This document shows, piece by piece, positions 1-34,535 of a stretch of DNA of 34,535 bases (within the stretch, counting starts at the first letter, position 1; each line of letters opens with the position of its first letter). The notes under the pieces were generated by a model, which did not search any database, was not told the DNA's origin, and worked only from the letters and a program-made list of their open reading frames with translations. Source of the DNA: Acidobacteriota bacterium. Lineage in GTDB: Bacteria > Acidobacteriota > Terriglobia > Acidiferrales > UBA7541. Position numbers and translations under genes: made by a program. Location of the stretch: positions 1 through 34,535 of the forward strand of contig PMAA01000017.1 of assembly GCA_003152355.1 (NCBI GenBank), given 5' to 3'.

Positions 1-1392
1 CCCGACAAGGCGATCGATCTGATCGACGAGGCAGCCTCACGGATGCGCATCAAATCGATGACCTCGCCGCCCGCAAATCGCGAGCTCGAGCTCGAGATCG
101 AGACGACGCGCCGCGAGAAGGAGTCGGCGATCGAGGCGCAGGAGTTCGAGAAGGCCGCCAACCTCCGCGACAAGGAACGGCGCCTGACGAACAAGAAGCG
201 CGAGCTCGAAGAGCAGTGGGAGGCCGGTGAGACCGGCGCGGAGCGTCCGTCGATCGGCGAGGAGGAGATCGCCGACATCGTCTCGATGTGGACCGGCATC
301 CCTGTCTTCAAGCTGACCGAGGCCGAGACGGCAAAGCTGATGCGCATGGAGGAGGAGCTCCACAAGCGGGTCATCGGCCAGCACCCGGCGGTCGAGGTCA
401 TCTCGAAGGCGATCCGCCGTTCCCGAGCGGGGCTCAAGGACCCGAAGCGGCCGACCGGCTCGTTCGTCTTCCTTGGACCGTCCGGCGTCGGCAAGACCGA
501 GCTCGCCCGTACGCTCGCCGAGTTCCTGTTCGGTGACGAGGACGCGATGACGCGCATCGACATGTCCGAGTACATGGAGAAGCACGCGGTGTCGCGTCTC
601 GTCGGCTCGCCTCCGGGCTACATCGGCTACGACGAGGGTGGTCAGCTCACCGAGGCTGTGCGGCGCAAGCCTTACTGCGTGCTCCTGCTCGATGAGATCG
701 AGAAGGCCCACCCCGACGTCTTCAACATCCTGCTGCAGATCCTCGAGGATGGCCGCCTGACCGACTCGCAGGGACGGACGGTCGACTTCCGCCACGCGAT
801 CGTGATCATGACGTCGAACATCGGGGCGCAGGAGATCGCGCGCAACACGCCGCTCGGCTTCGCGGTTTCCGACGACGAGACGGGTATCAGCTACGACGAC
901 ATGAAGAACCGCATCATGGGTGAGCTGAAGAAGGTCTTCCGGCCTGAGTTCCTCAACCGGATCGACGACGTCATCGTCTTCCACAAGCTTCAGCGCGAGG
1001 AGATCAAGCAGATCATCGAGCTGCTTCTGCTGCGGATCCGCCACTCGATGGCCGAGCGCGAGCTCCAGCTCGACCTGACCGAAGAGGCCAAGGACATGCT
1101 CGTCGAGAAGGGCTGGGATCCGGCGATGGGCGCGCGCCCACTGCGCCGCGCGATCCAGCGCTACATCGAGGACCCGCTCGCCGACTTCGTGTTGCGCTCC
1201 GAGCTCCCTGCCGGATCGACGGTCGTTGTCGATCCCGCGCCTGCGGGTGACGACCCAGAGGTCCGCTTGACGATCGTCAAGCCGAAGAAGGTCAAGCAGC
1301 CGGTCGCCGTCGGCGGCGGTGGCAGCGAGGAAGAGACAGCCGAGGCCGAGCTGGGCGAGGCCTCAGAGGAGTCCGCGGGCGACGAGAAGTAG
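1..1392 (+). CDS. clpC: ATP-dependent Clp protease ATP-binding subunit ClpC (5'-truncated)
   Basis: The 3' part of a Hsp100/Clp AAA+ unfoldase that feeds substrates to the ClpP peptidase. The frame is open from base 1, where PDKAIDLIDEA marks the end of the first AAA+ domain. A UVR-like segment follows (EAQEFEKAANLRDKERRL, about 130-185). It is typical of ClpC and replaces the long coiled coil of ClpB. The second AAA+ domain has Walker A GPSGVGKT (475-498), Walker B LLLDEIEKAHPD (near 685-720), the pore-loop motif GSPPGYIGY and sensor 1 TSNIGA. The D2-small domain ends in GARPLRRAIQRYIEDPL, then a Glu/Ala/Gly-rich acidic tail. It ends 9 bp before a convergent gene. ClpC is preferred over ClpB because of the UVR segment and the short linker. 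Codons are strongly GC-ending. Confidence 0.95.
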   Translation, partial: PDKAIDLIDEAASRMRIKSMTSPPANRELELEIETTRREKESAIEAQEFEKAANLRDKERRLTNKKRELEEQWEAGETGAERPSIGEEEIADIVSMWTGIPVFKLTEAETAKLMRMEEELHKRVIGQHPAVEVISKAIRRSRAGLKDPKRPTGSFVFLGPSGVGKTELARTLAEFLFGDEDAMTRIDMSEYMEKHAVSRLVGSPPGYIGYDEGGQLTEAVRRKPYCVLLLDEIEKAHPDVFNILLQILEDGRLTDSQGRTVDFRHAIVIMTSNIGAQEIARNTPLGFAVSDDETGISYDDMKNRIMGELKKVFRPEFLNRIDDVIVFHKLQREEIKQIIELLLLRIRHSMAERELQLDLTEEAKDMLVEKGWDPAMGARPLRRAIQRYIEDPLADFVLRSELPAGSTVVVDPAPAGDDPEVRLTIVKPKKVKQPVAVGGGGSEEETAEAELGEASEESAGDEK

Positions 1393-1401
1393 TCGCCGGC
1401 G

Positions 1402-1842
1402 TTAGAGCGCGTCCTCTTCGAGCAGGGTTTTGAGGTTTTCGTAGGCGTGTTCGAACGCCCGCCTTGTGAGCCGCACGACGATCGGCTCGGCGACCTTGAA
1501 GAACCCGCGACTCTCGCCGCGCGCTTTGAGCGTGAGCTTGGTTGCGCCGTCGACGGCTTCGAGCGATGTCGCTACCTCGAGGTCGAAAGGCCCCGAAGTG
1601 GTCTTGCTGACGAAGCTCTTGTCCTGCTCGAACTCGCTGTACTCCGACGGCGACTCGTAGCTCCGCCCGAGGAACCTGCCGACATACACGAGCGTGCTGC
1701 CGGCGCCGAGCGAGCCGTCGCTCGTCTTGCGCACCTCGCTGAGCGTCGAGTTCCACAGCGGGGTCTTCTCGAGGTTCTGCAGCGCCGCGAAGACCTCTGC
1801 GGGCGGTCGGTTAATCGTCGTGACGATCTCGAACTCGTTCAT
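1402..1842 (-). CDS. SRPBCC (polyketide cyclase/START-like) family protein
   Basis: A 146-residue single-domain protein of the SRPBCC helix-grip fold, whose members hold hydrophobic ligands in a deep cavity. The N-terminus EIVTTINRPPAEVFAALQNLEKTPLWN has the usual first strand and the 'P-x-x-V-F' helix of the family. The C-terminal helix (RRAFEHAYENLKTLLE) is the long one that closes the cavity. No signal peptide or membrane segment is visible. The ATG has a good Shine-Dalgarno sequence on the minus strand (GGGAGAGCC before it). It converges on clpC with a 9-bp gap and diverges from the VOC gene. The ligand and role cannot be read from the sequence. Confidence 0.82.
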   Translation of the reverse strand: MNEFEIVTTINRPPAEVFAALQNLEKTPLWNSTLSEVRKTSDGSLGAGSTLVYVGRFLGRSYESPSEYSEFEQDKSFVSKTTSGPFDLEVATSLEAVDGATKLTLKARGESRGFFKVAEPIVVRLTRRAFEHAYENLKTLLEEDAL

Positions 1843-1954
1843 GGCTCTCCCGTTTGTTCGCGGTGACGGTCCTGTCCGGTTTCCCCGGCGACCGAGGATT
1901 TATCATCTCCGCCGCGACGACGTAGCCGCGTGCTCACTTTGCTTACGCGCTGCG

Positions 1955-1960
1955 TAGGCT
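1955..1960 (+). promoter_or_regulatory. Candidate -10 box for the VOC gene
   Basis: TAGGCT fits the actinobacterial TANNNT -10 pattern and lies 20 nt upstream of the VOC start. The larger string GCGTAGGCTT recurs just upstream of radA (2360-2369). No convincing -35 is visible. A Shine-Dalgarno GGAGG at 1971-1975 precedes the ATG at 1980, so this transcript would have a short leader. Confidence 0.35.
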
Positions 1961-1979
1961 TCGACGATCGGGAGGACCG

Positions 1980-2324
1980 ATGACCGGCGAGGTTTCGTTC
2001 TTCGAGCTGGGAGTGAAGGATCCGGCCCCGGCGCGCGAGTTCTACGGCGAGCTGTTCGGCTGGAAGATGGAGCTCGCTCCATCGGGACACGGCTTCCACA
2101 TCGACAGCGGGAACATTCCGGGTGGCTTGCACGGCGGGGACGATGGCTCGGGCCCCTATCTGTTCTTCAAGGTCGACGACATCGAGGCGGCCGCGAAGCG
2201 CGTGCGAGAGCTTGGCGGCGAAGCCGAATTCACCGAGCATTCGGGGCCCGGTCCGGCCGGGACGTTTGCCTTCTGCCGCGACAACCAGGGCTCGAGCTTT
2301 GGGTTGCACCAGCCGCCCGCCTGA
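1980..2324 (+). CDS. VOC (glyoxalase/bleomycin-resistance/dioxygenase fold) family protein
   Basis: A 114-residue protein made of a single vicinal-oxygen-chelate domain. The first half (SFFELGVKDPAPAREFYGELFGW) is the characteristic beta-alpha unit with the 'A-x-x-F-Y-x-x-x-F-G-W' signature. The second half (PYLFFKVDDIEAAAKRVRELGGEAEF) repeats the beta-alpha-beta pattern and ends in GTFAFCRDNQGSSFGLHQP. Small VOC proteins of this kind are often annotated as glyoxalase-like. Their metal site and substrate vary, so no reaction is assigned. The start is fixed by GGAGG 4 nt upstream of the ATG. The gene stands alone between the divergent SRPBCC gene and radA. Confidence 0.85.
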   Translation: MTGEVSFFELGVKDPAPAREFYGELFGWKMELAPSGHGFHIDSGNIPGGLHGGDDGSGPYLFFKVDDIEAAAKRVRELGGEAEFTEHSGPGPAGTFAFCRDNQGSSFGLHQPPA

Positions 2325-2361
2325 GACGGCGCGCTGTTTGGGTTGTGTCCCCGCGCGCGCG

Positions 2362-2367
2362 TAGGCT
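2362..2367 (+). promoter_or_regulatory. Candidate -10 box for radA (leaderless arrangement)
   Basis: TAGGCT is followed by six bases (TGGGCG) and then the radA ATG at 2374. A transcription start 6-8 nt after the -10 would put the 5' end at or next to the start codon. No Shine-Dalgarno is visible, consistent with leaderless translation. It shares GCGTAGGCTT with the site upstream of the VOC gene. Confidence 0.4.
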
Positions 2368-2373
2368 TGGGCG

Positions 2374-3756
2374 ATGGCTCGCTCTGGCACAGTTCACGTC
2401 TGCTCGGCCTGCGGGCACGAGGAGCCGCGCTGGCATGGACGCTGCCCCGGGTGTGGCGAGTGGAACTCGCTCGTCGAGGAGGCACGCGCCGGATCTTCAG
2501 GACGCTCGCCAGCCCGCGCGGGCGGAGCCGGGCTCAAACCCATACCGCTCGCGGACGTGCACGCGCCCGAGCTGGCGCGACTGCTGACCGGGATCGGCGA
2601 GCTCGACCGAGTGTTGGGTGGCGGGATCGTGCCGGGATCTGTCGTGCTGATCGGTGGCGCGCCAGGGATCGGCAAGTCGACGCTGACGAACATGGCGCTC
2701 GGAAACCTCGCGAGCGCGGGTCACCGCACGCTCTACGTGTCGGGCGAAGAATCGACGGCCCAGGTGCGGCTTCGAGCCGCGCGGCTGCCCGCCGGAGCGC
2801 TGACCGTTCCGGCGATCGCCGAGACCGACCTCGAGACGGTGATCGCGACGCTCGAGCGCGAGCGTCCGGACGTCTGTGTGATCGATTCGGTGCAGACGCT
2901 CGACGCGCGAGAGCTGAGCGGCGCGCCCGGTTCGGTCGGGCAGGTCCGAGAGGTCGCCGGTCGCATAGTCGCCGTCGCCAAGCGCGAGCGGATCGCCGTT
3001 CTGCTCGTCGGGCACGTGACTAAGGAGGGCGCTCTCGCGGGTCCTCGCGTGCTCGAGCACCTGGTCGACTGCGTTCTTGCGTTCGAGGGCGAGCGCGAGC
3101 GGACCTACCGCACGGTGCGGGCGATCAAGAACCGCTTCGGCTCGACCAACGAAGCGGGCGTCTTCGAGATGCGTCAGGACGGGCTCGTCGAGGTACTCGA
3201 CGCTTCGGCCCGCTTCGTCGACGCGGCGACACGCGCGCCCGGGAGCGTCGTGCTCGCAGCGATGGAGGGCACCCGGCCGCTGCTCGTCGAGGTGCAGGCG
3301 CTCGTCACCCCGTCCGAGCTGGTCCCGCCGCGTCGCGTCGTCAATGGCTTTGACCGCAATCGTCTGGCGCTCGTGCTTGCCGTCCTGACTCGCCACGGCG
3401 GGGTTCCGCTGGCGAGCTCGGACGTGTTCGTGAACGTCGTCGGCGGAGTTCGCGTGGACGAGCCGGGCGCTGATCTTGCCGTTGCGCTGGCGGTCGCGAG
3501 CGCAGCGCGCGGCGCGCCGCTCGGACCGCCTGAGGCCAGCACGCCCTTGGCTGCGTTTGGCGAGCTCGGCTTGACCGGAGAGCTGCGCTGGGTCGGTCAC
3601 CCGGAGCGACGCCTCGCCGAGGCGCGCAAGTTCGGCCTCGAGACGGTGATTGCCCCGGCCGGAAGCGACGGCCACGACGCGGCGACGCTGCGCGACGCAT
3701 TGACCGTGGCGCTGCCGCAACTGGCAGTCCGGCAGCGAGCACGCGTGGCTGCCTGA
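2374..3756 (+). CDS. radA: DNA repair protein RadA/Sms
   Basis: RadA is a RecA-like DnaB-type helicase that promotes branch migration during homologous recombination. The 460-residue length is usual. The N-terminal zinc finger has four cysteines (C10, C13, C24, C27; CSACG and CPGCGEW). The RecA-type ATPase carries Walker A GGAPGIGKST near residue 95 and Walker B VCVIDSVQT near 170. The RadA-specific KNRFG motif is at IKNRFGSTNEAGVFEM. The C-terminal third is the Lon-protease-like domain (DVFVNVVGGVRVDEPGADLAVALAVASA), without a visible Ser/Lys protease dyad, as is normal for RadA. It lies upstream of disA, the usual order in actinobacteria, across a 184-bp gap carrying disA control signals. 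Confidence 0.97.
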   Translation: MARSGTVHVCSACGHEEPRWHGRCPGCGEWNSLVEEARAGSSGRSPARAGGAGLKPIPLADVHAPELARLLTGIGELDRVLGGGIVPGSVVLIGGAPGIGKSTLTNMALGNLASAGHRTLYVSGEESTAQVRLRAARLPAGALTVPAIAETDLETVIATLERERPDVCVIDSVQTLDARELSGAPGSVGQVREVAGRIVAVAKRERIAVLLVGHVTKEGALAGPRVLEHLVDCVLAFEGERERTYRTVRAIKNRFGSTNEAGVFEMRQDGLVEVLDASARFVDAATRAPGSVVLAAMEGTRPLLVEVQALVTPSELVPPRRVVNGFDRNRLALVLAVLTRHGGVPLASSDVFVNVVGGVRVDEPGADLAVALAVASAARGAPLGPPEASTPLAAFGELGLTGELRWVGHPERRLAEARKFGLETVIAPAGSDGHDAATLRDALTVALPQLAVRQRARVAA

Positions 3757-3845
3757 GAGGCCTCGCACGGCGGCCGCGCACTGAACCATCGGGCGCTCCG
3801 CGACGAGTCGCCGGGCGATTGAGCGCAGCTCGTCGAGACGTCTAA

Positions 3846-3987
3846 CCGCTTACCCGCGCGCGCCTGATCTGCGGTCGCGCGTCCAGCCGGCTGAAAGTCG
3901 ACCAGTAAGCGGCAGCTAAATCTCGCTAGAATGGGTGGCGATGGCAGCGACTCGATCCGATGACGTAGGCGACATCGAGCCGCTTAC
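3846..3987 (+). repeat. Three copies of octamer CCGCTTAC around the disA start
   Basis: CCGCTTAC occurs at 3846-3853, as its reverse complement GTAAGCGG at 3905-3912, and again directly at 3980-3987 inside the first codons of disA. The first two form an inverted pair 51 nt apart that brackets the upstream half of the promoter region. The second lies 14 nt before the candidate -10. Three exact copies in 142 bp are unlikely by chance and suggest a regulator's half-sites. No regulator is known to me for this motif. Confidence 0.4.
3927..3932 (+). promoter_or_regulatory. Candidate -10 box for disA (leaderless arrangement)
   Basis: TAGAAT is a good TANNNT/TATAAT-like hexamer. Eight bases (GGGTGGCG) separate it from the ATG at 3941, so transcription would start at or within a base or two of the start codon. 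This supports ATG 3941 over the in-frame GTG at 3935, which would lie upstream of the transcript's 5' end. Confidence 0.45.
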
Positions 3988-5053
3988 AGAGCCGAGGCTC
4001 GTCAAGGCGCTCGAGATGGTCGCGCCGGGGACGGCGCTCCGCGAGGGCATCGATCACATCGTCGATGCCCGTAGCGGCGGACTGCTGCTGATCGGGGAGC
4101 TCGACGAGCTCTCCTTCCTCTACTCCGGCGGCGTCAAGCTTGACATCGACTACACGCCGGGCATGCTCTACCAGCTGGCGAAGATGGACGGAGCGATCAC
4201 GCTCAACGCGAATGCGACCAAGATCGCGATGGCCAACGTGCAGTTGATGCCCGATCCGACGATCCTCTCGCTCGAAACCGGCACGCGTCATCGCACTGCC
4301 GAGCGCGTCGCCAAGCAGACCGACGCGCTCGTGATCGCGATTTCGCAGCGACGCGAGGTGATCTCGCTCTACCTGGACGGCGTCAAGTATGTGCTCGAGG
4401 ACATCCCGGCGGTGCTCGCCAAGGCGAACCAGGCGCTCGCGACGCTCGACAAGTACCGCGCCCGCCTCGACCAGGTCTCCACGCGACTCACGGCGCTCGA
4501 GTTCGAAGGCGGCGGCACGCTGCACGACGTGCTGACGGTGCTCCAGCGCGCGGAGCTCGTGGCTCGCATGGCGGTCGAGATCGAACGACACATCGTCGAG
4601 CTCGGCAACGAGGGGCGGCTGATCGAGATGCACCTCGAGGACACGATGGTCGGCACGGCGGCTGAGAAGGCAGCACTCGTACGCGACCACATCGCCTCCG
4701 GGACCGACGAGCAGTTCGCGTCGGTGCTCGAGCAGATCGGCCGCCTCGGTCACCATGACCTCCTTGACTTTGGCCAGCTCGCTGAGCTGCTCGGCTACGG
4801 CCGCAAGCTCAACACGCTGGACTATCCGGTGACGCCGCGGGGCTACAGGATCCTCGGTCGGATCCCGCGTCTGCCCAAGCTCGTCGTTGCGAGCATCGTG
4901 CAGGCCTTTGGCAGCCTCGACGAGTTGTTGGCTGCGAGCGATACCGAGCTCGAAAGCGTGGAGGGCGTTGGGGAGACCCGCGCGAAGGACATCCGCGAGG
5001 GCCTTCGCCGGCTGCAGGAGATCAACCTCGTGGATCGCTACTTGCAAACGTGA
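3941..5053 (+). CDS. disA: DNA integrity scanning protein DisA (diadenylate cyclase)
   Basis: DisA condenses two ATP into the second messenger c-di-AMP and scans DNA for branched structures as an octamer. The 370-residue protein has the DAC domain with both signature motifs, DGA (83-85, in AKMDGAITL) and RHRTAER (116-122, in GTRHRTAERVAKQ). A long helical linker follows (about 145-270). The C-terminal helix-hairpin-helix DNA-binding region has VVASIVQAFGSLDELLAA and VEGVGETRAKDIREGL. ATG 3941 is chosen because a TAGAAT box ends 8 nt before it. GTG 3935 would add two residues. carD follows after 43 bp, so the two are probably cotranscribed. Confidence 0.97.
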   Translation: MAATRSDDVGDIEPLTEPRLVKALEMVAPGTALREGIDHIVDARSGGLLLIGELDELSFLYSGGVKLDIDYTPGMLYQLAKMDGAITLNANATKIAMANVQLMPDPTILSLETGTRHRTAERVAKQTDALVIAISQRREVISLYLDGVKYVLEDIPAVLAKANQALATLDKYRARLDQVSTRLTALEFEGGGTLHDVLTVLQRAELVARMAVEIERHIVELGNEGRLIEMHLEDTMVGTAAEKAALVRDHIASGTDEQFASVLEQIGRLGHHDLLDFGQLAELLGYGRKLNTLDYPVTPRGYRILGRIPRLPKLVVASIVQAFGSLDELLAASDTELESVEGVGETRAKDIREGLRRLQEINLVDRYLQT

Positions 5054-5084
5054 CGTGCCCGCCGTTGTGAGCGGCCGCGCAATC

Positions 5085-5091
5085 AAGGAGG
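5085..5091 (+). promoter_or_regulatory. Strong Shine-Dalgarno preceding a non-canonical ATT start of carD
   Basis: AAGGAGG is a near-perfect anti-16S match. Five bases (ACACC) separate it from ATT at 5097, which is in frame with carD. The only canonical in-frame starts upstream are GTG 5055 and GTG 5067, and neither has a ribosome binding site. No in-frame ATG, GTG or TTG occurs between 5097 and the CarD domain itself. Confidence 0.6.
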
Positions 5092-5096
5092 ACACC

Positions 5097-5750
5097 ATTC
5101 CCGGCACAGCTGCACCAGACCTGCTCGAGGACGAGTTCGATCCGGAGGCCGAAGTCGATCTCGACGTTGAGGCCGAGATCGACGCTGAAGACGACATCGA
5201 CGTTGAGGTAGAGGTCGAGATCGAGGTCGAGTACATCGAGTTCGAGCTCGGCGACAACGTCGTCTACCCGCACCACGGAGCCGGCAAGGTTTGTGCGAAG
5301 GAGATGAAGGAGATCTTCGGCGAGAGGCGCGAATACCTCACGATCAAGATCCTCCACAACGACATGACCGTGATGGTGCCGACCGAGAACGCGGCGATCG
5401 CGGGACTGCGCCGCGTAATCGACGAGGAGACGGTCCAGAAGGTGCTCGACGTGCTCCGCGACGATGTCTCGGACATGCCGAAGAACTGGAACCGACGCTT
5501 CAAGCACAACCGCGACAAGATCAAGACAGGCGACATCTATGAGCTGTCCGAAGTGGTCCGCAACCTCGCGCTGCGCGAGAACGAGAAGGGCCTCTCAAGC
5601 GGCGAGAAGCAGATGTACACGCGGGCCAAGAAGATCCTTGCCTCGGAGCTGATGTACGCGCTCGACAAGAGCGAAGACGAGGCTGAGGCCTACCTCGATG
5701 AGCTGCTGTCGCGCTCGAGCGACGCCGGGACTCTGGCGAGTAGCCGGTAG
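5097..5750 (+). CDS. carD: CarD-family transcriptional regulator with acidic N-terminal extension
   Basis: CarD binds the RNA polymerase beta lobe and stabilises the open promoter complex, notably at rRNA promoters. From about residue 49 it is a normal CarD: FELGDNVVYPHHGAGKV opens the Tudor-like RNA-polymerase-interacting domain. The helical DNA-binding domain follows, with the conserved tryptophan in MPKNWNRRFKHN and then GDIYELSEVVRNL. Before it lies an unusual stretch of about 50 residues with 23 Asp/Glu and no Lys or Arg. The start is set at ATT 5097 from the AAGGAGG at 5085-5091, giving 217 residues. GTG 5055 or 5067 would lengthen it by 14 or 10. The acidic part must be translated, because no canonical start lies between it and the domain. 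ispD follows after 10 bp. Confidence 0.9.
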   Translation: MPGTAAPDLLEDEFDPEAEVDLDVEAEIDAEDDIDVEVEVEIEVEYIEFELGDNVVYPHHGAGKVCAKEMKEIFGERREYLTIKILHNDMTVMVPTENAAIAGLRRVIDEETVQKVLDVLRDDVSDMPKNWNRRFKHNRDKIKTGDIYELSEVVRNLALRENEKGLSSGEKQMYTRAKKILASELMYALDKSEDEAEAYLDELLSRSSDAGTLASSR

Positions 5751-5760
5751 CGGTTTGAAG

Positions 5761-6417
5761 ATGGCGGTCGCGCTCGTCGTGGCTGCCGGCCAGGGCGAAC
5801 GCCTGGGGTCGCGCGGGCCCAAGGCGTTCGTCCAGCTGAACGGCAGAGCGATGGTGGAATGGAGCATCGCTGCGCTCCGCTCGAGTCCCCTGATCGAGCA
5901 GATTGTTCTGGCGTTGCCGGCAGGGGCGACCGCACCGGCCGGCTGCATCGGCGTGACCGGGGGAGTGACACGCAACGACTCGGTCCAGGCTGCGCTCGCA
6001 GCGGCTCGGAGCGATCTCGACCCGGTGCTCATCCACGACGCTGCGCGACCACTGGTCACGGCGGCCCTGATCGCGGAGGTGCTCGCTGGGCTCGACGGCG
6101 TCGACTGTGCGATCGCGGCATCGCCCGTCACGGACACCACGAAGGAGTGCGACGGCGACCATCTGGTCCTGCGAACCCTCGACCGCAGCCGCCTCTGGAG
6201 AGTCCAGACCCCGCAGGTCTTCACGCGCGCCGCGCTCCGGCAGGCGCTCAGTCATTCGCCGCCCGGGGAAATCGCGCAAGCGACCGATGAAGCCATGCTC
6301 GTCGAGCGCTCCGGCGGCACGGTCCGTGTCGTCCCGGCGCCGGCCGAGAACCTCAAGGTGACAACGCCGCTCGATCTGAACCTCGCCGAGCTGCTGCTCA
6401 GCCGGCGAGTTGATTGA
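5761..6417 (+). CDS. ispD: 2-C-methyl-D-erythritol 4-phosphate cytidylyltransferase
   Basis: IspD transfers CMP from CTP to MEP in the third step of the MEP isoprenoid pathway. The 218-residue protein carries the nucleotidyltransferase loop AAGQGERLGSRGPKAF (residues 8-23), with the glycine-rich CTP loop and the conserved lysine. It also has IHDAARPL, with the catalytic-site Asp and Arg, then VQTPQVF and the C-terminal ENLKVTTPLDL signature. The ATG starts 10 bp after carD. Its stop overlaps the next start in TTGA. It is not fused to IspF. Both enzymes are encoded in the same run, separated by a PHP phosphatase gene. Confidence 0.96.
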   Translation: MAVALVVAAGQGERLGSRGPKAFVQLNGRAMVEWSIAALRSSPLIEQIVLALPAGATAPAGCIGVTGGVTRNDSVQAALAAARSDLDPVLIHDAARPLVTAALIAEVLAGLDGVDCAIAASPVTDTTKECDGDHLVLRTLDRSRLWRVQTPQVFTRAALRQALSHSPPGEIAQATDEAMLVERSGGTVRVVPAPAENLKVTTPLDLNLAELLLSRRVD

Positions 6418-7262
6418 ATCGGCGCGTGCTCACCGACTACCACGTCCATCTGCGCCGCGATGACATCACGTGCACTGCCGCGGAGTACTTCACGGAGGAA
6501 AATGCCGCGCGCTACCGCGCTGCGGCGGATGCCGCGGGTATCAGCGAGCTCGGCGTCTCCGAGCACATCCACCGCTTTCAGCAGGCGCTCGCGATCTGGG
6601 ACCACCCTTTCTGGCGGCGTTACGCAGTCGATGACATCGACGACTACTGCGAGTTCGTGCGCGAACGGACAGACCTCCGCCTCGGGCTCGAGGTCGACTT
6701 CGTTCCCGGTCGCGAGGATCGCACGCAGAACCTGATCGACCGCCTCGAGCTCGACTACGTTGTCGGCTCGGTCCATTTCCTCGGGGGCCTCGCCGTCGAC
6801 GACGCCACCTATGACGTCTGGGAAAGCGGGCGATCGCCCGAGGAGGTCTGGCGGCGGTACTTCGAGACGCTGGCGGAGGCCGCCGCGAGCGGCATGTTCG
6901 ACATCATCGCCCACCCTGATCTGGTCAAGGTGTGGGGTGGCTCGCGGCCGTTGCCGCGGGGCGACCTGCGCCGCTACTACGAGCCGGCGATCGCCGCGAT
7001 CGCCGGCTCGGGCGTCGCCGTCGAGGTGTCAACGGCCGGCCTGCGCAAGCCGGTCTCTGAGATCTACCCCGCGTTGGCCTTCCTCGCGGACTGTCTCGAG
7101 GCCGACGCGCCGATCGCGCTCTCGAGCGACGCCCACGTCCCGGAGCACGTCGGCTTTCGCTACGACGCCGCGATCGAGCTTCTCGACTCGCTTGGGGTCA
7201 GCGAGCTTGCGGTCTTTGAGCGGCGCACCCGCCGGCTCGAGCCGATCGGCGCGCTCGCTTGA
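6414..7262 (+). CDS. PHP-domain phosphatase, histidinol-phosphatase (HisK/HisJ)-like
   Basis: A 282-residue metal-dependent phosphoesterase of the PHP superfamily. Visible metal-ligand motifs in order are DYHVH near the N-terminus, SEHIHR, LGLEVDFVPG with the conserved glutamate, GSVHF, IAHPDLVK and LSSDAHVP near the C-terminus. This order is that of HisK-type histidinol-phosphatases, which dephosphorylate L-histidinol phosphate. Other PHP phosphatases look similar, and no other his gene is in view, so the substrate is tentative. The start is TTG 6414, overlapping the ispD stop (TTGA). GTG 6426 is an alternative. The stop overlaps ispF in the same way, so translation is probably coupled along the run. 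Confidence 0.85.
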   Translation: MNRRVLTDYHVHLRRDDITCTAAEYFTEENAARYRAAADAAGISELGVSEHIHRFQQALAIWDHPFWRRYAVDDIDDYCEFVRERTDLRLGLEVDFVPGREDRTQNLIDRLELDYVVGSVHFLGGLAVDDATYDVWESGRSPEEVWRRYFETLAEAAASGMFDIIAHPDLVKVWGGSRPLPRGDLRRYYEPAIAAIAGSGVAVEVSTAGLRKPVSEIYPALAFLADCLEADAPIALSSDAHVPEHVGFRYDAAIELLDSLGVSELAVFERRTRRLEPIGALA

Positions 7263-7747
7263 GCACGCGCAGCGGCATCGGTTATGACTCGCATCGCCTC
7301 GTCGAGGGCCGGCGTTTGGTCCTCGGGGGAGTCGAGTTCGACGCGGAGCGTGGCCTCGAAGGGCACTCGGACGCTGACGTCCTGAGCCACGCGATCACCG
7401 ACGCCCTGCTAGGGGCCGCCGGTCTCGGCGATATCGGCCAGCATTTTCCCGATAGCGACGAGCGTTACCGCGACGCCGACTCGCTCGTTCTGCTGAGCGA
7501 CGCCCTCGCGAGCGTGCGGGCGGCCGGCTTCGAGCTCGTGCACGTCGACGCGACCGTCGTGATGGAGGCGCCAAAGCTCGCCGACGCGCGCGAAGCGATC
7601 CGCGATCGCCTCGCCGAGGTCCTCGGCGTGCCCGCGGCGAACGTGAACATCAAGGCAACGACCGGTGAGGGCATCGGGTTCGTCGGCCGGGGCGAGGGAA
7701 TCGCCGCGCTCGCGGTCGCGACACTGGCGCAGCGCGCCAATGGCTGA
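7259..7747 (+). CDS. ispF: 2-C-methyl-D-erythritol 2,4-cyclodiphosphate synthase
   Basis: IspF cyclises CDP-ME 2-phosphate to MEcPP, releasing CMP, in the MEP pathway. The 162-residue length is standard for the trimer-forming enzyme. Zinc ligands D10 and H12 (GYDSHRL) and H44 (SDADVLSHAITDALLGA) align with D8, H10 and H42 of the E. coli enzyme. GDIGQHFPDSD and the C-terminal NIKATTGEGIGFVGRGEGI are also present. The start is TTG 7259 within the TTGA overlap with the PHP gene. The 3' end overlaps cysS by 8 bp. Being only two genes from ispD suggests coordinated supply of isoprenoid precursors. Confidence 0.96.
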   Translation: MSTRSGIGYDSHRLVEGRRLVLGGVEFDAERGLEGHSDADVLSHAITDALLGAAGLGDIGQHFPDSDERYRDADSLVLLSDALASVRAAGFELVHVDATVVMEAPKLADAREAIRDRLAEVLGVPAANVNIKATTGEGIGFVGRGEGIAALAVATLAQRANG

Positions 7748-9179
7748 GCTACGTCTCTACGACACGTTCGCGCGTGACGTTCGCCGGTTCGAGCCCCGCG
7801 AGACCGGACGCGTCGGGATCTACGTCTGCGGGCCAACCGTCTACGGCCGCATCCACATCGGCAACGCCCGGCCGTTCGTCGTCTTCAGCCTGTTGAAGCG
7901 CTTTTTCGAGTACGGCGGCCTCGACGTGACGCTCGTCGTAAACGTCACCGACGTCAACGACAAGATCTATACAGCCGCAGCCGCGGCCGGGCGGTCGAGC
8001 ATCGAGCTCGCCGCCGAGATGACGTCGTTCTACGTCGCCGACACCGATCGGCTCGGCCTCGGGCGTCCCGACCACGAGCCGCTCGCAAGCCAATCGATCG
8101 AGGCGATCGTCGACTACATCGCCGCGCTGATCGCCAGCGGAAACGCCTACGAGGCTTCGGGGGACGTCTACTTCCGCGTGCGCAGCGACGCGCGTTACGG
8201 CGCGCTGTCGCGGCGCGAGGTCGACCAGATGGATCAGGGCGAGGGCGTGGAGGGCGCCGCGCGCAAGGAGGATCCGCTCGACTTCGCGCTGTGGAAGACG
8301 GCGAAGACCGGGGAGGACAGCTCCTGGGAGGCGCCGTGGGGCGGAGGGCGTCCCGGCTGGCACATCGAGTGCTCCGCGATGTCCATGAAATATCTCGGCG
8401 AGACGATTGATATTCACACCGGCGGAGTGGACCTCGCGTTCCCGCATCATGAAAACGAAATCGCGCAGAGCGAAGCGGCCACGGGCAAACAGTTCGTAAA
8501 AATCTGGCTCCACGCCGAGCATTTGATGGTCGAGGGCGAGAAGATGTCGAAATCGACGGGCAACTACTACACGTTGCGCGACCTCTTCGCCAAGGGCCAT
8601 CGGCCGTCCTCGATTCGCTTTCTTTTGCTTTCCGTGCCGTATCGCCGGCAGCTCAATTTCACGATGGATGGATTGCAGCAGGCGGCGAGTTCGGTCGAGC
8701 GGCTGCGAAACTTCAAGTCGCGCGTTGAAGCGGGACGTTTTTCGGCAGGCGATGCGCCAGAAATCGCGGCGCGCATTCAAGCGCGCGAAGACGAATTCGA
8801 CGAGGGGCTGTCGGACGATTTAAACACTGCACAGGCCCTTGCCGCCGTGTTTGATCTCGTGCGCGATATCAACACGGCAATTGATCGCGGCGAATTTCGT
8901 CAGTCGAATGTGCCGATCGTTCTCGCGGCGCTGCGGAAATTCGATGAAATCCTCGCGGTGCTCGAAGACACTGATGACGCCAAGCTTCAAGCGCTCGGCT
9001 TCTCGCAAAAGCGCTCTGGGATTAGCGACGCGGAGATCGAAGCGCTCGTCAACGAGCGGCAGGAAGCCCGTCGTGCGCGAAATTTCAAACGCGGCGATGA
9101 AATCCGCGCGCAGCTTGCGGCGAGTGGTATAATCCTTGAAGACATGAAAGACGGCAGTATCCGTTGGAAACGCGAGTGA
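7740..9179 (+). CDS. cysS: Cysteinyl-tRNA synthetase, with a composition break inside
   Basis: CysS charges tRNA-Cys with cysteine. The 479-residue protein is complete: zinc ligand C30 in CGPTVYG, the HIGH-type motif HIGN (39-42), GWHIECSAM with C211, PHHENE with H236 and E240, and KMSKS (268-272). These zinc ligands match C28, C209, H234 and E238 of E. coli with a constant offset of two. The C-terminal helical anticodon region ends in FKRGDEIRAQLAASGIILEDMKDG. Third-position composition changes abruptly at residue 217. Two of the 36 codons before base 8388 end in A or T, against 12 of the 36 after it. The first half resembles its actinobacterial neighbours and the second half the downstream genes. 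The gene may thus be an artificial hybrid. Confidence 0.93.
   Translation: MAELRLYDTFARDVRRFEPRETGRVGIYVCGPTVYGRIHIGNARPFVVFSLLKRFFEYGGLDVTLVVNVTDVNDKIYTAAAAAGRSSIELAAEMTSFYVADTDRLGLGRPDHEPLASQSIEAIVDYIAALIASGNAYEASGDVYFRVRSDARYGALSRREVDQMDQGEGVEGAARKEDPLDFALWKTAKTGEDSSWEAPWGGGRPGWHIECSAMSMKYLGETIDIHTGGVDLAFPHHENEIAQSEAATGKQFVKIWLHAEHLMVEGEKMSKSTGNYYTLRDLFAKGHRPSSIRFLLLSVPYRRQLNFTMDGLQQAASSVERLRNFKSRVEAGRFSAGDAPEIAARIQAREDEFDEGLSDDLNTAQALAAVFDLVRDINTAIDRGEFRQSNVPIVLAALRKFDEILAVLEDTDDAKLQALGFSQKRSGISDAEIEALVNERQEARRARNFKRGDEIRAQLAASGIILEDMKDGSIRWKRE
8352..8390. other. Likely chimeric junction between two genomes
   Basis: Codon use, and with it the apparent lineage of the genes, switches here within the most conserved block of CysS (GWHIECSAMSMKYLGE). 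The first A/T-ending run, AAA TAT, is at 8388-8393. Upstream genes are uniformly GC3-rich. Downstream genes use GAA, AAA, AAT and ATT freely all the way to the end of the window. There is no repeat, insertion sequence or frameshift at the joint. Confidence 0.7.
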
Positions 9180-9366
9180 ATTCACGCCATTACAATCCGC
9201 GCCCACTGCACGATTTGCCCTCGAACGAGCGTCCAGGTCTTTTCAGCGTAGATTAGCTTCCTTTCCTCCCCAGCATTAAACGGAGCGCGCGGGGTGGCCG
9301 GCCTGCGCGAGCCGAATCTACCCCTATCTGCGCCTGAACAATTTTGAATATTTTTGGGAGGAATCC

Positions 9367-10722
9367 ATGCCGAATGTTGAAGTAATGGAAAAGAAACTAC
9401 CGCATCTCGTTACGTCTCTGCCCGGCCCGAATGCGAAAAAGGTCGTCGAGCTCGACGCGGAATTTGTCTCAGCGTCATACACTCGCGATTACCCGCTCGT
9501 TGCGAAGAGTGGCATTGGAGCCACTGTTGACGACGTGGATGGCAACACGTTCCTCGATTTTGCTGCAGGAATTGCTGTCGTCGCCACGGGGCATTGCCAT
9601 CCCGAAGTCGTGGCCGCAATTCAGAAGCAGGCGGCCGAACTCATTCACATGTCGGGCACCGACTTCTATTACTCAAGTCTCGCCGAACTCGCGAAGAAGC
9701 TCAGTTCGATCGCGCCGGGAAAGGAGCGGAAGAAAGTTTATTTCGGCAATTCCGGAGCGGAAGCCATCGAAGCCGCGATCAAACTGGCGAAATATCACAC
9801 CAAGCGCGACAAGCTCATCGCCTTCCATGGCGCGTTTCACGGCCGCACGATTGGCGCACTTTCTTTGACCGCGAGCCGCGCCGTCCAGCGCAAGGGATTC
9901 GGCACTTTGCTCTCCGGCGTATTCCACACGCCGTATCCCGATACGTATCGCGGGACGTACGGCATCCGCCCCGAGCATGCCGCAGAAGATTGTCTTGGCT
10001 ATCTTGAGAACGAACTCTTTCGACGGCGCGTGGACCCCGAAGAGGTAGCGGGAATTTTCATCGAGCCAATCCAAGGAGAAGGCGGCTACATTCTCGCACC
10101 GGCGGAATTCCTGCAGGGCTTGCAGCGCATTTGCCGCAAATATGGAATTTTGCTGATTGCGGACGAGGTTCAGTCCGGCATGGGCCGCACTGGCAAGTGG
10201 TGGGCAGTGGATCACTCAGGCGTCGAGCCCGATATCATCACGTCGGCTAAGGGAATCGCTTCGGGCATGCCGCTGGGCGTGATGATTGCGCGCGCGAGCG
10301 TGATGGATTGGACGCCGGGCGCGCATGCATCCACGTTCGGCGGGAACCCTGTGTGCGTCGCTGCGTCGCTCGCGACGATACGCTTGCTCGAATCGAAATA
10401 CATGGCGAACGCCGTGCGAATGGGCGAAGTCATCATGAAGCTCACCGCTGATTGGACGACACGCCACAAAATCGTCGGCGAAGTTCGCGGGCGCGGGCTC
10501 ATGATCGGAATTGAGCTCGTCCGCGACCAGAAAACCAAAGAGAAGGCGAACGATCTGCGGAACAAGATAGTTCAGCTGGCTTTCCACAAGGGCCTGCTCG
10601 TTCTCGGATCGGGCGACACCACTCTGCGGCTGTGCCCGCCTCTCGTGATTGACGAGGAGCAGGCGAAGTTCGCGATCCAGACGCTCGATGCGTGCATCAC
10701 TGAAGTTGAGCGAGCGATGTAA
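9367..10722 (+). CDS. Class III pyridoxal-phosphate aminotransferase (acetylornithine/4-aminobutyrate type)
   Basis: A 451-residue fold-type I PLP enzyme that moves an omega- or alpha-amino group to a keto acid. Key features: GNSGAEAIEAAIKLAK (127-142, phosphate-binding turn), FHGAFHGRT (153-161, ring-stacking aromatic), IADEVQSGMGRTG with D266 that contacts the pyridine nitrogen, and the Schiff-base lysine K295 in TSAKGIASGMPLG. HASTFGGNPV and VRGRGLMIGIELV are also typical. The length and EGGY/PPL motifs suit GabT or related omega-aminotransferases somewhat better than ArgD, but the substrate is not decided. The ATG follows GGGAGG (9357-9362). It is separated by 187 bp from cysS and 178 bp from the next gene, so it is probably a single-gene unit. 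Confidence 0.9.
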   Translation: MPNVEVMEKKLPHLVTSLPGPNAKKVVELDAEFVSASYTRDYPLVAKSGIGATVDDVDGNTFLDFAAGIAVVATGHCHPEVVAAIQKQAAELIHMSGTDFYYSSLAELAKKLSSIAPGKERKKVYFGNSGAEAIEAAIKLAKYHTKRDKLIAFHGAFHGRTIGALSLTASRAVQRKGFGTLLSGVFHTPYPDTYRGTYGIRPEHAAEDCLGYLENELFRRRVDPEEVAGIFIEPIQGEGGYILAPAEFLQGLQRICRKYGILLIADEVQSGMGRTGKWWAVDHSGVEPDIITSAKGIASGMPLGVMIARASVMDWTPGAHASTFGGNPVCVAASLATIRLLESKYMANAVRMGEVIMKLTADWTTRHKIVGEVRGRGLMIGIELVRDQKTKEKANDLRNKIVQLAFHKGLLVLGSGDTTLRLCPPLVIDEEQAKFAIQTLDACITEVERAM

Positions 10723-10740
10723 ATTTGGGCTTTCGCGAGG

Positions 10741-10775
10741 GGCGCTGCGGAATGCGGGCAATGCAGCGCAGCGCC
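10741..10775 (+). terminator. GC-rich hairpin after the aminotransferase gene
   Basis: GGCGCTGCG (10741-10749) pairs perfectly with CGCAGCGCC (10767-10775) around a 17-nt loop, 19 bp past the stop codon. It lacks a downstream U-tract, so it would be at best a weak intrinsic terminator or an mRNA 3'-end stabiliser. Confidence 0.35.
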
Positions 10776-10854
10776 TCTCAATCACTTCCATCAGGCAATT
10801 CGCTTCCAATCGGACCAGTCACGACTTAGCCGCCATCCCGTGCTAGACGCCTGC

Positions 10855-10860
10855 TAGAAT
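10855..10860 (+). promoter_or_regulatory. Candidate extended -10 before the methyltransferase gene
   Basis: TGCTAGAAT contains TAGAAT preceded by the TG of an extended -10, about 40 nt upstream of the TTG start at 10901. No -35 is recognisable. The site would drive the methyltransferase-yraN pair. Confidence 0.3.
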
Positions 10861-10900
10861 AGCCACTCGTTTCGACATCCCGTCGCACGCGGAGGAGCGT

Positions 10901-11437
10901 TTGCCGCGCATTCTGGACGTTGGCTGCGGTCCGTCAAAATATCCCGGCGCAATCGGCGTGGACGTGAACCCGAATACCGCGGCCGATGTTCTTTGCGATC
11001 TCGATCGAGGCCGCCTGCCGTTTCGCGACGATTCGTTCGATGAAGTGCGCGCCGTGCATTTGATCGAGCACGTCGAGAACGCCATCGCGACAATCGAAGA
11101 ATTTCATCGCGTCGCTCGGTCCGGCGGCACAATTTTCATTGTCACGCCGCATTACACCGATATCGCCTCGTACACCGATCCCACGCATCGCCGCCATTTG
11201 AGCAGCGAGTCGTTTCACTATTTTTATCCGGGCGGCAAACACGGCCAGGAATCGTGGTATACCCATGCGAGATTGAGAGAGCGGCGGCTTGACGTAAAGC
11301 TTTTGCGTGTCTGGCGACTACTCGGGTTCGAGTTGCTGGTGAATCACGCGCGGTGGTTCCGGCGATTCTGGGAGCAGTATTTGAGTTTTGTGATTCGCGG
11401 CAAGGTGATGGAATTTACTTTCGAGGTCATGAAGTAG
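10901..11437 (+). CDS. Class I SAM-dependent methyltransferase
   Basis: A 178-residue methyltransferase of the Methyltransf_11 type. It begins almost directly at motif I (ILDVGCGPSKYPGAIGVDV, residues 4-22), which binds S-adenosylmethionine. LPFRDDSFDEVRAVHLIEHV supplies the post-I acidic region, and RVARSGGTIFIVTPHYTD is the motif-III strand. The substrate is unknown. Related proteins often sit in glycan or lipid gene sets, but nothing here shows that. The start is TTG 10901, with GGAGGAG at 10891-10897. The very short N-terminus is notable, yet no better upstream start is seen. The yraN gene begins 2 bp after its stop, so the two form an operon. Confidence 0.85.
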   Translation: MPRILDVGCGPSKYPGAIGVDVNPNTAADVLCDLDRGRLPFRDDSFDEVRAVHLIEHVENAIATIEEFHRVARSGGTIFIVTPHYTDIASYTDPTHRRHLSSESFHYFYPGGKHGQESWYTHARLRERRLDVKLLRVWRLLGFELLVNHARWFRRFWEQYLSFVIRGKVMEFTFEVMK

Positions 11438-11439
11438 CG

Positions 11440-11940
11440 ATGCCGATCTTCGCGAGACTCATGTATGGGTTGGTGAGCTTCGCCTCGCGCAGAGGAGTCA
11501 GCGACGCGCCGGTCGAGCTGAACGCGGCGCAGGTTCAGAGCGCCGAAGCGACGAGAAAAGCTCGAGCGCGTCGAACTGGAGTCCGCGGCGAGACGTTTGC
11601 CTACTGGTATCTGCGCCGCCACGGTTACACAATGATCGCGACGAACTACACCTCGCCCGGAATCAAAGGCGAAGTCGATCTCATCGGCTACGATGGCGAC
11701 GTGTTGGCATTCATTGAAGTGAAGACGCGAAGCGCGAGCGGCCAATTCGCGGCGAAGCCCGAGGACGCCGTGAACAGCGCGAAACGTCGAAACGTGTGCC
11801 GCATGGCGCGCCAATTTTTGCGCGACTCAAGAATCCCCAAGGTGCCATATCGCTTCGACGTAATGGCAATCGAATCGCGCCCCGGCCAGCGGCCTCTTGT
11901 GCGTTTGCACAAGTGCGCGTTCGTCGAGCAATCCTGGTAA
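11440..11940 (+). CDS. UPF0102 (YraN) family endonuclease-fold protein
   Basis: A 166-residue member of the YraN/UPF0102 family, which has a restriction-endonuclease-like fold. The core starts near residue 47 (TGVRGETFAYWYLRRHGYTMIATNY). It contains the nuclease-type signature GEVDLIGYDGDVLAFIEVKTR with its E-x-D ... E-x-K arrangement. A RFDVMAIE strand near the end is also typical. Many family members are about 120 residues, so the N-terminal 45 residues (basic, Arg/Ala-rich) are an extension. ATG 11440 is 2 bp after the methyltransferase stop. No later canonical start precedes the conserved core closely. The cellular role of the family is unsettled. Confidence 0.85.
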   Translation: MPIFARLMYGLVSFASRRGVSDAPVELNAAQVQSAEATRKARARRTGVRGETFAYWYLRRHGYTMIATNYTSPGIKGEVDLIGYDGDVLAFIEVKTRSASGQFAAKPEDAVNSAKRRNVCRMARQFLRDSRIPKVPYRFDVMAIESRPGQRPLVRLHKCAFVEQSW

Positions 11941-12024
11941 TTCTAGTATCCAGGGTCACGTCCAGCCGCCACGTGGTAAGTCGGGTCCCATTTTGCGAAT
12001 TTGCGTAGTAAAATCAACGATTGC

Positions 12025-12108
12025 GCGGTGTGGTTTGCCCGTCCAGTGTCGCTCGCCCAGCGGCGAGATTTGCCCAGGGGTGTAGTCCGTTCGAATCCGG
12101 GACACCGC
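12025..12108 (+). other. tRNA-like element, probably a degenerate tRNA
   Basis: Several tRNA hallmarks occur together without a full cloverleaf. GTTCGAATCC at 12089-12098 is a consensus T-loop. GCGGTGT (12025-12031) pairs perfectly with ACACCGC (12102-12108) as a possible acceptor stem. A D-arm-like hairpin CTCGCC-CAGC-GGCGAG lies at 12052-12067. The T stem is poorly paired (GTCCG against CCGGG). The stretch between the D-like and T-like arms is about 17 nt, too short for a normal anticodon arm plus variable loop. TTTGCCC occurs twice (12034-12040 and 12069-12075). I cannot assign an anticodon. No CCA follows. Confidence 0.35.
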
Positions 12109-12155
12109 TTAGGGCGGCGTTTGTTTGATGTCTAACCCACAACGGGGAGGCCAGG

Positions 12156-13169
12156 TTGCCTGAACTTCGCAGGGACCCGATTACGGGTCGATGGGTCATT
12201 ATTTCCACGGAACGCGGTAAGCGTCCGAACGAATTTTTGCGCGAAAGCGTCGAAATAAAGGGCAAAGGTGTTTGTCCTTTTTGTCCCGGCAACGAAGGCA
12301 AGACGCCGCCGGAGATTATTGCCTACGGCCGAAATGGAAGCGGCAAAGACACGCCCGGATGGACAGTTCGGGTGGTACCAAATAAATTTCCGGCGCTGGG
12401 AATTGAAGGCGGGCTCGACCGCGAAGGCGACGGCCTGTTCGATCGCATGAACGGGATCGGCGCGCACGAAGTGATCATCGAGACTCCGGATCACCACAAC
12501 ACGCTGGCGATGCTCCCCGATCGTTCCGTCGAACAAGTCCTTTGGGCGTTCCGCGACCGCGTCGTGGATTTGAAAAACGACAAGCGCTTCCGCTACATTC
12601 TGCTATTCAAAAATCACGGCGAACCAGCCGGCGCGTCGCTCGAACATACGCATTCGCAACTGATTGCGCTGCCAATTGTGCCGAAGCGCGTTCGCGAAGA
12701 AGTGGACAATTCAAGGCGCTACTTCATCGAAAAGGAGCGCTGCATTTTTTGCGACATGATCCGTCAGGAAGTGGAGACGGAGACGCGCGTGATTCTCGAA
12801 AACGACCATTTCATCGCGCTCGCGCCCTATGCCCCGCGCTTTCCGTTCGAGACATGGCTTTTGCCGCGGCAGCATAGCTCCGCCTTCGAGAACATGCCAA
12901 GCACGCAATACGCTAGCCTGGCGCGATTGCTTCGCGAATATCTCGTGCGGCTAGACTCCGTGCTATCCCGGCCGGCCTACAACTTCGTCATTCATACGTC
13001 ACCCGTCGGCGAAGAGGCCAACGATCATTACCACTGGCACATCGAAATGATGCCCAAGTTGACGAAGGTGGCCGGATTCGAGTGGGGCACGGGCTTCTAT
13101 ATCAACCCGACGCCGCCGGAAGAAGCGGCGCGATACCTTCGCGAAGCTGTCGTCACGGCGCCAGCCTGA
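12156..13169 (+). CDS. galT: Galactose-1-phosphate uridylyltransferase
   Basis: GalT exchanges UMP between UDP-glucose and galactose 1-phosphate in the Leloir pathway, through a uridylylated histidine. The 337-residue HIT-superfamily protein has the opening ELRRDPITGRWVIIS. The zinc-binding pair C40/C43 lies in CPFC and a second pair in CIFCDM. The catalytic HTHSQ motif is at 164-168, with H166 the expected nucleophile. The second-domain HYHWHIEMMP motif is near the C-terminus. The start is TTG 12156 with GGGGAGG at 12144-12150, 5 nt spacing. No galK, galE or galM is adjacent. In bacteria like this a GalT-type enzyme may also serve general nucleotide-sugar turnover. Confidence 0.93.
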   Translation: MPELRRDPITGRWVIISTERGKRPNEFLRESVEIKGKGVCPFCPGNEGKTPPEIIAYGRNGSGKDTPGWTVRVVPNKFPALGIEGGLDREGDGLFDRMNGIGAHEVIIETPDHHNTLAMLPDRSVEQVLWAFRDRVVDLKNDKRFRYILLFKNHGEPAGASLEHTHSQLIALPIVPKRVREEVDNSRRYFIEKERCIFCDMIRQEVETETRVILENDHFIALAPYAPRFPFETWLLPRQHSSAFENMPSTQYASLARLLREYLVRLDSVLSRPAYNFVIHTSPVGEEANDHYHWHIEMMPKLTKVAGFEWGTGFYINPTPPEEAARYLREAVVTAPA

Positions 13170-13183
13170 CTCGATCGTTCCCC

Positions 13184-13202
13184 ATTATCGCAGCACGATA
13201 AT
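13184..13202 (+). terminator. Short perfect hairpin after galT
   Basis: ATTATCG (13184-13190) and CGATAAT (13196-13202) form a 7-bp perfect inverted repeat around CAGCA, 14 bp after the galT stop. It is AT-rich and lacks a U-tract. It may be a weak terminator or an operator for the downstream gene. Confidence 0.3.
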
Positions 13203-13339
13203 CGACACTCATTCCGCTCGTGCAGCGAAATGAGACGACGCCCTCCGGCGCTTAAGACTCGCACCCTTCATTGTAGTTTTGGCCCAGCTGGTGCTATCGT
13301 GAATTTCTCGTGCAAGATTCTTCCGATGGAGGTTCACCC

Positions 13340-15031
13340 ATGACCTGGGGGACGCGCCGCGCTTTGATCATCATCCTTGTTGTTTTGTTTATCGTTATTT
13401 TCATTGGAGTCGCGGTTTCATCGCCGGTGCGCGTGGGATCGAATTCCGTTCTGGTTATCAATGTTGAAGGCGAAATAGAGGAACAGCGACCGACGGACTT
13501 TTTCTCGGCGTTTGATGGCGATACAACGCCCGTCCAGCACGATTTCACCGACGCGCTAGACACCGCGAAGACGGATTCGCGCATAAAAGCGCTCGTCGTG
13601 AAAATCGGACCGCTTGCGACGGGGTGGGCGAAGCTCGAGGAGATTCGCTCGCATCTCCTGTCGTTCCGGGAGAGCGGCAAGCCGAGCATCTGCTATCTGG
13701 GGGGCGATGGCGCGGGAAACGAGGAATACTACGTCGCGAGCGCGTGCTCCGAGGTTTGGGTCGTGCCCACGTCCGAGATATGGATTCGAGGGATGATGGG
13801 AGAAGCGACGTTCCTGCGCGGCGCTCTCGACAAGCTAAAAATTATCCCCGACTACTATCACATCGCCGAATACAAGACGGCCTCCAACCAACTGACCGAA
13901 AAGAAATTTACTCCGGCGCACCGGGAAGAGGTGGAAGCGATCGTTCGCAGCATTTATGACCGGTATCTGACCGATGCCGCTGCCGGCCGGAAGATGACTC
14001 GCGCGACATTCGAGCAGCTCGTCGAAAAGGGCCCCATCTCCGCGGATGAAGCGGTGGGCGATAAGCTCGTGGATCGTCTTGCGTATTGGGATCAGGTGCA
14101 GGACTACGTGAAGACGAAAACGAAAGGCTGGAATCCCGTCAGCCTCGCAAAATATCGTTCGCAGATAAAGAATTCCGGAATGACGGAAATTGCCGTGATT
14201 CACGCAACTGGCTTAATCATTTCTGGGAAATCGGGAAATGCGCCTGGCGGCGGCTTCATCATGGGCGGCGATTCGGTGGCTGCGGATCTGCGACACGCGC
14301 GTGAGGATTCAAGCATCAAGGCGATCGTGCTGCGCATTGACTCGGGCGGGGGCTCGGCGGTTGCAAGCGAAGTGATTCACCGAGAAGTGCAACTGGCGCG
14401 AGGCGTGAAGCCTGTGGTGGTTTCGATGTCGGATGTCGCGGCGTCGGGCGGCTATTGGATAGCGATGTCCGCGAACAAAATCGTCGCGGAGCCGAACACG
14501 ATCACCGCGTCCATCGGCGTGCTCGGAGGCAAGCTCAACATTTCGGGCCTGTACAACATGCTGGGACTCAGCACCGATTACGTCGCAACCAGCGATAACT
14601 CGACGATTTTCTCGGCACAGCAGAATTTCACTCCGGCGCAACGTGATTCATTCCAAAAAATGCTTCAGGAAACGTATGCGAGGTTCACTCAGGGTGTTGC
14701 GGACGGACGCAAAATGAAAGTGGAGGACGTGGATAAAATCGGGAAAGGCCGGATATGGAGCGGCTCGCAGGCAAAAGACCGCGGACTCGTGGATGAACTC
14801 GGCGGCCTCGATCGAGCCATTGTGATTGCGAAGCAACTTTCGGGAATTCCAGCAGACCGCGCGGTTCACATTGTGCGATTCCCCGAGGAAAAAACGTTTT
14901 TTGAGATCTTAATGGAGAGGCACCAGGAAGATTCGGCGCAGTGGACTTCGGTGGAAGCTCTGGTGCGCCATCTCACCAGCACCTACGAGCCATTGCAAGT
15001 TCGAATGCCGTTCGACCTCAAAATTGATTGA
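13340..15031 (+). CDS. sppA: Signal peptide peptidase SppA, long (two-domain) type
   Basis: SppA is a membrane-anchored serine protease (family S49) that degrades cleaved signal peptides and other membrane peptides using a Ser/Lys dyad. The 563-residue length and two tandem ClpP-like domains match the long 67-kDa form. An N-terminal membrane anchor runs from about residue 8 to 28 (ALIIILVVLFIVIFIGVAV). The general base is expected at K179 in IAEYKTASN in the first domain. The nucleophile S369 is in DVAASGGYWIA in the second. DSGGGSAVASE and ITASIGVLGGK are also diagnostic. ATG 13340 is chosen because GGAGG (13328-13332) lies 7 nt before it. GTG 13310 in frame lacks a ribosome binding site. 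tRNA-Cys follows 74 bp downstream. Confidence 0.94.
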   Translation: MTWGTRRALIIILVVLFIVIFIGVAVSSPVRVGSNSVLVINVEGEIEEQRPTDFFSAFDGDTTPVQHDFTDALDTAKTDSRIKALVVKIGPLATGWAKLEEIRSHLLSFRESGKPSICYLGGDGAGNEEYYVASACSEVWVVPTSEIWIRGMMGEATFLRGALDKLKIIPDYYHIAEYKTASNQLTEKKFTPAHREEVEAIVRSIYDRYLTDAAAGRKMTRATFEQLVEKGPISADEAVGDKLVDRLAYWDQVQDYVKTKTKGWNPVSLAKYRSQIKNSGMTEIAVIHATGLIISGKSGNAPGGGFIMGGDSVAADLRHAREDSSIKAIVLRIDSGGGSAVASEVIHREVQLARGVKPVVVSMSDVAASGGYWIAMSANKIVAEPNTITASIGVLGGKLNISGLYNMLGLSTDYVATSDNSTIFSAQQNFTPAQRDSFQKMLQETYARFTQGVADGRKMKVEDVDKIGKGRIWSGSQAKDRGLVDELGGLDRAIVIAKQLSGIPADRAVHIVRFPEEKTFFEILMERHQEDSAQWTSVEALVRHLTSTYEPLQVRMPFDLKID

Positions 15032-15067
15032 CGAGCACGTGCACTATTCAAATTCGCGCGGATCGCC

Positions 15068-15096
15068 GTGAAGAATCGCGTTGGTTTCGTTATACT
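15068..15096 (+). promoter_or_regulatory. Candidate promoter of tRNA-Cys
   Basis: TATACT (15091-15096) matches five of six -10 positions. GTGAAG (15068-15073), at 17-bp spacing, is a weak -35. Transcription would start about 15103, only a few bases before the mature tRNA 5' end. Confidence 0.4.
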
Positions 15097-15105
15097 TACC
15101 GTTGC

Positions 15106-15179
15106 GGCGCGGTACCCAAGTGGCCCAAGGGAGAGGTCTGCAAAACCTCCATTCGTGGGTTCGAATCCCACCCGCGCCT
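15106..15179 (+). tRNA. tRNA-Cys (GCA)
   Basis: A 74-nt cloverleaf. The acceptor stem GGCGCGG (15106-15112) pairs with CCGCGCC (15172-15178), with discriminator U at 15179, the base CysS requires. The anticodon stem GAGGT/ACCTC (15133-15137 with 15145-15149) encloses loop CTGCAAA, placing anticodon GCA at 15140-15142. The T arm is GTGGG-TTCGAAT-CCCAC. No CCA is encoded, so it must be added after transcription. Confidence 0.96.
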
Positions 15180-15299
15180 CCATCCTCTCGCGAAATCCCC
15201 CTTCGCGCTTAGAGACTAAGTCGTAGAATCTTCGACTTCACTTCGCTCATCGTAACTGTATGTAGTAGAAGCGTGAAACAGAATTTGGAGGGCGGCGCA

Positions 15300-16337
15300 A
15301 TGGGTTCGAATCAACTGAATAAACGGAAGCTCGGACGATCGGGTCTCGAAATCACCACGGTCGGATTTGGGGCCTGGGCCGCCGGTGGCGGAGGCTGGGC
15401 GTACAGCTGGGGACCGCAGGACGACGCAAAATCAATTGCATCAATTCGCCGCGCGGTCGAACGAGGCGCCAATTGGATTGACACGGCGGCCATCTACGGA
15501 ATCGGGCACTCGGAAGTGGTCGTACGTCGCGCCCTCGCCGAAATTCCACTCTCCGAGCAGCCATATATCTTCACAAAGTGCGGAGTCGTTGCCGATCCCA
15601 CGAAGCCGTACGAGCCCGGCTATCGGAGCCTCAAACCCGAATCCATCCGCCGCGAGCTTGACGCATCGCTGAAACGGCTTGGCGTCGAGCGCATTGACCT
15701 GTATCAGTTCCATTGGCCTGACGAAGCGGGAATTCCGATCGAGGATTCCTGGGCCGAGATGGATCGGCTTGTGCGCGAAGGAAAAGTCAGGGCCGCAGGT
15801 GTTTCGAATTTCACCGTGGAGTTACTCGAGCGCGCCGAGCGCATTCGTCACGTGGACTCGCTTCAGCCGCCATTCTCGCTAATTCGCAGGAATTCTGGCC
15901 AGGACGTGATTCCGTGGTGCGCTGCTCATGAGACGGGCGTAATCGTGTACAGCCCGATGCAGTCAGGCATTCTGACGGACACATTTGGTCCCGACCGTGT
16001 CGCTCGATTTGCCGACGATGACTGGCGCAAACGCAGCACCGAATTTCAGCAGCCAAATCTGGGCGCGAATCTCATGCTACGCGACGCTCTGAAGCCGATC
16101 GCGAGCCGGCACGGCGTCACAGTTTCTGCGGTAGCCCTGGCTTGGACACTGAGTTGGCCGGGCGTTACAGGAGCTATCGTAGGTGCTCGTTCGCCCGAAC
16201 AAGTGGATGGTTGGATCCAAGCCGGAACTCTGACGCTGACCGATCAAGATCTCACTGAGATCAGAGCCGCCATCGAGACATCGGGTGCCGGAACGGGCCC
16301 CATCGAGCCAGTACGGACGAAGACTGCGACGCGTTGA
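15300..16337 (+). CDS. Aldo/keto reductase
   Basis: A 345-residue NADPH-dependent oxidoreductase with the AKR (beta/alpha)8 barrel. The catalytic tetrad is visible: D61 (NWIDTAAIYG), Y66, K93 (FTKCG) and H138 (YQFHWPD). LGRSGLEITTVGFG opens the barrel, RAAGVSNF and VIVYSPMQSGIL are family motifs, and the C-terminal GAIVGARSPEQV binds the cofactor phosphate. Its form is that of the general-stress AKR11-like or YajO/IolS-type enzymes. The substrate is not predictable. ATG 15300 follows GGAGG (15287-15291). GTG 15273 is an inferior upstream start. It is separate from the RND operon by 168 bp. Confidence 0.92.
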   Translation: MGSNQLNKRKLGRSGLEITTVGFGAWAAGGGGWAYSWGPQDDAKSIASIRRAVERGANWIDTAAIYGIGHSEVVVRRALAEIPLSEQPYIFTKCGVVADPTKPYEPGYRSLKPESIRRELDASLKRLGVERIDLYQFHWPDEAGIPIEDSWAEMDRLVREGKVRAAGVSNFTVELLERAERIRHVDSLQPPFSLIRRNSGQDVIPWCAAHETGVIVYSPMQSGILTDTFGPDRVARFADDDWRKRSTEFQQPNLGANLMLRDALKPIASRHGVTVSAVALAWTLSWPGVTGAIVGARSPEQVDGWIQAGTLTLTDQDLTEIRAAIETSGAGTGPIEPVRTKTATR

Positions 16338-16452
16338 CGCGCAGTCATCTTCACGTAGCTTTCACCCAAATGAGCCGATACTTATGAACAACGCATGCAT
16401 TTGGTTTCTGAAACTTGACGTACTACGACACGTCTAAGACCAGAGCCGCCGA

Positions 16453-16475
16453 CTAGCGTTGGAGACGAACGCTAG
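16453..16475. promoter_or_regulatory. Perfect inverted repeat before the RND operon, candidate operator
   Basis: CTAGCGTT (16453-16460) and AACGCTAG (16468-16475) form a perfect 8-bp palindrome with a 7-nt centre, ending 30 nt before the permease start. Its 23-bp size suits a dimeric repressor such as a TetR or MarR member. No regulator gene lies next to the operon. It could also fold as an mRNA leader hairpin. The rest of 16338-16505 shows no convincing promoter hexamers. Confidence 0.4.
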
Positions 16476-16505
16476 AGTGAAGTACCGCCAGGAAAACTTG
16501 AATCT

Positions 16506-19500
16506 ATGTGGATCGTAAGGCTCGCACTCAGCAGGCCGTACACCTTTGTGGTTGCGTCCCTGCTCATCATTATCCTCGGCGTTGTGGCTATTTTGAATAC
16601 GCCGACCGACGTATTTCCGAATATCAACATTCCTGTCGTCAGCGTCGTTTGGACTTACTCGGGCCTGTCGCCTCAAGAAATGGCGGATCGGCTTACCGGC
16701 AACTCCGAGCGCGCGGCCACGACGACCGTAAACGACATTCAACATATCGAATCGACGTCGCTCAACGGCATCTCGATCATGAAACTTTTTTTTCAGCCCG
16801 GCGTGAGAATCGAAGGCGCTGTCGCGCAGGTGACCGCGATCTCGCAGACGATCTTAAAGGGAGCGCCTCCGGGGACCACGCCGCCGCTTGTCATCGCCTA
16901 TAACGCATCAAGCGTGCCAATTCTTCAGCTTGGCATGAGCAGCGCCACGCTTTCAGAGCAGCAATTGTTTGATCTCGGGACCAATTTTATCCGCCCGCGT
17001 CTCGTCACAGTTCCTGGCGCGGCGATTCCCTGGCCGTACGGGGGCAAGCAACGGCAAATTAACGTTGATCTCGATCCGCGCGCACTTTTCGAGAAGGGAA
17101 TTTCCGGCGCGGACGTCGTGGGCACGCTGAACAATCAGAACCTGATTTTGCCGCAAGGCACGTCAAAGATTGGCGACCGTGAATACAACATCGAATTCAA
17201 TAGCACGCCGAAGAAAGTGCCGGAACTAAACGACCTGCCGATCAAGATGGTGAACGGCGCGATGGTTTACGTCCGCGATGTTGCCTTCGTGCACGACGGC
17301 GCATCGTTTCAAACCAACATCGTCCGGCAGGATGGTCGCCGCGGCGCGCTGCTCACCGTTCTCAAGAACGGGAACGCGTCAACCCTCGCCGTCGTATCCG
17401 GCATCGTCAACATGCTCCCGGATATCGAGGCCTCGCTGCCGCCTGGCCTCACACTGCGCAAGACGATCGATCAGTCTTTGTTCGTTCGCGCCGCGGTTGA
17501 TGGCGTAGTCAAAGAAGCGACCATCGCCGCGTGTCTCACGGCGATCATGATCCTGATATTCCTCGGGAGCTGGCGCAGCACCGTCGTCGTCGCCGTTTCG
17601 ATTCCGCTCTCGATTCTCACTTCGCTTCTCGTTTTAAGCGCGCTAGGCGAGACGATCAACATCATGACCCTCGGAGGCCTTGCCCTCGCGGTCGGTATTC
17701 TCGTCGACGACGCCACCGTCGAGATCGAAAACATTAATCGGCTGCTGCCCGAGGGCAAGAGCCTTCACGAAACGATTCTGACCGGCGCGCAGCAAATCGC
17801 GACGCCCGCATTCGTCGCCACGCTCAGCATCTGCATCGTCTTCGTCCCAATTTTCTTCATGCGCGGCATCGCCGGATATCTCTTCCGGCCGCTCGCCGAA
17901 GCTGTTGTGTTCGCGATGCTCGCTTCCTATTTGCTCTCGCGTACCATCGTCCCTACCCTGGTGCTCTTCTTCTTCCGCGCCGAGCGCCGCAAACTTGCGG
18001 CGCATCGGGAAGCGCCCGAGAAGGCCGGCTGGTTCAAGAGATTCCATGAGAGGTTTGAGCACGGTTTCGACAAATTCCGCGACCGTTACGTCGAAGCGCT
18101 CGATTGGTGCCTGCAGAACCGCCTGCTTTTCGGCACTTTGTTTCTTTCGTTTTGCGCAGCCACGATGTTCCTGGTTCCATTCCTGGGCTCAGACTTGTTT
18201 CCCACCGTGGATTCCGGCCAACTTCGTCTTCACCTCCGCGCGCCGATCGGGATGCGAGTCGAAGAAACGGCCGCGCTGTGCGATCGCGTCGAAGCTGCGA
18301 TTCGCAAAACCATTCCGCCGGAAGAGTTGAGCGGAATTCTCGACAATATCGGCTTGCCCTACAGCGGAATTAATCTGTCGTACACTACAAGCGGCGTCAT
18401 CGGAACATCAGACGCGGAAATCCTGATCTCGCTCAAGCCCGGCCATCACCCTTCGGCCGGCTATGTACGCGAGCTTCGGCAGAGCCTCCCTGGCGAGTTT
18501 CCCGGCTCCGACTTTTTCTTTCAGCCCGCGGACATCGTCAGCCAAATCCTCAATTTCGGCTTACCATCGCCGATTGATATTCAGCTCGTAGGTCCGGATC
18601 TCTTGGCGAATTTTGATGTCGCGCGTGAAATGCTTCCGCGAATCAAGGAAATCGGCGGCGCGGTGGACGTTCATATCCAGCAGGCTCTCGATCTGCCGAA
18701 GCTGAGGATCAACGTGGACCGCACTCGTGCCGAGACCGTTGGATTCACGCAGCAGGACGTCGCGAACAATGCGCTGGTAGCCCTGACGACGAGCTTTCAA
18801 ACGGCGCCGAACTTCTGGATCAGCCCTCAGGGCATTCCGTACAGCGTCTCCACGCAGACGCCGCAGTATCGCGTTGACTCCCTTTCGGACGTACAGACGA
18901 TTCCGGTGATTGGGAAAACGGGGCAGTCTCAGATACTCGACAACGTGGCGAACATTAGTCGCGAAGTCGGGCCTGCGGTCGTGACCCACTATGACACGCA
19001 GCCGGTGGTGGAAATTTACGCGAGCGCGCAAGACCGCGACCTGGGCGGCGTCGCTTCGGATGTCAATCGCGTCGTCGAATCATTCAAAGGCAAGCTGCCG
19101 CGCGGAACCACGGTCGCCGTTCGCGGCCAGGTAGCAACCATGCGCACATCGTTCGTGAGCCTCGGAGTTGGCCTCATGTTTTCGATTCTTCTTGTCTATC
19201 TCCTGATGGTTGTCAATTTTCAATCGTGGGCTGACCCGTTCATCATCATCACCGCGCTCACCGGTACTTTCTCGGGCATCGTGTGGATGCTGTTTATCAC
19301 CCATACGACGATGAGTGTGCCATCGTTAATGGGCGCGATTATGTGCATCGGAGTCGCGACGTCCAACAGTATTTTGCTCGTCACATTCGCCGGAAGCCAA
19401 ATGCGCGAAGAGGGTAAAACTTCCACCGAGGCGGCTCGTGGCGCAGGATTCACGCGGCTTCGCCCGATTTTGATGACGGCGCTCGCGATGATCATCGGTA

Positions 19501-19691
19501 TGTTGCCGATGTCTCTCGGATTGGGCGAGGGCGGCGAACAAAATGCTCCGCTCGGCCGTGCTGTCATCGGCGGCTTGTTGTTCGCCACTGTAGGAACAGT
19601 TTTTTTTGTTCCGGTCGTGTATAGCTACATCCGTCGAAAGGGATACTCGCAGCCGCTGTCAGAGGACGAGTCTGAAATGGCTCCGGGATAG
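16506..19691 (+). CDS. RND-type efflux permease (AcrB/HAE1-like superfamily)
   Basis: The inner-membrane pump of a tripartite efflux system, 1061 residues, with the usual duplicated 12-TM layout and two large periplasmic loops. TM1 begins at residue 10 (RPYTFVVASLLIIILGVVAIL), followed by DVFPNINIPVVSVVWTYSGLSPQEM. TM4 keeps the proton-relay aspartates D401/D402 (GILVDDATVEIEN), equivalent to D407/D408 of AcrB. The lysine of AcrB TM10 (K940) is replaced. The aligned segment IGVATSNSILLVTFA has S953 at that place. The protein therefore belongs to a branch distinct from classical multidrug AcrB. The C-terminal QNAPLGRAVIGGLLFATVGTVFFVPVVYS is typical. Adaptor and outer-membrane genes follow. 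Substrates may be drugs, solvents, metals or lipids and cannot be chosen here. Confidence 0.94.
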   Translation: MWIVRLALSRPYTFVVASLLIIILGVVAILNTPTDVFPNINIPVVSVVWTYSGLSPQEMADRLTGNSERAATTTVNDIQHIESTSLNGISIMKLFFQPGVRIEGAVAQVTAISQTILKGAPPGTTPPLVIAYNASSVPILQLGMSSATLSEQQLFDLGTNFIRPRLVTVPGAAIPWPYGGKQRQINVDLDPRALFEKGISGADVVGTLNNQNLILPQGTSKIGDREYNIEFNSTPKKVPELNDLPIKMVNGAMVYVRDVAFVHDGASFQTNIVRQDGRRGALLTVLKNGNASTLAVVSGIVNMLPDIEASLPPGLTLRKTIDQSLFVRAAVDGVVKEATIAACLTAIMILIFLGSWRSTVVVAVSIPLSILTSLLVLSALGETINIMTLGGLALAVGILVDDATVEIENINRLLPEGKSLHETILTGAQQIATPAFVATLSICIVFVPIFFMRGIAGYLFRPLAEAVVFAMLASYLLSRTIVPTLVLFFFRAERRKLAAHREAPEKAGWFKRFHERFEHGFDKFRDRYVEALDWCLQNRLLFGTLFLSFCAATMFLVPFLGSDLFPTVDSGQLRLHLRAPIGMRVEETAALCDRVEAAIRKTIPPEELSGILDNIGLPYSGINLSYTTSGVIGTSDAEILISLKPGHHPSAGYVRELRQSLPGEFPGSDFFFQPADIVSQILNFGLPSPIDIQLVGPDLLANFDVAREMLPRIKEIGGAVDVHIQQALDLPKLRINVDRTRAETVGFTQQDVANNALVALTTSFQTAPNFWISPQGIPYSVSTQTPQYRVDSLSDVQTIPVIGKTGQSQILDNVANISREVGPAVVTHYDTQPVVEIYASAQDRDLGGVASDVNRVVESFKGKLPRGTTVAVRGQVATMRTSFVSLGVGLMFSILLVYLLMVVNFQSWADPFIIITALTGTFSGIVWMLFITHTTMSVPSLMGAIMCIGVATSNSILLVTFAGSQMREEGKTSTEAARGAGFTRLRPILMTALAMIIGMLPMSLGLGEGGEQNAPLGRAVIGGLLFATVGTVFFVPVVYSYIRRKGYSQPLSEDESEMAPG

Positions 19692-19742
19692 GTTGCCCTG
19701 CGGACACAGACGCATACAGAAAGGATTTAGATAGCGATAGCC

Positions 19743-20939
19743 ATGGGCCACGACGATATAAAAGATTATGGCGTTACCGAAGGGGCGCCCGAGCGGCGCG
19801 GACGCTCTTCGCGAGTTATCGTGTTCGTAGTCGTAGTTCTTGTTTTTGTGGGACTGGCGCTGTGGGGAATCGAGAGCCGCCGCAGCGTACGCGCGTCGCT
19901 CAATTCCTCGGGTAAGAGCGCGGCCACCACACCGGTTGCCGTCGTTCACGCGCTTCCGTCCGGTAGCTCAGGCGAAATCCTGCTCCCCGGAAATATTCAA
20001 GCGTATCTCGAAACGCCGATCTACGCGCGCACAAACGGGTATTTGAAAAAGTGGTATTTCGATATCGGGGCGCACGTTAAAGAGGGCCAACTGCTCGCCG
20101 AGATCGAAACTCCGGAAATCGACCAGGAGCTTCGTCAGTCTGAAGCCGCCGAACTGCAGGCGCAAGCGAACCTGGATCTTGCGAAGTCCACGGCCGATCG
20201 CTGGGTCGAATTGCTGAAATCAGACGGCGTTTCGCAGCAGGAAGTGGATCAGAATGTATCCGCCTACAAAGCACGCCAGGCCGATTTGCAGGCAGCAAGG
20301 GCAAATGTTGACCGGTTGAAGGATTTGCAGTCATTTAAAAAAGTGACCGCGCCATTTTCTGGAATCGTGACCACGAGGAGTGTGGATGTCGGCGCGCTGA
20401 TTCAGAATGGAAATTCCGCGCAGCTCTTCCGGATGGCGCAGACGAATGTGCTCAGGATTTACGTGAGCGTCCCGCAGGCCTACAGCCGCTCGATGGTAGC
20501 GGGCGTTCCGGCGGATCTTGAGATACCCGAGTTTCCGCACCGCACATTTCCGGGGAAAGTTGTTCGAACGGCCGGAGCGATTGATCCTACGTCCCGCACG
20601 CTGCTTACCGAAGTGCAAGTGCCGAATCCGACGGGCGAACTTCTTCCCGGGTCGTATGCGACCGTGAATTTCCACTTGAAATTCGTCGAACCGCCGCTCG
20701 CGATTCCATCGAATACGCTTATTTTCAGGGCGCAGGGAACTCAGGTTGCCGTCGTGACGCAGAAGGGCACGGTCCATTTGAAAAGTGTGACCCTCGGGCG
20801 CGATCTCGGAACCAGCATGGAAATTTTGTCCGGAATCGATTCCGATGACTCGATCATCTTGAATCCGCCTGATTCGATCGGTGAGGGCGATGTTGTGAAT
20901 GTGACGCAAAATGCGCCCGCCGATTCGAACTCTAAATAA
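19743..20939 (+). CDS. RND efflux periplasmic adaptor (membrane fusion protein)
   Basis: A 398-residue HlyD/AcrA-type adaptor linking the permease to the outer-membrane channel. An N-terminal anchor spans about residues 24-43 (SRVIVFVVVVLVFVGLALWG) with no lipobox, so it is held by a membrane helix. The barrel-sandwich (lipoyl-like) halves are ETPIYARTNGYLKKWYFDIGAHVKEGQLLAEIETPEI and FKKVTAPFSGIVTTRSVDVGALI. Between them lies an alpha-helical hairpin (about 120-200) rich in Gln, Ala and Glu. The beta-barrel and membrane-proximal domains follow (PHRTFPGKVVRTAGAIDPTSRTLLTEVQV). It sits 51 bp after the permease and 13 bp before the outer-membrane gene. Confidence 0.93.
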   Translation: MGHDDIKDYGVTEGAPERRGRSSRVIVFVVVVLVFVGLALWGIESRRSVRASLNSSGKSAATTPVAVVHALPSGSSGEILLPGNIQAYLETPIYARTNGYLKKWYFDIGAHVKEGQLLAEIETPEIDQELRQSEAAELQAQANLDLAKSTADRWVELLKSDGVSQQEVDQNVSAYKARQADLQAARANVDRLKDLQSFKKVTAPFSGIVTTRSVDVGALIQNGNSAQLFRMAQTNVLRIYVSVPQAYSRSMVAGVPADLEIPEFPHRTFPGKVVRTAGAIDPTSRTLLTEVQVPNPTGELLPGSYATVNFHLKFVEPPLAIPSNTLIFRAQGTQVAVVTQKGTVHLKSVTLGRDLGTSMEILSGIDSDDSIILNPPDSIGEGDVVNVTQNAPADSNSK

Positions 20940-20952
20940 ATCCGAACATTCA

Positions 20953-22464
20953 ATGCCAGCCGAGAGCCAAATACGAACGTCACGCCGGTCACGCGGAAGC
21001 GCCGCGTTTTTCGCCTGCTTTATCGGAGCTCTATTGGCGGGGTGCACGGTCGGGCCGAATTACCATCGCCCTGCCGTGGAGGTTCCGTCTTCATTTAAGG
21101 AAGCTCCTCCCGCGGGCTGGAAGGCGGCGACGCCAAACGACGCGATCGCCAAGGGCAATTGGTGGGAAGTATTCGGCGATCCGAAACTGAACGAGCTCGA
21201 ATCGCAAGCGATGGTCAACAATCCGCCGCTGCAAGCTGCGATGGCGCGTGTAGCGCAAGCGCGGGCGCAATTTCGTATCACGCGCGCCGATTTGTACCCG
21301 ACTGTCACGCTCGATCCATCCGCCTTGCGAACTCGGTATTCCGGCACACGCGAGAATCCTCCGGGATTTGTCACCACGCCTTACACCGACAACACTCTCA
21401 ATCTTCCCGTGGATTTGAACTACGAAATCGATCTCTGGGGCCGCGTCCGGCGGGCAACCGAATCCGCGCGTGCGCAATATCAGGCCACTGAAGCTGATTA
21501 CGAGAACATTCTTCTCACGCTGAAGTCTGATATCGCGCAGAATTATCTGTCGCTTCGCTACGTGGATACAGATCGCGCAATCCTGAAGGGCAATATAGAT
21601 CTGCTTGAGAAGGCTCTTAAGCTGACTCAGGCTCGCCACTCCGGCGGCGTCGCCAGCGGACTCGACGTCTCTGAGGCGGAGACCCTTCTCGCCACGATTC
21701 AGTCTCAATTCGTCGGCCTCGGCGTGCAACGCGCGCAATTTGAGCACGCGCTTGCGCTTCTCGTTGGCAGGCCTGCTTCCGAATTCACAGTTCCTGAAAA
21801 TCCGCTGGCCCTCGAGCCCCCTCCGATTCCCGTCGGCTTGCCGTCGGATCTTTTGGAGCGCCGCCCGGACATCGCGGAATCCGAGCGCTTGATGGCGTCT
21901 GCGAACGCTCAAATTGGAGTCGCCCGCGCCGCGTTCTTTCCGTCGTTGAGCCTCACGGGGACAAGTGTCGGCTACCAGACCGACAACATCACCCAGCTTT
22001 TCAATCTTTCAAGCGCCGTCTGGACGGCCATGGCAGGCGCTTCGCAACCACTCTTTGAAGGCGGGCGTCTCACGGCTAATCTCGCACGAACGCGCGCCGC
22101 ATACGATGAGAATGTCGCAAATTATCGCGAGCAAGTTTTGACGGGCTTCAAGGAAGTCGAAGACGGCCTCGCCGGCTTGCGAGTTCTCGAGGATCAGGAG
22201 GCCACGCAGAATAGAGCTGTGACCGCCGCGCAGAAGACCGCCGAAATTTCAACCGCGCGCTACAAACAAGGTCTCGCGAACTACCTTGAAGTGATTGATG
22301 CCCAGCGTACGGTCCTCGACAACGAGGTCCTTTCAGCGCAACTCCGCGAATATCGTCTGCTGACAACTGTGCAGCTCATCAAAGCGCTGGGCGGCGGCTG
22401 GCAGGATTCCAAAGTTCATGCCCAAATGCAGCCGAGCGCGCCGGTCGCGAACAACAGCCATTAG
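20953..22464 (+). CDS. Outer-membrane efflux lipoprotein, NodT/OprM (TolC-like) family
   Basis: The outer-membrane and periplasmic channel of the efflux complex, 503 residues. The signal peptide ends in lipobox LLAG-C, with lipidated C31 followed by TVGPNYHRP, the standard NodT-family start. WWEVFGDPKLNELESQA and two TolC-type helical repeats follow. The first includes QAAMARVAQARAQFRITRADLYPTV with NYEIDLWGRVRRATESARAQYQA. The second includes DIAESERLMASANAQIGVARAAFFPSLSLTG. ATG 20953 is chosen because it puts the lipobox at the right distance from the N-terminus. An in-frame upstream ATG (20911) lies inside the adaptor gene. This is the last gene of the operon. A lipoprotein channel implies a diderm envelope. 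Confidence 0.93.
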   Translation: MPAESQIRTSRRSRGSAAFFACFIGALLAGCTVGPNYHRPAVEVPSSFKEAPPAGWKAATPNDAIAKGNWWEVFGDPKLNELESQAMVNNPPLQAAMARVAQARAQFRITRADLYPTVTLDPSALRTRYSGTRENPPGFVTTPYTDNTLNLPVDLNYEIDLWGRVRRATESARAQYQATEADYENILLTLKSDIAQNYLSLRYVDTDRAILKGNIDLLEKALKLTQARHSGGVASGLDVSEAETLLATIQSQFVGLGVQRAQFEHALALLVGRPASEFTVPENPLALEPPPIPVGLPSDLLERRPDIAESERLMASANAQIGVARAAFFPSLSLTGTSVGYQTDNITQLFNLSSAVWTAMAGASQPLFEGGRLTANLARTRAAYDENVANYREQVLTGFKEVEDGLAGLRVLEDQEATQNRAVTAAQKTAEISTARYKQGLANYLEVIDAQRTVLDNEVLSAQLREYRLLTTVQLIKALGGGWQDSKVHAQMQPSAPVANNSH

Positions 22465-22582
22465 CGCTCGCCATATGCGCGCGACAAATTCTTCGCCCGC
22501 CGCACTGCATCGTTCAGAACTCCGAGGCCCTTGCCGCCGTGTCGGCTTACAATCAATGACCATCACGAACTACGATTTTTGT

Positions 22583-22611
22583 TTCACGAACGACGGCCAG
22601 TTGCATAGAAT
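22583..22611 (+). promoter_or_regulatory. Candidate promoter of the F420 gene cluster
   Basis: TTCACG (22583-22588) and TAGAAT (22606-22611) are spaced by 17 bp and match four and five positions of the sigma-70 consensus. Transcription would start about 22618, giving a leader of roughly 33 nt before the npdG ATG at 22651. No strong Shine-Dalgarno is visible before that ATG. Confidence 0.4.
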
Positions 22612-22650
22612 ACATCTCGTCCGTTCGCGGGAACTTCGCGTCGAATCTCT

Positions 22651-23337
22651 ATGTCAGATGAATCCATTGCAATCGTCGGCGGCACCGGAGACCTGGGTTA
22701 CGGATTGGCGTTACGCTGGGCACTCGCGGGATTCAATGTCGTAATCGGCTCGCGCGTAGCATCGCGCGCCGAAGAAGCAGCGCAGAAAATCCGCGACAAC
22801 ATCGGGCCGACGGCGAAAGTTCAAGGATTCGTCAACGAAGAAGCCATTCTTCAGTCCTGGATCGTCGTGATCGCCGTCCCATTTTCCGCCCAGGCCGCCA
22901 CGCTGCTCTCCATTCGTGAGAAATTGCGTACGGGACAAACCGTGGTGGATTGCACCGTTCCGCTCGAAGCCACGGTAGGCGGCGCGGCGACGCGCATTTT
23001 GGGCCTCTGGGCCGGCTCTGCAGCCGAGCAGGCCAAGCGGCTTCTGCCGGACACCGTCCACGTTGCCGCGGCCTTTCAAAATGTATCTGCGCATGCGCTT
23101 CAGGAATCAAATCAACCGGTGGATTGCGACGTGTTCGTTTGTGCCGATAGCGCCGAGGTTCGCGCGTGGCTCCGGCCGTGGGTTGAGGCGATTCCGAATT
23201 GTCGCTACGTGGACGGTGGGAAACTTGAGAACTCGCGCATCGTCGAGTCGCTGACGGCTTTCTTGATTGGCGTAAATCGCCGCTACAAGGTTTTGGGATC
23301 GGGCATCCGGATTACGGGCATCGGTCCGGCGAAATGA
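22651..23337 (+). CDS. npdG: F420-dependent NADP oxidoreductase (NADPH:F420 reductase)
   Basis: NpdG (Fno) transfers hydride between reduced coenzyme F420 and NADP. The 228-residue length and single Rossmann domain fit. The dinucleotide loop IAIVGGTGDLGYGLALRWALAGF (residues 6-28) is characteristic, with T12 followed at the end of beta-2 by S34 and R35 (VIGSR). Those residues sit where the archaeal enzyme binds the 2'-phosphate of NADP. The IVVIAVPFSAQAATL and VVDCTVPL strands and a C-terminal RYVDGGKLENSRIVESLTAFLIGVNRRY helix also fit. Its stop overlaps the cofE start by 4 bp, which ties it to F420 synthesis. Other NAD(P)-binding F420_oxidored-fold proteins, such as proline synthesis enzymes, are excluded by the GGTGxxG form and context. 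Confidence 0.92.
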   Translation: MSDESIAIVGGTGDLGYGLALRWALAGFNVVIGSRVASRAEEAAQKIRDNIGPTAKVQGFVNEEAILQSWIVVIAVPFSAQAATLLSIREKLRTGQTVVDCTVPLEATVGGAATRILGLWAGSAAEQAKRLLPDTVHVAAAFQNVSAHALQESNQPVDCDVFVCADSAEVRAWLRPWVEAIPNCRYVDGGKLENSRIVESLTAFLIGVNRRYKVLGSGIRITGIGPAK

Positions 23338-24116
23338 CGCAGCCGAGTTCGCGCCGGCAGGTACCGCGCCGAATCGAGCTGATCGGTTTGCGGACGCTGC
23401 CGGAAGTAAGGCCGGGCGAAGACATCGCGCGCCTCGTGTGGAACGCGGCACAGCGCGAAGGAGCCGGGATCGAGACCGGCGACGTTGTTGTCCTCGCGCA
23501 GAAGATTTTTTCGAAGGCCGAAGGGCGCATCGTCCGGTTGCAAGACGTCGCCCCTTCGGCGCTCGCGCGAACTTGGGCGCGAACGCTCAGCGCGGATCCG
23601 CGATTCGTCGAGGTTGTGTTGCGCGAGTCCCGGCGCATCATCAGAATGAGCGAGCGGGTGCTAATCGTCGAAACGCGTCACGGATTTGTTTGCGCGAATG
23701 CGGGCGTCGATCGTTCGAATGTGCGGACCAGAGGATCGGTCACGTGCCTTCCGCTCGATCCCGACGCATCGGCGCAGAAATTCGTTAAGCGGCTCAAGGC
23801 ACTTTCCGGTGTGCGAGTGGCGGCGATTATTTCAGACACATTCGGACGTCCCTGGCGGTTGGGCTTGGCAAATGTCGCCATCGGCGCCGCGGGCTTTTCA
23901 GTGCTCGAAGATTTGCGCGGCGAGAAGGATGCGAGCGGCCACATGCTCAACGCGACGATTGTCGCGGTCGCTGATGAACTCGCCGCTGCGGCGGGCCTGG
24001 TGATGAAGAAAGCCGCGCAGGTTCCGGTCGTAATCATTCGAGGCGTTACATTGCCAGCGGGGCGAGGGCGCGCGCAAGAGTTGATTCGTCCGCCGAGCGA
24101 AGATATGTTTCGATAG
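23334..24116 (+). CDS. cofE: Coenzyme F420-0:L-glutamate ligase
   Basis: CofE adds gamma-linked glutamates to F420-0 in a GTP- and metal-dependent reaction. The 260 residues cover only the ligase domain. The C-terminal nitroreductase-like domain that completes mycobacterial FbiB is absent, as in archaea. Motifs in order are GDVVVLAQKIFSKAEGR (about 51-67), RHGFVCANAGVDRSNV, IISDTFGRPWRLGLANVAIGAAG and PVVIIRGV near the end. The GTP- and metal-binding residues of the family fall in these segments. The ATG overlaps the npdG stop by 4 bp. A 62-bp gap then separates it from cofG. Confidence 0.94.
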   Translation: MTQPSSRRQVPRRIELIGLRTLPEVRPGEDIARLVWNAAQREGAGIETGDVVVLAQKIFSKAEGRIVRLQDVAPSALARTWARTLSADPRFVEVVLRESRRIIRMSERVLIVETRHGFVCANAGVDRSNVRTRGSVTCLPLDPDASAQKFVKRLKALSGVRVAAIISDTFGRPWRLGLANVAIGAAGFSVLEDLRGEKDASGHMLNATIVAVADELAAAAGLVMKKAAQVPVVIIRGVTLPAGRGRAQELIRPPSEDMFR

Positions 24117-24178
24117 AAGATTCTTTCGGCTTTCAGGTCAGATCGGTATTCAGTCCCAAGCGCCTCGGACAAAGTCCA

Positions 24179-25396
24179 ATGGGAACGATCATCGGCACGC
24201 CAAACACGAAGTCTTCCGAGGTCCAGCTGGATCAACGTACGATTGACCGGGCGCTAGCGCTCGGCGAATCAGGCGGGCTTCTCACCCGCGAAGATGCGGT
24301 TCTATTGATCGAACACGCGCAGACCGCCGCGCTCCTCGAAGCAGCATCCTCTCTGCGGAATCGCGTCAAGGGACGCACGATCAGTTACTCCCGCAAGGCG
24401 TTCATTCCTCTCACGACGTTCTGCCGCGACCGTTGCGGCTATTGCACGTTCCGTCGCGATCCCGGCGAGCCGGGTGGGCGCTATATGACGCCCGAAGACG
24501 TGATCGCCGCTGCCGAAGCCGCACGGCGTGCCGGATGCCATGAATTGCTTTTCAGCCTCGGCGATCAGCCCGAGGTTGCGTTCCCCGAAGCGCGCGAATT
24601 TCTCCGCGCTCAAGGCTTCGAGCGGACCCTCGAATATCTCGCGGCGATGACGCGGCTCGCGCTCGAAAAAACCGGTCTGCTGCCGCATTCAAATCCCGGT
24701 TTGATGAGCGCCGCCGATCTCGCCGAACTCAAGACGTCGAATGCAAGCCTCGGCCTGATGCTCGAAAATTCAAGCCCGCGGCTAATGGGTCGCGGTCAGG
24801 CACATTGGCAAGCGCCCGACAAAGCGCCGCGCAAGCGCCTCCGCACCATCGCAGACGCGGGCCGCCTGAAAATTCCGTTTACGACGGGCATCTTGATTGG
24901 CATCGGCGAAACGCGGGAAGAGCGCGTGGATTCCTTGCTTGCTATCCGCGAGCTTCATGCGCGCCACGGCCACATCCAGGAAGTCATCGTTCAGAATTTT
25001 CGCGCCAAACCCGCGACGCCGATGGCCGCGAATTCCGAACCTGACTTGGATGAAATGCTGCGCACTGTGGCCTTAACGAGGCTCGTGCTGGGCGGCGACA
25101 TGAATCTCCAAGCGCCGCCAAATTTGAGCGCTCACGATTATCCGCGGCTTCTCGAGGCTGGTATCAACGATTGGGGCGGCATCTCTCCCGTAACGCCCGA
25201 TTTCATCAATCCCGAGGCAGCGTGGCCGCACATTGCCACGCTCGGCGAGCGAACCGCCGACGCCGGATTTCATTTGCGTGCGCGCCTCGCTATTTATCCT
25301 GAATTCATCGAGCGCGATGGCTTTCTGCACGATGCCGTCCGGCCATACGTTTCGTCACTCGCTGCTGCCGATGGTTTTGCAAAGACTGGAGACTAG
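24179..25396 (+). CDS. cofG: 7,8-didemethyl-8-hydroxy-5-deazariboflavin synthase subunit CofG
   Basis: A radical-SAM enzyme that, with CofH, builds the deazaflavin Fo. CofG performs the second, ring-closing step. The 405-residue protein has the 4Fe-4S motif C82-x3-C86-x2-C89 in TTFCRDRCGYCTFRRD. This is the CofG version, with TFRR after the cluster. FSLGDQPEVAF, HSNPGLMS, MLENSSPRLM and TTGILIGIGET are further family motifs. The C-terminal NDWGGISPVTPDFINPEAAWP is typical too. It is a separate gene, unlike the FbiC fusion of actinobacteria. The stop TAG is directly followed by the cofH ATG with no gap. Confidence 0.95.
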   Translation: MGTIIGTPNTKSSEVQLDQRTIDRALALGESGGLLTREDAVLLIEHAQTAALLEAASSLRNRVKGRTISYSRKAFIPLTTFCRDRCGYCTFRRDPGEPGGRYMTPEDVIAAAEAARRAGCHELLFSLGDQPEVAFPEAREFLRAQGFERTLEYLAAMTRLALEKTGLLPHSNPGLMSAADLAELKTSNASLGLMLENSSPRLMGRGQAHWQAPDKAPRKRLRTIADAGRLKIPFTTGILIGIGETREERVDSLLAIRELHARHGHIQEVIVQNFRAKPATPMAANSEPDLDEMLRTVALTRLVLGGDMNLQAPPNLSAHDYPRLLEAGINDWGGISPVTPDFINPEAAWPHIATLGERTADAGFHLRARLAIYPEFIERDGFLHDAVRPYVSSLAAADGFAKTGD

Positions 25397-26656
25397 ATGG
25401 CCGTCGTCAATTCGGTAACTCCCGCAGCACGCGAATCTCTCAATGACGCCCTAACTGCGGCGCGCCCAGCCGTGCGCGGTGCACTCGAGTCAGCGCTCGA
25501 GGGCAGGAAACTCGATTTCGACCAATGCCGGCTGCTTGCTCACGCTGATGCCGCCGATCTAATCGCGGTGATTCGTACTGCCGACGAACTTCGCCGGAAG
25601 CAAGTCGGCGACGTCATTACCTACGTCGTCAATCGAAACATCAATTTCACGAACGTGTGCATGGTCGGCTGCGCGTTCTGCGGCTTCGGGCGCGGCCCAA
25701 ATGCGAGCGACGCCTATTTTCTCTCCATCGAAGAGATTGTCGCAAAGGCAAAGGAGGCGTGGGAAGCCGCTGCCACGGAAGTTTGCATTCAAGGCGGTCT
25801 TCCGAAGGATTTCAATGGCTTCTTTTATCGCGACATCCTTCGAGGCATTCGCTCCGCGCTTCCAGAAATGCATATTCACGCTTTCTCGCCGATGGAGATT
25901 GCCTATGGCGTCGAAAAGACGGGTATGCCACTCCGTGAATATCTTTTGATGCTGAAAGACGCGGGACTGAACACCATTCCGGGCACAGCGGCAGAAGTCC
26001 TCGACGATGACATCCGCGCCGCCTTAAGCCCGAACAAGCTGAAAGTGAAGCATTGGGTCGAGATCGTGCGCGCCGCGCATTCCGTCGGAATACGCAGCAC
26101 GTCAACTTTGATGTATGGACACGTCGAAACGCCGGAGCACTGGGTGCGGCACATGCTGCTGCTTCGCGACATTCAAGAAGAAACCGGGGGCTTCACCGAA
26201 TTCGTTCCGCTCGGATTCATCCACGAGAAAACTCGACTGTATCGCAAGGATGGTTCGCGGCCCGGATTCACTCAGCGTGAGAATCTCGTGGTTCATGCGC
26301 TGGCGCGCATTCTTTTCAACGGTCTGATTCCTAACGTGCAAGTATCCTGGGTAAAGATGGGCTTCGATGAGTCACTGGCGTGTCTCGAAGCAGGAGCCAA
26401 CGATTTCAGCGGCACGCTGATGGAAGAACACATCTCCCAATCAGCTGGCGCAATGCACGGCGAATACGTCTCGCCCGCCGAATTCCGCGCGCAAATCCGG
26501 AGAATCGGCCGCGTGCCAGCCGAACGCACGACGACCTATCAACTGCGCCGCGTGTTTTCCGCCGAATCTTCGGAAGCCGATGAAGCGATGCCCGTGCGCG
26601 CGACTCGACTGAAAGTCGTGGATCAGCCGGGTCACTACACAGGATCTGGCTACTAA
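25397..26656 (+). CDS. cofH: 5-amino-6-(D-ribitylamino)uracil:L-tyrosine 4-hydroxyphenyl transferase CofH
   Basis: CofH uses a 5'-deoxyadenosyl radical to split tyrosine and attach its hydroxybenzyl part to 5-amino-6-ribitylaminouracil, giving the substrate of CofG. The 419-residue protein has the cluster motif C88-x3-C92-x2-C95 in NVCMVGCAFCGFGRG. QGGLPKDFNGFFYRDILRGIR, PGTAAEVLDDDIR, STLMYGHVET and SGTLMEEHISQSAGA are hallmarks shared with the related menaquinone enzymes MqnC and MqnE. The neighbouring cofG and cofD identify it as CofH. The ATG directly abuts cofG, and the stop overlaps the cofD ATG in TAATG. Confidence 0.95.
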   Translation: MAVVNSVTPAARESLNDALTAARPAVRGALESALEGRKLDFDQCRLLAHADAADLIAVIRTADELRRKQVGDVITYVVNRNINFTNVCMVGCAFCGFGRGPNASDAYFLSIEEIVAKAKEAWEAAATEVCIQGGLPKDFNGFFYRDILRGIRSALPEMHIHAFSPMEIAYGVEKTGMPLREYLLMLKDAGLNTIPGTAAEVLDDDIRAALSPNKLKVKHWVEIVRAAHSVGIRSTSTLMYGHVETPEHWVRHMLLLRDIQEETGGFTEFVPLGFIHEKTRLYRKDGSRPGFTQRENLVVHALARILFNGLIPNVQVSWVKMGFDESLACLEAGANDFSGTLMEEHISQSAGAMHGEYVSPAEFRAQIRRIGRVPAERTTTYQLRRVFSAESSEADEAMPVRATRLKVVDQPGHYTGSGY

Positions 26657-27606
26657 TGGGAATTGCCGCACTAGCTGGTGGAGTGGGCGCGTCGAAGCTG
26701 TTGTTTGGTCTCGCGCGCGCCATGCCGCCGGGCGAACTGACGATCGTCGTTAACACCGGCGACGACATCGAGATGCATGGCCTGACAATTTGTCCCGATC
26801 TCGACATCGTCACGTACACCCTCGCCGGCGTCGTGAATCCAGCTACCGGTTGGGGAATTGACGGAGACACGTTTGCGGCGCGTGACTATCTGGGCCGCTA
26901 CGGACGTGAGACCTGGTTTAATTTGGGCGATCGCGATCTCGCGACGCACATCCACCGCACAGACATGCTGCACCGCGGCAAAACTCTTTCCGAATGCGCC
27001 GAATCGATTCGCCGCGCCCTCGGAGTCAAAGCGAAGATTTTGCCGATGAGCGATGAGCCGGTGCGCACACAAATTGAAACCGAAAACGGCTTGCTGCCAT
27101 TTCAACATTACCTCGTGAAACATCGCGCGGCTCCGAGAGTGACGAAGATTCATTTTCATGGAGCTGAGTCTGCGGAACCCGCTCCCGGAGTATTGGAAGC
27201 CATCGCCGCAGCGGATGGAATCGTGATCTGTCCGAGTAACCCGCTCATCAGTATCCGACCGATTCTCGCGGTGACCGGAATCCGCGATGCGATTGCGGCG
27301 AGACGCGCGGATGTCGTTGCGATCAGCCCAATTGTTGGCGGAGCGTCGCTGAAAGGCCCGTCGGATAAGATGATGGCGGAATTGGGACTAGAGGTTTCTG
27401 CGCTGGGAGTGGCCCGGATGTATCGCGACATTGTTGGACGTATCATCATCGACGGAGCTGACGCAGCGTTGCAGACCTCGATCGAGGAATTGGGCGTCGC
27501 GGGATCGGTCACCGGCACAGTGATGCGCACGGGCGAAGACAAGGTTCGGCTCGCTGCGTACACGCTGACTCAGTTCAAGAAAAAAGCGAGCAGTGCGCCT
27601 GCTTGA
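26656..27606 (+). CDS. cofD: 2-phospho-L-lactate (or phosphoenolpyruvate) transferase CofD/FbiA
   Basis: CofD transfers the phospho-carboxylate moiety from a GDP-linked donor made by CofC onto Fo. The product is F420-0, or dehydro-F420-0 if the donor carries phosphoenolpyruvate. The 316-residue protein opens with the nucleotide loop ALAGGVGASKLLFGLA. VVNTGDDIEMHGLTICPDLD follows, the deazaflavin- and metal-site segment. TWFNLGDRDLATHIHRTDML, LPMSDEPVRT, CPSNPLISIRPIL and AISPIVGGASLKGPSDKMM are all family signatures. The start is fixed by the one-base overlap with cofH. Whether the donor is lactyl-2- or enolpyruvyl-type is not decidable by eye. Confidence 0.95.
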   Translation: MGIAALAGGVGASKLLFGLARAMPPGELTIVVNTGDDIEMHGLTICPDLDIVTYTLAGVVNPATGWGIDGDTFAARDYLGRYGRETWFNLGDRDLATHIHRTDMLHRGKTLSECAESIRRALGVKAKILPMSDEPVRTQIETENGLLPFQHYLVKHRAAPRVTKIHFHGAESAEPAPGVLEAIAAADGIVICPSNPLISIRPILAVTGIRDAIAARRADVVAISPIVGGASLKGPSDKMMAELGLEVSALGVARMYRDIVGRIIIDGADAALQTSIEELGVAGSVTGTVMRTGEDKVRLAAYTLTQFKKKASSAPA

Positions 27607-27672
27607 GTGAAGGATTGGGGATTATTCAGCGACGCTCGTGAAGCATACACGCGCCAAAAATCCTGGAGCGGC

Positions 27673-28389
27673 ATGAAAGCACTTTTGATCCCGGTGAAAG
27701 ATTTGCGCAACGCGAAGCAACGGCTCGCGCCCTGGCTCTCGCAGAGCGACCGCACTGAGCTTGCGGCGGCGATGTTCGATGATTTCTGCGCCGCCGTGGT
27801 TCGTTCGAGCGGGATGGATCGCATTTTCCTGATTAGCAATTACGATCCTGCGATCGAGCGGGCGCAGAAATTCGGCTGGGAAGTGATTCGCGAAACAGAG
27901 CAGCTCTCGGAGAGCGCGTCGGTGGATGCGGCGTCAAGAATTTGCGCCGAGGGCGGAGTGACTTTGCTCGCACGCGTGCCGATTGATTTGCCGCTCGTAA
28001 CCTCGGAAGACATAGCTTTGATTTTCTCAATGATTCGGCCCGCACCGTCGGCGGTGATCGTGCCCTCGAGAAGCGGAACTGGAACGAATACGCTACTGCG
28101 CACACCACCAACGCTTTTTCCGTCACATTTCGGGCCGAACAGCTTTTCGAGGCATCTGGCCGAAGCGAAAAACTCCAGCGCTGAATGCGTTGTACTGAGA
28201 AATGAACGGCTTGAACTCGACGTGGATGACTGGGACGATTTGCAGGCGCTTGCCGCGAGGACGGATGTTCCCGATGAGACGAGGCGCTGGCTCGAGCGCG
28301 CGGGATTTGGCAACGCGGCACGGTCCGCTGGCGCAGGAGCCGCGATCTACAAAACGATTCCGCCTGCTGGTGAGGCGTGTGAAAAATAA
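27673..28389 (+). CDS. cofC: Phospholactate/phosphoenolpyruvate guanylyltransferase CofC/FbiD
   Basis: CofC joins GTP to 2-phospholactate or phosphoenolpyruvate to make the unstable donor used by CofD. The 238-residue nucleotidyltransferase-fold protein begins with MKALLIPVKDLRNAKQRLAPWL, the expected first strand and lysine-bearing loop. LLARVPIDLPLV follows (the family's 'DLPL' metal-site motif), then IVPSRSGTGTNTLLRTPP and FGPNSFSRHLAEA. GTG 27607 is an in-frame alternative that would add 22 residues with no family match, so ATG 27673 is preferred. The last 11 bp overlap the CoA-transferase gene. Together with CofD, CofG, CofH and CofE it completes the dedicated F420 pathway. Confidence 0.9.
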   Translation: MKALLIPVKDLRNAKQRLAPWLSQSDRTELAAAMFDDFCAAVVRSSGMDRIFLISNYDPAIERAQKFGWEVIRETEQLSESASVDAASRICAEGGVTLLARVPIDLPLVTSEDIALIFSMIRPAPSAVIVPSRSGTGTNTLLRTPPTLFPSHFGPNSFSRHLAEAKNSSAECVVLRNERLELDVDDWDDLQALAARTDVPDETRRWLERAGFGNAARSAGAGAAIYKTIPPAGEACEK

Positions 28390-29053
28390 AATTTATCCAT
28401 CGGCGGATGCCGCCGTTGCCGACGTGGCGGACGGCACGAGCGTGATGTTTGGCGGATTTGGCGGCGCAGGCTTTCCGCACGAATTGATTCGAGCCGTGGG
28501 CCGCAAGGGCTCCCGCAATCTTTTCGCCATCAGCAATAACTGCGGAACGGGCGAATCCGAACTGGGCGTGCTCTTCAAGAACAAGCAGATCCAGCGGGTG
28601 ATCGCGGCTTTTCCCGGGCCGCAGTCGATTTATTTTCAGCAGCAGGTGGAAACGGGCGAAGTGGAATTTGAGTTGGTCCCGCAGGGAATTTTGTGCGAAC
28701 GGATGCGCGCTGCCGGTGCCGGCATTCCCGCCTTTTACTCGCCCGTAGGCGTCGGAACGGAAGTAGCGCATGGCAAGGAGGAGCGCGTCGTCGATGGCCG
28801 GCGGTGCATTCTTGAATCCGCGCTGTTAGCCGACTACGCGTTCATTCGCGCGCACCGCGCAGACCCGCTCGGAAATCTCACGTACAGAAAGGCCGCCCGA
28901 AATTTCAATCCAGTGATGGCGACGGCCGCGAAAATCACGGTCGTCGAGGTGCAGGAAATTGTCCCGGTGGGCTCGCTTGATCCAGAAGCCATCGTCACGC
29001 CGTCGGTATTTGTAGATCGAATCGTGGAAGTGGGAAAAAGCCGTGGCAATTAA
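28379..29053 (+). CDS. CoA-transferase subunit A (3-oxoacid/3-oxoadipate type)
   Basis: The alpha subunit of a family I CoA-transferase, 224 residues, matching ScoA/PcaI/AtoD length. VADGTSVMFGGFGGAGFPHELI (residues 17-38) contains the glycine-rich loop that follows the first strand. NCGTGESELGVLF and FPGPQSIYFQQQVETGEVEFELVPQGILCERMRAAGAGIPAFYSPVGVGT are family segments. LLADYAFIRAHRADPLGNLTY is close to SCOT enzymes. The start is GTG 28379, which overlaps the cofC stop by 11 bp. No better start lies nearby. Subunit B overlaps its 3' end by 11 bp. Exact substrates (acetoacetate, 3-oxoadipate or another oxoacid) are not determined. Confidence 0.9.
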   Translation: MKNKIYPSADAAVADVADGTSVMFGGFGGAGFPHELIRAVGRKGSRNLFAISNNCGTGESELGVLFKNKQIQRVIAAFPGPQSIYFQQQVETGEVEFELVPQGILCERMRAAGAGIPAFYSPVGVGTEVAHGKEERVVDGRRCILESALLADYAFIRAHRADPLGNLTYRKAARNFNPVMATAAKITVVEVQEIVPVGSLDPEAIVTPSVFVDRIVEVGKSRGN

Positions 29054-29741
29054 GAACAAGCTCTCGCGGGAGCAAATCGCCGAGCGCGCTGCTCTCGAGT
29101 TGCCGGACGGCGCGTACGTGAATCTCGGCTGGGGCATTCCGAACCTGATCGCGGCTTATGTGCCGAAGGGCGTCGACATCATTTTTCACAGCGAGAACGG
29201 CATTCTCGGCATGGGCCCGCGGGCAAAAGAGGGCGAAGAGGATTACGACATTGTGGACGCGATGAAAGCGCCGGTAACGATTCTTCCAGGCGCGGCATTT
29301 TTTTCGCAAGTGGACGCACACATGATGACGCGCGGCGGCCATTTGGACGTGTCTGTTCTCGGCGGACTGCAAGTCTCCGAGCGCGGCGATCTCGCAAACT
29401 GGAAGGTGCCCGGCGCGAATACATCAGGCGGAATCGGCGGAGCGATGGACATCGCTGTCGGTTCGCGCCATCTGATCGTGACGATGGAGCACGTCAACAA
29501 ATTTGGCGAAACCAAAATCGTGAAAACGTGCACGTATCCGCTGACGGCGCTCGAATGCGTGAAGACAATCGTTACGGATTTGGCCGTGATTGACGTGTTG
29601 CCCGAAGGATTGCGCCTGCGAGAAGTTGCGCCTGGCGTGACGCCTGAGGACATCCAAAGTGTGACCGAGCCTCGCTTGATCCTGCCCCAAAGTATTCCGG
29701 AAATGCCGATTCGCTTCCGCAAACTCGCGCGCAATTCCTAA
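29043..29741 (+). CDS. CoA-transferase subunit B (3-oxoacid/3-oxoadipate type)
   Basis: The beta subunit carrying the catalytic glutamate that forms the enzyme-CoA thioester. The 232-residue protein has LPDGAYVNLGWGIPNLIAAYV near the start. The active-site motif SENGILGMGP (about residues 50-59) follows, with its Glu as nucleophile. GAAFFSQVDAHMMTRGGHLDVSVLGGLQVSERGDLANWKVPG and GIGGAMDIAVGSRHLIVTMEH are family-typical. The start is GTG 29043, overlapping subunit A by 11 bp. It is the last gene of the plus-strand run, 56 bp from the convergent kinase gene. With subunit A it would move CoA between a short acyl donor and a 3-oxoacid. Confidence 0.92.
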   Translation: MAIKNKLSREQIAERAALELPDGAYVNLGWGIPNLIAAYVPKGVDIIFHSENGILGMGPRAKEGEEDYDIVDAMKAPVTILPGAAFFSQVDAHMMTRGGHLDVSVLGGLQVSERGDLANWKVPGANTSGGIGGAMDIAVGSRHLIVTMEHVNKFGETKIVKTCTYPLTALECVKTIVTDLAVIDVLPEGLRLREVAPGVTPEDIQSVTEPRLILPQSIPEMPIRFRKLARNS

Positions 29742-29753
29742 TCTCTTGATTTA

Positions 29754-29814
29754 GATTCGAGGGTCAGCTTGTATCTAGGGTCATCTCGATCCGAGCGTCA
29801 GTTTGATTCGAGCG
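29754..29814. repeat. 17-bp degenerate tandem repeat between convergent genes
   Basis: Units begin every 17 bp at 29754, 29771, 29788 and 29805. Unit 1 is GATTCGAGGGTCAGCTT, unit 2 GTATCTAGGGTCATCTC, unit 3 GATCCGAGCGTCAGTTT, and unit 4 is only its first ten bases, GATTCGAGCG. The array runs into the 3' end of the minus-strand kinase gene, whose TGA stop (29798-29800) lies within unit 3. No other copy of the unit was noticed in the window. Confidence 0.65.
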
Positions 29815-32800
29815 CGGTCCGCACCTTAGTGGCCAGGGCGCTGAGCTCGAAAGGTTTTTGCAAGTAGTGAGCGCCTTCGCCGCTCTGGATGTGCGTGGAC
29901 GCATTGAACTCGAGATACCCGGACATGTAGATGACTTTGACTTCGGGCCTCAACGCCGTCATCGCGCGCACGAGCTCGTGACCCCCCATTTTCGGCATCA
30001 TCGTGTCCGTCAGCAGAAGATGAATCGGGCCGGAGTGTCGCGCCGCAATGTCTTTCGCTTCCTCGCCATCGCCAGCTGCCAAAACCGTGTAACCACATCG
30101 CTGTAGATATTCAGTGGCGAGTTCACGGATTCCCATCTCATCATCGACCACAAGAATCGTCTCTGCGCCGTGTTGCGGCTTTGCGGCCTTTTCAGGAGCC
30201 GCATGAATTGTTGCCAGAGCTTCCACTGGCGGCAGGTAAACAGTAAACGTCGTTCCACGCCCCGGCGTGCTTTCGACGGCGATGAATCCTTCGCTCTGTT
30301 TCACGATCCCATAGACCGTCGCCAATCCCAGGCCCGTGCCGCGGCCCTTCGCCTTCGTCGTAAAGAAAGGTTCGAAGATTCGCGCTTGAGTCTCCGCGTC
30401 CATTCCCCCTCCCGTGTCGTTCACAACGAGCGCGACGTAGGGACCGGGTGCGGTGACGGGTAATCTCTGCGGATTGCCTGGCTCAAGCGTTGTGTTCTGA
30501 GTGCGAACCGTAAGCGTGCCGCCTTTGGGCATCGCATCCCGCGCATTCACGGCGAGATTCAGCAAAACCTGCTCGATCTGTACGGCATCAGCCCGAACGC
30601 GCGCGAGAGACGGCTCGAGCTCGATTATGAGATGAATGTTTGAGCTTATAAGGCGCGGCAACATCGTGCCCATGTCGGTGACGACGGCATTCAAATCGAG
30701 AACTTCGGGCTGCAGAATTTGCATGCGGCTGAATGCGAGAAGCTGTTTCGTCAGAGCCGCGGCACGATCCGCCGCCTTCTGAATTTGCGCCACATTTTCG
30801 AGCGGCTTCTCCGCGGCGTGATTGAGCAGCAAATCCGTGTGGCCCCGCACGACCATCAGAATGTTATTGAAATCATGCGCGATGCCGCCTGCAAGCTGGC
30901 CGATTGCTTCCATCTTCTGCGACTGCCGCAACTGCGCTTCGAGTTGTCGTTTCTCTGTGATGTCCAGCATCACGCCCTGTATGGATCGAGCCCCGGTGGC
31001 ACTGTCGCAAACCACTCTTCCGAGATCAGTGAACCACCGGTACGAGCCATCGCGCGCCTTGAGGCGGTATTCGGCAGCGAGGGGCTGCTCCGTTGTCCGG
31101 CAGGTCTCTTCCTGTTCGATCGCTTTCGCGGCATCGTCGGGATGCAGGCGCGAATACCAGAAGCTGGGATCGGCCATCCATTCCGTGCGCGTGAAGCCGA
31201 GAATCGCTTCAATCTGTGGGCTGACGTAATGCCACGGTCCGTCCTGTCCAAAATCGGCCATGTAGGTGATTGCAGGAAGCTGCTCGACGAGCAATCTGAA
31301 CTTGGTTTCGGCCTGCAGTAAATCTCTCTCTGCGCGCTTGCGTTCGGTGAGGTCATGGATGATGACCTGTGCGCCACGCCCGTCGCCAAATTTGAAGGTG
31401 CTGGCGGCGACTTCCACGTCCACCGTCTTTCCGTCCAGACGAAGGTATTTTTCTTCAAGGAAGGGAACAGTCTGTCCGGTTTCGAGTGCCTGTGCCATCC
31501 GGCTTTTTACCACTTCGTGGTACGACGGGTGAATAACATCGAAAACGCGCTTGCCGATAAGCTGTTCTGCTGATGACGCACCGAGAAGCTTCATACAAGC
31601 TGAGTTGACGAAAACGATCTTGCCCTCGTGCTGGATGAGGATCGAATCCGGCGAAAGCTCGACGAGGCGCCGGTAACGCTCTTCGCTCTGTCGCACCTCA
31701 GCTTCCGCGCGTTTGCGATTCGAAATATCGCGGTAGATGCAATAAACCGCGACTTGCCCGCCCTCGATAGTCACGGGAGCAACAAGGAGAGACACATCGA
31801 GACGTGTGCCGTTCTTCCGGCGCCGAACCGTTTCGACGTTGGCGTTCACGCCGCGCTCGGCTTCCTGGTCGAGCCATTTACCTTCGCCCCGCTTGTCCTG
31901 CGGCACGATCAGCCCGTCAAGGTCCTTCCCGACCGCTTCATCCGTCGCGTACCCGAAGAAGCGCGTAAACTCCCGATTCACCTGCTGCACGATATTCTTA
32001 GTGTCCACGATCGCAATCGCTTCGGGAGCGGATTCGAAGAGTTGCTCGAGATACGCCTTTTGAATCGTCAAACTGCGTTCGGCATGCTTCCGGCTGGTAA
32101 TATCCAGGACGACGATGGTGACTCCGCGGACTTCGCTCGAGGCGACGCGCAACGGAAAGTAGCTAATAAGCCAGTCTCGCGCTTCGCTTGGATGCGCAGG
32201 CGTGGCGCCTTGCATTTCGCGATTTAGCACCGGCTCGCCTTTCACCAGGACTAAGCGCACCAGCGATTCCATTTGCAGCGCCATACCGGGAATCATTTCC
32301 GCAAGCGTCTTGCCGATATGATCCGCCGCGGGCCGGCCGTTGAACTGGGCAAGTTGGTCGTTTACGCGCCGGTACCGCATCTCGCCATCCACAAATGCGA
32401 GCCCAATGGGAGCGGTGCGGTAGAGTAAATCCAACTCGGCGAATTGCTCGATCGATCGGCGTTGGCTATCGAAAAGCGCCTGCTCCGAACTCGAATACTC
32501 TTCGAGCAAAAGGGAGATCATTCCAATCACGATTCCCAGGGTCCAACCGAGGTCGAGCGAAAACGAGATTTGCGGAAGAAATTCTACCAGCGTCAATACG
32601 CCCGGGAGCCGGTAGTGTCCTGACAGCAGTCCGTTGGCACCGCTCACCGCATACAAAACTTGTGTGACGCCGAATAGAAGAAAAAATAACGAGGCAACTA
32701 GACTGTTCTTCCTCGAGATTCTGAAAGTTCGACGCAATAAGACCACGCCGCAATACAAGAACACGCCGCCGAGGACGAGTTGCCGCGGCGCAGTGCGAAT

Positions 32801-33265
32801 CGCATAACTGAGGGCGGGATTCTCTTTGTGAAAACTCGCGGCTGCGAAACAGATGATCGCCAGCGCGGCCGCGGCCAGGGTGCAATCAATTATGCGCGTG
32901 CGCAACGCCTGCCCGGGTTTCTCGAGGCTCCAAAGTCCACCGAGTAGAAACGGGAACATCATGTAGCCGAAAACTTGCGACAGAAGAATGAGAAATGCTT
33001 TCGGCAGAGTCCATGCGGGCCCGATCAGAAGTATCGGAATTCCAGTGGCAAGATAGCCGAGATATGCGGCCCACGCCCACGTCCACCAGCGCAGAAATTC
33101 CTGGCGCCGAAGGAAGTGATAGAGGGAAGCGAAGAGCATCACTACGAAGAGCGTGGCGATGCATTCTAACCCAATGAACTGAACCACATCGGAACCGTGT
33201 GCCAAATGCGACCTCAGTTGTTCCCAAAATGCCGCGAGGCCGGCCAGGACGGATACAAAACGCAA
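29798..33265 (-). CDS. Hybrid sensor histidine kinase: 7-TM sensor, four PAS domains, receiver
   Basis: An 1155-residue membrane-bound two-component sensor. Seven hydrophobic segments lie between about residues 28 and 256. Four PAS domains follow (about 275-395, 402-520, 530-645, 655-775), each closed by the D-I/L-T-x-R/K-K/R linker (for example DITSRKHAE, DISNRKRAE, DLTERKRAE). The last has the PAS_3-like YVSPQIEAILGFTRTEW and YRWFTDLGR. The kinase core has the phospho-accepting H797 (GGIAHDFNN), the N box LLNLAVNARDAMP, G1 VNDTGGGM and G2 GRGTGLGLATVYG. A C-terminal receiver holds D1087 (LLLTDTMMPKMGG) and K1137. This is the layout of kinases that pass phosphate intramolecularly or use the receiver for feedback. 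The TTG start has no clear ribosome binding site. No partner regulator is nearby. Confidence 0.92.
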   Translation of the reverse strand: MRFVSVLAGLAAFWEQLRSHLAHGSDVVQFIGLECIATLFVVMLFASLYHFLRRQEFLRWWTWAWAAYLGYLATGIPILLIGPAWTLPKAFLILLSQVFGYMMFPFLLGGLWSLEKPGQALRTRIIDCTLAAAALAIICFAAASFHKENPALSYAIRTAPRQLVLGGVFLYCGVVLLRRTFRISRKNSLVASLFFLLFGVTQVLYAVSGANGLLSGHYRLPGVLTLVEFLPQISFSLDLGWTLGIVIGMISLLLEEYSSSEQALFDSQRRSIEQFAELDLLYRTAPIGLAFVDGEMRYRRVNDQLAQFNGRPAADHIGKTLAEMIPGMALQMESLVRLVLVKGEPVLNREMQGATPAHPSEARDWLISYFPLRVASSEVRGVTIVVLDITSRKHAERSLTIQKAYLEQLFESAPEAIAIVDTKNIVQQVNREFTRFFGYATDEAVGKDLDGLIVPQDKRGEGKWLDQEAERGVNANVETVRRRKNGTRLDVSLLVAPVTIEGGQVAVYCIYRDISNRKRAEAEVRQSEERYRRLVELSPDSILIQHEGKIVFVNSACMKLLGASSAEQLIGKRVFDVIHPSYHEVVKSRMAQALETGQTVPFLEEKYLRLDGKTVDVEVAASTFKFGDGRGAQVIIHDLTERKRAERDLLQAETKFRLLVEQLPAITYMADFGQDGPWHYVSPQIEAILGFTRTEWMADPSFWYSRLHPDDAAKAIEQEETCRTTEQPLAAEYRLKARDGSYRWFTDLGRVVCDSATGARSIQGVMLDITEKRQLEAQLRQSQKMEAIGQLAGGIAHDFNNILMVVRGHTDLLLNHAAEKPLENVAQIQKAADRAAALTKQLLAFSRMQILQPEVLDLNAVVTDMGTMLPRLISSNIHLIIELEPSLARVRADAVQIEQVLLNLAVNARDAMPKGGTLTVRTQNTTLEPGNPQRLPVTAPGPYVALVVNDTGGGMDAETQARIFEPFFTTKAKGRGTGLGLATVYGIVKQSEGFIAVESTPGRGTTFTVYLPPVEALATIHAAPEKAAKPQHGAETILVVDDEMGIRELATEYLQRCGYTVLAAGDGEEAKDIAARHSGPIHLLLTDTMMPKMGGHELVRAMTALRPEVKVIYMSGYLEFNASTHIQSGEGAHYLQKPFELSALATKVRTALESN

Positions 33266-33433
33266 GCGAATGCAATCGCACGACTGGAGAGAATCGCCCT
33301 TAGTACTAGAACCTGCCTCTACGGTTGAGTTTGTGCCTGGGCTGCTATTGCGGTCAAGCGCCGGCGTGAATGTGCGTAACTAGCTCACTAACAGGGGCTT
33401 CAGGGGCTCAGCAGATTCGCGGAGGTAACTGCG

Positions 33434-34285
33434 CTAACCTACGCCAGCGGCGCGGCCAATGAGTTCAACGGGCTGCGTGTTCGTGACGAGAATGTGCGCT
33501 TGCTCGAAGGCTGACTTCACGCGGCGCCGCAGCTCTCGCGCGACATCGTCGGCGCGAAGCGCTGCGCTGCGCAATTGAATTCGGAGTGCTGTTCCATCCA
33601 GGTTCAGCGATTCGATGCCGAGGACCCGCGGCCCGTCAATCAGCGCGGCCGACCAGTCAGCGTCGCTCCGAAAATCTCCGCAAACCTTTTCCAATAAAGC
33701 CAGCGCGCGCCCTACAGTTTCGCCGGATGGGACGGTGACGTCCACATACGTCTGCGACCAATCACGGCTCAAATTCGCAATCGAGCCAATTATTCCGTTC
33801 GGGATGCTAATCACTGCGCCCCGATCATTGCGCATCACCGTGCGTCGCAGAGTTACGTGCTCGACTCGGCCGGTCTCGTTGTTCGCGCGAATGACATCGC
33901 CGACGCCGTATTGATCCTCAAAAATGATGAAAAAACCGTTAATCAAATCCTTCACAAGATATTGCCCGCCAAAGCCGATGGCCAAGCTCGCAAGGCCCGC
34001 CGCTGCGGCCACTGGGGTGACGTTGAATCCGAATTCAGGGAGCGCGGCGAGAAGGCCAACGATGATGACGATTCCGAAGCCGACGCTATAGAGCACGCCG
34101 GCCATCGTGCGCGTCTGCTGTTCGCGCACCTGTGCCACGCGCGATTGATTTTTCGCGCGCTCGACCAGGCGAGCTGTAGCCGCGCGCAAAAGCCGCACAG
34201 CGAGGATGACGATGACGACTATTACAAGGAGGCGAAAGCCGTGAATGCCGGCGGTCTCGAGCCACTGTGCGACGGGTTCTGTCAT
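33434..34285 (-). CDS. MscS-type small mechanosensitive ion channel
   Basis: A 283-residue channel that opens on membrane tension to release solutes. TM1 lies at about residues 15-33 and TM2 at 60-85. The pore-lining TM3 with its glycine/alanine packing runs through VAAAAGLASLAIGFGGQYLVKDLINGFFIIFEDQYGVGDVI. The beta domain follows with GRVEHVTLRRTVMRNDRGAVISIPNG, diagnostic of the family, and then a soluble alpha/beta C-terminal domain. The frame stays open upstream to 34450, but ATG 34285 is chosen. A TGGTATAAT extended -10 at 34302-34310 would start transcription about 10 nt before it, and the extra 55 residues resemble no channel. It lies downstream of the edge gene, separated by that promoter. 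Confidence 0.92.
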   Translation of the reverse strand: MTEPVAQWLETAGIHGFRLLVIVVIVILAVRLLRAATARLVERAKNQSRVAQVREQQTRTMAGVLYSVGFGIVIIVGLLAALPEFGFNVTPVAAAAGLASLAIGFGGQYLVKDLINGFFIIFEDQYGVGDVIRANNETGRVEHVTLRRTVMRNDRGAVISIPNGIIGSIANLSRDWSQTYVDVTVPSGETVGRALALLEKVCGDFRSDADWSAALIDGPRVLGIESLNLDGTALRIQLRSAALRADDVARELRRRVKSAFEQAHILVTNTQPVELIGRAAGVG

Positions 34286-34301
34286 CGAAGAATTCGCCGG
34301 G

Positions 34302-34310
34302 ATTATACCA
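34302..34310 (-). promoter_or_regulatory. Extended -10 promoter of the mscS-like gene
   Basis: Read on the minus strand, TGGTATAAT is a perfect -10 hexamer with the extended TG element. It lies about 16 nt upstream of ATG 34285. Transcription would start near 34295, leaving a leader of about 10 nt with no room for a normal Shine-Dalgarno. No -35 is recognisable, which extended -10 promoters do not need. Confidence 0.5.
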
Positions 34311-34379
34311 TTCGCTTGCGACAGCGCCGACGGTGGAATTGACGCTCGACGTGAAAGGTAGCTGAATGCAGCCGTGCCG

Positions 34380-34532
34380 CTAGGCGTCGAGCGCGCCAGA
34401 TGCGCCGGCAGGAAGTTCGATCGAATACTTCGTCCGGGCTTTTTCCGCATGGAGTTCGAGCGCGAGCTGAATCAGCCGGTCGATCAACTCTTTGTAAGAG
34501 ATTCCAGAGGCTTCCCACATCTTTGGATACAT
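34380..34532 (-). CDS. Short unidentified reading frame at the window edge
   Basis: A frame of 50 residues from ATG 34532 to a TAG at 34380-34382. It remains open to the window edge, so it may be the 3' end of a longer gene. The sequence begins [20 protein letters not shown] and is followed by an amphipathic helix and [15 protein letters not shown]. Its mixed composition and helix-forming pattern look protein-like rather than random. I do not recognise a family. A second ATG lies at residue 5. It is followed by the promoter of the mscS-like gene. Confidence 0.4.
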
Positions 34533-34535
34533 GCT

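What the first reader, a model, noticed from the sequence alone, without database searches (positions are those of the whole stretch)
5085..5250. carD probably starts at ATT and encodes a highly acidic N-terminal arm
AAGGAGG sits five bases before an in-frame ATT. The only canonical upstream starts (GTG 5055 and 5067) have no ribosome site, and none occurs between 5097 and the domain. The added segment has 23 Asp/Glu and no Lys/Arg in 50 residues, encoded by a low-complexity GAG/GAC/GTC-rich tract. An acidic arm on an RNA-polymerase-binding protein could compete with nucleic acid, and an ATT start suggests IF3-sensitive translation as for infC.
Basis: partly seen in the sequence, partly recalled or inferred. 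Interest (0 to 1): 0.6.

Follow-up and report, generated by a model that had tools for sequence, protein, structure and literature searches.

The report
carD gene with conserved AUU/AUC start
Nearly every sampled member of one order of soil actinobacteria begins the gene for CarD, which binds RNA polymerase and boosts ribosomal RNA synthesis in relatives, at a weak "wrong" start codon (AUU or AUC) behind a near-perfect ribosome-binding site, and evolution has mostly kept the normal AUG out, which suggests CarD production is deliberately held down or made adjustable.

Summary
In the window, carD begins at ATT 5097, five bases after AAGGAGG (5085-5091), adding a 44-codon arm (21 Asp/Glu, no Lys/Arg) before the domain. 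I compared 137 distinct loci. In the arm-bearing clade (132 loci, Solirubrobacterales and kin) the same site reads ATT 88, ATC 38, CTG 1, ATG 5. SD, spacing and AT are near-invariant, codon periodicity starts exactly after this codon, and no reading frame upstream is conserved. In 35 loci no ATG/GTG/TTG exists in frame between disA and the domain. The third base has changed T<->C about 17 times but to G only twice (4-fold sites: 117 versus 259; p=4e-7), so AUG is selected against. Basal Thermoleophilia start carD at the domain with TTG or GTG and lack the arm. The arm is ordinarily ~18 residues; the window's 44 are a local expansion, predicted disordered. IF3 sensitivity is inferred by analogy with sigR, infC and ccpN, not shown; infC in this order starts with canonical GTG/ATG, so the infC parallel is mechanistic only. 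No paper in the searched library reports this for carD. The window contig looks misbinned.

The parts
3935..5053 (+). disA, the gene upstream of carD; its stop is TGA 5051-5053
   Evidence: Pfam DAC, DisA-linker and HHH hits; ORF
5055..5057 (+). in-frame GTG, rejected as start: no SD, not conserved
   Evidence: 83 of 126 loci have no canonical in-frame start between disA and the ATH codon
5067..5069 (+). in-frame GTG, rejected as the main start: no SD; L034 has ATG at the aligned place, most loci have nothing
5085..5091 (+). Shine-Dalgarno sequence AAGGAGG
   Evidence: >=6 contiguous matches to AAGGAGG in 111 of 126 loci, spacing 5 in 88 and 6 in 21
5097..5099 (+). ATT start codon of carD
   Evidence: conserved as ATT/ATC across the order; codon periodicity begins directly after it
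5097..5228 (+). acidic N-terminal arm, 44 codons: 21 D/E, 0 K/R; predicted disordered
   Evidence: AlphaFold pLDDT below 50 at residues 20-41
5161..5231 (+). low-complexity GAG/GAC/GTC tract from which the arm expanded
   Evidence: TRF periods 18, 12 and 6
5097..5750 (+). carD coding sequence, 217 codons plus stop TAG 5748-5750
5241..5420 (+). RNA-polymerase-interacting domain (CarD_TRCF_RID, PF02559)
5439..5699 (+). CarD C-terminal domain (PF21095)
5761..6417 (+). next gene, ispD-like, probable start ATG 5761
   Evidence: ORF list and sequence; named from its sequence, no family search run

Best explanation
carD of the Solirubrobacterales clade is translated from a conserved near-cognate start codon (AUU or AUC, read by initiator tRNA with a third-position mismatch) placed 5-6 nt after a near-perfect Shine-Dalgarno sequence. 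SHOWN: site, spacing, frame, conservation, no alternative start in many species, and depletion of AUG at this site relative to neutral sites. INFERRED: the strong SD recruits 30S subunits while IF3 rejects most complexes on the AUU/AUC codon, so CarD is made at a low rate (about a tenth of AUG in measured precedents) that depends on IF3 and growth state; selection keeps the codon weak because CarD, an activator of rRNA transcription in mycobacteria, must stay low or follow nutrient status. The codon begins an acidic, probably disordered arm of about 18 residues in the order and 44 in the window's clade. Own estimates: start identity 0.95; selection for a weak start 0.8; IF3 dependence 0.7; growth-state coupling 0.4.
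For: 126 of 137 distinct loci have SD + ATT (87), ATC (38) or CTG (1) by script; with hand reading the arm-bearing clade of 132 has ATT 88, ATC 38, CTG 1, ATG 5. Of the 126, 35 have no canonical in-frame start anywhere between disA and the domain, 83 none upstream, 23 an in-frame stop within 6 codons upstream; disA-stop-to-start distance mod 3 is 36/41/48. Mean information per codon position is 0.65/0.75/0.27 bits downstream and 0.23/0.19/0.21 upstream. In the spacing-5 set base 3 is T 61, C 27, A 0, G 0; start ATT:ATC 87:38 versus Ile codons in the domain 61:869, odds ratio 33, p 2.6e-56. On the tree 17 T<->C and 2 Y->R changes at the start versus 117 and 259 at sixteen 4-fold sites, p 4e-7. 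One clade has ATG at the same site behind the same SD, confirming the position. Precedents: sigR GTC repressed by IF3, conserved in Streptomyces (PMC5472188); S. aureus ccpN AUA and cvfC1 AUU, about 10% of AUG, ccpN rising to 30% in rich medium, all with extended SDs (PMC13009471). CarD level is tightly controlled in mycobacteria and CdnL in Caulobacter (PMC8820732, PMC11034885).
Against: No expression, ribosome-profiling or N-terminal peptide data could be reached. Five loci (one clade of four, plus L190) have ATG and evidently survive, so a weak start is not indispensable. infC of the same genomes has a canonical start. The tree is quick and single-method, and the 4-fold sites are themselves under codon bias.
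Confidence: 0.8

Rival explanations
1. The start is AUU/AUC but has no regulatory meaning: the arm was captured with whatever codon lay after a strong SD, the SD compensates, and the codon drifts between AUU and AUC.
For: Strong SDs can support weak codons; carD reverted to ATG in one clade and in L190 without evident loss.
Against: Drift should reach G often: 259 Y->R against 117 T<->C changes at 4-fold sites on the same tree, but 2 against 17 at the start. Across prokaryotes starts move toward AUG and AUU is almost never adopted: 1 of 61,358 ancestral AUG starts (PMC5622118).
Confidence: 0.15
2. Translation starts at an upstream canonical codon (GTG 5067 or 5055 in the window, ATG in L034) and AAGGAGGACACCATT is ordinary coding sequence (KEDTI).
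For: The frame is open upstream in the window; L034 has an in-frame ATG at the place aligned with GTG 5067.
Against: 83 of 126 loci have no such codon outside disA, 23 have a stop within 6 codons upstream, the frame relative to disA is random, and there is no codon periodicity upstream.
Confidence: 0.03
3. Translation starts at a downstream codon inside or just before the domain and the arm is untranslated.
For: Basal Thermoleophilia start exactly at the domain with TTG or GTG; some loci have ATG a few codons before the domain.
Against: The arm shows codon periodicity from its first codon and an acidic motif shared across the order; 35 loci have no canonical codon upstream or before the domain, including species with no replacement.
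Confidence: 0.03
4. The ribosome enters from another frame by programmed frameshifting at the SD-like sequence.
For: An SD inside coding sequence can stimulate frameshifting (general knowledge, prfB); 50 of 125 loci have some out-of-frame canonical-start ORF spanning the site.
Against: Those ORFs are split between both frames (29 and 27) and absent in the other 75 loci. SD spacing of 5-6 nt to AT[TC] and ATG at the same site in one clade fit initiation.
Confidence: 0.02

Closest known systems
infC (IF3) AUU start in E. coli, AUC in Streptomyces
   Same: near-cognate AUU/AUC start, conserved, expected to be rejected by IF3 (PMC5472188)
   Different: carD encodes a transcription factor, so there is no direct feedback loop; infC of Solirubrobacterales itself has a canonical GTG/ATG start
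sigR of Streptomyces, GTC start repressed by IF3 (PMC5472188)
   Same: actinobacterial transcription regulator, near-perfect SD, conserved non-canonical start with a synonymous-looking variant (GTC, with GTT in 2 of 34)
   Different: different codon and gene; conserved in one genus, whereas the carD start spans an order; IF3 dependence shown there, not here
ccpN (AUA) and cvfC1 (AUU) of Staphylococcus aureus (PMC13009471)
   Same: conserved weak start with an extended SD in front of regulator genes; yields about 10% of AUG
   Different: experimentally mapped there; different phylum and genes
Mycobacterial CarD (PDB 4kbm, 4ilu, 9e7v)
   Same: same RID and C-terminal domains, alignable from residue 48-49 of the window protein
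   Different: no acidic arm in the solved proteins and a canonical start; level is controlled by antisense RNA and Clp protease (PMC8820732)

Membership tests
genes with a conserved non-canonical, IF3-repressed start | in-frame near-cognate start codon at SD distance | tested here: met
   AAGGAGG - 5 nt - ATT; same in 127 of 132 arm-bearing loci
genes with a conserved non-canonical, IF3-repressed start | no usable canonical start | tested here: met
   window: only two SD-less GTGs; 35 loci have none at all upstream or before the domain
genes with a conserved non-canonical, IF3-repressed start | conserved avoidance of AUG | tested here: met
   17 T<->C versus 2 Y->R changes, against 117 versus 259 at 4-fold sites, p 4e-7
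genes with a conserved non-canonical, IF3-repressed start | lower yield than AUG | not testable with these tools
   needs a reporter
genes with a conserved non-canonical, IF3-repressed start | response to IF3 level or IF3 fidelity mutants | not testable with these tools
   needs genetics
CarD/CdnL RNA-polymerase-binding proteins | RID domain | tested here: met
   PF02559, E 5.6e-14, above cut-off; pLDDT above 90 over most of it
CarD/CdnL RNA-polymerase-binding proteins | CarD C-terminal domain | tested here: met
   PF21095, E 2.2e-34
CarD/CdnL RNA-polymerase-binding proteins | binds RNA polymerase beta and stabilises the open complex | not testable with these tools
   inferred from homology to 4kbm and 6edt chains

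The most novel reading that the evidence does not exclude
A whole bacterial order uses a deliberately weak AUU/AUC start on carD as a translational valve on the rRNA-transcription activator: synthesis of CarD follows IF3-to-ribosome ratio or growth state, in organisms whose infC has lost its own AUU/AUC start. The start weakened stepwise, from ATG/GTG in most other actinobacteria to TTG in basal Thermoleophilia to AUU/AUC in Solirubrobacterales.
Probability: 0.35. Interest if true: 0.85.

Novelty: new member of a known kind. Interest (0 to 1): 0.7.

Why it matters
Conserved non-canonical starts are known for a handful of bacterial genes and are missed by gene finders, which allow only ATG, GTG and TTG. 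Here one is held across an order in the gene for a global RNA-polymerase regulator, with evidence that AUG is selected against. It implies that CarD N-termini in these genomes are likely to be misannotated, that an acidic arm has been overlooked, and that CarD dosage may be set at translation initiation. It makes a testable link between initiation fidelity and rRNA transcription, and the method (AT[TC] conserved behind an SD, contrasted with 4-fold sites) can be run genome-wide to find others.

Tried and rejected
A first scripted pick of start codons gave false starts inside the acid-rich arm, where GAGGA motifs mimic SDs; fixed by scoring contiguous matches to AAGGAGG and by excluding disA. 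L094, L099, L107, L167, L190 and the basal loci were read by hand. Considered and rejected: upstream GTG start, downstream start, frameshift entry. A general use of AUU/AUC starts in these organisms is not supported: SD>=6 + ATT occurs once in 343 ORFs of Svornostia, at carD; the 20 ATC and 17 CTG hits there were not separated from chance matches inside genes. An RNA hairpin hiding the start is not indicated: folding of -30..+30 is weaker than in shuffles, mean z +0.68. infC was tested as an in-genome precedent and found canonical. The idea that the arm came with relocation of disA next to carD fails, since several basal loci have disA upstream and no arm. Searches for papers naming a CarD non-canonical start found none.

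Full report
WHAT IS THERE. The window reads radA, disA (3935-5053), carD, ispD-like. After the disA stop come CAATC AAGGAGG ACACC ATT (5080-5099), and the ATT is in frame with CarD. The protein has the RID (PF02559) and CarD_C (PF21095) domains. The only canonical in-frame codons between disA and the ATT are GTG 5055 and GTG 5067, without an SD; none lies between the ATT and the domain.

CONSERVATION. In the nearest relatives the pattern reads GAGGAGGACACC ATT (L033) and AAGGAGGACATC ATT (L034) while the rest of the spacer has changed. Over 137 distinct loci the script finds SD + ATT 87, ATC 38, CTG 1; reading the doubtful ones by hand gives, for the arm-bearing clade of 132, ATT 88, ATC 38, CTG 1, ATG 5. 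Of the five ATG loci, four form one clade (L191, L192, L194, L197) with ATG at the same place behind the same SD, and L190 has ATG two codons before the ancestral site.

WHY THIS IS THE START. Of the 126 scripted loci, 35 have no ATG, GTG or TTG in frame anywhere between disA and the domain, 83 have none upstream, and 23 have an in-frame stop within six codons upstream. The distance from the disA stop varies from 15 to 128 nt (median 50) with no preferred frame (36/41/48). Information per codon position is 0.65/0.75/0.27 bits right after the codon, the signature of coding sequence, and flat (0.23/0.19/0.21) upstream. Out-of-frame canonical ORFs across the site exist in 50 of 125 loci but are divided between both frames.

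WHY THE CODON IS SELECTED. In the spacing-5 set the third base is T in 61 and C in 27, never A or G. If it were an internal Ile codon it should be ATC: in the same CarD domains Ile is ATC 869, ATT 61, ATA 8 (odds ratio 33, p 2.6e-56). If all ATN were equivalent starts, G should be common: at sixteen 4-fold sites of the domain G is 34%, no site is purine-free, and on the DisA+CarD tree Y->R changes outnumber T<->C 259 to 117, whereas the start shows 2 against 17 (p 4e-7). The tree is a quick one and the 4-fold sites carry codon bias, so the p-value is indicative. Across prokaryotes the trend is the reverse, with AUG preserved and AUU adopted once from 61,358 ancestral AUG starts (PMC5622118).

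ORIGIN. In 20 loci of basal Thermoleophilia carD starts exactly at the domain, with TTG (17) or GTG (3) behind an SD and without an arm. In other actinobacteria the start is also at the domain, ATG or GTG in most loci read. The AUU/AUC start and the arm are therefore a joint, derived feature of one clade, and the start of carD appears to weaken stepwise toward it. This last statement is inference from the sampled loci.

THE ARM. Order-wide the arm is short (median 18 residues, 39% D/E, mean 0.5 K/R, median net charge -7), with a loose motif such as I[PST][DE]..EE.LEDLE. The window's clade expanded it to 44-67 residues, and L059, L093, L110 and L199 show expansions elsewhere on the tree. In the window a low-complexity tract of 18-, 12- and 6-bp units encodes it. 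AlphaFold gives high confidence for the two domains and below 50 for residues 20-41, with no secondary structure before residue 54, consistent with disorder. Solved CarD proteins align only from residue 48-49 (one match reaches into a tag linker). Its function is unknown; electrostatic competition or modulation at RNA polymerase is conceivable but untested.

MECHANISM. Inferred: initiator tRNA pairs with AUU/AUC at two positions; the near-perfect SD compensates; IF3 rejects most such complexes, so output is low and condition-dependent. Precedents are direct: Streptomyces sigR (GTC, repressed by IF3, AGGAGGTG; PMC5472188) and S. aureus cvfC1 (AUU) and ccpN (AUA), about 10% of AUG, with ccpN rising to 30% in rich medium (PMC13009471). 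A reason to hold CarD down exists in relatives: mycobacteria cut CarD on starvation by antisense RNA and Clp (PMC8820732), and Caulobacter clears CdnL (PMC11034885). The parallel with infC must be qualified, because infC in 18 of these genomes starts at a conserved GTG or ATG without an SD (L231 unclear).

LIMITS. No experimental data were available. Many sequences are MAGs, but a sequencing error cannot explain conservation across isolates and MAGs (isolates include L037, L040, L051, L052, L063, L074, L109). Novelty was checked only in the held open-access library.

Noticed in passing
window 1-34535 (G000:C141): The contig looks misbinned: G000's other CarD copies match at 33-34% and its order-relatives' CarDs (33-37%) are of another type (ATG-[DE]YKIGDKVVYPNHGVG), whereas the window's disA-carD-ispD stretch is identical over 1400 bp to Solirubrobacterales MAG palsa_651 (PKXY01000026.1).
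   Followed up: partly
L223-L240 (infC loci): infC in Solirubrobacterales and kin has a conserved canonical GTG/ATG start (GTG-PVPRRFDRRPPERD) with no SD, unlike the AUU/AUC of E. coli and Streptomyces.
   Followed up: partly
G095:C18:16257-16740 (L241, L242): infC of palsa_651 is read in two overlapping frames, so it carries a frameshift or an assembly error.
   Followed up: no
L060:1483-1485: carD in this genome has CTG at the conserved start position behind AAGGAGG.
   Followed up: no
L243-L262: Basal Thermoleophilia start carD with TTG in 17 of 20 loci and never with ATG, itself a weak start.
   Followed up: partly
L059, L093, L110, L199: Expansion of the CarD acidic arm beyond 30 residues also occurs outside the window's clade.
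   Followed up: partly
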